From Polynucleobacter sp. MWH-UH24A (GTDB taxonomy: Bacteria > Pseudomonadota > Gammaproteobacteria > Burkholderiales > Burkholderiaceae), in assembly GCF_018687475.1 (NCBI RefSeq), contig NZ_CP061292.1:1302001-1366000 (forward strand): a stretch of DNA of 64,000 bases. The letters are read 5' to 3'. Of this stretch, positions 1-64,000 are shown piece by piece; positions within the stretch are counted from its first letter, which is position 1, and each line of letters opens with the position of its first letter. Made by a program: the position numbers and the translations under genes. The notes below the pieces were generated by a model. The model had not been told where the DNA came from, did not search any database, and saw nothing but the letters and a program-made list of their open reading frames with translations.

Positions 1-60
1 AGCTAAGTCGTTTTGAGTTGTCGCATTGACCCATTACAATCGGTAGAACTGTATAGGATC

Positions 61-468
61 ATGATGAAAACACGTCTTAAACTTCTAATTACTTGCATCT
101 TCACCCTAAGCTCCAGTTTTGCCTTCGGCGCTTGGGATGAACTGGGAAGCAATGAGTTCATAACCGTCTTGATTGATAAATCCAGCATCAAGAAGTCAGG
201 CGATAAGGTCCAAGTTCTTTCGATGCTCGATCTTAAGAAACCGGGAGTTGAGCCAAAAACTAAATCACCAGTGAACTCCATCATTGGTCTAAATGAATAC
301 CACTGCGGACAGGTTCAATACCGACCACTAGAGGTTAAATTTATGTCAGGTAAACGGGGTACTGGCAAGGTGGTTGAAGATATCAAGACGCCCGATAGCA
401 GCTTTGAGGCAATCGCGAGTGGTGATTGGCCAGCTGGAGTCTATAACCTTGCGTGTCGACCTAACTAG
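61..468 (+). CDS. Surface-adhesin protein E-like secreted protein
   Basis: Small exported protein of about 135 residues. A signal peptide is visible: KTRLK, then a hydrophobic run, then SFAFGA with probable cleavage after it. The mature part opens with AWDELG and carries the spaced pattern of a family often annotated as surface-adhesin protein E: a strand containing VLIDKSSIKKSG, a central LNEYHCGQ, and a closing VYNLACRPN, so two cysteines that may pair. The start at 61 (or 64, the codons are ATG ATG) is preferred over upstream codons because an AGGATC element precedes it and the signal peptide follows directly. No function is established for the non-pathogen members; the adhesin name is family transfer only. 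Confidence 0.6.
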   Translation: MMKTRLKLLITCIFTLSSSFAFGAWDELGSNEFITVLIDKSSIKKSGDKVQVLSMLDLKKPGVEPKTKSPVNSIIGLNEYHCGQVQYRPLEVKFMSGKRGTGKVVEDIKTPDSSFEAIASGDWPAGVYNLACRPN

Positions 469-868
469 TTCAATCAAGCCTTCAACTACCCATCAAGGGT
501 CGGTCTCCCTTCTCTACATTTTCATTGCACTTCTTAGTATTCTTAGTATTTCAGGTTTACAAGGCTGCGCCGCACCCATCATGGCAGCAGCAAGTAGCGC
601 GGGTACTGCTGCAGGATCGGCGGTAGCTGCAAGCCCCATGACCGCGGTAAGTGTTACATCAACAGTCACCACAGGGCGCTCTCCCCTCGAACACGCGACA
701 TCTGCAGCAACCAAAAAAGATTGCAGTTTCTTTAACGTCTTTAGTTCTAAACCAATTTGTGAAGAAATTGTGATACCGACCGTTCAAGACCGCAGTGAAC
801 GAATAATCGGGGAGGCAGATCGCAATACAGCGATTATCGAAGTGATTGACGTAAGGCCAAGTCAGTAG
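449..868 (+). CDS. Hypothetical small lipoprotein-like protein
   Basis: Unrecognised protein of about 139 residues overlapping the end of the preceding gene in another frame. No ATG lies before the hydrophobic segment; TTG at 449 with a GGAG about 10 bases upstream is the best start I can see. The chain has a hydrophobic N-terminal run (LLYIFIALLSILSI) followed by LQGC, a plausible lipobox, then a low-complexity Ala/Ser/Thr stretch and a C-terminal part with two cysteines (KKDCSFFN and KPICEE). This suggests a small exported lipoprotein. Coding is supported by an open frame to 868 and a convincing signal sequence, but the start is uncertain. Confidence 0.45.
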   Translation: MRVDLTSSIKPSTTHQGSVSLLYIFIALLSILSISGLQGCAAPIMAAASSAGTAAGSAVAASPMTAVSVTSTVTTGRSPLEHATSAATKKDCSFFNVFSSKPICEEIVIPTVQDRSERIIGEADRNTAIIEVIDVRPSQ

Positions 869-873
869 CTAAA

Positions 874-950
874 TGGGGTGAACGACGGGACTCGAACCCG
901 CGACAACCAGAATCACAATCTGGGACTCTACCAACTGAGCTACGTCCACC
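874..950 (-). tRNA. tRNA-His (GTG anticodon)
   Basis: Read on the minus strand, the cloverleaf is complete. The 7-bp acceptor stem GTGGACG pairs with CGTTCAC, and there is an extra 5' G opposite C73, the histidine-specific G-1 identity element. The D arm is normal, the anticodon stem CCAGA/TCTGG encloses the loop TTGTGAT with anticodon GTG, and the T loop is GGTTCGACT. The CCA end is encoded (positions 876-874). Confidence 0.95.
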
Positions 951-974
951 ATTGCTACTTAAGTATTATAACGA

Positions 975-2060
975 CTATGCCCTCGAACCGATTGATGGGG
1001 GCTCAAATAGCGCCCAATCACCCAACTCCATACTGGCCTCCAAAAAGAAGGTTTCGATGGCATCCTGTGTTTTAACCCGTGCCAAAGCATGATGATCCGA
1101 TAGATGTTGACGCCAACGGCGCGACCCCGCACGACCGTGAGCAAGACCCATGATGTGCCGAGTAATCGCTCCCAAATAGAAGTCTTTACGATGCGCATTG
1201 CACTGGGCTAACCATGCTTGACTGTATTCAACCAAACCAATTTGAATACGGTGCCAGTCTGCCTCACTAAAGAGATAACCTACTGCATTGCCATCACTTT
1301 CGACGAGATCATCCCAGCCCAATAGCATCGCCGGAAAATGATAAGCAGCACGGCCGATCATAAAACCATCAAAATCATTCCAATATTGTGCAACCTGCTC
1401 ATTGGATTCTAGGCCACCGTTAAGTAGTACACGAAGATTTGGATAGTGCTTTTGTGTATCACGACGTATTTGCTTCGCAACCTCATAGTGCAATGGGGGC
1501 TTACTACGATTCTCTTTCGGGGATAAGCCTTTTAAGACCGCATTACGCGCATGAATCGTTACCTGGGTTGCTCCTGCGGCCGCGACTGCCAGTACAAAAT
1601 CCAATACAAATTGATAGTCACGCGGCGACTGGGCCGCATCCATTTGATCAAGACCCAAGCGATGCTTCACCGAAATTGGTAGATCGCAGACGGCACGCAT
1701 CGCACTCACACACTGGGCAACGAGCTCAGGCTCGGCCATCAAGCATGCCCCAAATGCACCCTTTTGCACGCGCTCTGAGGGGCAACCGCAGTTGAGATCG
1801 ATCTCGTCATAGCCCCATTGTTGGGCAAGCGCTGCACATTGAGCGAGCTCAGCCGGATCGCTGCCGCCAAGTTGTAAAACGATCGGGTGCTCTTCCTGAC
1901 TAAAATCCAAATGCCGTGGCTGGTCACCGTGCAAAAGCGCCCCCGTGGTGACCATCTCGGTATAGAGCACGGCTCGCTTAGTTAGCATTCGATGAAATGA
2001 TCGGCAATGACGATCGGTCCACTCCATCATGGGAGCGACAGCTAAACGCTTGATGCTCAT
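975..2060 (-). CDS. dusA: tRNA-dihydrouridine(20/20a) synthase DusA
   Basis: FMN-dependent enzyme that reduces uridine to dihydrouridine in the tRNA D loop. At 361 residues it has normal DusA length. The N-terminus APMMEWTDRHCR is the DusA form of the TIM-barrel FMN-binding start. The catalytic cysteine lies in DLNCGCPS near residue 95, followed by VQKGAFGACLM. Later come SVKHRLG, TIHARNA and LNGG (phosphate and FMN binding), and the C-terminal helical tRNA-binding part contains ITRHIMGL. It stands alone between tRNA-His and a toxin-antitoxin pair. ATG start; identification is firm. Confidence 0.95.
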   Translation of the reverse strand: MSIKRLAVAPMMEWTDRHCRSFHRMLTKRAVLYTEMVTTGALLHGDQPRHLDFSQEEHPIVLQLGGSDPAELAQCAALAQQWGYDEIDLNCGCPSERVQKGAFGACLMAEPELVAQCVSAMRAVCDLPISVKHRLGLDQMDAAQSPRDYQFVLDFVLAVAAAGATQVTIHARNAVLKGLSPKENRSKPPLHYEVAKQIRRDTQKHYPNLRVLLNGGLESNEQVAQYWNDFDGFMIGRAAYHFPAMLLGWDDLVESDGNAVGYLFSEADWHRIQIGLVEYSQAWLAQCNAHRKDFYLGAITRHIMGLAHGRAGSRRWRQHLSDHHALARVKTQDAIETFFLEASMELGDWALFEPPSIGSRA

Positions 2061-2064
2061 GCAA

Positions 2065-2481
2065 TCAGTCCCAAGGATTGATCAACTTCAATTTAGTTGG
2101 ATCAAAATCACCAGTATTACGCGTCACCAAAGTCAAGCGGTGCTCTATCGCTGTCGCTGCAATCATGGCATCTCGCTCAGAAGATGGATTAGGAACATGG
2201 AGATCTGCGCAACGCAATGCAATTGGAACATCAATTGGAATAATCCGATCAGCAAATACCGGGAGAATCATTTGCATCAGCCATTTTTTTAATAACTGGC
2301 CCTGCTTTTTATCTCGGCGCATTACGGACAGAATGCCTTGTTCGATTTCTAGAATGCTAATCACCGAGAGAAATAAACGGGTTGGGGCAATTGATTGTGC
2401 CCAATCATGAACCTGTGGATTCATTTTGGAAGTACCGGCTTTTCGGAGCTCCGAGATGACATTGGTGTCGAGAAGATACAT
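2065..2481 (-). CDS. vapC: Type II toxin VapC, PIN-domain ribonuclease
   Basis: PIN-domain endoribonuclease of 138 residues. The acidic metal-binding residues expected for the fold are visible: Asp in YLLDTNVIS at the N-terminus, Glu in SILEIEQG near residue 46, Asp in SERDAMIAATA near residue 103, and Asp in VTRNTGDF near residue 124. Its ATG shares one base with the stop codon of the antitoxin gene (TAATG), so the two are translationally coupled. Such toxins cleave tRNA or rRNA; which RNA is cut here cannot be read from sequence. Confidence 0.9.
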   Translation of the reverse strand: MYLLDTNVISELRKAGTSKMNPQVHDWAQSIAPTRLFLSVISILEIEQGILSVMRRDKKQGQLLKKWLMQMILPVFADRIIPIDVPIALRCADLHVPNPSSERDAMIAATAIEHRLTLVTRNTGDFDPTKLKLINPWD

Positions 2482-2732
2482 TAGGAAAGATCGCTTGGCT
2501 TCGTAAAGCGTTTTATTTTCGCAGGCTCAAATTCAATCTCAGCCAATCCAGGCATACCCACAAGATCAAGAATGGTTTTTTGTTGACCAATCACACGTTG
2601 GTAATCTTCGTATCGCATCAGCACGTGCGAAGGCTTGCCTCGATCGGTGATGAAGACTGGGCCTGATTGACAGGCCTTCTTGGCACCACTGGTGTCTTGA
2701 TTAAATTCGCGGCTAGATAAGGTCTTGGGCAT
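2481..2732 (-). CDS. Type II antitoxin, Phd/YefM family
   Basis: Antitoxin partner of the downstream PIN toxin, about 83 residues. The N-terminus TLSSREFNQDTSGAKKA is the typical DNA-binding part of the Phd/YefM fold, followed by VFITDRGKPSHVLM and a helix YEDYQRVI. The C-terminal tail (EFEPAKIKRF) would wrap the toxin. The ATG at 2732 is chosen over a GTG at 2744 because GGGGA sits 7 bases before it. A 24-bp dyad just upstream (2753-2776) is the likely site of autorepression by the complex. Confidence 0.85.
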   Translation of the reverse strand: MPKTLSSREFNQDTSGAKKACQSGPVFITDRGKPSHVLMRYEDYQRVIGQQKTILDLVGMPGLAEIEFEPAKIKRFTKPSDLS

Positions 2733-2752
2733 TTCATTCCCCACAATCCAGT

Positions 2753-2776
2753 AAATGTAGCAATGTTACTACATTT
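2753..2776. promoter_or_regulatory. Dyad operator upstream of the toxin-antitoxin pair
   Basis: Inverted repeat with half sites AAATGTAG and CTACATTT around an 8-base centre that is itself partly symmetric. It lies about 20 bp upstream of the antitoxin start. Phd/YefM-type antitoxins usually repress their own promoter through such palindromes; the assignment is inference from position and symmetry. Confidence 0.5.
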
Positions 2777-2795
2777 TTCCAAAGGGGAGAAAGGA

Positions 2796-4619
2796 TTACA
2801 CTTCCTCGCGCGAGGCCTTTTTACGCTCATGCTCTTTCAGAAAGCGCTTGCGTAAGCGGATGCTCTTGGGGGTCACCTCAACCAACTCGTCATCGGCAAT
2901 GAATTCCACGGCGTATTCCAAGGTGAGTTGTACCGGTGGTACGAGGCGTACCGCTTCATCCGTACCAGAGGCCCGCACGTTGGTGAGTTGCTTTCCTTTG
3001 ATGGGATTCACCACCAAATCATTGTCTCGACTATGAATCCCAATAATCATGCCTTCGTAGAGAGGATCGCCCGGTGAGACAAACATGCGGCCACGATCTT
3101 GCAGTTTCCACAGTGCATAAGCAACTGCGTCACCATCATCTTGGCTAATCAATACACCATTGTGGCGCTCACCCAAGATACCCTCTTTTACAGGACCATA
3201 GGAATCAAAGTTATGGCTCATGAGTCCGTTACCACGGGTGAGGGTCATAAACTCACCCTGAAAACCAATTAAACCTCGGGCTGGAACCCGATACTCAAGA
3301 CGGGTACGGCCCTTACCATCGCTCACCATATCCAGCAGTTCAGCTTTGCGCTTACCCAACTCTTCCATGACCCCACCCTGCGTCGTATCCTCCACATCCA
3401 CCGTGAGGTTCTCGTAGGGCTCTAACTTCACCCCATCCTCCTCATGAAACACCACACGGGGTCGTGATACAGCTAACTCATACCCTTCGCGTCGCATGTT
3501 CTCAACCAAAATGGTGAGGTGGAGCTCGCCCCGACCTGATACCTCAAAGATGGTGTCGTCATCGGTATCGCGGACCCGCAATGCCATATTGGATTTGAGC
3601 TCACGATCTAAACGCTCCCGAATTTGTCGGCTTGTAACAAACTTACCCTCGCGCCCAGCAAGAGGACTCGTGTTCACCATGAAGTTCATGGTGAGGGTTG
3701 GCTCATCAATCTTGAGCATCGGTAAAGCATCAACCTGATCGGGTGCACAGATCGTGGTCCCAATTGCTAAATCTTCAATGCCATTTACTAAGACAATATC
3801 GCCGGCAATGGCCTCATCAACCACTTCACGCTCGAGCCCTTTGAACTTCAGCACTTGATTGATGCGCCCCTTAAAGGGGGTTCCATCCGGTCCATTAACA
3901 CACACCACATCAGTACCGGGTTTAATTTTGCCGCGCCGAATCCGGCCCACACCAATTTTGCCGACATAGTTGCTGTAATCAATTGATGAAATCTGCAACT
4001 GCAACGGGGCGTCGATTTCATCATCGCGTACTGGCACATGCGTGAGAACCGCGTTAAATAGCGGGCGCATATCGCCAGAACGCACATTCTCGTCAGTACC
4101 GGCATAGCCATTTAAGCCCGAGGCATAAATCACAGGAAAATCCAACTGCTCCTCGGTTGCACCCAATTTATCAAAGAGCTCAAAGGTTGCATTAATCACG
4201 TAATCACATCGGGCTCCAGGGCGGTCCACCTTATTAATGACAACAATGGGCTTTAAACCCAAGGCAAGCGCTTTCTTGGTCACAAATCGGGTTTGGGGCA
4301 TCGGGCCCTCAACCGCATCCACTAGCAACAATACGCCATCGACCATTGACAGAACGCGCTCAACCTCGCCACCAAAATCAGCGTGACCCGGGGTATCCAC
4401 AATATTAATATGCGTACCCTCATACTCCACCGCGCAGTTTTTAGCCAAGATGGTGATACCGCGCTCTTTCTCGAGATCATTGGAATCCATAATGCGCTCA
4501 GAGATCTTTTCGTTGGAGCGAAAAGTTCCGGATTGCCGTAAAAGTTGATCAACAAGAGTCGTTTTGCCATGGTCAACGTGGGCGATGATGGCAATATTAC
4601 GAAGTGCGCGTTTGGTCAT
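2796..4619 (-). CDS. typA: Ribosome-associated translational GTPase TypA/BipA
   Basis: Ribosome-binding GTPase of the elongation-factor superfamily, involved in 50S maturation and stress or cold adaptation. At 607 residues it is normal length. The G domain shows [10 protein letters not shown] (P-loop), RGITI (switch I), DTPGHADF (G3) and [11 protein letters not shown] (G4). It then has the domain II barrel, EF-G-like domains III and V ([21 protein letters not shown]), and a BipA-specific C-terminal domain ending in a basic tail. It lies at the end of the rimP-nusA-infB-rbfA-truB run, 23 bp after truB. Confidence 0.97.
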
Positions 4620-4642
4620 GAGTTGCTTTACAAAAAGATAAA

Positions 4643-5566
4643 TTAGTTTTGATTCAAAAGTCGTTGGGCAATAAAGCGTCTGGGGTGTAAAACACCACTA
4701 CGCCAATCCGCAGTGCCAATAAAGTTTTGCGGCAAGGCTTGGCTGCGATAAATCCGAAATAAAGAATTAGCCCACTGGCTCGCACGATTGAGTGCGCAAG
4801 GCACGCGCTGACCCATTTCTAAACGCTTGGCCTGTTGGTCATCGACCGTCAACTCAGGTAGGGTTTGCAATAAGGCGTCCACCGGAAGTAATACCTTGGG
4901 GGTATTTTCAAGGGTCTCTAGAGTACAGCCCTGCTCCAGACTGAGGTGGCCAACCTTGGTACGCCGCAATGCGCTCAAATGCGCACCACAGCCTAGTGAA
5001 TTGCCAATATCTTGCGCCAAGACTCGGATATATGTTCCCTTACTGCAATGAACTTCGATCTCTACGTGGGGCCAATGGATAGCGACTAGACGAATCGAGT
5101 AAATGGTTATTTTTCGGGGTTCACGTTCAATCTCCACACCCGAGCGCGCATATTCATAGAGCGGTTTGCCATCGCGTTTTAATGCGGAGTACATCGGTGG
5201 AATTTGCTCAATTTCACCAATGAACTTAGGCAAAATGGCTTCCAATAATGTCTTAGCCATCAAATTATCAACCACTTCAGCAGTCGATCGCTCGCTTAAC
5301 ACTTGGCCTTCGGCATCACCGGTATCGGTTTCGATGCCAAACCGTACAGTTGCAATATAAGTCTTATCCGCATCCAAAAGATCTTGTGAGTACTTAGTAG
5401 CCTCACCCAAACAGATGGGTAATAAACCGGTCGCCATGGGGTCCAAAGTGCCAGTGTGCCCAGCTTTTTCTGCCTGAAAATGACGCTTGACGGCAGTCAC
5501 CGCACTTTGCGAGCTCATTCCATTGGGCTTATCAAGCAAAACTACCCCATCAATTCGTTGCGCCAT
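4643..5566 (-). CDS. truB: tRNA pseudouridine(55) synthase TruB
   Basis: Makes pseudouridine 55 in the T loop of elongator tRNAs. About 307 residues. The N-terminal LDKPNGMSS motif and HTGTLDPMATGLLP (catalytic Asp of GTLDP near residue 47) are clear, followed by YIATVRFG, the thumb-region QIPPMYSALK, and EVHCSKGTYIR. The C-terminal PUA-like part is short. ATG at 5566 is preceded by an in-frame GTG that I do not favour. It follows rbfA by a few bases in the conserved operon. Confidence 0.96.
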   Translation of the reverse strand: MAQRIDGVVLLDKPNGMSSQSAVTAVKRHFQAEKAGHTGTLDPMATGLLPICLGEATKYSQDLLDADKTYIATVRFGIETDTGDAEGQVLSERSTAEVVDNLMAKTLLEAILPKFIGEIEQIPPMYSALKRDGKPLYEYARSGVEIEREPRKITIYSIRLVAIHWPHVEIEVHCSKGTYIRVLAQDIGNSLGCGAHLSALRRTKVGHLSLEQGCTLETLENTPKVLLPVDALLQTLPELTVDDQQAKRLEMGQRVPCALNRASQWANSLFRIYRSQALPQNFIGTADWRSGVLHPRRFIAQRLLNQN

Positions 5567-5571
5567 CACAA

Positions 5572-5928
5572 TTAATTAGGCTTTGAGCCCAATGCCTGAT
5601 CAATTAATCGTGACATCTCTGCGCCCCGCTCAATCGAGGTATCAAATACAAAATGCAAGGTGGGGACTGTATGAGTGTGCATCCGTTTAAAGAGTAAGGA
5701 ATGCAAATAACCCGCTTTTTCTTGTAACGATCCCAACGCATACTGTGGGTCGCCACCTAAAACTGTGAAGTACACCTTTACATGCGCAAGGTCAGGCGAG
5801 AGCTCTACCGCCTGAATCGTAATCAAACCATTTAAAGGGTCACGTAACTCTCGAGGAATCAATTCGGCTAAGTCGCGCTGGATTTGATCCGCAAGACGCT
5901 GGTGACGATGAGGGCTTGTTTTATGCAT
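5572..5928 (-). CDS. rbfA: 30S ribosome-binding factor RbfA
   Basis: Small KH-fold assembly factor for the 30S subunit that acts on the 16S 5' region and is needed in the cold. Its 118 residues match the family. Visible features are the N-terminal helix [14 protein letters not shown], the strand [20 protein letters not shown] and the C-terminal [21 protein letters not shown]. Between infB and truB, as in most Proteobacteria. Confidence 0.95.
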
Positions 5929-5933
5929 GATGA

Positions 5934-8630
5934 TTAAAGGGTTCGAGCCACTTCAGTCACTTCAAAGATCTCGAGTTGATCACCCTCTTGAATGTCGTTG
6001 TTATTCTTCAAGGAGAGACCGCACTCAAAGCCGCCTTTCACTTCTTTCACATCGTCTTTAAACCGCTTTAAGGAATCGAGCTCACCAGTCCATACCACGA
6101 CGTTGTCACGCAATAAGCGAACCCTTGAGTTACGCCGCACAACTCCATCGAGCACCATACAACCTGCGATCGCACCAACCTTGGAGACAAGGAAGACCTG
6201 ACGAATTTCAACCAAGCCAGTAATTTCTTCCTTCTTATCTGGGGTCAACATGCCGCTAAGAGCCGCTTTTACTTCATCGACCGCGTCATAAATAATGTTG
6301 TGATACCGAATATCAACGCCGTTACTCTCGGCGAGCTTGCGAGCCACTGCATCGGCTCTCGCGTTAAAGCCAATAATGACACCCTTAGAAGCAATCGCGA
6401 GATTGACATCGGTTTCGGTAATCCCACCAACGGCAGCATGCACAATCTGAACCTTGACCTCATCAGTCGAAAGTTTTTGTAGCGATTGAGCCAGCGCCTC
6501 TTGAGAACCTTGTACATCAGCTTTAATGATGATTGGCAAGACCTTCGCTTCAATAGCGCCTTCGCCCATGTTTTCCATCATGTTCTCTAACTTGACCGCC
6601 TGTTGTTTAGCCAACTTGACGTCTCGGAACTTACCTTGGCGGAACAGTGCAATCTCACGAGCCTTACGCTCATCAGCCACCACCTGGAACGACTCCCCAG
6701 CATCGGGTACCTCAGACAAACCTTGAATCTCGACCGGTATGGATGGTCCTGCTTCATTGCTAGATTTGCCGTTCTCATCCAACATCGCCCGGATACGCCC
6801 GTAGGACTGACCCGCTAACAACATATCGCCGCGCTTTAAGGTGCCCGATTGAACCAAGACCGTAGCGACCGGTCCACGGCCTTTATCCAAACGAGCTTCA
6901 ATCACGATGCCCTGCGCAGGCGCGTCTTTAGGGGCTTTCAGCTCCAATACCTCCGCTTGCAGCAAAACGTTTTCCAATAGAGTATCAATGCCTTCGCCAG
7001 TCTTTGCGGATACTCCAATAAATGGTGAATCACCGCCATATTCCTCAGGCACCACTTCTTCGCTCACCAGCTCAGTTTTAACGCGATCGGGGTTTGCTTC
7101 AGGCTTATCGATCTTATTGATTGCAACCACTAAGGGGACATTCGCTGCTTTTGCATGATGAATGGCTTCACGCGTTTGCGGCATCACGCCGTCATCGGCA
7201 GCGACCACTAAAATCACGATATCCGTTGCCTTTGCACCGCGAGCACGCATCGCGGTAAATGCTTCGTGACCAGGCGTATCAAGGAAAGTAATAACGCCAC
7301 GTGGAGTATCCACGTGATAAGCACCAATGTGCTGGGTAATACCCCCCGCTTCACCAGCCGCCACTTTTGCAACCCGGATCTTATCGAGGAGCGAGGTTTT
7401 GCCATGATCAACGTGGCCCATCACAGTCACAACAGGAGGTCTTGGCATTAGTGGCGCATCTTCTGCGGCTGCTCCAAGATCAATCTCCGGATCATCCAAT
7501 TTAGCAGCATGGGCTTTATGACCCATCTCCTCAACAATGATCATTGCGGTGTCTTGATCCAAGACTTGGTTAATGGTCACCATCTGACCCATGCCCATGA
7601 GTAACTTAATAACCTCGGCACCTTTAACTGACATCTTATGAGCGAGATCTGCAACCGTGATGGTCTCGGGAATGTGCACATCGCGCACAATCGGCTCAGT
7701 AGGAACCTGGAAATTACTGGCTGGACTATCTTCTTGATGCTGTTGCTTCTTACGACCGCCACCTGTTCGCCATCCGCCACCTAAGCCACCGGTCAGATCA
7801 CCGCGTGTTTTTAAGCCAACCTTACGCTTGGCCCCTTCTTCTTGCCAAGTGGAGGATGTCTCCGATGATTTAATCAGTTTGCCACCAACCTTGGTGGGCT
7901 TTTTCTTATCCTCGCCACCATCGGCTTTGACGGGCTTATGTAAGGTACCTTTTTTGGCTTCCTCACTGGCGATCTCACTCGGAGCTTTAAGCACGCGTGC
8001 CGGGGTGCTCATCATGTCACGAATCGCTGATACCTCACGTTCAGCTGCCGCACGGCGCGTTTGTAGCTCAGCTAGCTCTTTTTTAGCCTGCTCCTTACTA
8101 GCGGCCTCTTTCTCAGAATCGACTTTGCTCGGTTTTTGCTCGGTCTCCGCTTTTTTCTGCTTGGCCTCACTCGCCGCTTTCATCTCCGCTTCTTGCCGTG
8201 CTAAGAGTTCAGCTTGACGCGCAGCCTCGGCGGCACGCTTTTCCAACTCCTCATCCGACAAAATAGGCTTGGTCTCAACTGCTACCACTGGTTTTGCCTC
8301 GGTTGGCTCATCAACGTTTGCGGCTTCATCACGTTTTACCAAGACACGCTTTTTGCGCACCTCAACTTGGACGGTACGGGTTCTTCCTGCTGAATCGGCT
8401 TGACGGATTTCACTGGTCTCACGCTTGGTCAGTGTGATCTTTTTCCGAGTGCCAGTCTCGGCACTACCGTGTGCTTTTTGAAGATAAGCAAGTAACGCGG
8501 TCTTGTCTTTATCAGTGATCTTGTCAGCCTCCGACTCTTTGTCGATTCCAGCGGCTTTCAGTTGCACCAATAAATCAGCAGAACTTCGTTTAAGCTCCTC
8601 GGCTAATGCTTTTACAGTTGTTGTCGCCAT
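5934..8630 (-). CDS. infB: Translation initiation factor IF-2
   Basis: GTPase that delivers initiator fMet-tRNA to the ribosome. About 898 residues. It has the N-terminal IF2_N domain ([14 protein letters not shown]), a long charged Ala/Glu/Lys-rich linker of roughly 250 residues, a second IF2_N domain ([21 protein letters not shown]), then the G domain with [20 protein letters not shown] and [12 protein letters not shown], and the C-terminal C1/C2 domains. The start ATGGCGACAACA at 8630 is chosen because GAGGGGAAG precedes it, overlapping the nusA stop; an upstream in-frame ATG at 8648 lies inside nusA. Confidence 0.97.
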
Positions 8631-8640
8631 GCGCTTCCCC

Positions 8641-10119
8641 TCATGCATTAAACCAATGTTCGCGCGCCTTCATAATGAGCGTTTTGGCTGCTGTTTCATC
8701 CATACCCGTCATCTCAACGAGCTCATCTACAGCTAATCCAGCTAGATCATCGCGTGTATGCACTTGGTTCTCAGCCAAAGTTGCAATATATTCTGTGGAA
8801 AGACCTTCAAGCGATCGCAAATCTTGAGAAACCTCTTCAAGACGCTCCTCTTTCGCTAATTCCATAGTTAGCAAGGAGTCGCGTGCACGTGTGCGCAGTT
8901 CATTAACCGTATCTTCGTCAAATGCTTCGATCTCGAGCATCTCAGAAAGCGGTACATAGGCAACTTCTTCGAGCGAATTAAAGCCCTCATCGATCAAAAT
9001 ATCAGCGACCTCTTGATCAACATCCAACTTATCCATAAAGAGTCGGCGAACGGCGACGGATTCTTTCTCAGACTTCTCAGCAGACTCTTCTGGGGTCATG
9101 ATGTTAATTTGCCAGCCAGTTAACTCGCTGGCTAAACGAACGTTCTGGCCACTGCGACCAATCGCAATCGCCAAGTTTTCTTCATCAACCACCACATCCA
9201 TGGCATGACGCTCTTCGTCCACCACAATCGATGACACTTGTGCCGGTGCTAATGCGCCAATCACAAATTGCGCAGGATCTTCAGACCATAGAACGATATC
9301 AACGGCCTCACCCGCGACTTCGTTACGCACTGCAGTCACACGAGTACCCCGTACACCAACGCAGGTACCGATCGGATCAATGCGCTTGTCATGGGTCACG
9401 ACCGCAATCTTGGCTCGGATTCCAGGATCACGAGCAGCGCCCTTAATTTCCAGTAAACGTTGCTCGATCTCAGGCACCTCATTCTCAAACAACTTAATCA
9501 AGAAGTCAGGGCATGTTCTCGACAGTTCAATTTGAGGTCCACGTGCCTCACGATCCACTTTCAGAATATAGGCACGCACACGATCACCAGAGCGTAAGTT
9601 CTCCTTAGGGATCATTTGATCGCGACGCAGCAACGCCTCGACTCGACCTGATTCGACGATTAGTCCATTTTTGTCAGCCCGTTTGACGGTGCCGGTCATA
9701 ATCTTTTCGCCGCGCTCAAGATAATCGTTCAAGATTTGCTCACGCTCGGCATCGCGAATGCGTTGCAAGATCACTTGCTTCGCGGCTTGTGCGCCAATGC
9801 GACCAAAGGCTAGGGATTCAATTTGTTCTTCGATGTAATCACCTGTCTCGATATCCGAAATTTGCTCTTTGGCCTCAAATTGCAAAATTTCCTTATCGGG
9901 CTCTTGTAAACCAGCCTCATCAGGCACCACTAACCAACGACGGAAAGTTTCATACTCACCACTAGTGCGGTCAATCGAAACCCGAATATCAACGTCTTCG
10001 GTGTACCGTTTCTTCGTTGCCGAGGCAAGTGCCATCTCAAGTGCTTCAAACACGATCTCACGATCAACATTTTTTTCACGGGCCAGGGCTTCTGCCAACA
10101 TGAGAACTTCACGACTCAT
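8641..10119 (-). CDS. nusA: Transcription termination/antitermination factor NusA
   Basis: RNA polymerase-associated factor that modulates pausing, termination and antitermination. Its 492 residues show the N-terminal RNAP-binding domain, an S1 domain ([19 protein letters not shown]), two KH domains ([16 protein letters not shown] and [22 protein letters not shown]) and two C-terminal helix-hairpin acidic repeats. The second KH copy keeps the GxxG loop. It overlaps the rimP stop by 4 bp (ATGA), so translation is coupled. Product identity is certain. Confidence 0.97.
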
Positions 10120-10607
10120 GATTTTCTTCCTTTGAAATCAATAACAGGGACCAAACGAGCTTTTTCCACTTCAGACAAACTAAATTCCAGTTCGGCTGGA
10201 GATCCATCACTCGCCTCAAATAACAAACTAAACTTTGCATCCGGAGTGTTGACAATTCCAGACCTCAGGCCTTGCAACACCCCTTTGAAATTCTTTCGAT
10301 TACCCACTGCAATTCGCAACTTCAGCTCAATCTCTAAACCGGCGAACCGAACAAAATCATCACCCGACTTAATCGGTCGATCCAACCCTGGTGAAGACAC
10401 CTCGAGTCGCTCGTATGGCACGTTTTCAACTGCAAAGGTGTAAGTCAACTGATGACTCACCTTCTCACAATCCTCAACGGTAATCATGCGTTCATAATCG
10501 GGGTTCTCAATCGTGACTCGCAATAAACCACGACCTTCCCGCTCAATATCCACGAGCGAGTACCCCAAATTGCGCACCTCGGCAGAAATAATCTGCTGTT
10601 CTTTCAC
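10116..10607 (-). CDS. rimP: Ribosome maturation factor RimP
   Basis: Assembly factor for the 30S subunit, first gene of the nusA-infB operon. The N-terminal alpha/beta domain contains [21 protein letters not shown] and DCEKVSHQL, then [16 protein letters not shown], the strongest family motif, and a C-terminal SH3-like domain ending in RLVPVIDF. I place the start at GTG 10607, which leaves 13 residues before LGYSLVDIE and has a GGGGA just upstream. A TTG at 10625 is the alternative and would add 6 residues. A terminator and a possible promoter lie in the leader (see findings). Confidence 0.93.
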
Positions 10608-10661
10608 ATCTTCCCCACAAATCAACCGCTGTTACAAAGCCGCTTTTACAAAGCGTTTGGC

Positions 10662-10687
10662 AAAAAAAAATGGGCTTACAAGCCCAT
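10662..10687 (-). terminator. Intrinsic terminator between rluB and rimP
   Basis: On the minus strand the stem TGGGCT/AGCCCA (extending to 8 bp, loop of about 4) is followed directly by nine Ts. It sits 124 bp after the rluB stop and only 55 bp before the rimP start. It either ends the scpB-rluB transcript or attenuates transcription of rimP from an upstream promoter. Confidence 0.8.
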
Positions 10688-10750
10688 ATTCCTCATTACC
10701 AGAACAGGCCGGCTTACGTTGATGTCAACATCAGCCGGTGTATGTAATGA

Positions 10751-10756
10751 ATTATA
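10751..10756 (-). promoter_or_regulatory. Possible -10 element for rimP-nusA operon
   Basis: A perfect TATAAT on the minus strand just past the rluB stop codon, about 145 bp before rimP. No good TTGACA is seen 16-18 bp upstream, so support is limited to the -10. Between it and the terminator lies an imperfect inverted repeat (10709-10738, CCGGCT/AGCCGG plus an inner GTTGA/TCAAC). Confidence 0.3.
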
Positions 10757-10782
10757 CCTGAATCAGAAAAATGACTGAGAAA

Positions 10783-12438
10783 TCAGAAACTTTCGCCCGG
10801 GTTGCGTGGCTTACGGGGTCCTTTGAACGGCTTACCTTTACTGGGTCGCCGTTGACCTCCTGGATTATTGCCCGATGGGGCACTAAAGCCACTCGCATGA
10901 TGGACCTTTTGGCCCTTAGAGCGGGGTGAGCCCGATTTACCACCCTTTGAGTGAGACGGTTTTTGCCCAAAGCCGCCACGCCCTCCGCCACCATTGGTTC
11001 GCCCCTGGCCGGGTAAATGCGATACCCCGTGTCCGTGGTGAGTTGCGAGCGTGAGCGCCTCCTTCGACCCCCAGTACGACACCGAGGTTTGCATGGGATC
11101 AGGCTGAAAGTTTGGATCACTGGCTGGATCCAGCCGCGATGATCGGCCTTGAGTCTGACCTTTTTCTTTTGCCATATTTTGGGGCAACTTCAGACCCGCC
11201 ATGCGCATGAGTTGTGCCACGCTGTCCATCGGCACCTCTTCCCACTTACCACGACGCAAACGCGGTGGCAGCATGAAGATGCCATAACGGGTTCGAATCA
11301 AACGCGACACCACATGCCCGGTCGCCTCAAACATGCGACGTACTTCACGATTCCGCCCTTCGGTCAACGCAACCGAGTACCAGCGATTCGCACCATCACC
11401 ACCGCCTTGGCTCAAACGCAGAAACCGTGCTTGCCCATCATCAAGCGTAATACCTGTTTTTAATTGTTCAGTAGACTCAGCCGATAACTCACCCAGAATA
11501 CGCACCGCGTATTCACGCTCAACGCCGTAGCGTGGGTGCATCAATCGATTTGCCAGTTCACCAGAGGTCGTGAAGAGCAATAGTCCCTCAGTGTTGAAAT
11601 CCAAACGACCCACAGCAATCCAGCGGCCTTGGCGAGGTTTTGGTAAGCGATCAAATACGCTGGGGCGTCCCTCGGGATCAGCTTGACTGACGATTTCTCC
11701 GGCGGGTTTGTGATACAGAATCACACGAGGGGGCTTTGTCGGAATCTTACGATGCACAACCTTGCCATTGATGCGAACAATATCGCTCGGGCCAACGCGC
11801 TGACCAATGTGGGCAGGCATGCTGTTGACAGAAACACGACCTTGAATAATGAGATCTTCCATCTCTCGACGTGATCCCATTCCAGCATCGGCCAAGACCT
11901 TATGGAGCTTAACCGTATCCTCATCATCTGCGTCATCATCTAAACCATCCAAATCAGACCAAACTTCATCGCGCAAACTCAGTGGTAGCTCATCGACGCT
12001 CGCAAATTGCAAACGCTCCAGATCACTTAAAGACTCCGACTCTTCGGAATCTTCCTCCCCCGCCTTGCTCGCACGACGCTCGACGCCAGCCTCATGAGAG
12101 ATCTGTGCTGGATCATCACTAACTGCCTGCAAGACAGGCTCAGGCGCTTCGAGAGCAGCGTCAAACTCACCGGAAACCACCGATGCAAATAATGCTTCGG
12201 TCTCAGCAATTAGTTCAGGAGAAACTGGAGCAGGTGCTGTTGGATTTTCATTCGAGGATCCTCCTGAATGACGCTTATTTTTATTGAACTTACCCGGGCG
12301 GGATTTGTTATTGAACTTATTAAAACGCCTTGGGCCTCGGTCTTTACGCTGTTCGCCACCCTCATCGCGGGAGGCAGCGCCATCGACTGGGTCTAGGCTC
12401 GTATGAACGATAGACGAATCGTTTTCAGGATTTGTCAT
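10783..12438 (-). CDS. rluB: 23S rRNA pseudouridine(2605) synthase RluB
   Basis: Pseudouridine synthase of the RsuA/RluB group. About 551 residues, unusually long because of disordered extensions. A 170-residue N-terminal part is basic then acidic ([19 protein letters not shown], later DDDADDEDT), and the C-terminal part is rich in Gly, Lys, Pro and Ser. The core has an S4 RNA-binding domain ([18 protein letters not shown]) and the catalytic motif [14 protein letters not shown]. Then come [10 protein letters not shown] and [18 protein letters not shown] at 12438 overlaps scpB by 14 bp. The low-complexity tails are common in Burkholderiales RluB. Confidence 0.93.
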
Positions 12439-13054
12439 TCTCAGCACTCTCAGGGGACGACTCCAGCGGAATCACGGTTTCCACCGTTGCATCGGCATCA
12501 AACTCAATCACAGCCTGCCCCAAGGCTTCCGCAGAGATAGAGCCATCTTCAAGCATCGGCAAACTTTGTAAATCTTTTAAACCCAAATCATCTAAAAATT
12601 GTTTGGTGGTGGCATAAAGGCCTGGGCGACCAATGGTCTCCTTATGACCAACCACTTCCACCCAGCCACGATCTTCCAACTGACGCATCACATTACTGCT
12701 AACTACCACGCCACGAACCTCCTCAATCTCACCACGAGTAACCGGCTGGCGATAAGCAATGATTGCCAGGGTCTCTAAAACTGCTCGTGAATACTTTGGA
12801 GGCTTTTCTGGAGTGAGGCGATCCAAATACTCGCGCAGGTGAAGACGGCTTTGAAAACGCCAGCCCGTTGCGATGCTGACAAGTTCCATTCCTTTGTCTT
12901 GCCACTCTTTCTGAATCTCGAGCAGAATAGTTTGCAACTCCGCAGACGCTAAGGGTGGGTCCACGAAGAGTCGGCCCAACTCATGAACTGTTAATGGCTC
13001 TTGGGCGCAAATTAAGGCGGTCTCAATGACCCGCTTGTAGTGATCGGTATCCAT
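12425..13054 (-). CDS. scpB: Segregation and condensation protein ScpB
   Basis: Winged-helix subunit of the SMC-ScpAB condensin that helps chromosome segregation. About 209 residues. Family landmarks are the N-terminal [18 protein letters not shown], the central [25 protein letters not shown], and [22 protein letters not shown] use ATG 13054 (MDTDHYK) rather than a TTG at 13066. It is transcribed with rluB, overlapping it. scpA is not next to it here. Confidence 0.93.
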
Positions 13055-13252
13055 ATGTTGTATCAAACAGCGAGGCTGTTTAGAGGCTTATTCACAATCG
13101 TCAAAAAAGGTTGGGGTGTTATCTGGACTGCGCGGGCAACTCACATCAATTCTTATTCGGGGGAGAGGCCAGCCATCCAAGGAGGTCAAGTCGCTTACGA
13201 GGCAATTTACACCTATCCTCCCATTATAGGGGAGGCTCAATACAATAGCCAA

Positions 13253-14134
13253 ATGTCGCTATTTTCTCCAAATCGTCGCGGATTTTTGCAAGGCTTAGGT
13301 CTTGCAGGAATTAGCACCCTCCCCGCATGTGGCTTATTTCGTGAAAGTCCTAAGCCACCGGTCATTGCCCTGGTTCTTGGCTCCGGAGCTGCACGTGGCT
13401 TTGCGCATATTGGGGTGATTAAGGCTCTCGAAGCTCAAGGAATTCGTCCCAATCTCGTGGTGGGATCAAGCGCGGGGAGTGTCATTGCAGCACTCTATGC
13501 CTCTGGTTATAGCGGCCTTGAACTCAATCGGATTGGACTTAATCTAGATGAGGCAGCTCTTGCAGACTGGGCCTATCCATTTGCTGGACGCTTTGGCGGA
13601 TTGATTAAAGGTGATGCCTTACAAAGCATGGTGAATCGCGAGGTCCAGAATAAGACGATCGAGCAAATGGCCATGCCCCTCGGAATTGTTGCCACTGAAT
13701 TGCAAACGGGTAAAGGGGTTCTTTTTCGTCGAGGCGATACTGGTTTAGCAGTTCGTGCATCCTGCGCCGTTCCCGGTGTCTTTCAGCCAGCAGTCATTCA
13801 AGGTCGTGAATACGTCGATGGCGGATTGGTTGCTCCCGTTCCAGTCCGTTACGCATACGAGATGGGCGCCACTTTTGTAATAGCCGTCAATATCTCTTCC
13901 GATGCTAGCGCATTTAATGCGACGGGCACACTGGGTTTGTTACAACAAACGATTAGCATCATGCAACAGAGTATTAATCAATATGAGTTAGCAAAAGCAG
14001 ATGTCGTCATTACACCCCAACTCAAGCAAATGGGTAGCGCCGACTTCAGGGCGCGGAACGCCGCAATCCTTGCTGGCGAGCTTGCCACTCAAGAAAAAGT
14101 AGTGGAGATCAAAGAGAGACTAAAGAAGGTTTAA
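13253..14134 (+). CDS. Patatin-like phospholipase with Tat-type lipoprotein signal
   Basis: Predicted serine lipid acyl hydrolase of about 293 residues. The patatin core is complete: the oxyanion loop GSGAARGFAHIG, the nucleophile Ser in GSSAGS (about residue 71), and the catalytic Asp in DGGLVAPVPV. The start at 13253 gives an N-terminus RRGFLQGLG followed by a short hydrophobic stretch and LPACG, which reads as a twin-arginine signal with a lipobox. An upstream in-frame ATG at 13040 lies inside scpB on the other strand and adds unlikely sequence. Related proteins are RssA/NTE-like. Substrate unknown; probably membrane anchored. Confidence 0.85.
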   Translation: MSLFSPNRRGFLQGLGLAGISTLPACGLFRESPKPPVIALVLGSGAARGFAHIGVIKALEAQGIRPNLVVGSSAGSVIAALYASGYSGLELNRIGLNLDEAALADWAYPFAGRFGGLIKGDALQSMVNREVQNKTIEQMAMPLGIVATELQTGKGVLFRRGDTGLAVRASCAVPGVFQPAVIQGREYVDGGLVAPVPVRYAYEMGATFVIAVNISSDASAFNATGTLGLLQQTISIMQQSINQYELAKADVVITPQLKQMGSADFRARNAAILAGELATQEKVVEIKERLKKV

Positions 14135-14139
14135 TGCGA

Positions 14140-14793
14140 TTAAAGATTACGTGCTTGAGTCCGTAATTTTTTTGCTTCTTGAATTAAGGCATTGCGCTCC
14201 GCATTGCTTAACTCATCGGTCCCATCTAAACGTCTAGCGCCATCAAAGCGCTTATCCCAGTAGGTGCTCGCCAAATCATCGACGCGCACTGCTGAACCTT
14301 TGGATGGGGAGTGAATAAATTTGTTATCGCCCACGTAAATACCAACGTGCGAGAAGGTGAGGCGCATGGTGTTGAAGAACACCAAATCACCCGGCTCCAA
14401 CTCATCACGAGAAATGGGCTTACCCACTTTACTCATTTGCGAGGACTTTGGTGGGAGTAAAAATCCTAACTTGTCTCTGAACACAAATCGCACAAAACCA
14501 CTGGCATCCAATCCCGATTGCGGCAGATCGCCATTCCAGCGATACCGTACCCCAATCAGTTGCATCGCTTCATTAATCAAAGCTTCTGTTTTTGTTGAAA
14601 CAGAATCCACCACTTGATAAGTAAAACGTGCAAAGTAAGATGAGTTGTTCTCAATTCGAACTTCCGGCTTTGGGGCCTCTTTTGCTACTGCGTCAGCACC
14701 GGTGTTAGCACTCGCAGTCAACACAAAACCACCCAAAACCATGGCGGTCAGGAACTGAAAAGGCAAAAGGATCATGTGCTTACGAATAGGCAT
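14140..14793 (-). CDS. NlpC/P60-fold protein lacking the catalytic cysteine
   Basis: 217 residues with a signal peptide (LTAMVLGGFVLTASANT), a short helical linker and a C40-type domain. The domain is recognisable from GVRYRWNGDLPQSGLDASGF, then LEPGDLVFFNT, FSHVGIYVGDNKFIHSPS and the closing YWDKRFDGARRL. In the family the catalytic Cys follows the Asp in D-C-S-G; here the codon is GCC, giving D-A-S-G. His of SHVGIY and the later His remain. It may therefore bind, not cut, peptidoglycan peptides, or the protein may be regulatory. It is convergent with the patatin gene, 5 bp away. Confidence 0.85.
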   Translation of the reverse strand: MPIRKHMILLPFQFLTAMVLGGFVLTASANTGADAVAKEAPKPEVRIENNSSYFARFTYQVVDSVSTKTEALINEAMQLIGVRYRWNGDLPQSGLDASGFVRFVFRDKLGFLLPPKSSQMSKVGKPISRDELEPGDLVFFNTMRLTFSHVGIYVGDNKFIHSPSKGSAVRVDDLASTYWDKRFDGARRLDGTDELSNAERNALIQEAKKLRTQARNL

Positions 14794-14822
14794 GGATTGG
14801 ATTCTAGCAAAGCCTTGGTAAA

Positions 14823-14847
14823 AGTGAAAGCGGGTTAACCCTTCACT
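14823..14847 (-). terminator. Possible terminator after the yej operon
   Basis: On the minus strand an AGTGAA/TTCACT stem encloses GGGTT-AACCC (with three unpaired bases on one side) and is followed by only four Ts. It lies between the yejF stop and the next minus-strand gene. Weak because of the short T run. Confidence 0.35.
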
Positions 14848-14886
14848 CTAATCAGTAACCAACTGTTTTATATCGATTTTTTATTG

Positions 14887-16542
14887 CTAGGTTAGCTCAG
14901 CAGCACTAAACAAGGCCTTGGTATATCCCTCTTTAGGGTCACGAACCATGGCCTCGGTCTCACCATACTCCACCACCTCCCCGGCTCGCAGAACCATGAG
15001 TTCGTGGGACATTGCCCGAATGACAGCCAGATCATGACTAATGATGAGATAGGCCAGGTTGTACTTTTTTTGAAGCTCGCTGAGCAACTTTAAAACCTGT
15101 TTTTGGATCGAAACATCCAAGGCCGAGGTGGGCTCGTCCAATACCAATATTTGTGGTTTGAGGATTAATGCACGAGCGATAGCGATACGTTGACGTTGGC
15201 CACCAGAGAACTCATGGGGATAGCGTTGCAGCGCAGAGCGGTCTAAACCCACTTCACGCAAGATCTCCACCACCCGACTCTCGCGTTCATCATGCGACAA
15301 ATGCGGTTGATGAACATCCAAACCCTCCGACACAATTTGAAAGATAGTCATGCGTGGCGACAAGGAACCAAAGGGATCCTGAAAAATCACCTGCAAATGG
15401 GCGCGCATCGCACGACGCTCGATCGGTCTCAAGGATAGCCACGGTTGATCCAAGACCGAGACATCACCTTCCACTTTGCCCGTTGTCTCTCCGAGCAATC
15501 CCAAGATGGCCATCGCTAATGTTGTTTTTCCTGAACCAGACTCACCAATCACACCAATCGTTTGCCCTTGTTTCAGTTCAAGACTCAAGGGCTTGAGAAC
15601 TTGATGGCGCTTCCCCTTTGAAAACCAATTTCGCCATCGCATAGAGCCGTTAGCAAAATTAGATTGTGGATAGGACACACTCAATTGGTTGACGGTCAAC
15701 AAAACAGGAGCTAATGGCACTAAAGGAAGTAGTTCACGCACAGGCTGGCTGTTCACCAATTGCTCAGTGTATGGATTGGTGGGGTGCGAGAAAACCTCAT
15801 GGGTTGGCCCACACTCCACCAAGCACCCCTGATTTAGAACCCCTACCCGACTTGCAAAATGCTTCACCAAGTTGAGGTCATGGGTGATTAATAAAATCGC
15901 CATGCCGCCACGCTCTTTCGCTTCCTCTTGCAGGTCCTTTAATAAATCCAATATTTGCAGCCGTAAACTCACGTCTAAGGCAGTGGTGGGCTCATCGGCA
16001 ATCAGTAGGCGTGGTTTGCATGCTAGCGCCATTGCAATCATGGCGCGTTGACGTTGCCCACCCGATAGTTGATGGGGATAGGCATAAAAACGTTCTTCTG
16101 GTTGCGGGATCCCCGTTTTCTTAAGAAGTGCAATCGCAGTATGGCGGCACTCCTCCATCGGCATCAAAGGTTCATGGACTTGCACCGCTTCAACAATTTG
16201 ATTGCCAATCGTGAATAAAGGGTTAAGTGCGGTCATCGGCTCTTGAAAGATCATCGCGATCTCACGCCCCCGAATCTCCCGAATTCGTTCAATCGATAAG
16301 TCCAAGAGATTTTCTTCCTTGCCATCCTCACGCTGCCAAAGAATACGGCCCTGTAAACGCGCGCCCTCTGGAGTAAGGCGCAATGGCGCAAGCGCAGAGA
16401 GTGTTTTGCCTGAGCCAGATTCACCAACTAAGGCAATCCGCTCACCTGGCTGAATACTGAGATCCAAATCGCGAACGGCAAACTTTTCGCGTCGGCCTGC
16501 GCCAAACGAGATAGAGAGTTGCTCATAGCGAAGCAAACTCAT
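14887..16542 (-). CDS. yejF: Peptide ABC transporter, double ATP-binding protein YejF
   Basis: Fused ATPase with two nucleotide-binding domains in 551 residues. Each domain has a Walker A (GESGSGKT near residues 38 and 341), an ABC signature (LSGGQRQR and FSGGQRQR) and a Walker B (LLIADEPT and ILVLDEPT). It energises the YejABEF importer for oligopeptides (in enterobacteria also microcin C). Its ATG overlaps the yejE stop by 4 bp. Last gene of the operon. Confidence 0.93.
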   Translation of the reverse strand: MSLLRYEQLSISFGAGRREKFAVRDLDLSIQPGERIALVGESGSGKTLSALAPLRLTPEGARLQGRILWQREDGKEENLLDLSIERIREIRGREIAMIFQEPMTALNPLFTIGNQIVEAVQVHEPLMPMEECRHTAIALLKKTGIPQPEERFYAYPHQLSGGQRQRAMIAMALACKPRLLIADEPTTALDVSLRLQILDLLKDLQEEAKERGGMAILLITHDLNLVKHFASRVGVLNQGCLVECGPTHEVFSHPTNPYTEQLVNSQPVRELLPLVPLAPVLLTVNQLSVSYPQSNFANGSMRWRNWFSKGKRHQVLKPLSLELKQGQTIGVIGESGSGKTTLAMAILGLLGETTGKVEGDVSVLDQPWLSLRPIERRAMRAHLQVIFQDPFGSLSPRMTIFQIVSEGLDVHQPHLSHDERESRVVEILREVGLDRSALQRYPHEFSGGQRQRIAIARALILKPQILVLDEPTSALDVSIQKQVLKLLSELQKKYNLAYLIISHDLAVIRAMSHELMVLRAGEVVEYGETEAMVRDPKEGYTKALFSAAELT

Positions 16543-17564
16543 GCTCGCGCTCCGGTTAGCGGATTACTCTTGCGTGCATCAAACGCATCTCGCAGCGCTT
16601 CACCCATAAACGTTAATAAAAGTAAGGTACCCCCGAGCACAAAGAAGGTTGATAGCGAAATCCACCACGCATCGAGGTTTGCCTTTCCCTGCGATAGCAA
16701 CTCGCCTAAGCTAGGCGTTCCGGGTGGTACTCCTAAACCCAAGAAATCCAAACTGGTGAGCGACAAAATCGCTGCACTCATCCGAAATGGCAAAAAGGTA
16801 ATAACGGGGGTTAAGCTGTTTGGCAAGATATGCCGTCGCATAATTTGGGCATTCGTCAGCCCTAAGGCTTTAGCTGCTCGCACATACTCGAGGGCCCGAT
16901 TGCGAAAAAACTCGGCGCGCACATAATCAGATAAACCCATCCACCCAAATGCAGCCAACAAAATAATTAACAAAAGAACGCTGGGATTAAAGATCGAAGC
17001 AAAAATAATCAGTAGATACAACTCAGGCATCGCTGACCAAATCTCAATGATGCGCTGGGTGATGAGGTCAAAGCGTCCTCCAAAAAATCCCATGAGCGCA
17101 CCGGTGATCACTCCAATCACCACACCCACCACAGTCAACGCAATACCAAACAGTATCGATAAACGAAATCCATAAATGAGACGCGCCAATACATCACGCC
17201 CACGATCGTCCGTACCCAACCAGTTCTCTGCGGATGGTGCCGCGGGATTTGGCTCTTTAGCAAAGTAATTGAGGGTCTCATAGCTGTACGGAATGATGGG
17301 GTATATCGCCCAGTTCGCGCCATCGGTAATGTTCTTCTTGATATCCGGATCCAAATAATCAGTGCGCGTCGCAAAGTCGCCACCAAACACAGTCTCTGGA
17401 TAATTTTTTACCAATGGGAAATAGAATTTGCCCTCGTAGCGCACTACCAAGGGCTTATCGTTCGCAATCAGCTCCGCGCATAGACTCAAGCCGAAGAGGA
17501 TCGAAAAAATCCACAAGCTGATATAGCCTAAGCGATTGGCTTTGAAGCGCAGCCATTTGCTCAC
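16539..17564 (-). CDS. yejE: Peptide ABC transporter permease YejE
   Basis: Inner-membrane permease with a long N-terminal periplasmic loop after the first membrane segment, typical of YejE/OppC types. The BPD signature region reads YVRAAKALGLTNAQIMRRHILPN, the EAA loop that contacts the ATPase. I place the start at GTG 17564: its GTGA overlaps the yejB stop by 4 bp and gives SKWLRFKANRLG, a normal OppC-like N-terminus. About 341 residues. Confidence 0.92.
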   Translation of the reverse strand: MSKWLRFKANRLGYISLWIFSILFGLSLCAELIANDKPLVVRYEGKFYFPLVKNYPETVFGGDFATRTDYLDPDIKKNITDGANWAIYPIIPYSYETLNYFAKEPNPAAPSAENWLGTDDRGRDVLARLIYGFRLSILFGIALTVVGVVIGVITGALMGFFGGRFDLITQRIIEIWSAMPELYLLIIFASIFNPSVLLLIILLAAFGWMGLSDYVRAEFFRNRALEYVRAAKALGLTNAQIMRRHILPNSLTPVITFLPFRMSAAILSLTSLDFLGLGVPPGTPSLGELLSQGKANLDAWWISLSTFFVLGGTLLLLTFMGEALRDAFDARKSNPLTGARA

Positions 17565-18634
17565 GATCCACCCCCAGAGCCAAATTGGATGCGGGGGTCC
17601 ACCAGCACATAGCAAAGATCTGAGATTAATTTGGTAACAAGACCAATCAAGGTAAATAAATAGAGTGTGCCAAAGACTACGGGATAATCCCTGCGCATCA
17701 CCGCTTCATACGAAAGCAAACCTAAGCCATCTAAAGAGAATAGGGTTTCAATCAAGAGTGAGCCTGCAAAGAAGGCTCCAATAAATGCCGCGGGGAATCC
17801 AGTAATTAGCGGGATTAGAGCATTCCGAAAGACATGCTTCCACAAAACCTTGTTTTCACTCACGCCTTTTGCCCGTGCAGTGAGTACATACTGCTTTCGA
17901 ATCTCTTCTAAAAAAGAATTTTTTGTGAGCATCGTGATTACTGCAAAGCTACCGAGTACGGATGCTGTAATCGGCAAGACCAAATGCCAGAGATAATCCA
18001 ATACTTTGCCAATCAGACTGAGCTCGCTCCAGTTGTCGGAGGTTAGGCCACGCAGAGGAAAAATTTGCAGAAAACTGCCACCACCAAAAAGTACCAATAG
18101 CAATACACCCAAAACAAACCCTGGGATCGCATAGCCCACCAAAATCATTGTGCTGGTGACGCGATCAAAGCGCGTGCCATCTCGAACCGCCTTAGCAATT
18201 CCCAAGGGAATGGACACTAAATAACTAATAAAGAAAGTCCAAAGACCAATGCTGATGGAGACAGGAAGCTTCGAGATCACCAAATCCCAAACACTTTTGT
18301 GTTGGTAATAACTCTGTCCTAGATCAAATTGCGCAAAGCGTTTGAGCATCATGAAATACCGCTCAAGCGGGGGTTTATCAAAGCCATATAAGGCTTTAAC
18401 TTGCTCAAGCCGCTCTGCATCCACCCCTTGACGACCTCGGTAGGTAACTCCCCCTCCCGAGGACTCACCACCCACCGCTGCATCGCCCTTACCTTTTAGT
18501 TCGAGCATCAGTTGCTCTACTGGCCCACCAGGAACAAACTGCACCACCGCGAAGGTCAAGGTCAAAACCCCGAGTAAGGTGGGGATCATCAGTAGGATCC
18601 GTTTGATGATGTAGATCAGGATTTCGGAGTTCAT
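17561..18634 (-). CDS. yejB: Peptide ABC transporter permease YejB
   Basis: OppB-type permease of about 357 residues. It begins IYIIKRILLMIPTLLGV, the classical first membrane helix, and has the EAA loop VLTARAKGVSENKVLWKHVFRN. A roughly 40-residue insert after LELKGKG, with many glycines, is a normal YejB feature. The ATG at 18634 overlaps the yejA stop (ATGA). It partners with YejE in the membrane. Confidence 0.92.
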   Translation of the reverse strand: MNSEILIYIIKRILLMIPTLLGVLTLTFAVVQFVPGGPVEQLMLELKGKGDAAVGGESSGGGVTYRGRQGVDAERLEQVKALYGFDKPPLERYFMMLKRFAQFDLGQSYYQHKSVWDLVISKLPVSISIGLWTFFISYLVSIPLGIAKAVRDGTRFDRVTSTMILVGYAIPGFVLGVLLLVLFGGGSFLQIFPLRGLTSDNWSELSLIGKVLDYLWHLVLPITASVLGSFAVITMLTKNSFLEEIRKQYVLTARAKGVSENKVLWKHVFRNALIPLITGFPAAFIGAFFAGSLLIETLFSLDGLGLLSYEAVMRRDYPVVFGTLYLFTLIGLVTKLISDLCYVLVDPRIQFGSGGGS

Positions 18635-20520
18635 TGACGCGCCCCTTGCCGCCACCATAAGGACAAGATCCACGACTCGGCAGAAAAATACAGTGGAGGA
18701 TTGGGATAACCCATTTCTTTACGGTACGCAATCCGATGAGTTGGACTATACCAATGGGGTACCACATAGTAACTATTCCAAAGGACGCGATCGAGCGAGC
18801 GCGTTGCTGCTTGCAACTGTTCTCTGGTTTCTGCTCGAACAATCGCATCAATGAGCGCATCCACAACGGGGGATTGCACACCAATCACATTGTCGGAGCC
18901 CTTCTCTTTTGCTGCTGCACTTCCATAGCGGTCGTAGAGCTCATTGCCAGGGCTTTGGGTGTCAGGAAAGCGAATGGTGGTCATATCAAAATCATAGTCA
19001 TCCATCCGTTTTTGATGTAGTGCAAAGTCGCTGGTACGAATATCAACTTTGATCCCTAACTTTTCAAGATTTCGTACATAGGCGGTCAAGATACGCAAAA
19101 AGAATGGGCCATCCTCCACAATCTCAAATCGGAACACTTCGCCCTTCGCATTACGTAATGCGCCATCGCGGTACGTCCACCCAGCTTCGGCCAGCAACTC
19201 CTTTGCTTTACGAAGGTTGGTGCGTAAACTACTTGGTGGCGCAGTGCTCGGCGCTGACGGCATCGCCCCAAAGACTGCCTCGGGTACAAATTGGGGATAC
19301 TTCTCTTGCAAGGGTTTTAAGAGTTTGAGTTCTGCGGCAGTAGGAACGGTCTCGCCGTTGTAATTTGCACTCAGATCGCTATTTTGAAAGTAACTGTTAA
19401 TGCGGCTGTATTGATCATAAAAAAGTTGGCGATTTAGCCATTCGAAATCCAGTGCATACCCGAGTGCTTTACGAACTCGTGCATCTTGAAAAATGGGGCG
19501 CCGCAAGTTCATCGCAAAACCTTGCATTCCCGCGCCATTGTGATTGGGGAAAGCTTTCTTAATTAAAGTGCCATTATTAAATTTGGGGCCCACATAACTC
19601 TTTGCCCAATTTTTGGCACGGTACTCCACGAGCGCATCAAATTCTCCTGCTTTAAACGCCTCTAAGCGCACCGCATCGTCGCTATAGAGTTTGTAGACAA
19701 TTCGATCAAAATTAAAGAAACCCACTCGTACATTAACTTTATTTCCCCAATAGTTTGGGTTGCGTTTGTAGATCATCGATTTACCAGCGCGGTACGACTC
19801 AATCACATAAGGACCGCTGCCAATCGGATGTTCAAAAGTAATCTTGTCAAAAGGGGTGTGGCTACCATCGGCTTTTTTGCCCCAGTGTTTAGAAAAGATC
19901 GGTAAGCCACCAACCATGAGAGGTAGCTCGCTATTGCGAACCTTAAAGTCAAAACGAATCACCCGCTCCGATACGACGACGGCTTGCTTCACATCTGCGT
20001 AGATGGTGCGGTACTGTGGATTGGCGAGTTTACTGATGAGCGTATCAAAACTGTGTTTGACATCGTCTGCCAAAATTGGACTGCCATCCGAGAACTGTGC
20101 CTCAGGTCGAAGCCGAAAGGTTACCGACATCTGGTCTGCGGCCACCTTAATGTCTTCAGCAATCAAACCGTACACACTAGACACCTCATCGGCACTTCCC
20201 ACCGCCAATGACTCAAACATTAAAGCGCCAATCCCCGGGGCGGTCACACCCCGCAAGGTAAAGGGGTTGAACTTATCAAAACTCGTACGACGATCCGGAT
20301 TGGGGAGCGTGAGTGTTCCACCCCGCGGCGCATTTGGATTGACATAGTCAAAATGGGCAAAACCATCGGCATATTTGGGCTTGCCATATTGCGCAATACC
20401 CTGTGCGGCCCCAGCGCTCGATGGGCAAATCAGTATCCAACACAGGATTGCAATGCCCAAAGGACGCCAATGAGCCCAAAACTGGCAAGGCAGTAATCGC
20501 AGGGGTAATTGGCTTAGCAT
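18631..20520 (-). CDS. yejA: Peptide-binding protein YejA
   Basis: Periplasmic solute-binding protein of family SBP_bac_5, about 629 residues, first gene of yejABEF. A signal peptide follows ATG 20520, ending near PSSAGAAQG. The mature part shows RGGTLTLPNPDRRTSFDKFNPF, the YejA-type N-terminus, and later FRLRPEAQFSDGSPILADDV and DARVRKALGYALDFEWLNRQ, characteristic of the peptide-binding fold. It delivers oligopeptides to YejBE. A TTG at 20547 is a weaker alternative start. Confidence 0.92.
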   Translation of the reverse strand: MLSQLPLRLLPCQFWAHWRPLGIAILCWILICPSSAGAAQGIAQYGKPKYADGFAHFDYVNPNAPRGGTLTLPNPDRRTSFDKFNPFTLRGVTAPGIGALMFESLAVGSADEVSSVYGLIAEDIKVAADQMSVTFRLRPEAQFSDGSPILADDVKHSFDTLISKLANPQYRTIYADVKQAVVVSERVIRFDFKVRNSELPLMVGGLPIFSKHWGKKADGSHTPFDKITFEHPIGSGPYVIESYRAGKSMIYKRNPNYWGNKVNVRVGFFNFDRIVYKLYSDDAVRLEAFKAGEFDALVEYRAKNWAKSYVGPKFNNGTLIKKAFPNHNGAGMQGFAMNLRRPIFQDARVRKALGYALDFEWLNRQLFYDQYSRINSYFQNSDLSANYNGETVPTAAELKLLKPLQEKYPQFVPEAVFGAMPSAPSTAPPSSLRTNLRKAKELLAEAGWTYRDGALRNAKGEVFRFEIVEDGPFFLRILTAYVRNLEKLGIKVDIRTSDFALHQKRMDDYDFDMTTIRFPDTQSPGNELYDRYGSAAAKEKGSDNVIGVQSPVVDALIDAIVRAETREQLQAATRSLDRVLWNSYYVVPHWYSPTHRIAYRKEMGYPNPPLYFSAESWILSLWWRQGARQ

Positions 20521-20568
20521 ATGCAACAATTGTAGATAGCAAATCAATTTTGAAGTAAAGGACTCATC

Positions 20569-21354
20569 ATGGCTTATTTAAGCGGTAAACGCATCCTAAT
20601 TACTGGGCTTCTCTCCAACCGCTCAATTGCCTATGGAATTGCCAAGGCCTGCCACCGGGAGGGTGCCGAACTTGCATTTACCTATGTGGGTGAACGCTTT
20701 AAAGACCGGATCACTGAATTTGCAAAGGAGTTCAATAGCTCACTCATTTTTGATTGCGATGTGGGTAGTGATGAACAAATCCATGCACTGTTTGAGGAGC
20801 TTGGCAAATCGTGGCCCCAATTTGATGGCTTTGTCCATTCCATTGGATTTGCACCCCGTGAGGCTATTGCTGGTGATTTTCTGGAGGGCTTAAGTCGCGA
20901 GGCATTCAAGATTGCCCACGATATCTCAGCATACAGCTTTCCGGCAATGGCCAAAGAGGCTCTGCCCATGCTAAGTCCCAATGCGGCCCTTCTTACCCTG
21001 ACCTATTTGGGGTCATTACGTAATGTTCCCAACTACAACACCATGGGATTAGCCAAAGCTTCCCTTGAAGCATCTGTCCGTTATTTGGCAGGCTCACTTG
21101 GACCCAAGGGAATTCGAGTCAATGGTATTTCAGCAGGTCCGATCAAAACCTTAGCCGCCTCCGGAATTAAAGGGTTTGGAAAAATTCTGGATGCCGTTGA
21201 AAAAACAGCCCCGCTACGACGCAATGTGACCGTCGATGATGTTGGAAATGCTGCCTCATTCTTACTATCCGATTTAGCAAGCGGCATCACCGCTGAAATC
21301 ATCTATGTGGATAACGGCTTTAGCCAAGTGGTCGGTGGGATGGACGAGGTTTAA
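20569..21354 (+). CDS. fabI: Enoyl-[acyl-carrier-protein] reductase FabI
   Basis: NADH-dependent enzyme for the last step of fatty acid elongation. It has 261 residues in the SDR fold. The N-terminus [20 protein letters not shown] is the FabI form of the nucleotide-binding loop. The catalytic Y-x6-K motif is in YNTMGLAK near residues 156-163. C-terminal [14 protein letters not shown] is typical. AAAGGA precedes the ATG. It diverges from the yej operon and is followed directly by chrA. FabI is the target of triclosan-type inhibitors. Confidence 0.95.
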
Positions 21355-21356
21355 AA

Positions 21357-22709
21357 ATCGATTCTTCGAATCAAACCCAAGCACAAATACCGCTTCGAGA
21401 GGCGCTAGCCTACTGGCTCAAACTCGGATTTATTAGTTTTGGCGGACCAACCGCTCAGATTGCCATGATGCATGATGAGTTGGTTGAGAAAAAACGCTGG
21501 ATCTCCGAGCGTCGTTTTTTACACGCTCTCAATTACTGCATGTTGCTTCCCGGCCCAGAAGCACAGCAATTAGCCACCTACTTAGGTTGGCTCATGCATC
21601 GAACTTGGGGTGGCATCTTGGCTGGCACTTTATTTATTCTGCCTTCGCTCTTGATCCTGATTGCGCTCTCTTGGATTTATTTAGAGTTCGGACAAACACC
21701 TTTAATCGCTGCACTGTTTGAAGGAATTAAGCCGGCGGTGACCGCAATCGTCATTGTGGCGGTCATTCGGATCGCAAAACGTAGTATTCGTCACGCCATC
21801 CTGGCATGGCTTGCGTTTTTTTCTTTTATTGCCATCTTTATTTTTAACGTACCGTTCCCACTAATTATTGTGAGCGCTGGACTCATTGGATTTTTTTTAG
21901 GCCAATACCGCCCAACCCTATTTACGCAACAGGCCCATACCCCATCGCATCACAGTGACTCCTCGATCAAAGCGCTCATCGATGATCACACCCCCACCCC
22001 AGAACATGCTCGCTATGATGCAACACGCCTTTATCGGCAGTTGAGCATTGGGGTTTTGTTGTGGCTTATTCCGATCGTGGCTTTGATTCTGATTGAGGGT
22101 TGGAAATCCCTCTACCCACAGATAGCATGGTTTTTTACTAAAGCGGCATTCCTGACCTTTGGGGGCGCATATGCTGTTTTGCCTTATGTCTTTCAGGGCG
22201 CTGTCGAACACTACCAGTGGTTAACGGCCTCACAAATGATGGACGGCTTGGCCTTGGGTGAAACCAAACCGGGACCCCTCATCATGGTGGTTGCCTTTGT
22301 GGGTTTCTTGGCTGGATTTGCCAATGACACGATTCTCGGTGGTTTGGGATTTTGGGGTGGTGCGCTTGGAGCCCTCGTGGCAACGTGGTTTACTTTTTTG
22401 CCATCATTCTTATTTATTTTTCTGGGCGCCCCTTTAATTGAATCGACCCACGGCAATGTGCGATTTACTGCGCCCCTCACGGCGATTAGCGCAGCAGTAG
22501 TTGGCGTGATTGCCAACCTTGGGATGTTCTTTGCGTATCAGGTATTTTTTCCGAAGGGCTTCTCCCAAGGCTTATCGATATTTGCACTTCTCATTTGTTT
22601 AGCCTCATTGCTTCTCATGTTACGGCTCCAGTGGGGCGTGATTCGCACCCTCGGTCTAGCGGGACTTTTAGGCATTCTTTTTGCGCAGAGCGGCCTGCTG
22701 TTTTCGTAG
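21357..22709 (+). CDS. chrA: Chromate transporter ChrA, start codon unclear
   Basis: Bidomain CHR-family membrane protein that in characterised members exports chromate. The conserved N-terminal block (YWLKLGFISFGGPTAQIA, then HDELVEKKRWISERRFLHAL and NYCMLLPGPEAQQLATYLGW) is present, and the second half repeats it as AFLTFGGAYAVLPYV and MMDGLALGETKPGPL. About 10 membrane segments. The first ATG in frame (21465) falls inside this block, so coding must begin upstream, but no ATG, GTG or TTG exists back to the in-frame stop at 21321. ATC at 21357, 7 bases after a GAGG inside the fabI end, is the best-placed candidate. If 21465 is used, the protein loses about 36 residues. Confidence 0.85.
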   Translation: MDSSNQTQAQIPLREALAYWLKLGFISFGGPTAQIAMMHDELVEKKRWISERRFLHALNYCMLLPGPEAQQLATYLGWLMHRTWGGILAGTLFILPSLLILIALSWIYLEFGQTPLIAALFEGIKPAVTAIVIVAVIRIAKRSIRHAILAWLAFFSFIAIFIFNVPFPLIIVSAGLIGFFLGQYRPTLFTQQAHTPSHHSDSSIKALIDDHTPTPEHARYDATRLYRQLSIGVLLWLIPIVALILIEGWKSLYPQIAWFFTKAAFLTFGGAYAVLPYVFQGAVEHYQWLTASQMMDGLALGETKPGPLIMVVAFVGFLAGFANDTILGGLGFWGGALGALVATWFTFLPSFLFIFLGAPLIESTHGNVRFTAPLTAISAAVVGVIANLGMFFAYQVFFPKGFSQGLSIFALLICLASLLLMLRLQWGVIRTLGLAGLLGILFAQSGLLFS

Positions 22710-22753
22710 GTATTGATCGATGAGCCTGATGCCAAACTTGGCATAATGGCGTC

Positions 22754-23629
22754 ATGAGAATCGACGAAGCCACACTATCCCATCTTCAAGAGTGGATTGG
22801 TAAATCCGAGCGTTATCCAGATCAAGTGACTGCCGCTCCTTACCGTGCTCTTTCTGCAACCCTTGATCGCAATGACCCTGAGCCCAATCCGGGAGTCTTT
22901 CTTCCTGAGTTATGGCACTGGTTGTATTTCTTGCCACATCCCCAGCAGTCAGAAATCGGTCCTGATGGTCATGCAAAACGAGGTGGCTTCTTGCCGCCCG
23001 TCCCACTTCCGCGCCGCATGTGGGCTGGTGGCCGACTGCGTTGGGTGGGTGAGTTGCAAATTGGCGATACGATCGAACGCGTATCAACAATCAAGTCCGT
23101 CACACACAAATCAGGCCGCACGGGTGATTTGCTATTCGTCTTAGTTGAGCATCAAATCTCCAATCAAAAAGGTCTTGTTCTAACTGAAGAGCATGACATT
23201 GTCTATCGCGCAGCCCCAAGTCCTGATGAGAAACCCCCTGCCCCAACGCCCGCCCCACAGAATGGGCAGTGGACTAAATTGATTAACCCTGATCCGGTTC
23301 TTTTATTTCGCTACTCGGCGCTCACCTTTAATGGACACCGGATTCATTACGACCGCAGTTACGTCACCCAAGAGGAAGGGTATCCTGGTCTCATCGTGCA
23401 TGGCCCCTTGATCGCTACGCTCCTTGTGGATTTAGTGAGAGAACATCATCCCGGCAGAAAACTGCAGTCCTTTGAGTTCAGAGCAATTCGTCCAACCTTT
23501 GATATCCATCGCATGAAAGTCAACGCCGCCTTAGATGGTGATGATCCAAGCGGTCAAACCTTGCGGGTTTGGTCAGAAGATCATGAGGGCTGGCTCACCA
23601 TGCAAGCCAAAGCAGTCTTGAGTCCATGA
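22754..23629 (+). CDS. Mesaconyl/itaconyl-CoA hydratase-like double-hotdog protein
   Basis: 291 residues with two hotdog halves, of the MaoC/FAS1-dehydratase-like group that includes mesaconyl-C4-CoA and itaconyl-CoA hydratases. The N-terminal half has FLPELWHWLYFLP and GFLPPVPLPRRMWAGGRL. The second half has HRIHYDRSYVTQEEGYPGLI followed by VHGP, the hydratase active-site region. Its stop overlaps the next ATG (ATGA). The neighbours, an MmgE/PrpD protein and a CitE-like lyase, suggest it hydrates a C5 unsaturated dicarboxyl-CoA to a citramalyl- or malyl-type CoA ester. The exact substrate is inference. Confidence 0.75.
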   Translation: MRIDEATLSHLQEWIGKSERYPDQVTAAPYRALSATLDRNDPEPNPGVFLPELWHWLYFLPHPQQSEIGPDGHAKRGGFLPPVPLPRRMWAGGRLRWVGELQIGDTIERVSTIKSVTHKSGRTGDLLFVLVEHQISNQKGLVLTEEHDIVYRAAPSPDEKPPAPTPAPQNGQWTKLINPDPVLLFRYSALTFNGHRIHYDRSYVTQEEGYPGLIVHGPLIATLLVDLVREHHPGRKLQSFEFRAIRPTFDIHRMKVNAALDGDDPSGQTLRVWSEDHEGWLTMQAKAVLSP

Positions 23630-25005
23630 CGACGGGTCCTCATTACTCCGCAGAGCTTGCGCGCTTTGCAAGCCAATTGCAATTTGAGGATATTCCGAAA
23701 GATGTTATTTCACGGGCCGAAGATTTATTAGTGGATTGGTTTGCCTCGACCGTTGGTGGCAAAGGATCGAAACCGGTTGAGATCATCACGCAATTTGCCC
23801 AAGCGATGGGACCGGTATCGCAACCTGCAATTGCCGGGTCTGCTGAAATCATTGTGTCGCGCTCCTTATCGAGTCCATTTCTTGCTTGCTTAGCCAATGC
23901 AGCCGCATCGCACGTGGTTGAACAAGATGATGTTCATAATGGTTCAGTGTTTCACCCAGGAACAATCGTATTTCCTGCGGCATTAGCGCTTGCTCAGGCC
24001 AAACAACTCAGTGGTCACGAGTTCTTAACAGCGGCGGTGGTTGGCTATGAAGTCGGTATTCGTGTTGGTGAGTTCTTGGGTCGCTCCCACTACAAAATTT
24101 TTCATACCACCGGTACCGCGGGTACATTAGCTGCCGCCGCAACCGTCGGTCGCTTACTCAAACTCAATCCCCAGCAGATGCTTCATGCCTTCGGCTCTGC
24201 GGGTACCCAATCAGCGGGTCTATGGGAATTTCTTCGCGACGCTGCCGATTCCAAACAACTGCACACTGCGCATGCCAGCGCCACTGGCCTAATGTCCGCC
24301 TATTTGGCACAGGCCGGATTTACTGGCGCTCAGAAAATACTGGAGGGCGTGCAAGGTCTTGCGGCAGGAACATCGACCGATGCCAACCCAGAAAAATTAA
24401 TTGATCGCTTAGGTTCACGTTGGTGCCTAGCAGAGACTTCGTTTAAATATCACGCCTCATGTCGCCACACCCATCCAGCAGCCGATGCGCTATTGCAGGT
24501 CATCCAAAAACACGCAGTCAAAATGGCTTACATTGACCGCATTGAGACCTTGGTGCACCAAGGAGCCATCGATGTTCTTGGTCCCGCTAGTGATGCGACG
24601 ACCCTGCATCAATCCAAGTTTTCCATGGGCACGGTTCTTGCGCTCATCTGCAAGTTTCAGTTTGCAGGCCTTGATGAGTTTGCTAAACACTTTAACGATC
24701 CTGAGATTTGCGCGCTACGCAATCGAGTCAGTATGATTTTAGATCCCGAAGTTGATAAGGCTTACCCGCAGAGATGGATTGGTAAGGTGAAGGTGTACCT
24801 AAAGAATGGTCAGGTTTATGAAGGCCGCGTCGATGAGCCTAAAGGTGATCCAGGTAATACACTGACCCGAGCGGAAATTAAAGAGAAGGCTTTGCGTCTA
24901 GCTGCATTTAGTGGCGGCGCCACTGAATCCGAGATGCACGATGCGATTGCATTGCTATTTGATATTCGCCGGGTAAATACTGTCCCTTTTATTCTTTCCA
25001 AATAA
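23626..25005 (+). CDS. MmgE/PrpD family protein
   Basis: 459 residues, the size of 2-methylcitrate dehydratase and cis-aconitate decarboxylase, which share this fold. Features are the helical domain with SHVVEQDDVHNGSVFHPGT, then HTTGTAGTLAAAATVGRLL, and the conserved lid KYHASCRHTHPAADALL near residue 270. It overlaps the hydratase gene by 4 bp and is followed 11 bp later by the lyase gene. In this setting it could supply itaconate from cis-aconitate or act on a related substituted dicarboxylate; sequence alone does not decide. PrpB and PrpC are absent, which argues against the methylcitrate cycle. Confidence 0.8.
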   Translation: MTTGPHYSAELARFASQLQFEDIPKDVISRAEDLLVDWFASTVGGKGSKPVEIITQFAQAMGPVSQPAIAGSAEIIVSRSLSSPFLACLANAAASHVVEQDDVHNGSVFHPGTIVFPAALALAQAKQLSGHEFLTAAVVGYEVGIRVGEFLGRSHYKIFHTTGTAGTLAAAATVGRLLKLNPQQMLHAFGSAGTQSAGLWEFLRDAADSKQLHTAHASATGLMSAYLAQAGFTGAQKILEGVQGLAAGTSTDANPEKLIDRLGSRWCLAETSFKYHASCRHTHPAADALLQVIQKHAVKMAYIDRIETLVHQGAIDVLGPASDATTLHQSKFSMGTVLALICKFQFAGLDEFAKHFNDPEICALRNRVSMILDPEVDKAYPQRWIGKVKVYLKNGQVYEGRVDEPKGDPGNTLTRAEIKEKALRLAAFSGGATESEMHDAIALLFDIRRVNTVPFILSK

Positions 25006-25016
25006 GGATTGCTGCT

Positions 25017-25862
25017 ATGAACCTTCCCCACTTACTGCTAAGTGATGCGTGTTGCTTCTTATTTGTTCCAGCGAATCAACCGGAGCGTTACAGCAAAGCA
25101 TTAGCCAGTGGAGCGCAAGGTGTCATTATTGATTTAGAAGATGCGGTTGGTCTAGACGACAAGCCCAAAGCACGTGATCTACTCAAACAACATTGGTCAG
25201 CGATTTCAGAGACGGATAAAGAGCGTATTGTGGTCCGCTGCAACGCTCCAGGCTCACCCTTTTATGCAGCCGATTTAGTATTGCTTAAAGAATTGCAAGT
25301 GCCATGCCTCATGATCCCAAAAACAGAAACGCGCGATCACATCAATGGTGCTGCGAGAGAACTACCGAACACTGCATTCATCCCAATGATCGAAACCCCA
25401 CTTGGTTTGCACCATTTAAATGAGATTGCGAGCTCGTCACAGGTTTTACGACTTGCGCTAGGTAACTTTGATATGCAAGTGGAACTGGGTATTAGCTGCG
25501 ATGAGAATGAAACCGAACTGGATACCGCCAGATTCATGATGACCCTGGCATCAAAATTGGTCAGTATTGCCCCGCCAATTGATGGGGTTACTCAGTCCAC
25601 AAGCGATGTCGACCTCATTTTTGCACATGCACATAAAGCCAGACGTTTTGGTTTTGGTGCCAAGTTGTGCATACATCCAAAGCAAATACCCGTTGTGAAA
25701 CAAGCTTTTACCCCTACTCCTCAAGAGGTCGACTGGGCCCAACGGGTGATTGCAGCAGATAAGGCCTCTGGGGGGCAAGCCGCCAAAGTGGATGGGAAGA
25801 TGATCGATCGGCCGGTCGTCATGCTGGCGCGCCGAATCCTAAGCTTGGCTGGTAATCCCTAG
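25017..25862 (+). CDS. HpcH/HpaI (CitE-like) CoA-ester lyase
   Basis: 281-residue TIM-barrel lyase of the CitE family, which cleaves malyl-, citryl- or citramalyl-CoA esters. Motifs in order are FLFVPANQPERYSKAL, VIIDLEDAVG (acidic Mg ligands), RCNAPGSP, IPKTET, IPMIETPLGLHHL (Mg-binding Glu), LALGNFDMQVELGI and KLCIHPKQI. An AAGGA lies ahead of the ATG. With the upstream hydratase it would complete cleavage to pyruvate plus acetyl-CoA if the substrate is citramalyl-CoA. The GNFDMQVELG variant differs from the usual GxxDLxxDLG, so the substrate may differ. Confidence 0.8.
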   Translation: MNLPHLLLSDACCFLFVPANQPERYSKALASGAQGVIIDLEDAVGLDDKPKARDLLKQHWSAISETDKERIVVRCNAPGSPFYAADLVLLKELQVPCLMIPKTETRDHINGAARELPNTAFIPMIETPLGLHHLNEIASSSQVLRLALGNFDMQVELGISCDENETELDTARFMMTLASKLVSIAPPIDGVTQSTSDVDLIFAHAHKARRFGFGAKLCIHPKQIPVVKQAFTPTPQEVDWAQRVIAADKASGGQAAKVDGKMIDRPVVMLARRILSLAGNP

Positions 25863-25923
25863 GTTTTTCGCTAAAAATCCATGGCAAAATGGCGTTTGCT
25901 TTATCCCTTACGGAGACTTTTGA

Positions 25924-26910
25924 ATGAAATTAAATAAACCTTTAAATGCATTACTTGCTGCGGTGATGAGTGCTGGTCTGTTATTGACCGGAACAGCGAA
26001 CGCGCAAAAATACCCTGATAAGCCAATTAGCTTAGTGGTACCGTTTGCAGCTGGTGGTCCAACCGATACGATTGCCCGCTTACTCGCAACCAATATGAGT
26101 AAAACACTTGGTCAAACCGTTGTGGTTGAAAACGTCGCTGGTGCCGGTGGTACCGTTGCTTCTGCCAAGGTTGCCAAATCCAAACCCGATGGTTACACCA
26201 TCTATATCCACCACATGGGTATGGCCACTGCTCAAGCGCTGTATGACAAGTTGCCCTACGATCCCCTCAAAGATTTTGAGTACATCGGTCAAGTTGCAGA
26301 TGTACCAATGGTGCTTTTGGGCAGCAAAAACTTCCCACCGAATAACTTCAAAGAGCTTGAGGCATACATCCGCGCCAATAAAGACAAGGTAACGATGGCC
26401 AATGCCGGTCCAGGTGCCGTGTCCCAACTGTGCGGATTGATTTTCCAAAGCCGTTTAGGTGTGCGTGTGACAACCGTTCCTTATAAAGGTACTGGTCCAG
26501 CATTGACCGACTTAGTTGGCGGTCAAGTGAACATTTTGTGTGACCAAACTACCCAAACTATTCCGTTCATCAAAGACGGCAAGGTTAAGGTCTATGGCGT
26601 AACTACTCCCAAGCGTCTTTCTGCCCTCCCCAATGTTCCAACCTTGGATGAGCAAGGCATGAAAGGCTTTGACGTGAAGGTGTGGCATGGTATTTATGCT
26701 CCGCTTGGCACACCAAAACCTGTTCTCGAGAAACTCAATGCTGCCCTCAAGAAGGCATTGACCGATCCTGATCTGAAGGCTCGCTTAGATTCCTCAAACA
26801 TTGATATCGTTCCTGTTTCGAAGCAAAACGGTGAGGCGCTCAAAGCTCACTTAGATGCTGAGATCAATCGTTGGGGTCCAATCATTCGTAAAGCCAACAT
26901 TCCTGATTAA
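25924..26910 (+). CDS. Bug-family tricarboxylate-binding periplasmic protein
   Basis: Extracytoplasmic binding protein of the tripartite tricarboxylate transporter (Bug/TctC) family, 328 residues. It has a signal peptide ending SANAQ-type (GTANAQKYP), then PISLVVPFAAGGPTDTIARL, the Bug hallmark, VENVAGAGGTVASAKVAKSKPDG, and VPYKGTGPALTDLVGGQVN. It closes with RWGPIIRKANI. It probably binds the carboxylic acid catabolised by the three genes upstream. No TctAB membrane genes are adjacent, as is usual for orphan Bug proteins in Burkholderiales. Confidence 0.9.
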   Translation: MKLNKPLNALLAAVMSAGLLLTGTANAQKYPDKPISLVVPFAAGGPTDTIARLLATNMSKTLGQTVVVENVAGAGGTVASAKVAKSKPDGYTIYIHHMGMATAQALYDKLPYDPLKDFEYIGQVADVPMVLLGSKNFPPNNFKELEAYIRANKDKVTMANAGPGAVSQLCGLIFQSRLGVRVTTVPYKGTGPALTDLVGGQVNILCDQTTQTIPFIKDGKVKVYGVTTPKRLSALPNVPTLDEQGMKGFDVKVWHGIYAPLGTPKPVLEKLNAALKKALTDPDLKARLDSSNIDIVPVSKQNGEALKAHLDAEINRWGPIIRKANIPD

Positions 26911-26934
26911 TTCGTTGCGCTTTCAATGATTACG

Positions 26935-26962
26935 AGGCCGGTGCAAACCGGCCTTTTTATTT
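26935..26962 (+). terminator. Intrinsic terminator after the Bug gene
   Basis: Perfect 8-bp stem AGGCCGGT/ACCGGCCT with loop GCAA, followed by TTTTATTT. It closes the plus-strand hydratase-to-Bug transcript 25 bp after the stop codon. Confidence 0.92.
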
Positions 26963-26967
26963 GGGTG

Positions 26968-27645
26968 TTAGCCAAACATCCGACCGCGCTTACGGCGCGA
27001 CATCAGACTTGCATCCATGCCCCATTCATTGGCATCATCGGGCTGAGGTCTTCCCCAAATTACCCATCGGATACTAAGCCCAATTGCCCAGACTGCGAGA
27101 AATGGATCTAATAAGTAATCCCATAAATTAATCGACTCATGCCAATGAATCGACCAGGCAATCACGGTAATGGAGATCATGAACGCTTCCCAAGAGTGCT
27201 TGGCAAAGAAATAAATTGCAGCAACTAACAAAACGGTTCCCACGAAAATACTGGAATGATAGCCCCACGCATAGGGATCAAACATGGTGAATCCCAAAGC
27301 AAAGGGATAAAACAAAATAGCTACTACTGCAATTAGGATTGGAGTAATGCTTGCAATACGAAACGCATTCATTCCACTCCATGTACAAATAATTAGCATT
27401 AGACTCAAAATACTCAAATCACCGGTTACTCCCCGAATATAGGCAGCAAACGGCAAACTCCATGGTGCGCCAATGGCTCCGAACGGGGCAAGTAAAACGA
27501 GTGATGCAATACTCACCAAGAGAAGTCCTGGAATAAGCCCATAGCCGATATTCAGAGTGGCTCGAATCAGATGCAAAAAAATAATGCTAGTAATGAGACT
27601 AATCTCAATCAGCGGTAGTTGATGAATCAAGGTGGAAAGCGTCAT
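26968..27645 (-). CDS. Polytopic membrane protein of unknown function
   Basis: 225 residues with about six or seven hydrophobic segments (for example ISLITSIIFLHLI, LIPGLLLVSIASLVLL, SIFVGTVLLVAAIYFF) and a basic cytoplasmic-looking tail, SLMSRRKRGRM. I do not recognise a family. A HWHESINLWDYLLDP stretch lies between the last two segments. Its ATG overlaps the stop of the sialidase-like gene (ATGA), so it is coupled to that protein and to the glycosyltransferase before it, suggesting a role in the same surface-glycan process. Confidence 0.7.
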   Translation of the reverse strand: MTLSTLIHQLPLIEISLITSIIFLHLIRATLNIGYGLIPGLLLVSIASLVLLAPFGAIGAPWSLPFAAYIRGVTGDLSILSLMLIICTWSGMNAFRIASITPILIAVVAILFYPFALGFTMFDPYAWGYHSSIFVGTVLLVAAIYFFAKHSWEAFMISITVIAWSIHWHESINLWDYLLDPFLAVWAIGLSIRWVIWGRPQPDDANEWGMDASLMSRRKRGRMFG

Positions 27646-28910
27646 TGCGACCTATCCGTTTCTGATTTGATATGTTGTAAATACGACTGTAGATAACCAG
27701 CGTCCCAAAGGATTGACTTGATTCGTTTGCGATTCCAGGTATAGACCAGTAAGACTTGCCCTTGTTGGTTCAGGCTCATATAGGGATAAGAGAACTCTTC
27801 TTTTGGATTCGTCGTTGAGGCGGTCTCATCCTCAAGCACCGCAATTGTCTTCCAGGGCGAGTAATTACTCTTTGCCGACTGACTACTATCTGCTTTGGCT
27901 GGATTAGGCCACGCTGCTGCAAGTACGAGGCGATGACGCCCGTGTTCTAAATCATTAAAGACCATCAAACGGGTTCGATCCGATAACTCCACTCCAGTGA
28001 TGGCTGCATTGGGGTTGGCTAGCCCTAAATCGGGAGCTAACTCCCAACGCTCACCAGCACTTGCAGTATGGCTTACAGGAATTTGCTTGGGGCCCGTGCG
28101 ACGGGCTTGACGAAAATACGCACTTGCATGCTTAGCATCATCGATAAAGACGATGGGTTGCAAGGTACCACGGCCCGAGGACATCCGTCGTTTATCCAGC
28201 ATTTGACCAGTCGGATCAAGTCGTATGAGCTCACCATATTTACCAATCCACTCGTGATAAACCGGGATTCCCATCGTGCCGTCTGCAAACAAAAACCCAG
28301 AACCCTTCACTAGGGTGCTGAGATTGAGTAAAGGCGTGGTGATTAGGCGCTTTGGTCCAGACCAAGTGACTCCATCATCATCGGAGTGCATCACACTGAT
28401 TGAGCTACCTGCCCAACCACCAATCGAGACTGCCACCACATAAAGCTGCAGTTGGCCGTTGATATTGCGCATCGGTACAGGGTTACCCAGCTTGGCAATG
28501 TAGCGTCCAAGACCTGCTTGCGCACCCTCTCGATCCAAAACCACACTCGCGGGTCCCCATTGCTTAATCACTGAATCCCAGGTTGCACTCAAAATGACTA
28601 CATCGGCCGCACCTTCTCGTGAACCGGCAAACCAAAAAGCCCGCCAGTTTCCATCCTTTAGGGGAATAACGCTCGCAGCATGTACCGACGGTCTTGTTGT
28701 GTCAGGCAACCACTCCGTCAATCCTTGCAATGTCGGTGGATTAACGATGGGCTTCGTTTTAGAAGAAGTAGGAGTACTTGATGGGGTTAGTTCGGCAGTG
28801 GATTGCTCAACCGGAACCTGAAAATCCGCCCAGGCCGGATGATCATGTAACTGAAAATACGCCATTGCGATTGCCACGATTAGGAATACAAATGCCAGTA
28901 CCCGCATCAT
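27642..28910 (-). CDS. Sialidase-like BNR-repeat protein, membrane anchored
   Basis: About 422 residues. A single N-terminal membrane segment (VLAFVFLIVAIAMAYF) is followed by a Thr/Ser/Pro linker and a six-bladed propeller of the sialidase superfamily. One clear Asp-box is SDDDGVTWSGPKRL near residue 160. The C-terminal SYPYMSLNQQGQVLLVYTWN with RKRIKSILWD matches bacterial BNR_2 proteins of this type. ATG 28910 forms an ATGA overlap with the glycosyltransferase stop. True sialidase activity is unproven; these proteins are widespread in bacteria without sialic acid use. Confidence 0.8.
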   Translation of the reverse strand: MMRVLAFVFLIVAIAMAYFQLHDHPAWADFQVPVEQSTAELTPSSTPTSSKTKPIVNPPTLQGLTEWLPDTTRPSVHAASVIPLKDGNWRAFWFAGSREGAADVVILSATWDSVIKQWGPASVVLDREGAQAGLGRYIAKLGNPVPMRNINGQLQLYVVAVSIGGWAGSSISVMHSDDDGVTWSGPKRLITTPLLNLSTLVKGSGFLFADGTMGIPVYHEWIGKYGELIRLDPTGQMLDKRRMSSGRGTLQPIVFIDDAKHASAYFRQARRTGPKQIPVSHTASAGERWELAPDLGLANPNAAITGVELSDRTRLMVFNDLEHGRHRLVLAAAWPNPAKADSSQSAKSNYSPWKTIAVLEDETASTTNPKEEFSYPYMSLNQQGQVLLVYTWNRKRIKSILWDAGYLQSYLQHIKSETDRSQ

Positions 28911-30604
28911 CGGCATGCATCTTTCTCGGGGGCTGCATCCTTACCGATATTAAATGGGGCAAATACGATGTACTCTTTCACGAAGAGATTGTCGCTTACT
29001 TGGCCCAGTAGCATCGCCTTAATCTCGTCAGATGAATGCCGAGCACGCATCTCTAGGCGCTCACCGATCACCTCACAATCGGGGCATGGAGTAAATTTCG
29101 TATTGACGGGAGCCTGAACTGCGAATAAGGAGTATTGATTCGCTAACTGCGTAAGATTTTTTGCTTCACTCGCTGGGTAACCTTTGATATTCGCGCCCGG
29201 GATCAAAAACCGATACTCCTCATCCTTGGCCCGAAAGTCACAAGGGAACCACACCGTCTTACCTTGAAGTGCGGCAATGGTTTTCGCATCAAAGCGCCCT
29301 GCAGCTCCATCGAGCGGCATGATGCTGCTACTTAAAGATAGAACAGTGAGAAAACAAGCAAGCAGCGTTGCTGTTTTGGTAAAGCGAGCCTGAAATAGCC
29401 CAATCAAAACGATGGCAATTGCGCCGATGAGTAAAAACCAATGCCATATTGGATACGACCAAAGATTGATATTCCAAGAGAGCCATGCCAAGGCTATTAA
29501 AACAATACCCTGCAATACCAAGCCAAGCCAAAAGGTCCAGCGACTAAGTTGCTGCCAATGCATGGCCAATAAGATGGCAATCGCTGGCATGATGGGCAAC
29601 AAATATCGGCCCGAACGCTGGCTAGGTAGGGAAAAGATGATAAAAAACACCGCAATCCAAATCCACAGTAATTTCTCTTCCGTGCTCATCGATTTGCGAT
29701 CACGAATCGCCAGATAAAAGAGGTTAAATACTACGAATGCTAAAAATCCGGCATTTGCTACCCCAGTCACTAAAAGCATGCCCACACTATCTCCACCCCA
29801 GACAAAGTCTTTCAGATAGCTCGTATTCCTGGCAGCAAACTTACCCGCATTCTCACCAATCACGAATTCATTCCAGATCGCCATAGGATCGGGATCGAAG
29901 ACAAACCACAGCGCGAATAAACCTAATGCAATCAGGCCGATCGAGATCACTTTGAAAAGATCGCGTTGAATGCATTCCACCACCCGACAATCGCGCCATT
30001 GCCAATACCAAAGAGTTAATACTAGGCAGGCAGGAACGATGTAGGCTACCGACTTGTACAGCAATGCAAAGCCAAAAGCGCTACCCGTGATCAGAGGAAA
30101 TACCAATTTAGACTCGATGAGCCGTTTACCAACAATCAGTAACAGAAAAAATGGGAGAGAAAGCCAAAAAATCTCTGGGGGTTCGGCTAGATACGGACGT
30201 CCATAACGATAGGTATTATAGAAGGCAAGCCAAATAACCCCTGCCAATACGCCAGCCGAGAGATTTTTACTGATTGCGACTGCACTCAACACAATCAGAA
30301 GAGTAGTGAGCGCGGTGTACACCAAACTTGGCCAGCGTAGATTAAAGAGTGACCATGCGTTGCCATGATCGGTTGAGAGCATGCCCTGCCAAAACAACAA
30401 TGGTGGTTTGGTATTTTTGATACCAACCATTTCTGACTGCAACGGTAACCATGCATCCGCGGCATTGGTCATACGGACAATATGGGTATATGGGTATTCA
30501 TCGCCATTCTTCGGAGCAAAGCGACTATCGACGCCATAAAAATAGGTAACGCATGCCAAAACGAGCCCAAACAGAATCGAAGGAATGGAGATGGGCGCTT
30601 GCAT
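28907..30604 (-). CDS. ArnT/PMT-like glycosyltransferase (GT39/GT83 type)
   Basis: About 565 residues with a dozen hydrophobic segments and a C-terminal soluble part. The first periplasmic loop has the acidic NGDEYPYTHIVRM motif and the KPPLLFWQGM motif, both typical of ArnT-like lipid-linked sugar transferases that move a sugar from polyprenyl phosphate onto lipid A or another acceptor. The soluble part has CPDCEV near its end. ATG 30604 is preferred to a TTG two codons upstream. First gene of a three-gene operon with the sialidase-like and membrane proteins. Donor and acceptor unknown. Confidence 0.82.
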   Translation of the reverse strand: MQAPISIPSILFGLVLACVTYFYGVDSRFAPKNGDEYPYTHIVRMTNAADAWLPLQSEMVGIKNTKPPLLFWQGMLSTDHGNAWSLFNLRWPSLVYTALTTLLIVLSAVAISKNLSAGVLAGVIWLAFYNTYRYGRPYLAEPPEIFWLSLPFFLLLIVGKRLIESKLVFPLITGSAFGFALLYKSVAYIVPACLVLTLWYWQWRDCRVVECIQRDLFKVISIGLIALGLFALWFVFDPDPMAIWNEFVIGENAGKFAARNTSYLKDFVWGGDSVGMLLVTGVANAGFLAFVVFNLFYLAIRDRKSMSTEEKLLWIWIAVFFIIFSLPSQRSGRYLLPIMPAIAILLAMHWQQLSRWTFWLGLVLQGIVLIALAWLSWNINLWSYPIWHWFLLIGAIAIVLIGLFQARFTKTATLLACFLTVLSLSSSIMPLDGAAGRFDAKTIAALQGKTVWFPCDFRAKDEEYRFLIPGANIKGYPASEAKNLTQLANQYSLFAVQAPVNTKFTPCPDCEVIGERLEMRARHSSDEIKAMLLGQVSDNLFVKEYIVFAPFNIGKDAAPEKDACR

Positions 30605-30823
30605 AATCAATAGTTTATTAGCCTAGCGTTTAAGGCTCTTTATTTACTGGAAGTATTTCCATAAAACCTAGGGAAAACCTTAATCCTAAGCAATCGTTCG
30701 GGTTATATGATTATGACTATTAAGTATTGAAACCATGGGATATTTCCTTCGATATTGCCCATCAATCAATTAATATCACGGATGCTTTTGTTGTTTGAAT
30801 TAAAACCAATGGAGATTATCAAA

Positions 30824-31162
30824 ATGCACTTTCCATCTGTCCATCAGCTCAAGGTCATGGGGCTTAGTATCGGCACTGTAGGTCTACTATCCTTTAGTGG
30901 CCTTGCGGTTGCGCAAACTAGTCCTGCCAATATCAATCAAATGTCCTTGGCAGCTACTTGTGCGAATTGCCATGGCACGAATGGTGTTGGTGTTCCAAAT
31001 GCGGGCATGCCTCAAATTAATCATTTATCGCCCGATGCCATGTTGACTCAACTCAAAGCGTTTAAGAGCGGTGCACGCACTGGAACCATCATGCATCAAT
31101 TAGCTAAAGGCTATACCGATGAGCAACTCCAAACCATTGCCAATGTGCTTGGCAAAAAATAA
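30824..31162 (+). CDS. fccA: Monoheme cytochrome c, sulfide dehydrogenase cytochrome subunit
   Basis: About 112 residues with a signal peptide (LSIGTVGLLSFSGLAVAQ) and one heme site, CANCHG, near residue 45 of the precursor, with PNAGMPQINHL downstream supplying a possible Met ligand. It is followed 15 bp later by the flavoprotein subunit. The start at ATG 30824 has GGAG about 8 bases upstream; earlier in-frame ATGs lack this. In flavocytochrome c the cytochrome takes electrons from the flavin subunit in the periplasm and passes them to soluble carriers. Here it is the single-heme type, unlike the diheme Allochromatium subunit. Confidence 0.82.
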   Translation: MHFPSVHQLKVMGLSIGTVGLLSFSGLAVAQTSPANINQMSLAATCANCHGTNGVGVPNAGMPQINHLSPDAMLTQLKAFKSGARTGTIMHQLAKGYTDEQLQTIANVLGKK

Positions 31163-31177
31163 TTGAGGATAAAAAAA

Positions 31178-32452
31178 ATGGATCGTCGTCACTTTTTAGG
31201 AGTTAGTTCCGCAGCATCGTTAGGTGTATTGGCTGGTTGTGCTAGCCCTCCCGTCAATATTAGTAAAGCTAATGTAGTCGTCGTCGGGGGTGGGTACGGT
31301 GGCGCTACCGCCGCGAAGTATGTGCGGATGTTTTCGAACAACACTGCTCAAGTTACTTTAATTGAACCGAATGCAGAATTTATCTCCTGCCCAATGTCGA
31401 ACCTAGTTGTTGGTGGTCACACCACCATCGCCAATATCTCGACTCCCTATGACAACTTGACCAAGCGCCATGGCATTAAGGTTGTGAAGGATATGGTGGC
31501 TTCCATTGACGCGAAGCAAAAGACCATTCGCTTGGCCTCGGGTGGCTCAATGAAATACGACAAGCTCATCCTGTCGCCTGGTATTGGTCTGATGATGGAT
31601 ACCATCAAAGGCTTAGATAAGGCTAACCAAGAAGGTGTGACGGTCCAAGCATGGAAAGCTGGCCCTGAAACTGTTTTACTTCGCAAGCAACTCGAGTCCA
31701 TGAAAGATGGCGGCGTCTACGCAATATCCATTCCAATGGCACCGTATCGCTGCCCTCCCGGACCTTATGAGCGTGCCTGCCAAGTCGCCAGTTACTTTAA
31801 GCAATTTAAGCCCAAGTCGAAGGTATTAATCCTTGATGCCAATGACGATGTGGTTTCGAAAGGTGGTCTCTTCAAAAAGGCTTGGGCCTCCATGTATGCC
31901 GGCATGATTGAATACCGTCCGAAACACAATGTAGTTGAGGTTGATAGCAAAACCAAGACGCTCAAATTTGATGTGCAAAATGACGTCAAAGCTGATGTAT
32001 TGAATGTTTTGCCCCTCATGCGCGCTGGCGACATCGCAGTACGCACCGGTATTGCGAATTCGAATGCCCGGTGGGTGAATGTCAACTACATCAATTTTGA
32101 ATCGACTGCCGCCAAAGACATCCACGTTCTTGGTGATTCGATTCAGATTGCTCCACTAATGCCCAAATCAGGCCATATGGCCAACTCGCATGCCAAAGTT
32201 GCGGCAGCAGCGATCGTTGCTGAACTTGGTGGTTTTGAAGTCAATCAAAATCCAGTTCTCACCAACACCTGCTACAGCTTTGTAAGTGCGGATGAGGTGG
32301 TTCACGTTGCCAGCGTCCATCAGTACGATGCCAAAGATAAGACCTTCAAGACCGTTCCAGGCTCAGGTGGCCTATCCGCTGAAGCCAGTAAGTTGGAAGG
32401 GGTTTACGCTTGGGGTTGGGCTCGTAACATTTGGGCAGACAGCCTGGGTTAA
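31178..32452 (+). CDS. fccB: Flavocytochrome c sulfide dehydrogenase, FAD subunit
   Basis: About 424 residues, exported by Tat (DRRHFLGVSSAASLGVLAGC at the N-terminus). The FAD site is VVVVGGGYGGATAAKYV. The two redox cysteines of FccB/SoxF are both present, in YRCPPGPYERAC near residue 190 and in NTCYSFVSADEV near residue 365, so sulfide oxidation to sulfur or polysulfide looks catalytically intact. ATG 31178 has GAGGA 8 bases ahead. It ends at a bidirectional terminator shared with the photosynthesis superoperon. Confidence 0.88.
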   Translation: MDRRHFLGVSSAASLGVLAGCASPPVNISKANVVVVGGGYGGATAAKYVRMFSNNTAQVTLIEPNAEFISCPMSNLVVGGHTTIANISTPYDNLTKRHGIKVVKDMVASIDAKQKTIRLASGGSMKYDKLILSPGIGLMMDTIKGLDKANQEGVTVQAWKAGPETVLLRKQLESMKDGGVYAISIPMAPYRCPPGPYERACQVASYFKQFKPKSKVLILDANDDVVSKGGLFKKAWASMYAGMIEYRPKHNVVEVDSKTKTLKFDVQNDVKADVLNVLPLMRAGDIAVRTGIANSNARWVNVNYINFESTAAKDIHVLGDSIQIAPLMPKSGHMANSHAKVAAAAIVAELGGFEVNQNPVLTNTCYSFVSADEVVHVASVHQYDAKDKTFKTVPGSGGLSAEASKLEGVYAWGWARNIWADSLG

Positions 32453-32470
32453 TCAACTACTTGCCTTAGG

Positions 32471-32499
32471 AAAAGCCAAGCGCTCTGCTTGGCTTTTTT
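32471..32499. terminator. Bidirectional terminator between fccB and tspO
   Basis: Nine-bp perfect stem AAGCCAAGC/GCTTGGCTT with loop GCTCT, flanked by A-rich sequence on the left and a T run on the right, so it can end both the plus-strand fccAB transcript and the minus-strand bch-puh transcript. Confidence 0.9.
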
Positions 32500-32500
32500 A

Positions 32501-32998
32501 TTAGCCCCGACCAAATGGGCCGTTTAATTGAATCGTGGTCCAGTTAAGCAACATGGCCACCGATACCCAAGCGAGGTATGGCAGCATCAAGAAGCTTGAG
32601 ATGGGTGAATACGAACGCGTAGCGAGTACGATCGCTAATACCGAGAGCCATAATCCAACCGCCTCAATCAGCGCCCAGTCGGGTCTTTGCATCCGAAAAT
32701 ACAAAACGCTCCAAATGAAATTAAATAAACCATTCACAATGAAGAGAATGACCAACATCCGGATGGTTTCTTGATTGGGGGCTCGATGGTAAGCCATTAC
32801 AAAAGCAACGCCCGCAAGAATAAAGATGACTGTCCACATTGGCCCAAACACCCAATCGGGTGGTTTCCAGGGGGGTTGTTGCAGACTCTTGTACCACTCA
32901 CCAATATCGGTGGCCCATGCTCCAGCCAGTGCGAGCACTAAACCCCAAACAACAGCAAAAATAATTGGCTTATAGTGCGCAAACCACTCCGCACTCAT
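32501..32998 (-). CDS. tspO: TspO/MBR tryptophan-rich sensory protein
   Basis: Five-helix outer-membrane or membrane protein, 165 residues. Landmarks are KSLQQPPWKPPDWVFGPMW followed by TVIF, the family signature, and several conserved Trp. In Rhodobacter TspO binds porphyrin intermediates and damps photosynthesis gene expression. It is the last gene of the bchF-to-bchP superoperon, overlapping bchP by 4 bp, which supports a role in tetrapyrrole control here. Confidence 0.93.
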   Translation of the reverse strand: MSAEWFAHYKPIIFAVVWGLVLALAGAWATDIGEWYKSLQQPPWKPPDWVFGPMWTVIFILAGVAFVMAYHRAPNQETIRMLVILFIVNGLFNFIWSVLYFRMQRPDWALIEAVGLWLSVLAIVLATRSYSPISSFLMLPYLAWVSVAMLLNWTTIQLNGPFGRG

Positions 32999-34200
32999 AC
33001 CTTGGCCATGCCCAAAAGGTGAGCCATATCTTTAAAGAAAATTTTAATATGAGCCATCGGATCTTTACGAACTAATTTCTTATGCATGTACGATTCAAAG
33101 GTTAAACGTTGTACATCTTTATCTTCGCACATTTTGACAAAACGCTCGCGACGCTTATCGTTTCCATACCAAAAGCGTTGCATGATCCCCAGAACCAGAA
33201 ATACTGTACCGTGCTCTTTCATGAAGCGCTTGCGTGCTTGGGCTAAGGCCTTGACATTTCCGGTTACTAATAACTCATGCACCGACTCAGCCGCTAATCG
33301 ACCCCCCACCATCGCGTAATAAATCCCCTCGCCCGAAGCGGGAGCAACGACCCCGGCAGCATCCCCCGCCAAAATGACATCCCGATTGTTATCCCATTTT
33401 TTAAGTGGCTTCATTGGTAATGGTGCGCCTTCGTGGCGTAGCAACTCGGTATTTTCTAAATTAGTTAGTTTCTTGAGTTGGCCTACGGCGCTACGCAATG
33501 AAAATCCTTTATCTGCACTACCCGTTCCAATACTCATGGTATTGCCATGCGGAAAGATCCAACCGTAGAAATCGGGCGATAGTGTACCTTGATAAAACAC
33601 ATCACAACGCGAGCCATCATAACCTTGTGGCGGTGCCTCGGGAACCCGAACAATCTCGTGATAAGCAAATACGTAATCGACATCTTTGGCCCCAGGGATT
33701 GCCTGGCGCCCTACACCCGATTTGGCGCCATCAGCACCAATAATGGTCTTCGCACGAACCGCCCCAGTCTTCTCCGGCTCTGATCGATTGGCGGAGTGAA
33801 CTCGATAGTGAACAATGGCCGTACCATCAGTGTCGCGTGTGATCTTCTCAAAAATACCGGTGCGACGTGTGGCGCCATCATTGGCTGCACGAACACGAAG
33901 CCATTCATCAAACTGATCACGATCGACCATTCCCACAAAACCACCATCAATTGGGATGTCGACTTGATTATTTTTAGGTGAGATCATACGGGCTGAACGG
34001 GCTTTAGCGACCAATAGCTCGTCGGGGATCCCAAAGTCTTTAATCAGACGGGGTGGAATTGCACCGCCACAGGGTTTAATGCGGCCCGCGCGATCGAGCA
34101 ATAAAACGGTATGTCCCATTTTGGCAAGATCACCAGCTGCGGTTGCCCCTGCGGGCCCGCCGCCAACGACCACTGCATCAAAGGTTTCTAGGGTACTCAT
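32995..34200 (-). CDS. bchP: Geranylgeranyl reductase BchP
   Basis: Flavoenzyme that reduces the geranylgeranyl tail of bacteriochlorophyll to phytyl. At 401 residues it shows the FAD motif VVVGGGPAGATAAGDLAKMG, then AGRIKPCGGAIPPRLIKDF, typical of BchP/ChlP, and LAGDAAGVVAPASGEGIYYA. ATGA overlaps join it to tspO downstream and the pucC-family gene upstream. It acts after BchG. Confidence 0.95.
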   Translation of the reverse strand: MSTLETFDAVVVGGGPAGATAAGDLAKMGHTVLLLDRAGRIKPCGGAIPPRLIKDFGIPDELLVAKARSARMISPKNNQVDIPIDGGFVGMVDRDQFDEWLRVRAANDGATRRTGIFEKITRDTDGTAIVHYRVHSANRSEPEKTGAVRAKTIIGADGAKSGVGRQAIPGAKDVDYVFAYHEIVRVPEAPPQGYDGSRCDVFYQGTLSPDFYGWIFPHGNTMSIGTGSADKGFSLRSAVGQLKKLTNLENTELLRHEGAPLPMKPLKKWDNNRDVILAGDAAGVVAPASGEGIYYAMVGGRLAAESVHELLVTGNVKALAQARKRFMKEHGTVFLVLGIMQRFWYGNDKRRERFVKMCEDKDVQRLTFESYMHKKLVRKDPMAHIKIFFKDMAHLLGMAKV

Positions 34201-35555
34201 GATGATCCTCCATGGGAAATAAACGGGCGAGGGATTGATGACTCAACCGGTTGGGTTTTGGTAATACGTTCATTGGGTCGGATATAAAACGACAGAATGG
34301 CAGCAGCCATAAATAAAATGGCCTCAACAAAGAAGACGCTTGCATAAGCGGTTACTGGGTCACCTAATATATAACGCGCGAGATCGCTCGCCCCCGTTCC
34401 TAAAATACCACCCAGTCCAAAAGCAATTGCTTGGGCTGCTCCCCAAACGCCCATACGGACACCTTCGCGACGCTCCTTGCCCATACCAGCAAATTGCATC
34501 ATCGAACCAATCGCTGCGATCGAAAACGCGCCGTTCGATACTCCTAATATAAATACGGTACTAAAGAATGGCCAACCAGGACCCACCAATCCAGACATCA
34601 CCAAACTCAGCATGGCGAGTGATGAGGCAATACAGCCTCCAACCGTCCATATCCGCAGTGACGATAAATTTGGATTCTTACTTCTGCTCGTGATAAACCC
34701 ACACAGCAGCATGCCGCAAAGTACTCCAGCATGTTGAAGGCCAGATAGGCTCGTTGTCTCTCCAGGGGTTAAACCAAACGCAGTACCTGCAAAAGGTTCC
34801 AAGATTAGATCTTGTGAGCTATACGCCAACATCGAGATAAAGACGAACACGGTAAAACGCTGTACACGTGACTCTTGCCATACTTCGGCTAAGGCTTCTT
34901 TAAATCGCAATTTGGGCTCATTGGCGTTCTGTGCGGTTTGTGCAAGGGATTTAGGTTCAAGTCCATGCAGTGCAATAAAGCTAATCGCAAGTGCGATGCA
35001 CGACACACCCAGTGAGACCATGATGAGGCGCTCAAAGGAAAATGGGTCGAGTAGTTTTCCGCTAATACCCGCTGTCATCGCAAAGCCAAAGATCATCATG
35101 AGCCAGACGCAACTTGCAGCGGCGGCCTTACGCTTTTCATCTACGCGTTTTGCTAGGAGCACTAGTAAAGCCGTACCACTTGCGCTCACTCCTAAACCAA
35201 TCATCATGAAAGCAATAAAAGCGAGGCCGATACCCGAGCTTACATCGCGACTCATCAAAGCCACCGCACCCGCTGCCAACACGCCACCACTGGCCAGAAC
35301 TAACATTCCACCCTGAATCCAGGGCGTTGAACGGCCACTGCGATCCGATCCAAAGCCCATCCGGGGTCGAATAAATTGCACTAAATAATGCATCGCTACC
35401 AATAAACCGGGTAGTAATGCAGGAAGTGCAAGCTCAATCACCATCACGCGATTCAAAACCGATGTGGTCAGTACCACGACTGCACCTAAGGAGGCTTGTA
35501 CAAGTCCTAAACGAGCAATCCCAAACCAATTGAGGGTAGTGAAATGTTGAGTCAT
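34197..35555 (-). CDS. PucC-family MFS protein between bchG and bchP
   Basis: 452 residues and about 12 membrane segments of the major facilitator fold, PucC/LhaA branch. Features include TTSVLNRVMVIELALPALLP (shared with LhaA as LNRVMIVEMGVPASL), SGRSTPWIQGGM and FAGTAFGLTPGETTSLSGLQH. Its place between bchG and bchP matches ORF428/Bch2 of Rhodobacter, thought to help pigment delivery to antenna complexes. A second paralogue, lhaA, lies upstream in the same operon. Confidence 0.9.
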   Translation of the reverse strand: MTQHFTTLNWFGIARLGLVQASLGAVVVLTTSVLNRVMVIELALPALLPGLLVAMHYLVQFIRPRMGFGSDRSGRSTPWIQGGMLVLASGGVLAAGAVALMSRDVSSGIGLAFIAFMMIGLGVSASGTALLVLLAKRVDEKRKAAAASCVWLMMIFGFAMTAGISGKLLDPFSFERLIMVSLGVSCIALAISFIALHGLEPKSLAQTAQNANEPKLRFKEALAEVWQESRVQRFTVFVFISMLAYSSQDLILEPFAGTAFGLTPGETTSLSGLQHAGVLCGMLLCGFITSRSKNPNLSSLRIWTVGGCIASSLAMLSLVMSGLVGPGWPFFSTVFILGVSNGAFSIAAIGSMMQFAGMGKERREGVRMGVWGAAQAIAFGLGGILGTGASDLARYILGDPVTAYASVFFVEAILFMAAAILSFYIRPNERITKTQPVESSIPRPFISHGGSS

Positions 35556-36466
35556 GCTGATCGACCCACAGCAAAGGCACTAATCATCATGCCACTTACA
35601 AATAATGGGACACCAAAACCACTTAGGAATAATGCGCGCTTTACCGGGTCCTCTAGGAAGTACTTCATCATCAATAATTGCGCAATGATTAAGACCAGAA
35701 TCGCTAATGCATGAAATGAGCTGCCATGCCAGTACAAGAATCCAACAACAAGGTATTGCGGAACAATCATCATCAAGCAGGCATTCCAAGCCGCTCCGTT
35801 AATACCCAATTGCACGGGTAATGAACGCACGCCCATTTGGCGATCGCCCTCAATTGCTTTAAAGTCGTTCAAGGTCATAATGCCGTGCGCACCAATGCTA
35901 TAGAGTAAAGCCAAGATGATGGATGCCACCGACGGAAATGCATCCCCTAGCATCACAGCGGAACCAGTAAACCAAGCAAGACCTTCATACGATAATCCGC
36001 AAGCTGCATTCCCCCACCAGCCATTTTGTTTGAGGCGTAACGGTGGTGCGCTATATGCCCAGGCTAGGAATAGACCAATCAAGGTTGCAACAAATGCCCA
36101 GGGGCTAATCCACCAACCCACGAGCAGCGATAAACCGGTCCAAAGAATGGCAATGTATAGGCCCCAGCGTCCCGGCATGCGCCCTGACGGAATCGGACGA
36201 TTGGGCTCATTAATCGCATCGACATGCCGATCAAACCAGTCATTAATTGCCTGACTGGTTGCGCACACCATCGGCCCAGCTAACAGCACGCCCGCCAATA
36301 AAACTTGCCAACGCTCGGTGATCGCAATACCGGTTGCAATGACACCACAAGCAAATGCCCACATGGGAGGAAACCATGTGATGGGCTTGAGCAACTCCAG
36401 GATTACCAATGGAGTTGGCCAGGACCGTTGAGAAGATTGGTTTAAGACCGAAGTCCCCATTTCCAT
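35552..36466 (-). CDS. bchG: Bacteriochlorophyll synthase BchG
   Basis: UbiA-type membrane prenyltransferase that attaches the C20 tail to bacteriochlorophyllide a. About 304 residues. The prenyl-diphosphate Asp motif is in AINDWFDRHVDAINEPNRPI, then PSGR; the second is in TLNDFKAIEGDRQMGVRSLP. The start at ATG 36466 overlaps puhE by about 25 bp; an in-frame ATG at 36460 is possible, and longer extensions back to 36616 lie inside puhE and are rejected. Confidence 0.94.
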   Translation of the reverse strand: MEMGTSVLNQSSQRSWPTPLVILELLKPITWFPPMWAFACGVIATGIAITERWQVLLAGVLLAGPMVCATSQAINDWFDRHVDAINEPNRPIPSGRMPGRWGLYIAILWTGLSLLVGWWISPWAFVATLIGLFLAWAYSAPPLRLKQNGWWGNAACGLSYEGLAWFTGSAVMLGDAFPSVASIILALLYSIGAHGIMTLNDFKAIEGDRQMGVRSLPVQLGINGAAWNACLMMIVPQYLVVGFLYWHGSSFHALAILVLIIAQLLMMKYFLEDPVKRALFLSGFGVPLFVSGMMISAFAVGRSA

Positions 36467-37203
36467 AATCCGTCCGTTGAAAATGGTAAGACCATCATGA
36501 TGTGCTCGAGAATCGCAAGCGATAGTAAAGTCGCCAAAATGGTCGACGACGCAATTTGATACGCATTGGCATTCGCAGCAAATGCGTGCTGCCAAAGAGG
36601 CAATGCCGCCAAACACGCCAAAAGAATCGAAATCGGTAACAAGGGGTTCATCGCTCGCTTGGTGAAGTAACTATGCATGTATTGAAGATGCACGGGCAAG
36701 AACTTCTCATTGAGATTCAAGACTCCCAAGAACACATTGAGTTTGGCGCTTTGCCGCATCGCCCAGAGGATGAGAAAGGTCCATAACCCAACTAAATTAC
36801 TACCACCCCAGGTTGCAATTGCTACAGCAATTCCGAGAACGATCAGGGCTAATTCGTGATGAAAAATCGTTTGAAAGGCATAAAACGCTTTACGCACACC
36901 CCTGCAATCCGGGGGGCATGGAGTGCGACGCGAACCTGTTACATACCCCAATAGAAATCCAATTTCTTGCCAAGCCCAGACTAATAAAGCACAAGTAAAT
37001 CCGCAATATGCTCCAGCGACCGTATTTAAATTAGCGCTGGTTTTTAACCCAACCAAGGCAAACAGTAAAACCATACCGCTCATCCAAAAAGTTGCCTGAT
37101 GGGTCGAGCGTGGGCGTTGGTTGAGTAGCAAAATAATGCCAGTCCCAAACCACCATAAAAAGATGGTGTACAGCATGGGAAAGAGAAAGCTACTTACGCT
37201 CAT
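36442..37203 (-). CDS. puhE: Photosynthetic complex assembly protein PuhE
   Basis: 253 residues with seven or so membrane segments, the family found next to acsF and puhABC. Landmarks are WQEIGFLLGYVTGSRRTPCP, FQTIFHHELALI, and NLNEKFLPVHLQYMHSYFTK. PuhE is needed for normal reaction-centre and bacteriochlorophyll levels in Rhodobacter; its biochemical role is not settled. It follows acsF by 6 bp and overlaps bchG. Confidence 0.92.
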   Translation of the reverse strand: MSVSSFLFPMLYTIFLWWFGTGIILLLNQRPRSTHQATFWMSGMVLLFALVGLKTSANLNTVAGAYCGFTCALLVWAWQEIGFLLGYVTGSRRTPCPPDCRGVRKAFYAFQTIFHHELALIVLGIAVAIATWGGSNLVGLWTFLILWAMRQSAKLNVFLGVLNLNEKFLPVHLQYMHSYFTKRAMNPLLPISILLACLAALPLWQHAFAANANAYQIASSTILATLLSLAILEHIMMVLPFSTDGLWKWGLRS

Positions 37204-37209
37204 CGTTCA

Positions 37210-38298
37210 TTACCAGCTAGGAACCAAGCGAACATTACGGGGTAACTCATGATTGTGTACGGGTAAGAAATAAGCGCGCGCAAAGACCAAACCAGCACGA
37301 ATGCCCAGGAGTGGCACCATGACTTTTGCTAAAAGCCCTCCACGTGCCTTATAAACATCCATTTTTTGGAATAAGGCCAACATTTGGTTCATGCACTCGT
37401 AAAACCGAGGGTCATCCAAGTTCAAGGTGATGGGGAATACCTGTTTGGTAATCTCATTGGTAATTCGCAAGACTTTTTTGTCATAGTCGGTCGGTGAGAT
37501 CTGCATGGCTTTATACAACTGTGGTCTTGAATGATCACGAACATACATCGTGCTATAGACCGCTAAGCAGAAGAACCGAATCCAGTATTTATTAAGCCCC
37601 GTTAATAAATGGGGATTTGCACGCATGATTAATGCAAAGGCTTCGCCGTGACGAAACTCATCATTGCACCACCTCTCAAACCACAAGAAGATCGGATGAA
37701 AACGCAGCTCTGGTTTTTTCTCAAGCTCACGAAAGATCGTGATGTACCTAGCGTATCCAATTTTCTCGGAGAGATAGGTTGCATAGTAAATAAATTTTGG
37801 CTTGAAATACGTGTATTTTTTTGCCTTTGCCAAAAATCCGAGATCAATCCCAATATCAAAATCCTTGAGCCACTGATTAATAAAGCCCGCATGGCGCGAC
37901 TCGTCACGAGCCATATAGCCATAGAGCAACTTCATATCCTCATTTTTGACCTTGCGCTTGATTTCAGCATACAAAATACATCCTGAAAACTCTGATGTAA
38001 TTGAGCTAATCAAGAAATCAACAAACTCGTCATAGAGTTCGGGATCCACATTGGAATAGTTCTTACTCATATCGGCGGGTCGCTGAAAATGATCCGAATT
38101 AATATCTGCTGCAAACTCAGCCATCAGAACATTCCATTCCGAGCGCAATGCATCAATGTTGGTGCGATCCACTTCGGTAAAGTCAGTGGTGTAAAACCGC
38201 GGACTCAACATCGCATCTTGCAATGCCTTCTTGGTTGAATCATTAATTTGCGGGGCCACCGGAATTTGATCTCGTAATAGGCTTTCTGCGGACTCCAT
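37210..38298 (-). CDS. acsF: Aerobic Mg-protoporphyrin IX monomethyl ester cyclase AcsF
   Basis: Diiron oxygenase that forms the fifth ring of bacteriochlorophyll with O2. About 362 residues. The iron ligands are in ESRHAGFINQWL and DEFRHGEAFAL (ExxH pairs), with earlier Glu in TSEFSGCILYAEIKR. YFKPKFIYYATYLSEKIGYA is strongly conserved. Start at ATG 38298 with GGAG 8 bases upstream; a TTG at 38316 overlaps puhC and is less likely. The presence of AcsF inside the puh cluster and absence of bchE in the window fit aerobic phototrophy. Confidence 0.95.
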   Translation of the reverse strand: MESAESLLRDQIPVAPQINDSTKKALQDAMLSPRFYTTDFTEVDRTNIDALRSEWNVLMAEFAADINSDHFQRPADMSKNYSNVDPELYDEFVDFLISSITSEFSGCILYAEIKRKVKNEDMKLLYGYMARDESRHAGFINQWLKDFDIGIDLGFLAKAKKYTYFKPKFIYYATYLSEKIGYARYITIFRELEKKPELRFHPIFLWFERWCNDEFRHGEAFALIMRANPHLLTGLNKYWIRFFCLAVYSTMYVRDHSRPQLYKAMQISPTDYDKKVLRITNEITKQVFPITLNLDDPRFYECMNQMLALFQKMDVYKARGGLLAKVMVPLLGIRAGLVFARAYFLPVHNHELPRNVRLVPSW

Positions 38299-38312
38299 GT
38301 ATTTCTCCAATA

Positions 38313-38768
38313 TCAACGTTGTTGGATTTGATTTGCATCCGTCCGAAGAAGGCGTGCAAAATGCTGCGAATTAATAACCCCAAAGGACTCCAAATCAATC
38401 ATGCGTCCTGTACTGGGATCGGCAAGGGTCAAGCGCCCATCTTGACGGGCAATTAGCTCAAAAGGAGGCTCGCTTCCGATTTCGCGACGCTTGCGCTCTT
38501 GCGCTAGGGTTCTTAAAGCCCCGCGCACAAAGCCTGCCTCTCCAGTAATCACATCGACTTGCTGCTTCGTTTGATAATCAACGACCGCAATCGACCCATC
38601 AGTACGATCTTCAAACCGCAATTGTTTGATGAGTGCTGCGGGCGCATCGGGATACCGCACCATCTGTTTGGACTGCTGCGTTACCCAAGTAGCGAATACA
38701 ACAAGCGCTCCAAGTGCGAGTGCGAGAACACTTGTTTTAGTCATTAAGGGCGATGGTGAACGGTTCAT
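38313..38768 (-). CDS. puhC: Photosynthetic complex assembly protein PuhC
   Basis: 151 residues. One N-terminal membrane segment (TSVLALALGALVVFATWV) and a periplasmic domain with LRFEDRTDGSIAVVDYQTKQ, GEAGFVRGALRTLAQERKR and LADPSTGRMIDLESFG, the PuhC pattern. It supports LH1 and reaction-centre assembly. ATGA overlap with puhB upstream. Confidence 0.93.
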   Translation of the reverse strand: MNRSPSPLMTKTSVLALALGALVVFATWVTQQSKQMVRYPDAPAALIKQLRFEDRTDGSIAVVDYQTKQQVDVITGEAGFVRGALRTLAQERKRREIGSEPPFELIARQDGRLTLADPSTGRMIDLESFGVINSQHFARLLRTDANQIQQR

Positions 38769-39460
38769 GAGCGTGATTGAGAAACCTTTGCAATAGCCAT
38801 ACCCTGCCCATAGGCGCTAATTGGTGACTCGGACTGACCGATGGGCTGAGAGCGAAGTTCAACCTGATTCATCGTCGCCCAAGTATCTGCAAATAACTTA
38901 GCTACCTTAGCGCCGTCTGGCACGCATCGCAACATTGGCTCGGGGTGGGCCAACTTCCAAGCGCGGGCATGTGGCCACAGATGCAAGAACGGGATTTTGT
39001 CATCGGCATTGAGCTTGATGGGGATATCCGCACTACCGTCAGGATAAATATGAACACCCGCTTGTGCTAAACGTTTGAGGGGTAAATTAAATGTAATCGT
39101 CAGCACAATCCCAATGCGCATGACCAAACGCCGATTGGTTAAGGTATACATCGTTGCATTCACGGACCAATAGGTCAGTAAGGCCAACATCACCAACGCG
39201 CAAAGTGATAATCCCAAAGCCCAAGCAAAGCCTGGCCATTCCTCAACCCAGCCGCCTGCAGATCGGCTAATGGCAATTGCCTTTAGAACAACCATGGCAG
39301 AAAAGTACAGTGCGAACCATTGCAAATGCGCTGCATGAAGTGCAAACGATTTGAGGTCTGGCTTTCCTTGCCACAGAATGCGCTCGTTCTGAGGCAAAGG
39401 CTCAGGCAATCCGGGCTGTGCCTCGAACTCGTGCTCTGGGGATTGGTAGATCGTACTCAT
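38765..39460 (-). CDS. puhB: Photosynthetic complex assembly protein PuhB
   Basis: 231 residues, PH-like domain in the membrane. Landmarks are LPQNERILWQGKPDLKSFAL, three membrane segments, NATMYTLTNRRLVMRIGIVL and IPFLHLWPHARAWKLAHPEP, then MLRC. PuhB dimerises and helps build the reaction centre. It lies 5 bp after puhA and overlaps puhC. Confidence 0.94.
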   Translation of the reverse strand: MSTIYQSPEHEFEAQPGLPEPLPQNERILWQGKPDLKSFALHAAHLQWFALYFSAMVVLKAIAISRSAGGWVEEWPGFAWALGLSLCALVMLALLTYWSVNATMYTLTNRRLVMRIGIVLTITFNLPLKRLAQAGVHIYPDGSADIPIKLNADDKIPFLHLWPHARAWKLAHPEPMLRCVPDGAKVAKLFADTWATMNQVELRSQPIGQSESPISAYGQGMAIAKVSQSRS

Positions 39461-39465
39461 TGCAA

Positions 39466-40236
39466 TTACACCAATGGCTCACTGCGCTCAGGAGTGGCAT
39501 ATAAAGTGCCCGCCCCAAAGTACGCCATGATTTTTTCCTCTTCGAGCAAGGTAATTTGCTCCATGCTCTTCGTCGCCGGAACTTTTGCAAAATGTTTGCC
39601 CAATACCGCTTTCACAGAAACCTGATTACGACCTACACGGGCAAAGTTCATGGGCAACAGCACGCGACGAGCGCCTGCTTCTGGCGTGGTCTCGAGCTCC
39701 AAATACCGAATCATCATCTCGAGGCGATCGACCCAAATCTCTTTAATGGTTCCACCGCGCACCCCATCGGCACCCACCACATTAAGGCCACGAGGATCAA
39801 TGTCTTGTCTGGCTACACTAAAGTCACTCAATAAGCGCATTGGAACAATACGCGGGCCACCTTCTGGCATATGATCGGGTACATCGGCACGATTGGCATA
39901 CGCACCAGGACCAATACCATCGAGCATTGGATTGCCAGTTGGCTCAATCGGTGCACCATTCATCCCATTCGCTGGTCGCGCAGCCAAACGCTCTAAGGGC
40001 TCATCACGGGGCACCGTAACATCGCCACCGAATTGGGTTTTGAAGGTTTTTGGCTTAGGCATTGCAGCAATGCCCTCAGCACGACGCACCTTGCCCGCTT
40101 GATCGTATTCCAGAGGAAATCCCTCGCGTTTACTCTCAATGGTGAGGTAATAAATGAGGATGGCAAAGAAAACCCAAAATGCATACAAGGCTAGTTGCGC
40201 GACATCCACGTATTGTGTAATTGCTCCAGTTCCCAT
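39466..40236 (-). CDS. puhA: Photosynthetic reaction centre H subunit
   Basis: 256 residues: one N-terminal membrane helix (VAQLALYAFWVFFAILIYYL) followed by KREGFPLEYD and a large cytoplasmic PRC-barrel domain. Conserved parts include MLDGIGPGAYANRADVPD, GLNVVGADG, IKEIWVDRLEMMIRYLE and VLLPMNFARVGR. It caps the L and M subunits and guides proton transfer to QB. Upstream lies lhaA with a 26-bp gap. Confidence 0.96.
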   Translation of the reverse strand: MGTGAITQYVDVAQLALYAFWVFFAILIYYLTIESKREGFPLEYDQAGKVRRAEGIAAMPKPKTFKTQFGGDVTVPRDEPLERLAARPANGMNGAPIEPTGNPMLDGIGPGAYANRADVPDHMPEGGPRIVPMRLLSDFSVARQDIDPRGLNVVGADGVRGGTIKEIWVDRLEMMIRYLELETTPEAGARRVLLPMNFARVGRNQVSVKAVLGKHFAKVPATKSMEQITLLEEEKIMAYFGAGTLYATPERSEPLV

Positions 40237-40262
40237 AACGTACTCCCCTCTTTAACAATGAA

Positions 40263-41705
40263 TTAGCTTGGAAACTCCGCTAATCCAAACTTCGAATCCG
40301 ACTGCGTTGGCTTTGGATGCTTCATCATGACCAAAGGACCAATCGCAACCAAGGTTGCAAACAACAAAAACAATTCAATGTGATAGACAAAGCTATATCC
40401 CGTTCCTGGTGAAACCAAAACGGATCCAAGCGATCCCGATACGGCTAAGCTGGAAACCACATCCCGAATCACTCCACCAAGTCCAATAGCCAATCCAGCT
40501 GCGCTCGCACTCACCGCACCCCAGGCACCGATCACGAGACCATTCATTCCTAAGGAATCAAAACTCATCGCAGTTGCTAAGGTGCTAACAGCAAACAATC
40601 CGCCACCAAAACCAATCAAGAATGCGCCGACTCGGAATAAATTAGGTGCGAGCAATGGCTCTGAAAAGATCACACAGGTAAAGGCGAAGATCCCACACAG
40701 AGCCCCGACCGCAGCTAAGCGATGCGAATCAATTTGACGATTTAGGACCTTAGCCGCCAACATAAATGCCAATAAGGCTCCGATTGAGGTCAAGCCGGTT
40801 AACAAGGTTGTAGCACTGACCGACAAGTGAAGCACCTCGGCCCCATAAGGCTCCAAAATGATGTCTTGCATGCTAAAGGCTGCAGTTCCCATCCCTAAAG
40901 CAATCAAGAAACGAATAACCTTGTCTTGCTTGGCAAATTGATTCCAAGATTCTTTAAAGCGAGTGATTGGCTCTTGACTGAGTTGCTCCTTCGTCTTCGG
41001 TTGGCGCGCCTCTTGTTTCCAGAGTGCCATCAGATTTAGCACCATCGTCAGCGCAGCAGCGCCCTGCACCACCTGAATCAAACGCAGTGGTGAGAAGTTA
41101 CTAAGCAATAGTCCAAATAAAACGCTACTGAAGACCATACCGATCAGGAACATCACATACATAAGAGCCACAACCCGTGGGCGGGATGCTGGGGTTGCCA
41201 AATCCGATGCGAGAGCCAAGCCCGCAGTTTGGGTAATTTGCATACCCGCACCAACCAATAGGAATGCCAGTGCTGCAGCAATATAACTAAACCAGTGAGG
41301 CCAGTTGGAATCACCAGACAATAAAATTAGAGAGAATGGCATGATGGCAAGACCACCAAACTGCAACCAACTCCCCAACCAAATATATGGAACACGCTTC
41401 CAACCCAAAAACGAGCGGTGGTGATCACTTTTAAATCCCACCAGTGCACGAAATGGTGAAAACAATAACGGGAGCGCTACCATTAGCGCGACGAGACTTG
41501 CGGGCACTCCCATCTCAACGATCATCACGCGATTGAGGGTGCCAATCAGCATTACCGTCGCCATCCCAACGGATACTTGGAACAATGCCAAACGTAACCA
41601 TTTACTTAAAGGCAGGTCTTTCGTTGCCACATCAGAAAATGGCATGAGCCGTGGCGAGATCCGACGCCAGGCTGAGAAAAGATTAAGGTTCATCGTGCGC
41701 ATCAT
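40263..41705 (-). CDS. lhaA: Light-harvesting 1 assembly protein LhaA (PucC family)
   Basis: 480 residues, MFS fold with 12 membrane segments. Landmarks are RLALFQVSVGMATVMLIGTL, LNRVMIVEMGVPASLVALMV, LVGFKSDHHRSFLGWKRVPY and MQDIILEPYGAEVLHLSVS. It sits between bchM and puhA, the usual lhaA place. In Rhodobacter LhaA is required for normal LH1 assembly. ATGA overlap with the bchM stop. Confidence 0.94.
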   Translation of the reverse strand: MMRTMNLNLFSAWRRISPRLMPFSDVATKDLPLSKWLRLALFQVSVGMATVMLIGTLNRVMIVEMGVPASLVALMVALPLLFSPFRALVGFKSDHHRSFLGWKRVPYIWLGSWLQFGGLAIMPFSLILLSGDSNWPHWFSYIAAALAFLLVGAGMQITQTAGLALASDLATPASRPRVVALMYVMFLIGMVFSSVLFGLLLSNFSPLRLIQVVQGAAALTMVLNLMALWKQEARQPKTKEQLSQEPITRFKESWNQFAKQDKVIRFLIALGMGTAAFSMQDIILEPYGAEVLHLSVSATTLLTGLTSIGALLAFMLAAKVLNRQIDSHRLAAVGALCGIFAFTCVIFSEPLLAPNLFRVGAFLIGFGGGLFAVSTLATAMSFDSLGMNGLVIGAWGAVSASAAGLAIGLGGVIRDVVSSLAVSGSLGSVLVSPGTGYSFVYHIELFLLFATLVAIGPLVMMKHPKPTQSDSKFGLAEFPS

Positions 41706-42400
41706 CGGGTTAGCACCATCGCTTGCGAAATATAAAAACCGCGCGCAATTTTTTGGGTCGCATCAATTTTCCAAGCACTTAAATCGGTTTCTTGGCTGAT
41801 CATCTTTGCCAGGGTTTGTTCAGCAACCGGTTCAATAAAGGGTGCCCGATCACCGCGAGGAAATAAACGTCCTACGGTAATCATGGTGGATAAAAATGGG
41901 TTCTTCGGTGCAAAAGTAAATGCGATTCGTTGACTAGTTCGCTGCGCTAAACCAGCAAGCGCCTTGGTAATATCGCGGCGGTGGTAATGAATCATCGAGT
42001 CCATACAAACCACGTGATCAAAATTACCCAAAGAGGGGTCTAACATGTCCCCAGCAAAGAACTCAATTGACCCCCGACCCAAGTCGGTCGGTAAGCGTTC
42101 GCGTGCCAAGTCAATCAAGGTCGGTGAAATATCGGTGGCCATCACCTGCGCACCGCGCTTAGCCAATTCGACAGCTAGCGCACCCGTACCACAACCCGCA
42201 TCCAAAACCCGCTGTCCATGCAAGTCGGCTGGTAAATAACTAAGTAGGACTTTACGCATCTCATCACGCCCCGCCCGCACCGTTTTGCGAATCCCGCTTA
42301 CTGGTGCGGTCGAGGTTAATTTTGCCCAGGCATCAAACGCAGTCCGATCAAAGTACTGCTGCAACTGACTACGTTTTTCGAGATACGAATGCTCTTGCAT
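41702..42400 (-). CDS. bchM: Mg-protoporphyrin IX O-methyltransferase BchM
   Basis: 232 residues, class I SAM methyltransferase. The SAM loop is VLDAGCGTGALAVELAKRGA, followed by VMATDISPTLIDLAR and VVCMDSMIHY. N-terminal QQYFDRTAFDAWAKLTS is a BchM/ChlM feature, as is the FAPKNPFLSTMITVGRLFPR stretch. It makes the substrate used by AcsF. Between bchL and lhaA. Confidence 0.95.
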   Translation of the reverse strand: MQEHSYLEKRSQLQQYFDRTAFDAWAKLTSTAPVSGIRKTVRAGRDEMRKVLLSYLPADLHGQRVLDAGCGTGALAVELAKRGAQVMATDISPTLIDLARERLPTDLGRGSIEFFAGDMLDPSLGNFDHVVCMDSMIHYHRRDITKALAGLAQRTSQRIAFTFAPKNPFLSTMITVGRLFPRGDRAPFIEPVAEQTLAKMISQETDLSAWKIDATQKIARGFYISQAMVLTR

Positions 42401-42413
42401 ACCAATACCCTAA

Positions 42414-43337
<924 letters not shown>

Positions 43338-44936
43338 TTAGCGTCCAAAATGGGCTTTTGCGTCGTACAAAGTTTCTAAAGAAATCGTTGGTAAACCGCG
43401 CTCAATCGCAAAGCGCTCGGTATTGCGTTTTGCCTTACCGCGTACAAAAAATGGGATCTTATTCAGCTCTTTTTGTGCCTCTGGCTCCCACACACTCTCT
43501 GTTACTGGGGCGCCGTTGGCGACTGCAATCTCAGCAATCGGTGTTGGCTCAGCGGCGACACTAGCCTCATTGGCTGAAGTGCGTTGATGCCCATGACCTA
43601 AGTGTGAGGGCACTGCACCATCATGAAACTCAAAGTCTTCACGGAACATACCGATCAAGTGCTCTTCTAAGCCCATCATCAATGGATGAACCCAGGTATC
43701 AAAGAGAACATTGGCTCCCTCAAACCCCATTTGTGGCGAGTAACGCGCAGGGAAGTCTTGCACATGGATTGGTGCTGAGATCACAGCACACGGAATCTTG
43801 AGACGTTTGGCAATATGGCGCTCCATCTGACTACCCAGGATCAACTCAGGCTGTAGTTCGGTAATACGCTGCTCAACCTCGAGGTAATCGTCCGTGATTA
43901 AAGCCTCTACACCATACTGAGTGGCTGCTTCTCTCACTTCCCTAGCCAACTCTCGGCTATAAGTACCAAGGCCGACTACCTGAAAACCCATTTCTTGCGA
44001 TGCAACTTTTGCAGCTGCAATTGCATGGGTTGCATCACCAAAGATAAAGACGCGTTTGTTGGTTAAATAGGTTGAATCGACCGATAAGGCATACCAGCGA
44101 GCACGCGAACGTTTAGTAAGCTCTTCGATATCACAATGGATTTGTGCAAGCGTACATACTTCCTCAATGAAAGCTCGTGTTGCATTAAATCCGATTGGGA
44201 TAGTTTTAGTACTGGGTTGCCCAAAGTTTTTACTTAACCACTGGGCTGCACTATTGGCCACTTCGGGATAGAGCACCACGTTAAAGTCTGCCTCATGCAA
44301 GCGTGAAATATCTTCAGGTTTAGCACCCAAGGGTGCGACAACATTGACTCGCACACCAATCTGTCGCAGCAGCTTCCGAATTTCCACCAAATCATCGCGA
44401 TGCCGAAATCCCAAGGCGGTTGGTCCTAAGATATTGCAACTTGGTGGCAATCCAGCGGGTCGTGGTTTGCGTATTTCTCCTGGAGGTAAAACATAATCTT
44501 TACCCAATAAACGCACCATTTGATAGAAAGTTTCTGCTGCTCCCCAATTCTCTTTCTTTTGATAGGCGGGTAATTCCAAAGGCAATACCGGAACCGATAA
44601 CTGCAACGCTGCTGCTAATCCACCTGGATCATCCTGAATCAGTTCAGCGGTACACGATGCACCAACCATGAGTAGGTCTGGCTTAAAGCGTGCATAAGCA
44701 GAACGCGCCGCATCCTTAAATAACTCTGCTGTATCGCCACCAAGATCGCGTGCCTGAAATGTCGTGTAGGTCACCGGTGGGCGTTTGTTCATACGCTCAA
44801 TCATGGTAAAGAGCAAGTCCGCATAGGTATCACCTTGCGGTGCATGCAAGACGTAATGCACTCCCTCCATCGCAGTAGCAATGCGCATCGCGCCAATGTG
44901 CGGAGGTCCTTCGTAAGTCCACAGTGTTAATTTCAT
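43338..44936 (-). CDS. bchB: Protochlorophyllide reductase subunit BchB
   Basis: NifK-like catalytic subunit, 532 residues. N-terminal [19 protein letters not shown] contains the Asp (here in place further on, [14 protein letters not shown]) used as a cluster ligand in BchB proteins. Also [20 protein letters not shown] and [12 protein letters not shown]. The C-terminal domain [20 protein letters not shown] with RRNTE-type helix (KRNTERFA) is characteristic. 9 bp separate it from bchN. Confidence 0.95.
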
Positions 44937-44944
44937 GACCTCTC

Positions 44945-46734
<1,790 letters not shown>

Positions 46735-46773
46735 GTGCTTTTTTCCTTACGCAGCCTGGCTCCTATATAAATA

Positions 46774-46791
46774 TGTAAACTCAAGTTTACG
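46774..46791. promoter_or_regulatory. Degenerate PpsR-like palindrome upstream of bchF
   Basis: TGTAAACTCAAGTTTACG: a 16-bp dyad GTAAACT/AGTTTAC around CA, matching TGT-N12-ACA except the last base. It lies 40 bp upstream of bchF and 40 bp from the perfect site at 46832. It may be a second, weaker operator. Confidence 0.4.
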
Positions 46792-46831
46792 CTTTTTTAT
46801 GTAGACAAATCTAGGAATAAACCCTTATAAG

Positions 46832-46849
46832 TGTCAAATTATTTTGACA
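46832..46849. promoter_or_regulatory. PpsR/CrtJ operator between bchF and ppaA
   Basis: TGTCAAATTATTTTGACA fits TGT-N12-ACA exactly. Each end also reads TTGACA on one strand, so the site could cover the -35 of both divergent promoters. PpsR is encoded 1.1 kb away. Confidence 0.75.
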
Positions 46850-46969
46850 GTTTAGCCTCCTAGTGGTAAACCTTATGGAAACGGGTCAAAAAAGGAAGGT
46901 TTTTGGCCCAAATTAGCCTTTGTTTTAAGTACTTTCTGAAGAGAAATCACTGAAAAAAGGTGCATTTAG

Positions 46970-46985
46970 TGCAATAAATATTGCA
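46970..46985. promoter_or_regulatory. Perfect 16-bp dyad upstream of ppaA
   Basis: TGCAATA-AA-TATTGCA, 33 bp before the GTG start of ppaA. It does not fit the PpsR consensus. It may be an operator of another regulator or a leader hairpin. Confidence 0.35.
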
Positions 46986-47018
46986 TCGCAACATTAGCAA
47001 ACGGCTTAGGGGTAAACA

Positions 47019-47915
47019 GTGGATCAACTTAATCTACCGAGAGACGGTAATCAATCACAAGAAGGCAAGGAACGCCGATCATGGCCCAAGAATTCATACT
47101 CCAGCACCCCAATTTCCAAAAAAGTTCATGCGCCGACGTCCCATGAACTCTCCAATTTGCTTCATAAAACCATAGAGGCACAAATTATTCCCCGCCTCCT
47201 CATGCAGCATGGTCAAAATCGTCCCGAGATCGATTCGGGCCATCGAGGAACGACAATCTCTAGCGATGAGGTAAAACACTTCGCTGAACTACTCATCCAT
47301 AGCACCAACGATATTTGCCTTGGTTATATTCAAGCATTGCGCCTCGAGGGGCGAAATTTAAATGAAATTTATCTCGACTTAATTGCCCCTGCCGCTAGGC
47401 GCTTAGGCTGTTATTGGGAACTGGATGAGCAAAGCTTTACAACAGTGACCCTTGCCCTTGGTCGAGTCCAGCGACTCATGCAAGAACTCAGTCCCGATTT
47501 TCGTAATATCGAAAATCAGCACAAAACCCTCTCAGGAAAAGCGTTGTTGTTTGCAATGCCCCACTCCCAACACACTATGGGGGTTTTGATGCTAAGTGAA
47601 TTCTTTATTCAAGCAGGCTGGAATGTCACAACGGTAGCCAACCCCTCCAGCGAAGAAATCCTCTCGCTATGCCGTGAGCAAGCATTTGATATTGTCGGAA
47701 TCTCGATTTCATATGAGCTGCAATGGGATGCTATGCAGGAATTAGTCAAAGCAATCCGTCAATGTTCGGCCAACTCGCAAATCGGGATTATGGCCGGAGG
47801 TGCACTCTTTAATGCCAAGCCGGATTTAATGAATCAGTGCAACGCTGATATCTGCACCTTGAGCGCCCCAGATGCCGTGATTGCCGCAGAGAATATCTTA
47901 AAATCGCGTGTTTAA
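47019..47915 (+). CDS. ppaA: B12-binding photosynthesis regulator PpaA/AerR
   Basis: 298 residues. A variable N-terminal 85 residues is followed by a helical cap domain (YLDLIAPAARRLGCYWELDE and FTTVTLALGRVQRLMQEL) and a cobalamin-binding Rossmann domain. The B12 His lies in MPHSQHTMGVLMLSEFFIQA, and the later DIVGISISYELQ and IMAGGALFNAKP fit the fold. In Rhodobacter, AerR/PpaA binds B12 in light and acts as antirepressor of CrtJ/PpsR. Here it is directly upstream of ppsR. GTG start at 47019 follows AGGGG. Confidence 0.88.
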   Translation: MDQLNLPRDGNQSQEGKERRSWPKNSYSSTPISKKVHAPTSHELSNLLHKTIEAQIIPRLLMQHGQNRPEIDSGHRGTTISSDEVKHFAELLIHSTNDICLGYIQALRLEGRNLNEIYLDLIAPAARRLGCYWELDEQSFTTVTLALGRVQRLMQELSPDFRNIENQHKTLSGKALLFAMPHSQHTMGVLMLSEFFIQAGWNVTTVANPSSEEILSLCREQAFDIVGISISYELQWDAMQELVKAIRQCSANSQIGIMAGGALFNAKPDLMNQCNADICTLSAPDAVIAAENILKSRV

Positions 47916-47940
47916 GAAAAATCAATAAAAGATTAAGCCC

Positions 47941-49356
47941 GTGACCAATATTGCCAGCACCGCCCACACTTTTGGGCAGTTAAACCCCGATGAGATTGCG
48001 AATCTCGTCGAGGCCTCGGCAGACATCTCACTAACGCTCAATTCAGCGGGTGTGATTCAGAGTATTGCCTTTGGTAATCCGGATCTACGAAGTCCCAATT
48101 TAGAAAACTGGGTTGGTAAATCCTGGATTGATATGGTCACGGTAGAGAGCCGTCCGAAGATTCAGGCGCTTTTAACAGATGCCAATGAATCATCGCTCTC
48201 ACGCTTTCGGCAAATTAATGTTCCAATGCCGGGGGCGAGTGATTTACCCCTACTCTGCGCAACACTAAAAATCGGCAGTTCAGGTCAAATCATTGCGCTC
48301 GCTAGGGATTTGCGCGAGATCTCTCTTTTACAACAACGCTTAGTCGATGCTCAGCAAGCGATTGAGCGGGATTACACCCGCTTACGCCAACTCGAAACCC
48401 GTTATCGGGTTTTATTTGAAATGGCCTCGGAGGCCGTACTTGTTCTTGATGCGAACACCTTCAAAATCGTTGAAGCTAATCCACGTGCTGCTGATTTATT
48501 AAGTGAGTCCATCAAGAAACTAAATGGCCGCTCCCTGATTGATTATTTCGCCAAGGGTGATCGGATTCAGGCGCAATCTTTATTGAGTAAGGTTGCCTAT
48601 ACCAGCACCGCCGCTGATTTAAATACCAAATTACTCAATGGTCAAGAAGCATTTTTATCTGCTGCGCCATTTCGTAATGAAAATCAATCCCTACTATTAA
48701 TCACAATTAAGCGCTCTGGTGAATTTGTTGATCGTCAAGATGCTGGAGCCCAGTCGCTAGTCATTCAAGCCCTCGAAAATGCACCCGATGGATTTATTGT
48801 GACGAATTCGGCAGGAAAAATATTAACGGCCAATCAAGCGTTCTTACGCTTGGTCATGGCGGATAAGCTCGATCAAATCTTAAATGAGCCCCTCGAGCGC
48901 TGGCTCGAACGCTCGAGTGTTGATTTGCGTGTCATGCTCTCTAATCTTCAAGAAAAAGGGTCGATTAAATTATTTGCGACATCGATTCGCGATTCCTTTG
49001 GTACCCTGCATCCGGTTGAGATCTCCGCTGTATCAGTCTCTTACCCGCATTCCTGTTTAGGATTTACGATTCGCGAGGTAGGTTCACGCATTCGCTCGAA
49101 AATTCAACCTGATGAATCCATTACCCGTTCGAGCGAGGAACTCACGCAACTGGTTGGGCGTTTACCCCTAAAAGAAATTATTAATGAGACCACTGATCTG
49201 ATTGAGCAGCTTTGCATTAAAGCTGCGCTCGATCTGACGCGTGGTAATCGCGTCTCGGCCTCTGAGATGTTGGGCTTGTCACGGCAAAGTCTCTACATCA
49301 AATTACGCAAATACAATCTGAGCGATCAAAGCAAAGATAGCGACATCGAGGAATAA
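47941..49356 (+). CDS. ppsR: Photosynthesis gene repressor PpsR/CrtJ
   Basis: 471 residues. Order: an N-terminal domain, PAS repeats (LFEMASEAVLVLDANTFKIV and QALENAPDGFIVTNSAGKIL) joined by a Q-linker helix (IERDYTRLRQLETRY), and a C-terminal Fis-type helix-turn-helix, AAL...EMLGLSRQSLYIKLRKY. A cysteine in IEQLCIKAALDL just before the helix-turn-helix probably matches the redox-sensing Cys of CrtJ/PpsR. It represses bch, crt and puf genes aerobically by binding TGT-N12-ACA, sites present here. GTG start, 25 bp after ppaA. Confidence 0.92.
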   Translation: MTNIASTAHTFGQLNPDEIANLVEASADISLTLNSAGVIQSIAFGNPDLRSPNLENWVGKSWIDMVTVESRPKIQALLTDANESSLSRFRQINVPMPGASDLPLLCATLKIGSSGQIIALARDLREISLLQQRLVDAQQAIERDYTRLRQLETRYRVLFEMASEAVLVLDANTFKIVEANPRAADLLSESIKKLNGRSLIDYFAKGDRIQAQSLLSKVAYTSTAADLNTKLLNGQEAFLSAAPFRNENQSLLLITIKRSGEFVDRQDAGAQSLVIQALENAPDGFIVTNSAGKILTANQAFLRLVMADKLDQILNEPLERWLERSSVDLRVMLSNLQEKGSIKLFATSIRDSFGTLHPVEISAVSVSYPHSCLGFTIREVGSRIRSKIQPDESITRSSEELTQLVGRLPLKEIINETTDLIEQLCIKAALDLTRGNRVSASEMLGLSRQSLYIKLRKYNLSDQSKDSDIEE

Positions 49357-49357
49357 G

Positions 49358-50044
49358 ATGTCATCACAGGTGGCGGTCATGAGCTTGGTTAGCATCCAAC
49401 CGCAAGCCAAACTCGCTGGTATTACCCGGCTCATGTTTAATCGATTTAGTACTTATCGACCCAAAGGCTTAGTCTTACAAAAGCACATGGGGTCTGGCAA
49501 AAATGCGGGGTTCTCTGTGAGCCCGAGTGGGACTCATCAAGGTCTATTTAGTCTCTTTGATTCTTTAGAGCATGCAAATGCATTTATTTGCGAGTCCCCT
49601 TTACTCAAGTGGTATCAAAGACATGCTCTTGAACTATTTACTGTCAAACTTCGTGCCTACTCCGTCAAAGGTCGATGGTCTGGACATCAATTAAGTGAAT
49701 CCATTGCGCCACCAAGCTCGGGACCCATTGCTTCGCTCACGCGCGCATCGATTAAACCCTCAAAAGCGGTCTCGTTTTGGACCAAGGCGCCCCCTGCCGA
49801 AGTCGATTTATTGCATACCGATGGCTGCTTAATTTCTGCAGGTGTGGGTGAGGCGCCAATCCTTCGACAGGCCACATTTACGATCTGGGAATCGCAAGCC
49901 GCCATGGATGCGTATGCTCGCTCTGGTGCTCATTTGGCAGCGATCAAATCAGCAATGCAAGGGCAATACTTTTCTGAATCGATGTTTGTCCGTTTTCAAC
50001 CATTTGATGCAACCGGGACGTGGAAAGGAAGAGGACTTGCCTAA
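49358..50044 (+). CDS. crtA: Spheroidene monooxygenase CrtA
   Basis: 228 residues. CrtA features are FNRFSTYRPKGLVLQKHMGS, KNAGFSVSPSGTHQGLFSLF, ALELFTVKLRAYSVKGRWSG and FWTKAPPAEVDLL. It adds the keto group to spheroidene with O2, giving spheroidenone, which quenches oxygen stress in aerobic phototrophs. The ATG lies 1 bp after the ppsR stop with GAGGAATAAG as its ribosome site. Confidence 0.9.
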   Translation: MSSQVAVMSLVSIQPQAKLAGITRLMFNRFSTYRPKGLVLQKHMGSGKNAGFSVSPSGTHQGLFSLFDSLEHANAFICESPLLKWYQRHALELFTVKLRAYSVKGRWSGHQLSESIAPPSSGPIASLTRASIKPSKAVSFWTKAPPAEVDLLHTDGCLISAGVGEAPILRQATFTIWESQAAMDAYARSGAHLAAIKSAMQGQYFSESMFVRFQPFDATGTWKGRGLA

Positions 50045-51584
50045 ATCCCTTGGCAATCAACCGGTTGTAGTAATCGGTGGGGGCATCGGTGGCCTAGTAA
50101 GCGCTCTTGAGCTTGCTTGTGCAGGTCTTGAGGTCATCGTGGTTGAGAAAGAACAAAACCTTGGGGGCAAGATCCGGCAAATCAACTGCGCTGGTCATGG
50201 GGTTGATTCTGGACCAACGGTATTTACCATGCGTTGGGTCTTTGATGGCATCTTTGCCAACGCAGGCTCACGACTTGACGATGTGTTGAAGATTGAACCT
50301 TTAAAAATATTAGCTCGTCATGCATGGAGTAAATCCGAGCGCTTGGATCTTTTTGCCAATCGCGATGAATCTGCTAAAGCGATTGAGGATTTTGCCGGTG
50401 CTGCGGAAGCTAGACGCTTTATTGAGTTTTGCGAACAAACGCGCAAACTCTATCGTGCCTTAGAGAAGCCATACATGTTATCGCAACGCCCCTCCATGAT
50501 GGGGATGATGAGCGATTTGGGACCGACTGGCTCGAAAGCGCTTTATGAGATTGGTTTATTCAATGATCTTTGGAAGAGTTTAGGTCGTTACTTTAAAGAC
50601 CCCCGCTTGCATCAGCTCTTTGGTCGCTATGCCACCTACTGTGGCTCCTCACCTTTTCAGGCGCCTGCAACCTTGATGCTGATCGCCGATGTGGAAATGC
50701 AAGGAGTGTGGGCTGTGCAAGGTGGCATGATTGCCATTACGCAGGCACTCACTGATCTAGCGCGCGCCAAAGGTGTGCGCTTTATTTGTGGAGTGAACTG
50801 TGATGAGATCACACAACATAATCGCAAGGTCTCGGGAGTGCGCTTGAGTAGTGGTGAGACCATTCAAACGCAAGCGGTCATCTTTAATGGTGATGCGATG
50901 GCTCTGCAAACTGGCTTGTTGGGTGAAGCCAATCGTCACGCTTCCCCAATTACCCAAAATACTCGGTCGCTCTCTGCGATTACCTGGTCAATGTACGCAA
51001 AGCCACACGGTTTTCCTTTAATTCGGCACAACGTATTCTTTGACTCAGACTACGATAGTGAGTTCACGGATATTTTCTACCGCAGGCGTTTGCCACAAAA
51101 GCCAACGGTCTATATTTGCGCCCAAGATCAAACCGATACCCACATTTCGCATCCTGATGGAGAGCGACTCTTGTGTTTAGTCAACGCGCCAGCCACTGGT
51201 GATCATCAACAACCTACTTTATCTGAGATTGAATCATGTCAAGAAAAATCCCTTTCCCTGGTCGAACATTGTGGCCTCAATCTCTCCTTAGCGGATGCAA
51301 CGGTGACGCGCACGACGCCACAGGACTTTCATCGCCTCTTTCCAGCAACGGGTGGGGCTCTTTATGGCCAAGCCAATCACGGCTGGATGGATACCTTTCG
51401 TCGGCCAGCAGCTCAAACAGCAATACCGGGTCTTTATCTAGCGGGGGGCAGCGCACATCCGGGAGCGGGAGTACCCATGGCAGCTCTATCGGGTCGTATG
51501 GCGGCCGCAACCCTGATGGGTCACCTCGGTTTGACCAAGCGGTCGGGTCGGGTGCTTATCTCTGGTGGTACGTCGATGCCTTAA
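50037..51584 (+). CDS. crtD: Methoxyneurosporene (C-3',4') desaturase CrtD
   Basis: About 515 residues, flavin desaturase of the CrtI family. FAD motif VVIGGGIGGLVSALELACAG, then NLGGKIRQI and GHGVDSGPTVFTMRWVFDGI. The C-terminus has GLYLAGGSAHPGAGVPMAAL. The start at TTG 50037 overlaps the end of crtA by 8 bp, with AAGGAAGAGG before it; in-frame ATGs further up lie deep in crtA. It works with CrtC in the spheroidene pathway. Confidence 0.9.
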   Translation: MPKSLGNQPVVVIGGGIGGLVSALELACAGLEVIVVEKEQNLGGKIRQINCAGHGVDSGPTVFTMRWVFDGIFANAGSRLDDVLKIEPLKILARHAWSKSERLDLFANRDESAKAIEDFAGAAEARRFIEFCEQTRKLYRALEKPYMLSQRPSMMGMMSDLGPTGSKALYEIGLFNDLWKSLGRYFKDPRLHQLFGRYATYCGSSPFQAPATLMLIADVEMQGVWAVQGGMIAITQALTDLARAKGVRFICGVNCDEITQHNRKVSGVRLSSGETIQTQAVIFNGDAMALQTGLLGEANRHASPITQNTRSLSAITWSMYAKPHGFPLIRHNVFFDSDYDSEFTDIFYRRRLPQKPTVYICAQDQTDTHISHPDGERLLCLVNAPATGDHQQPTLSEIESCQEKSLSLVEHCGLNLSLADATVTRTTPQDFHRLFPATGGALYGQANHGWMDTFRRPAAQTAIPGLYLAGGSAHPGAGVPMAALSGRMAAATLMGHLGLTKRSGRVLISGGTSMP

Positions 51585-51610
51585 GTGATGATGGCCAGCA
51601 TGGTCTGGTC

Positions 51611-52453
51611 ATGATTGCGTTTGTAGGGAGCGTGTTCTCTCCCTACTATGCTTTAGCGCGCCGTCGCCATGCCCATGTCAACCCAGAGAACCACTGTGCG
51701 ATTAATTTAGCAATCTATAGTCCTGGTAATAAACGTTGGACCATGACCGAACGAAGTGCAGCGAGTATTTCTCGTAATCAAACTGAGTTTGTCATTGGGC
51801 CTAGTAGTTTGCATTGGAATGGTGATCATCTACGGGTTGATTTTGTGGAGCGGGCCGTTCCCTTTGGTCAGCGTGTCGTTGGCCACTTTAAGTTATACCC
51901 AAAGCAATTATTTAATATCTCGACCCATCTGGATGATCAACACAAGCATCGTTGGGGACCCTTAGCTCCTGCTGCGCGCATCGAAGTTGAGCTAGAGTCT
52001 CCCAAAATCAAGTGGCAGGGGAATGCGTATTTTGATTCCAATGAGGGGGATGAGCCGATTGCGATTCCCTTTAAAGATTGGGACTGGTCGCGCGCGCAAT
52101 TAAGTGGTGAACGTACCGCTGTCATTTACGATGTGCGCCAAAAGAATGGAGTGGAGCGGGTGCTGGGGCTTATTTTTACTCCCGATGGTCGCATTGAGTA
52201 CTTTGAACCCCCTCCTCGTCAAGCTCTCCCCAAAACTGGTTGGCGGATTCAGAGACAAATGCGCAACCCCAAGGATGCTCAACTAAAAATACTGGAAACC
52301 CTGGAAGACACTCCATTTTATGCACGCTCGGTTCTTAGCAGCGAACTACTCGGTGAGCGCGTCACCTCATTTCATGAGACGCTAGACGTTCCAAGACTCT
52401 CATCCTGGGCCGTACAGTTTATGTTGCCGTGGCGGATGCCGAGGGTGAGGTAA
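51611..52453 (+). CDS. crtC: Hydroxyneurosporene synthase CrtC (carotenoid 1,2-hydratase)
   Basis: From ATG 51611, 280 residues, close to the length annotated for Rhodobacter capsulatus CrtC: IAFVGSVFSPYYALARRRHA, MTERSAASISRNQTEFVIGP and EVELESPKIKWQGNAYFDSN. The same frame is already coding upstream: GAYLWWYVDALSDDGQHG, conserved in many CrtC proteins, is encoded from about 51548 to 51601, overlapping the end of crtD. No ATG, GTG or TTG serves that part until 51236, deep inside crtD. So the true start may be an unusual codon (ATC at 51488 is in frame) or the protein may truly begin at 51611. Confidence 0.88.
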   Translation: MIAFVGSVFSPYYALARRRHAHVNPENHCAINLAIYSPGNKRWTMTERSAASISRNQTEFVIGPSSLHWNGDHLRVDFVERAVPFGQRVVGHFKLYPKQLFNISTHLDDQHKHRWGPLAPAARIEVELESPKIKWQGNAYFDSNEGDEPIAIPFKDWDWSRAQLSGERTAVIYDVRQKNGVERVLGLIFTPDGRIEYFEPPPRQALPKTGWRIQRQMRNPKDAQLKILETLEDTPFYARSVLSSELLGERVTSFHETLDVPRLSSWAVQFMLPWRMPRVR

Positions 52454-52464
52454 TTAATTCGTGG

Positions 52465-53532
52465 TTAACGAAGTGGTTGAATAAAACGATCTGCAACGGT
52501 CATTTCTGCCTCTCGCTTTCGCTCCTCAACGCGCTCGAGCAGGTCAACAACCCATGTAAGTCTCTCGTGGATCGTTCCACCGTAATGACGGATGTGCGGA
52601 GTTTTATTCACTGCCTCAATTAAGAACTGAACCGATGGATGCGCTTTTGGGTTAAAGCGTCGGATCGAGAACTTCGCAATGATGGCCGATGTTGCATGGG
52701 TTAATAAGACGAGTTTGCGCTGCTTCGAAACTACGGCCCGAACTGATACAGAATCCAGGTTTAGACGCTCGACCTCACGACCAATCTCCGCATAAATGAG
52801 ACGTGCTGCAGCAATCGCTGGGCGGCAGTCCCACGGCAAGTCACTGATTCCAATCTCTGCTTGGGTATAGAGTTTGTCAGCTGCTTTGAGTAGCCTCGCC
52901 ACGACGCGAGAAATTGCTTCACTAAATTGTGGGTTTGCTAACCACTCATCGGGATCGAGCCCCTCTTCCCGCATCCACTCAATCGGTAAATAGATCCGGC
53001 CGTTCATCGCATCTTCACCGACATCACGAGCAATGTTGGTTAATTGCATAGCGAGTCCCAGCTCACAGGCGCGCGCGACAGTCTCTGGCTCACGTTTTCC
53101 CATAATCAAACACATCATGGCGCCAACCGTGCCTGCAACTCGTGAGCAGTAATCGAGTAACTCATCAAAAGTCTCGTAAGTTCGGTATTGCGTATCCCAG
53201 GCATACCCCTCAATCAATGCGAGTGGTAACTCTTTTGGAATATCAAAGGCACGCACGACTTCTGCCAAAGCCCGATCTGCCGCTTCATCCATGGGTTGAC
53301 CTAGATAAATGGCATCTAATCGCTCTTGAAGCGTAATGATGGATTGCTCAGTTGCGTCTGCGGCATCAGCAATATCATCGGTGATCCGGCAAAACGCGTA
53401 GAGAGCTGTAGCGGGATCGCGCACACGACTCGGTAATACGCGTGAGGCAGCAAAGAAGGATTTTGAGCCATCACGCATGGTTTCTACGCATTCATTGAGA
53501 TCCTCATCAAAGCGCTTGGAGCTACGATTCAT
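52465..53532 (-). CDS. crtB: Phytoene synthase CrtB
   Basis: 355 residues, squalene/phytoene synthase fold. The two Asp-rich motifs are DDIADAADATE and NIARDVGEDAMNGRIYLP. Condenses two geranylgeranyl diphosphates. ATGA overlap with the crtI stop. Convergent with crtC, with only 11 bp between stops and no good terminator. Confidence 0.95.
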   Translation of the reverse strand: MNRSSKRFDEDLNECVETMRDGSKSFFAASRVLPSRVRDPATALYAFCRITDDIADAADATEQSIITLQERLDAIYLGQPMDEAADRALAEVVRAFDIPKELPLALIEGYAWDTQYRTYETFDELLDYCSRVAGTVGAMMCLIMGKREPETVARACELGLAMQLTNIARDVGEDAMNGRIYLPIEWMREEGLDPDEWLANPQFSEAISRVVARLLKAADKLYTQAEIGISDLPWDCRPAIAAARLIYAEIGREVERLNLDSVSVRAVVSKQRKLVLLTHATSAIIAKFSIRRFNPKAHPSVQFLIEAVNKTPHIRHYGGTIHERLTWVVDLLERVEERKREAEMTVADRFIQPLR

Positions 53533-55058
53533 TGTGCATACCCTTTAGCCACATTAATCGGATGCGGAACCACCGACATTAATGCCTTAGCTGATGAGAG
53601 AACCCCAGGTATTCCGGCGCCGGGATGGGTACCTGCGCCAACCATATAAAGTCCTTTGACATCCTCACTCCGGTTATGGGGTCTAAACCAAGCGCTTTGT
53701 AATAAGAGTGGTTCAAAACCAAAGGCTGCACCCTTGACCGACAACAGTCGATCCTGAAAATCCTGCGGTGTGGTGCAAAACGAGGTAGTGACATGCTTTT
53801 CAAGACCGGGCAATACCGATTGATCCAGATACTCTGCAATCGCTTGTCGATAAGGCTCGGCAGTCTCTTGCCAGTTAGTACCACTATCTAAATTCGGCAC
53901 AGGTGAGAGCACATAAAATGTATCGTGACCAACTGGCGCAAGACTCGGGTCGGTCGCGGTTGGTCGGTGCAGATATAGACTGAAATCCTTTGCCAGCACC
54001 TTACGCTTGAAGATATCTTCCAGCAACTCGCGATAGCGCTTACCTAATAAGATCATGTGATGAGGCACATCCGGGTATTGCTGCTTGGTCCCAAAGTACC
54101 AAACAAATAAACTCATCGAATATTTACTCCGCGCCACCTTTTGATCGGTCCAGACTTTGCGATGCTGTGGTTCAATTAGTTTCTGATAGGTCCAGGCAGC
54201 ATCCGCATTGGAGACCACGATATCCGCGGGCACAAAATTACCATCTGCCAACGTAATGCCAACGGCTTTGCCATCACGTACTTCGATGCGCTTCACTTCC
54301 TGATTGCATTGCACATCCACCCCCACATCAGCCAATAAGCGAACCAATCCCCTAATTAAGGATCCTGTGCCTCCCATGGCCGAGAACACGCCATGTTTAC
54401 GCTCCAAGGAGTTAATAAGCGAGTACACCGCAGTTACCGAGAATGGGTTTCCCCCAATTAATAATGGATGAAAACTCATCACCTGGCGTAACTTGTCATT
54501 CTTTAAATGCCGTGCAACCAGTGTGTAGATACTCTCCCAGGCTTTCATTTTCACCATGGATGGAAAGGCCTCGAATAAATCGCTTAGAGAGTCAAAGGCG
54601 ACATTGCTAAGTTCCTTAAAACCCAATTGGTAGCATTTCTCAGCCTCCGCTAGAAAGCGATCGTAACCAGGTAAATCCGCCGGACTGAATTTAGCAACTT
54701 CATCACGCATACGCTTAAGATCACCGGTGTAATCAAAATGACTGCCATCGTCAAACCGAATTCGATAAAACGGATCCATAAGTCGCAGATCCACATCGGT
54801 TTCGAGTTTCTCACCACACAACTCCCATAACTCCTCGAGTAAAAAAGGAGCGGTAATGATGGTCGGTCCGGCATCAAAGGTATAACCATCGCGCTCATGC
54901 ACATAGGCTCGACCACCCGGCTTATCAAGCTTCTCGAATACCTTAACCCGATACCCTTTGTTAGAAAGCCGAATGGCTGCGGCTAAGCCACCAAAACCAC
55001 TCCCAATCACCACCGCAATCGGGCGGTCATCACTGGGTAGGTAGGTTCGTTTGAGCAT
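53529..55058 (-). CDS. crtI: Phytoene desaturase CrtI
   Basis: 509 residues. FAD motif VIGSGFGGLAAAIRLSNKGY, DGYTFDAGPTIITAPFLLEE near residue 60, and the C-terminal MVGAGTHPGAGIPGVLSSAK. In the spheroidene pathway it makes neurosporene by three desaturations; a four-step enzyme would make lycopene, and sequence alone does not tell. crtE and crtF are absent from the window. It lies downstream of the pufC terminator, with only a short gap for a promoter. Confidence 0.94.
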   Translation of the reverse strand: MLKRTYLPSDDRPIAVVIGSGFGGLAAAIRLSNKGYRVKVFEKLDKPGGRAYVHERDGYTFDAGPTIITAPFLLEELWELCGEKLETDVDLRLMDPFYRIRFDDGSHFDYTGDLKRMRDEVAKFSPADLPGYDRFLAEAEKCYQLGFKELSNVAFDSLSDLFEAFPSMVKMKAWESIYTLVARHLKNDKLRQVMSFHPLLIGGNPFSVTAVYSLINSLERKHGVFSAMGGTGSLIRGLVRLLADVGVDVQCNQEVKRIEVRDGKAVGITLADGNFVPADIVVSNADAAWTYQKLIEPQHRKVWTDQKVARSKYSMSLFVWYFGTKQQYPDVPHHMILLGKRYRELLEDIFKRKVLAKDFSLYLHRPTATDPSLAPVGHDTFYVLSPVPNLDSGTNWQETAEPYRQAIAEYLDQSVLPGLEKHVTTSFCTTPQDFQDRLLSVKGAAFGFEPLLLQSAWFRPHNRSEDVKGLYMVGAGTHPGAGIPGVLSSAKALMSVVPHPINVAKGYAQ

Positions 55059-55073
55059 GGCTTCCTAATTTAG

Positions 55074-55102
55074 AAAAAAATGGCGCCACGAAGGACGCCA
55101 TA
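55074..55102 (-). terminator. Intrinsic terminator after pufC
   Basis: On the minus strand ATGGCG ... CGCCAT, a six-bp stem with a ten-base loop (TCCTTCGTGG), is followed by seven Ts. It lies 22 bp after the pufC stop and closes the bchC-to-pufC transcript. Confidence 0.82.
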
Positions 55103-55122
55103 AGTACCGGTTACATCATTCC

Positions 55123-56184
55123 TTACTTCATCGCGACAGTATTGCTCTTCTCAGCAGGCTTTGGAGCGACGCGTGGTGCTGGCGTGCCTGTCAAGAATGG
55201 ATAATCTTTAAGCATTGAAACTCCATAAAGAGGTTTATAAGCTCCCTGATGGCAGGTTGCGCAATTCGCTTTCGCTACATCCCCTTCAGGCCCCAATCGA
55301 TGGGCCGGAAATACATTGGTGATGGGCACCATGTAATTGTTATTGATATCACGTGCCATGCGAATGCCATACCAAGCTGTCATACGCTGCGGAGGGCTTT
55401 GTGACCACTCGGGCATCGAGCGGGTATTGTGGCAATAAGCGCAGTTCACTCCCAACGAGGTCGACATATGCACCATCAAGCCAAATACCTTTTCGGTATC
55501 CTGAATACTGTTCTTATTGCCTGTCGGTAAAGCGGTGGGCCCATTCATACGAATGTTCTCCGCTTTTAATAAGTATGGGGTAAATGGGTCATAGGGTAAA
55601 TCGCTCCCACCAACCGATGCGGAAGGCGTATTTTGACCATTCTTACCGCTTAAGAATCCACTGCCCTGCGGCTTGGCTGGATCGGTAAACCAAACGTTTT
55701 GTGGAATATTGTTACCGCGGTGGCAGGTATAACAGGTCACTCCAGTCTCTGCGACGTGTGATTTCCATTCAACGTTAATGCGTTGGGTCATCTGGATCAT
55801 CTTGCGCGAGACAATTTTTGTGTAATTGGCGTCCTCTGCAAAATTCGCGACGTTATGGCAGTAAGCGCAGCCCTGCTCAGGCGCAACCCAACTGGTCATT
55901 GCCACCATAAAATTCGTAAATTGCGCAACGCTCAGGTTTCCTAAAACCTTGACGTTCTTATAAACGGCTCCTGCTTTGGGGCCATTAGGGTCAGCAGGAA
56001 TTCCTGCAGGGACCGCATTCTTTTCGGCCTGCGCATCTAAGGTACGAGGGTTGTAAACCATCGCCATACCGGTGCCCCGAAATCCATTCTGTACCGATTC
56101 GATGGGTGGGCGCTCACACGCCGTCAGAACGAACGTACTGCCGATGAGAGCAGCGATGCTCAATATGCGTTGAATTGAGTTCAT
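55123..56184 (-). CDS. pufC: Reaction centre tetraheme cytochrome c subunit
   Basis: 353 residues. Lipoprotein signal with TACERPP. Four CxxCH sites are all intact: CAYCHNVANF, CYTCHRGNN, CAYCHNTRSM and CATCHQG. Axial Met candidates precede them (for example VAMTSWV, IQMTQR). It donates electrons to the oxidised special pair from the periplasm. Last gene of the puf operon; its place means there is no pufX after pufM. Confidence 0.96.
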   Translation of the reverse strand: MNSIQRILSIAALIGSTFVLTACERPPIESVQNGFRGTGMAMVYNPRTLDAQAEKNAVPAGIPADPNGPKAGAVYKNVKVLGNLSVAQFTNFMVAMTSWVAPEQGCAYCHNVANFAEDANYTKIVSRKMIQMTQRINVEWKSHVAETGVTCYTCHRGNNIPQNVWFTDPAKPQGSGFLSGKNGQNTPSASVGGSDLPYDPFTPYLLKAENIRMNGPTALPTGNKNSIQDTEKVFGLMVHMSTSLGVNCAYCHNTRSMPEWSQSPPQRMTAWYGIRMARDINNNYMVPITNVFPAHRLGPEGDVAKANCATCHQGAYKPLYGVSMLKDYPFLTGTPAPRVAPKPAEKSNTVAMK

Positions 56185-56193
56185 GATTGCTCC

Positions 56194-57192
56194 TTATTTG
56201 GCGACGGGTGGAGGTGGCACGAATGTCGCTGCTGGATCAACTGTGGGGATGCTATACACATCAGGGTATGCTGGTGCAACCCCATGCTTGACTGCCCACA
56301 AGTACCAGTTATCAACCACAGTACCCGTTAATAAAATTCCGATTCCACCTGTCAGTGGTACCAATACGGCAAACCACCAGGCCCAACGGTGAATGGACTC
56401 CATCGTGGCATTAAAGCCCATGGTCCATCTCCAAAATAGTCCGGCACGCTCCGATGCAGTTCCGCGATCGACAATTTGTTCAATCTCGCGCTCACCACCA
56501 TATCGACCAACCGCTAAGATGGTTGCGCCATGCATTGCAAATAACAGCGCTGATCCATAAAGGAAGGCAATCGAGAGCATATGGAATGGGTTGTAAAACA
56601 AATTACCGTAACGCAAAGAGAATGCAGCGGTCCAATCGAGGTGCGAGAAGATACCAAACGGTACGCCCTCACTCCAACTTCCAACTAATAATGGTCGAAA
56701 GAATCCCAAGACCAGGAACAACCAAATTGCAGAGAGGAAGGCCCATGCGATATGCGTACCCATGCCAAGCGCAACTGCGCGTCGGTAGGTGCGCCACCAC
56801 CACAACAAGACCGATGCGGTTAAGAATGCACCAGCCATCATCCACCAACCACCCTCAGCGAGTGGCATATTTAAACTCAAGCCATGCTTGGGTAACGGTG
56901 GATCGAGCGATAACCAAAACAGTTGGCGCACAAACTGGATGGGATCCCAGTTCACCGAGGCTAACATGTTCCAGCCAATAATCTGAAAGCCAATCATGCC
57001 AAAGAATAAGGATGCAATCCCAATCGTTCCTAAATAAATAGGACCAATCTGCGCATTGCCTAAACGTCCAAATAAATGGACTAAAAATGGTTTGCCAATA
57101 CGCTCACGCTCATCCTTTCTGGGATTAAGTGGTGAGCCATGATGCGGTTCAGCGACAACCTGAACCTGAGTGAATAAATTTTGATAGTCCAT
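56194..57192 (-). CDS. pufM: Photosynthetic reaction centre M subunit
   Basis: 332 residues with five membrane helices. Landmarks are [40 protein letters not shown] and [20 protein letters not shown], then PFHML (special-pair His region) and [20 protein letters not shown] (iron ligand His). It lies 21 bp after pufL. Confidence 0.97.
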
Positions 57193-57213
57193 ATCGTTAT
57201 CCCTCGATTTTTC

Positions 57214-58038
57214 TTATGACCAAATGGGGAGGTTTAACCACCAACCCCACCACTCTGGCCAACCACGAGTCCAAAATGGTCCACTAATGACAATGCAAAC
57301 TGCGCTCCAAAATACTGCAGCTAAGGCTAAGAACAAGCCGAGTCGGTGAATACCCAAAGTGCCGACGGAGTAGCCAATCAAATCCCGAAAGAAGGTGTCT
57401 TCATGTTCGGGGGTTTTAACAAACTCGCCCTTTTGCGGATTCGTTGACGACAACACAAGGGCGCCATGCATGGCAAGCGCGAGAGTTGTCGTGAAAAATA
57501 AGGTGATCGCAATCATGTGCGCGGGGTTGTAATGAAAATGTAGGTATTGATAGCCAACGTTTGAGACCCAATCAAGGTGACTCAAGATGCCGTATGGGAA
57601 CCCATGACCCCAAGCGCCCATTAAAACGGGGCGAATCACAACCAATGTGAAATAACCAAAGATCGCAACGGAGAAGGCAAACGGTACATGAAAGCCCATA
57701 CCTAATTTGCGACAGATCTCCACTTCACGCAGTGCCCAAGACCCAAATGCGCCTAAGGCACAAATTGTGATCAACTGCCATAGTCCACCTTCCATCAGTG
57801 GTGCAGGTGCCAAGCCATACTTTAAATCGGGTGGGGCAATATTAATTTGCCACAAGTTCCATGTGGGTCCTTGCGATGCGCCCCACAAAATGAGTGCAGT
57901 GCCTAAAAAGGCAAAGAAGATCGTGGTGATACCAAAAAATCCGACATAAAAAGGGCCTACCCAAAAGTCGAATAAATCTCCGCCAACCAGGGTTCCCCCT
58001 CGTACTCGGTACTTTCGTTCAAAGCTGAGCATGGCCAT
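57214..58038 (-). CDS. pufL: Photosynthetic reaction centre L subunit
   Basis: 274 residues with five membrane helices. Landmarks are [52 protein letters not shown] (special-pair His) and [12 protein letters not shown] (iron ligand). Closes [10 protein letters not shown] long stem-loop lies just before it in the pufA-pufL gap. Confidence 0.97.
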
Positions 58039-58058
58039 TTTTTAGTCCTTCCTTAAAT

Positions 58059-58099
58059 TGGTAGATAAGACTCGATGCGTGGTCAAGTCTTATCCACCA
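58059..58099 (-). repeat. Stem-loop between pufA and pufL
   Basis: Inverted repeat: TGGT(A)GATAAGACT pairs with AGTCTTATC(C)ACCA, 13 pairs with one mismatch, 13-base loop. It lies 21 bp before pufL and has no T run, so it is more likely an RNA stability element than a terminator, as known for the pufBA 3' end in Rhodobacter. Confidence 0.75.
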
Positions 58100-58117
58100 C
58101 GGTTTTCATGATGCGTA

Positions 58118-58321
58118 CTACTTTGCTGCTGGTGCTGCTGGTGGGGTTGCAGAACCCGTACCTGTTTTTGCTTTGTACTGGGTTTGACTTAAACCATCTA
58201 ACCAGTTAAAGCGCACGGTGCTTAGCAGAATCAAGTGAATCATTGCTGCTAAACCGAACAGGAAGATTCCTTGAATAGCCATAGCCCGTAATGGGTCATA
58301 TAGTTTCCAAATTCTCCACAT
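58118..58321 (-). CDS. pufA: LH1 antenna alpha subunit
   Basis: 67 residues: MWRIWKLYDPLRAMAIQGIF, membrane helix with His in AAMIHLILLST that binds bacteriochlorophyll, then NWLDGL. The C-terminal tail GSATPPAAPAAK is Pro/Ala-rich. AGGAG precedes the ATG. Unusually, it does not follow pufB directly but the small gene at 58332-58556. Confidence 0.95.
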   Translation of the reverse strand: MWRIWKLYDPLRAMAIQGIFLFGLAAMIHLILLSTVRFNWLDGLSQTQYKAKTGTGSATPPAAPAAK

Positions 58322-58331
58322 GGTATTTCTC

Positions 58332-58556
58332 CTAAGTTAAATACGACATAAAGCTATAAACCGCAGACCTTACGCCGTCGATCATTGACTTCTCTTCGGA
58401 CCCTGGTAACCAGGATCTCCACTGACCTGGTAGGAACACAGTAAAGAGCGCGAGTACAAAACACACCACAAAACACAAGACAAAAATCGTCTTGAACGTG
58501 ATTGAATCGTTCTTCACGATCTCTTGTACCGAGTGGTTTAAATGGATATCTTTCAT
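58332..58556 (-). CDS. Unrecognised single-pass membrane protein in the puf operon
   Basis: 74 residues between pufB (30 bp upstream) and pufA (10 bp downstream). AAAGG lies 7 bases before its ATG. A polar N-terminus of 19 residues is followed by a membrane segment (residues 20-42, TFKTIFVLCFVVCFVLALFT), then PGQWRSWLPGSEEK and an amphipathic C-terminal helix, IDGVRSAVYSFMSYL. There is no His in the membrane segment, so it is not an antenna polypeptide. It does not resemble PufQ or PufX as I know them, although its layout recalls PufX. It probably acts on LH1 or its assembly. Confidence 0.8.
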   Translation of the reverse strand: MKDIHLNHSVQEIVKNDSITFKTIFVLCFVVCFVLALFTVFLPGQWRSWLPGSEEKSMIDGVRSAVYSFMSYLT

Positions 58557-58586
58557 ATCGTTACCTTTACGTTGTTACTTCCGATT

Positions 58587-58736
58587 TCAGTAGAACCAAG
58601 GACGCCAAGCCCACACGAGAATGTGAGCAATGACCGCTATTGCAGTAAACCCGACCAAACCTTGGACATAAAACTGGTGAAATTCTTTCGCCTCGTCGTC
58701 GGTAAGACCAGAAATAGAGCCTCTGTGATCACTCAT
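58587..58736 (-). CDS. pufB: LH1 antenna beta subunit
   Basis: 49 residues: [20 protein letters not shown], then the membrane helix with the bacteriochlorophyll His in [22 protein letters not shown] is a very strong ribosome site 5-10 bases before the ATG at 58736. An in-frame start at 58820 gives an extension with no antenna similarity and is rejected. Confidence 0.95.
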
Positions 58737-58757
58737 TCGAGATCCCTCCTTCAAAAT

Positions 58758-58771
58758 TAGCCTTTCGGCTA
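58758..58771 (-). repeat. GNRA stem-loop upstream of pufB
   Basis: On the minus strand TAGCC-GAAA-GGCTA, a 5-bp stem with a GAAA tetraloop, then ATTTTG and the pufB ribosome site. It could protect the 5' end of a processed puf message. Confidence 0.45.
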
Positions 58772-58803
58772 GCACCGCGCAAAGCCCGCGCGACAAGGGC
58801 ATA

Positions 58804-58819
58804 TGGCAGTGAACTGCCA
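58804..58819 (-). repeat. Perfect hairpin between bchZ and pufB
   Basis: TGGCAG-TTCA-CTGCCA on the minus strand: six-bp stem and tetraloop, 28 bp after the bchZ stop, no T run. It may mark the 3' end of a bchZ mRNA segment after cleavage. Confidence 0.45.
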
Positions 58820-58847
58820 CATTGGGGATGGATGAAAGTAGCCATGC

Positions 58848-60326
58848 TCATACTTTCTCCGATATCGGGTTAGGTACCTTCTCTTGCACAATCTCTGGAC
58901 AGGAAAGACGAACGCGCTCTGCGGTTACGCGCGCCTCTCCAAAGGATTCGGTATCGCGCTCGACGCGATCACGCAATTGCTTAGCAGCCGAGATTTGTAC
59001 CAGTACAGGTTGCTTCTGAACATAATTGGCGACCATGGTTTGGGCATCGCTATCCCACAAGAAAGCATTGGCCGCTTGACCGCGTGCTAGGGTGGAGTCG
59101 ACTTTATCCATCTCCGTACCCAAGGGCAAGATATGGAATAAAGCATCAAAGAGTCCATTACAAAACTCTTGGATTAAATAGGTTGCGCCGGCGTATCCCA
59201 TAAATGGAGTACCGGTATGGCGTCGAATGATTGCCCCAGGAAACGATGCGGGGATATACATTCCCTTGCCACCCGCTTCAGCTAAATACATGCGTTCGTT
59301 GTAGCTTCCGAAAAGTACTAAGGGTGCTTTCTCTTTGACTAATTGACGAATCGCTTCACTATCGGTTTTCTGACCAGGCTTGCGAGAAATAGCGAAGCTG
59401 CACGGCAATCCCATCTCTTCGCTTAAGAAATGCGAGACTCCACGCGTGTAGGTCTCGTTTGCAATGATCGCAAAGTTTGCTGTACCAAAAAAGTCTTGGG
59501 TCACCGAGCGCCATAGATCCCAAATCGGTTTAATCGTGGTGTGCTTCTCGCGCTCAATAAATGGTTCTGGATCAAGATCCAATAACTCACCCAATTTACG
59601 CAAGAACTTAGTCGTGCTATGCAGACCAATGGGCGCCTGTAAATAAGGGCGATCTAGGGCTTCGCAGAGCATGCGACCAAACTCGCGATACATGCAAATG
59701 TTGACATCGGCTTCGACCAAGCGGGATACATCGGCTAAGTGGCTACCGAGTGGAAACACCATATTGATCTCGGCACCTATTCCTTGAACTAGGCGGCGGA
59801 TCTCTGCCAAATCGCTTGGCATATTAAACGTGCCATATGCAGGGCCAATAATATTGACGCGGGGCTTCTCCCCTTCTTTACGGGGTTTACGTGCCGGCAC
59901 ATTCTTAATGCCATACTCCGACCATAACCAATACATGGCGCGGTTAGCGCACTGCCATTGGTCTTCATCAATCGTGCGCGGTAAGAAGCGAGCAATCGCA
60001 GTCCCTTCTGGAGTAACTCCGCCGCCAATCATCTCAGCAATTGATCCGGTCACAACCACCGCTGGCAAATCAGGATCCAATGTAGCGTGCGCGCGTTTCA
60101 TCGAACCTTCGGTGCCCTCACGACCTAATTGCTCTTCAGCCAATCCAGTAACCACGATCGGTAACTCATGCGGTGGCAGAGCATCGGTGTAATGCAACAC
60201 CGAGGTAACGGGTAAATTCTCACAGCCCACCGGACCATCGATCACCACTTGCAATCCTTTGATGGCCGTAAATACATATACGGCTCCCCAATAGCCGCCA
60301 GCACGATCGTGATCAATGACGTACAT
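58848..60326 (-). CDS. bchZ: Chlorophyllide a reductase subunit BchZ
   Basis: 492 residues, NifK-like subunit of chlorophyllide oxidoreductase that reduces ring B. N-terminal [40 protein letters not shown] (cluster Cys), [20 protein letters not shown] and [20 protein letters not shown]. Its ATG shares one base with the bchY stop (TGATG). Confidence 0.96.
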
Positions 60327-61861
60327 CAGATCATCTCCTCGGCTTTGCGTTTCTTAATCGCTTTTTCCAACTTGCGACGGGTCTCGGCTTTGAACTCAGG
60401 ACGATCTTTAGGCACCGCTTCCCAAACGCCCGCATTGTGATTCGCACCCACTTCACCAAAGAAGGCTTTCATCTCATCAAAGCGTGCTTGATTTCCAATG
60501 GCTGCATTAATCACCTGCGCGAGCGATCCTGCTCCAGCCGGACCCATCAAAGGACGTGCTGAAATTAAATTAGTGAAATAGAGACTGGGAATCGATGCTT
60601 GCTTCGCAGCTTGTACCACTGGCGTTGTGCCGATCGCCAAATCGGGTTGGTACTCGGCCATCGCTGCCAAGTCCTGTTCGAGTGATGCACGAAACTGCAC
60701 TTGGACACCCTTCGCTTCCAACCACTCCCGATCGGCATCGCTCCAGGTGGTGCGCGGACATGCAGATCCAACATAACGAACATCTGCACCGCTCTCAATC
60801 AGTAAGCGCGCTACTAAAAGTTCGGACCCCTCGTAACCGCTTAAGGTAATGCGACCTTTAATCGGGGTTGCGCCAAGAACGGCTTTAATTGCTGGCAAGA
60901 TTTTATGTTTGGCCGCATTGATTCGGTCTTGCGGAGTATTGGTTGCTTTGCCAATGGCTTCTAACCATGCGGCGGTACCTTCATATCCAACGGGGGCAGA
61001 TCCAACAATCGGGCGACCTGCGGCTTCAAACTCCCGAATACTCGCTGTGTAAAACGGATGAATCGCTGCCACTGCTTTGCAATCGAGCGCTTGATATAGC
61101 TCGCGCCATTCACGAGTTGGTACTGTGGCGCCTACCGCAAGATCCATCGGCTCCAACATCGCACCAATCACTGCAGGATCGGCTGGGAACATCTCACCCA
61201 AAAGTGTGATGGTGGGCTTAGTTTGCACACCAGTCCGCGGTGCTTGTACGGGACCCGCCATGATTTCGTGGCGAGCGTATTGCAACATGGCCCCGGCTAA
61301 TACATCTTTAGCCTCAGCATGGGTTGGTACACCAAATCCAGGTACATCGATACCGATAATGCGTACGCCATTAATTTCTTTTGGAAGTAATTGCAGTGGC
61401 ACACCACTGGCAGTCGGCACGCATAAATTAATGATGACAATCGCATCGTACTTATTGGGGTCGGCTTGTTCATGCACCGAGTCCCGAATATCTTCAAATA
61501 ATTTTCCAGTAACCAAGGTCTCGGAATTAAATGGCACATAACCCACGCTGCGTCGTGCACCATAAAAATGCGATGTGAACGTAAGACCGTATACGCAGCA
61601 GGCAGAGCCTGACAAAATCGTAGCGGTGCGGCGCATGCGCAAACCAACACGCAATGAACCAAAGGCTGGGCACATACTCTGTGGTTGATCGTGCGGACCC
61701 TTGGGATAGTCTTGCGCGTAGCGTTGCAACACCTCCCCCTTGCCCGATGATTTCGCCGCATCCATCATTTGCTTTTCGCCCGCATGGCATCCCAATCCAT
61801 CGCCTTTGGACGGATCGTTGACCAACTGCTCAGGCACGATCGGAATGATGGGCTTACTCAT
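60326..61861 (-). CDS. bchY: Chlorophyllide a reductase subunit BchY
   Basis: NifD-like partner of BchZ, about 511 residues. Cys ligands are in [40 protein letters not shown] and [20 protein letters not shown]. The start at ATG 61861 ([12 protein letters not shown]) leaves 4 bp after the bchX stop; an earlier in-frame start at 61891 lies inside bchX. Confidence 0.96.
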
Positions 61862-61865
61862 GAAC

Positions 61866-62888
61866 TTAAACCTTGTCGTACACCACTTCAAGGGTTTTCT
61901 TCACAACTGCGTCTTTACCCATCATGTCAACATCGGTAGCAGGCTCAAGAACGTAGTCGCGACCGGTAATGTCTGATGAGAAGAGTCCTAAGAGATCATC
62001 TTGGCTCAGTGGCTTTGGTCGCACCGGTGGTGCGCTCGCGACATTGGTCGCCAACTCTTCAAAGAGTGGGCCCCATTGCGTGCCTGGACGACCGATGATT
62101 TCATAGCTAGCACTTTTGCGACGAATATCTTCGTGTGCAGGAATCGCAGCCAAGACTGGAATACCAACTTTTTCTGCAAAGGCTTGGGCTTCGCCGGTGC
62201 TGTCATCTTTATTGATGACCATCCCTGCGACACCGACATTACCGCCCAACTTACGGAAATATTCCACTGCGGAGCAAACATTGTTCGCTACATAGAGGGA
62301 TTGCAAATCATTGCTACCCACCACAATCACTTTTTGGCACATGTCACGGGCAATGGGCAAACCAAAACCACCACACACCACATCGCCTAAGAAATCCAAC
62401 AAGACGTAATCAAAACCCCAATCATGAAAACCCAACTTCTCCAGGGTCTCAAAGCCGTGGATGATGCCGCGCCCACCGCAACCGCGTCCTACTTCGGGGC
62501 CACCAAGCTCCATCGCAAATACGCCATCGCGTTTGAAACAGACATCACCAATCGAAACCGCATCCCCCGATAATTTTTTCTTCGAGGAGGTTTCAATAAT
62601 CGTCGGGCATGCTTTTCCACCAAATAATAAGGAGGTGGTATCGCTCTTTGGATCGCAACCAATCAACAATACCTTCTTACCTTGTTGCGCCATCATGTAT
62701 GAAAGATTAGCGAGGGTAAAACTTTTCCCAATTCCGCCCTTGCCATAAATGGCGATGATTTGGGTTTCTTTGGTGACGGGTCCTTTGTGGACTGGATCCG
62801 GTTCCATGTCAGCCTCTTTTTTGAGATTGACAAATTGCACCGTTGCTTCGGCTGGCACACCTTCTAATTTTGCGGTTGCTGGACTCAT
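61866..62888 (-). CDS. bchX: Chlorophyllide a reductase iron protein BchX
   Basis: NifH-like ATPase, about 340 residues. P-loop [20 protein letters not shown], cluster Cys in GPEVGRGCGGRGI and [20 protein letters not shown] 62888 overlaps the bchC stop by 4 bp (ATGA); an in-frame ATG at 62903 is less likely. It reduces BchYZ. Confidence 0.95.
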   Translation of the reverse strand: MSPATAKLEGVPAEATVQFVNLKKEADMEPDPVHKGPVTKETQIIAIYGKGGIGKSFTLANLSYMMAQQGKKVLLIGCDPKSDTTSLLFGGKACPTIIETSSKKKLSGDAVSIGDVCFKRDGVFAMELGGPEVGRGCGGRGIIHGFETLEKLGFHDWGFDYVLLDFLGDVVCGGFGLPIARDMCQKVIVVGSNDLQSLYVANNVCSAVEYFRKLGGNVGVAGMVINKDDSTGEAQAFAEKVGIPVLAAIPAHEDIRRKSASYEIIGRPGTQWGPLFEELATNVASAPPVRPKPLSQDDLLGLFSSDITGRDYVLEPATDVDMMGKDAVVKKTLEVVYDKV

Positions 62889-63835
62889 TGCAAGGTTCTC
62901 CAATCAAGGACCATCTTTAAACAATCTTTATCGCTAAACGCTTGGCGATAGGCTTTATCCGCATGTGCTGGTGAGGCATGATGCGTAATCAATCCATCTA
63001 ACGAGAGTCGTCCCGACTCAGCTAAATGTTTCACCGCTAATAAATCTTTAGGCTGCCACTGCGCTGCCACCCGAATGCGAGCCTCGCGCATAAATGCCTG
63101 AGGGAATGAGAAGGTCATTGGGGCGTCATAAAAGCCCGCCAGAACGATTTCACCGCCGGGCGCTAAACACGAAATCAAGGTATCGAGTAGCGCTGCGTCA
63201 CCACTCACATCGACAATCGTTTTGTAATAGCGCTTTTGATCTGCTTTTGGGTCAATCACTTCGTATCCAATCGCACCTTTGCGACGATCGGTATCGGTTT
63301 CCCAAACCACTGGTGATTTGCCAGCAAGCACCGCAATGCGCGCAATGAGACGACCTAACACACCGTGACCAATAATCAAATCAGGCTGTTGACTCCCTTC
63401 AGCGGATGTGACGTGATGCGCTGTCGCTGCTAAGGCAAACAAAACGGCTTCTGCGCCTAACTTGTTGTCCACGCCAATCACTCGACTTGCTGGCACAACT
63501 ACGCGTGATGCAGCGCCACCAAAGAGGCCTTTCACATCACCGAAGCACCGCGCCCCAGGGACAAATACACGCTGACCGGGCTGATACCCAGACCGAATTC
63601 CTGCTTGATAAATTTTGCCGACCGACTCATAGCCCGGTACCAGCGGATAACCCATGCCCGGGAAGTGAGGCATGCGCCCACTCCAGAGAAGTTTTTCGGT
63701 GCCCGTACTGATACCGCTCCATTCAATATCAACCACCACATCGGTTTCGGTAACGGGTGATAACTTCAACTCACTCAAGACAACGCTCTCGGGCTTCTCG
63801 AGCACGATGGCCTTTGCTTGATAGATTGTGTTCAT
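62885..63835 (-). CDS. bchC: Bacteriochlorophyllide a dehydrogenase BchC
   Basis: 316 residues, medium-chain dehydrogenase that oxidises the 3-hydroxyethyl to the 3-acetyl group. Landmarks are WSGISTGTEKLLWSGRMPHF, PGMGYPLVPGYESVGKI, VFVPGARCFGDVKGLFGGAA and LIIGHGVLGRLIARIAVLAG. First gene of the bchCXYZ-puf superoperon, with two PpsR boxes directly upstream. Confidence 0.95.
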   Translation of the reverse strand: MNTIYQAKAIVLEKPESVVLSELKLSPVTETDVVVDIEWSGISTGTEKLLWSGRMPHFPGMGYPLVPGYESVGKIYQAGIRSGYQPGQRVFVPGARCFGDVKGLFGGAASRVVVPASRVIGVDNKLGAEAVLFALAATAHHVTSAEGSQQPDLIIGHGVLGRLIARIAVLAGKSPVVWETDTDRRKGAIGYEVIDPKADQKRYYKTIVDVSGDAALLDTLISCLAPGGEIVLAGFYDAPMTFSFPQAFMREARIRVAAQWQPKDLLAVKHLAESGRLSLDGLITHHASPAHADKAYRQAFSDKDCLKMVLDWRTLQ

Positions 63836-63837
63836 AG

Positions 63838-63855
63838 TGTCATTTCTTATTTACA
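63838..63855. promoter_or_regulatory. PpsR/CrtJ operator 1 upstream of bchC
   Basis: TGTCATTTCTTATTTACA fits TGT-N12-ACA; 2 bp before the bchC start codon. 9 bp separate it from operator 2, close to the spacing known for cooperative CrtJ binding at Rhodobacter bchC. Confidence 0.7.
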
Positions 63856-63864
63856 TATATTATG

Positions 63865-63882
63865 TGTAAATATTTATTTACA
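63865..63882. promoter_or_regulatory. PpsR/CrtJ operator 2 upstream of bchC
   Basis: TGTAAATATTTATTTACA fits TGT-N12-ACA with extended symmetry (TGTAAAT/ATTTACA). On the minus strand a CATAAT -10-like element lies right after it, so binding would cover the promoter. Confidence 0.8.
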
Positions 63883-64000
63883 TTACTTATTCTTCACCAC
63901 TTTGGGGATAATTTATCTAGGGGTTTTTACTGATGACCCCCAGTATTTACAAGGCTTTTTGGGTGAAAAATAGCTTTTAGACTCTAAGCTACTGAAATCA
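63883..64000. other. Right-edge intergenic sequence without a gene
   Basis: AT-rich, with a small GGGGT/ACCCC inverted repeat at 63920-63940 (11-base loop). No start codon with a convincing open frame is seen before the edge; it may hold the promoter of a divergent gene beyond the window. Confidence 0.4.

Follow-up and report, generated by a model that had tools for sequence, protein, structure and literature searches.

What is the small gene that separates pufB from pufA in the puf operon of Polynucleobacter sp. MWH-UH24A, and what might its product do? The gene, called X here, lies in a stretch of 64,000 nucleotides (contig NZ_CP061292.1, positions 1,302,001 to 1,366,000; the window) of a 1.92-Mb genome made up of a single contig. 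We compared it with puf loci (numbered L) from the genus, the order and beyond.

Layout of the locus

On the minus strand the genes run bchX, bchY, bchZ, pufB, X, pufA, pufL, pufM and pufC, where bchX, bchY and bchZ are names we presume from the customary bchXYZ-puf order. The order from bchZ into puf is kept in the loci of relatives.

58848..60326, minus strand: bchZ, upstream neighbour (conserved order; name from the usual order)
58587..58736, minus strand: pufB, for an LH1 beta of the short type that ends in WRPWFY (NCBIfam pufB, E 3.7e-24)
58564..58568, minus strand: Shine-Dalgarno-like AAAGG of X (sequence; -3.9 kcal/mol)
58332..58556, minus strand: X, gene for a His-less LH1-beta-like protein, 74 aa, ATG start (ORF list and homologues)
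58437..58439, minus strand: Val40 codon of X, at the place of the bacteriochlorophyll-ligating His of beta subunits (alignment)
58338..58391, minus strand: C-terminal amphipathic helix of X, residues 56-73 (...AVYSFMSYL), its best-conserved part (alignment and AlphaFold2)
58118..58321, minus strand: pufA, LH1 alpha (NCBIfam pufA, E 1.5e-16)
58059..58099, minus strand: long intercistronic hairpin in the pufA/pufL gap (z -5.45; 0 of 200 shuffles equally stable)
57214..58038, minus strand: pufL (ORF list and PufL searches)
56194..57192, minus strand: pufM (about 33% identity to PufL, directly behind pufL)
55123..56184, minus strand: pufC, cytochrome with four CxxCH motifs (motifs in the translation; gene order)

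An earlier note on this DNA had described an extra 74-residue gene between pufB and pufA with gaps of 30 bp (pufB/X) and 10 bp (X/pufA), and the ORF list and the NCBIfam matches of both neighbours confirm it. Across 178 operons the corresponding median gaps are 29.5 and 10 bp. Hairpins that affect the stability of puf mRNA are known, and the one between pufA and pufL resembles them.

Three further observations concern the surroundings. The bchZ-pufB leader (58737-58856, minus strand) is predicted to form three stem-loops directly 5' of the pufB ribosome site; in the window these are no more stable than shuffles (z -0.31), and a similar run, with a small tetraloop hairpin last, is predicted in several of the 10 Burkholderiales leaders folded. 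A second LHC-family gene pair in the same genome, outside the window (C1:691396-691641, PF00556), may encode a peripheral antenna. Finally, Table 2 of PMC10037100, in the portion available, places ORF77 of Roseateles depolymerans (RD2015_RS05175) between pufM and pufC by locus tags; the window lacks a counterpart, because its pufM and pufC are only 9 bp apart.

Distribution and selection

X is a constant part of the operon within the genus. Among 186 Polynucleobacter genomes, 78 matched PufL, one of these only at PufM level; all 77 remaining puf regions were taken, and the 68 left after nine contigs that end too early were complete. Every one of the 68 has the order pufB-X-pufA. One copy of X is frameshifted (L031, genome G004), the sole broken copy seen there, and its pufB and pufA are open. 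No plasmid matched X, and a family-level search for PufL was positive in 12 of 398 genomes, all of them Polynucleobacter.

A less biased view comes from 399 Burkholderiales genomes, 46 of which, including the window's own, carry PufL; with one locus too short, the other 45 yielded 44 loci. The pufB-X-pufA order is present in 36 of these. Five loci lack X and have a long pufB (L173, L184, L187, L189, L200), and three from one genus (L174, L185, L190) carry a relative of X, termed Y, upstream of pufB. An inserted gene, which the earlier note had regarded as unusual for puf, is therefore ordinary among the sampled phototrophic members of this order. X holds its place in the 68 Polynucleobacter regions and the 36 loci of the order sample, and its profile matched none of the 38 PufL-less Polynucleobacter genomes tested (of 108 such), in a search that contained no positive genome; X queries do match the window's own genome (G000) in other searches. 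X is thus kept in the same place in most of the photosynthetic relatives examined.

Broader searches extended this range. A protein profile search with X at E 1 gave 282 proteins, of which 120 were listed, and a genome-contig scan confirmed 213 of 233 pattern matches, of which the best 80 loci were kept. The names on their records include Polynucleobacter, Rubrivivax, Roseateles, Rivibacter, Piscinibacter, Methylibium, Rhizobacter and Limnohabitans, and also Oxalobacteraceae, with a few plainly misassigned names of metagenome-assembled genomes among them. X lies between pufB and pufA in all 80, which were picked for carrying X and overlap with the other sets; it has the same place in Roseateles puraquae (L140) and Rubrivivax pictus (L147). 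On a PufL tree of 110 rows the best tree needs five changes of the X label; a single origin of X is possible, and the tree is compatible with gain as well as with loss.

Pairwise comparisons with dS between 0.1 and 1.2 gave median dN/dS values within the genus of 0.217 for X, 0.093 for pufB and 0.097 for pufA, and outside the genus of 0.457, 0.224 and 0.316. Ratios above 1 occurred in 18 of 638 X pairs within the genus and in 1 of 1209 outside. X therefore changes at roughly double the rate of its two neighbours, and this speed, with the frameshifted copy at L031, is what a decaying and functionless duplicate of pufB could have produced. That explanation is barely credible: the median ratios stand well under 1, residues of the C-terminal motif are invariant, X has its own Shine-Dalgarno site, and its place is kept in 68 of 68 and 36 of 44 loci. 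The substitution ratios indicate that X is a real gene under purifying selection.

Ancestry in the LH1 beta family

The X protein alone matches solved chains of LH1 beta type in a phmmer search (8z81_B, E 7.9e-06), and a profile of the broad X family matches the same chain at E 6.6e-15. At E 10, all 41 PDB matches of the X profile were LH antenna chains; one carries the name alpha, and the rest are called beta or alpha/beta. In hhalign comparisons, X matched the long PufB of the order at 99.8% probability (E 5.6e-30, 75 columns, spanning nearly the whole length), short PufB at 97.8% and PufA at 1%; with more sequences these values were 99.6%, 96.9% and 0.5%, and reversed-profile nulls gave 0.2% or less. 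The X profile also ranked every short PufB (184 of 184) above all 851 hydrophobic control ORFs.

Standard family models are less sensitive to X. PF00556 gave no match at E 10, and NF040862 matched 4 of 19 X proteins, with a best E of only 0.0022, so that the Pfam and NCBIfam family cut-offs were unreached. With PufB of the long type (PDB 8z81, 9m8m, 7xxf), X shares the transmembrane helix, the WRxW and LPGxE motifs, the tail and the location in puf; it differs in having a ligand His at neither place, in its variable N-terminus, in scoring under the family cut-offs and in being a separate gene beside a normal pufB. These comparisons make it almost certain that X is a divergent LH1-beta paralogue.

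The earlier note had set X apart from the antenna subunits; a view of X as unrelated to the antenna is wrong, given the profile match to long-type PufB and the antenna identity of every PDB match. A clear match to a described antenna family, named in the earlier note as contrary evidence, was found as far as ancestry goes, since the X profile matches LH chains and long PufB, though the ligand has been lost. A further proposal, X as the source of pufA2 in Gemmatimonas, is rejected in the available text of PMC12817894, and the X profiles show no PufA link either.

X very probably corresponds to ORFs that have already been named, with which we equate it by position. In the puf operon of Rubrivivax gelatinosus, according to the available text of PMC12817894, each antenna gene is preceded by an ORF, pufB by ORF1 and pufA by ORF2; the function of both ORFs is given as unknown, and ORF2 lacks the alpha His and has 10-15% identity to PufA2. 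Table 2 of PMC10037100, in its available portion, places ORF74 of Roseateles between pufB and pufA by locus tags. The counterparts of X would be ORF2 and, in Roseateles depolymerans, ORF74, both published, in the portions available, as ORFs of unknown function and without the LH1-beta link drawn here; no such link for an ORF at this position was found in the available parts of the open-licence literature. What is new here is the beta ancestry of X, its breadth in the Burkholderiales and the related family upstream of pufB that is described below.

Loss of the pigment ligand and retention of the tail

A joint alignment of 160 distinct X, 116 short PufB and 4 long PufB sequences locates what X has lost. 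The central ligand position is His in all 116 short and all 4 long PufB and in none of the 160 X, which confirms that the bacteriochlorophyll-binding His is absent, as the earlier note had stated; the window protein has Val40 there. In its stead X has Gln in 79 sequences, Val in 21, Leu in 17, Ser in 11, Lys in 10, Thr in 7, Ile in 6 and other residues in 9. The N-terminal His position is His in 4 of the 160. The Trp nine residues past the ligand position (of the WRxW motif) is kept in 155 of 160 X and the Trp six past it in 138.

Glutamine can ligate chlorophyll, as in plant LHCII. The frequency of Gln at the former His position and the retained Trp nine residues on would fit an X that is still an antenna polypeptide, holding bacteriochlorophyll through Gln, another residue or a backbone ligand. 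We regard this as very unlikely, as 72 of the 81 X without Gln have Val, Leu, Ser, Lys, Thr or Ile at this position, Val being the residue in the window, and the N-terminal His is so rarely kept.

The tail of X carries the motif WLPGAE..KSL..GVKAAVYTFMSHL, which resembles the C-terminal extension of long PufB. The tail is amphipathic, with a median z of 2.06 over 79 distinct tails and 95% of them above 1. An AlphaFold2 model places helices at residues 3-41 and 56-73 with a mean pLDDT of only 66, and a structure search of the PDB with this weak model gave no fold match. The single transmembrane helix and C-terminal amphipathic helix described earlier are thus supported, by the model at low confidence and by the tail statistics.

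Relatives upstream of pufB and the PufQ question

Beyond the order, the X profile matched 6 of 274 genomes of the class and 14 of 299 of the phylum. Matches outside the order were mostly long PufB with the His, together with small ORFs, termed U, directly upstream of pufB; U was seen there in genomes outside the order at L240, L242, L247-L251, L253/L258 and L254. U is common in Methylobacterium under the annotation 'hypothetical protein'; the search at E 0.1 gave 232 proteins, of which 120 were listed. Its ligand column holds Arg in 121 of 123 sequences and His in the other two, of the L242 type. At L242 (about 1390-1707) the U-type ORF upstream of pufB still has His at the ligand place and may be an intermediate.

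By hhalign, U is linked to X (97.2%, E 4e-11), to Y (98.9%) and to long PufB (95.9%), with 66% for short PufB. A profile built from the three Y proteins and run against 14876 ORFs at E 1e-3 recovered nothing but Y itself and, with lower scores (E 4.5e-05 to 8.4e-04), 21 ORFs that all stand at X positions, some operons being counted twice.

The lengths of PufB in the order sample suggested an exchange of tails, in which PufB lost its tail where X kept one. PufB ends 1-3 residues past WRxW in 39 of the 44 loci, including all 36 beside X, and has a tail of 27-28 residues past WRxW in the five loci without X or Y. The exchange fits this Burkholderiales sample and is not general, because several loci outside the order carry both U and a long PufB.

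The position of U raises the question of PufQ, as U occupies the place that pufQ has in Rhodobacter, which favours a role in biogenesis over a structural one. Rhodobacter PufQ, according to the available text of PMC5725709, binds ferrochelatase and raises bacteriochlorophyll. Like X, it is small, has a single transmembrane helix and a conserved C-terminal segment and is encoded in the puf operon; unlike it, X lies between pufB and pufA, with its relatives U and Y upstream of pufB, and there is no significant direct similarity between the two.

On the side of kinship, PufQ is the Pfam family (of 24736) met by most U, in 7 of the 43 scanned from the 120 listed (best E 0.0012), with the two U-PufQ scores shown lying below the family cut-off. 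With the PufQ profile, 108 of the 183 X rows and 64 of the 120 U rows scored above the 99th percentile of 851 control ORFs, whereas 2 of the 184 short PufB and none of the 72 PufA did so; these counts are only suggestive because the rows are related and not independent. Long PufB also exceeds this percentile, in 6 of 12 cases, so the signal may come from a shared beta-type tail. The control with the top score is an ORF that lies ahead of a pufB (L239), and it was exceeded by no X and by four U. Profile comparison gave 22-29% for X with PufQ and 7% for U with PufQ, and none of 19 X matched PF05398 at E 1. Direct identification of X as PufQ through Pfam, hhalign and score controls was thus set aside, leaving a suggestive link only.

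X could act as a PufQ counterpart, derived from beta and free of pigment, that directs the supply of bacteriochlorophyll and the assembly of LH1 from outside the finished complex, in one family with U, Y and PufQ in which PufQ would be a fast-evolving branch. The chain of matches from X through U to Y and long PufB, the place of U directly upstream of pufB and the PufQ-profile counts speak for it, as do the description of PufQ as a single-helix protein with conserved helix and C-terminus and the existence of purple bacteria without PufQ, both from the available text of PMC5725709. The low direct probabilities, the U scores under the Pfam cut-off, the controls and the place of X inside the pufBA message, unlike that of pufQ, speak against it, and we hold it as a tentative second reading. 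The fuller historical claim we consider somewhat unlikely: that X, U, Y and Rhodobacter PufQ form one pigment-free family, which arose when an LH1-beta gene was duplicated early in the evolution of purple bacteria and lost its ligand (Arg in U; Gln or others in X), and whose members are dedicated helpers that tie the supply of bacteriochlorophyll, or the assembly of the core, to the making of antenna. If such a single family exists, X would be the counterpart of PufQ in bacteria believed to lack it.

Translation and dosage

The Shine-Dalgarno sequence of X in the window is weak (AAAGG, -3.9 kcal/mol). Medians computed for 178 of 202 operons, with the X start taken nearest to 74 aa, are -8.65 for pufB, -7.7 for X and -7.3 for pufA; choosing the X start by the best Shine-Dalgarno, which favours X and was the reason for recomputing, gave -7.8 for X in the same operons. 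The site of X is weaker than those of both neighbours in 81 of the 178. The ribosome site of its own that the earlier note had assigned to X therefore stands across operons, at a strength like that of pufB and pufA, and is weak in the window itself. A low dosage of X due to a weak site, which we considered, holds in the window and not in general.

Transcript data from the available text of PMC10037100 concern the presumed counterpart. In Roseateles depolymerans, ORF74 is co-transcribed with pufBA as a major 1-kb message, and in a sigma-factor mutant the transcript left was 2.34% for ORF74, 0.71% for pufA and 1.09% for pufB, with ORF74 among the three loci with the greatest change. Parity of the ribosome sites, the hairpin behind pufA and this co-transcription fit a need for X in antenna-like amounts.

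Partners and possible role

Distances among 135 taxa correlate more strongly between X and PufL (rho 0.405) than between X and PufA (0.183) or PufB (0.218). Given PufL, the partial correlations of X fall to -0.001 with PufA and 0.049 with PufB, against 0.676 between PufA and PufB. At L193, L195 and L205 a different antenna pair is present (pufB ..AECQEFHKYY.., pufA MWRYWRIVDPRKAI..), and X still lies between the two genes. X appears not to depend on a particular type of antenna, because the partial correlations vanish and it is kept in these three loci. This lack of covariation and the presence of X beside other antenna types argue against a close fit of X to particular alpha or beta partners, and the former also speaks for the PufQ-type role. 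A contact with the reaction centre, or a more general role, is possible; the PufL distance also simply tracks ancestry.

The earlier note had recorded pufX and pufQ as absent, and the Pfam models bear this out: the best PF11511 score in the whole genome is 11.6 bits, away from X and under the cut-off of 25, and PF05398 has no match in the genome at E 0.01. It had also likened the layout of X to that of PufX. The transmembrane helix followed by an amphipathic helix is indeed common to both, as it is to other small proteins, and without a sequence match the likeness is not one of descent. In the available text of PMC5725709, pufX follows pufM (order pufQBALMX). X as PufX itself was rejected on sequence, with PF11511 below its cut-off and no PufX among the PDB matches of the X profile.

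The layout would also suit a slot like that of gamma chains or PufX, with beta ancestry incidental, in which the helix of X sits between neighbouring betas or at a gap in the ring and tunes quinone passage. Rhodopila has gamma-like chains between its beta subunits that are proposed to regulate quinone passage, and these run opposite to alpha and beta (available text of PMC9640540), a point against the comparison. Since the X profile matched no PufX, protein W or gamma chain in the PDB, and PF11511 stays under its cut-off in the genome, we think this slot unlikely.

Our best guess is that X is a subunit or an assembly factor of RC-LH1. We rank a structural beta-like role first, with a PufQ-type role close behind, and put the probability of a structural role in the mature RC-LH1 core, as a beta-like partner without pigment rather than a transient one, at about 0.48. 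Points against the structural role are the frameshifted copy at L031, the weak Shine-Dalgarno site in the window, the faster evolution of X and the weak AlphaFold2 model, besides the antenna comparisons and the place of U. The sequence shows X to be a paralogue of LH1 beta that lost both His positions and kept the beta-type transmembrane helix, the Trp of WRxW and an amphipathic tail like that of long PufB. X is translated off the pufB-X-pufA message through its own ribosome site, probably in antenna-like amounts, and would insert with the N-terminus inside and the C-terminus outside, as a beta subunit does. With no pigment ligated, it may then occupy a position like that of a beta subunit in or at the RC-LH1 core, the tail facing the reaction centre on the periplasmic side, and there it could finish or stabilise the ring or leave a passage for quinone.

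We know of no conserved, pigment-free LH1-beta paralogue encoded in puf that was recognized before. If X belongs to the core, the rings of many phototrophic Burkholderiales contain a beta-like component that carries no pigment. If it is instead PufQ-like, it bears on a question raised in the available text of PMC5725709, that is, how the branch between haem and bacteriochlorophyll is controlled in purple bacteria without PufQ.

The X profile found no PDB chain of X itself, and PufL and PufB scores, rather than organism names, suggest that the cores solved so far all come from species without X. In PDB 8k5o, an entry that PMC12817894 mentions, 16 beta chains are accompanied by chain 4, a single-copy, 105-residue chain with an LHC domain, which may be a precedent for a core with an unusual subunit of beta type.
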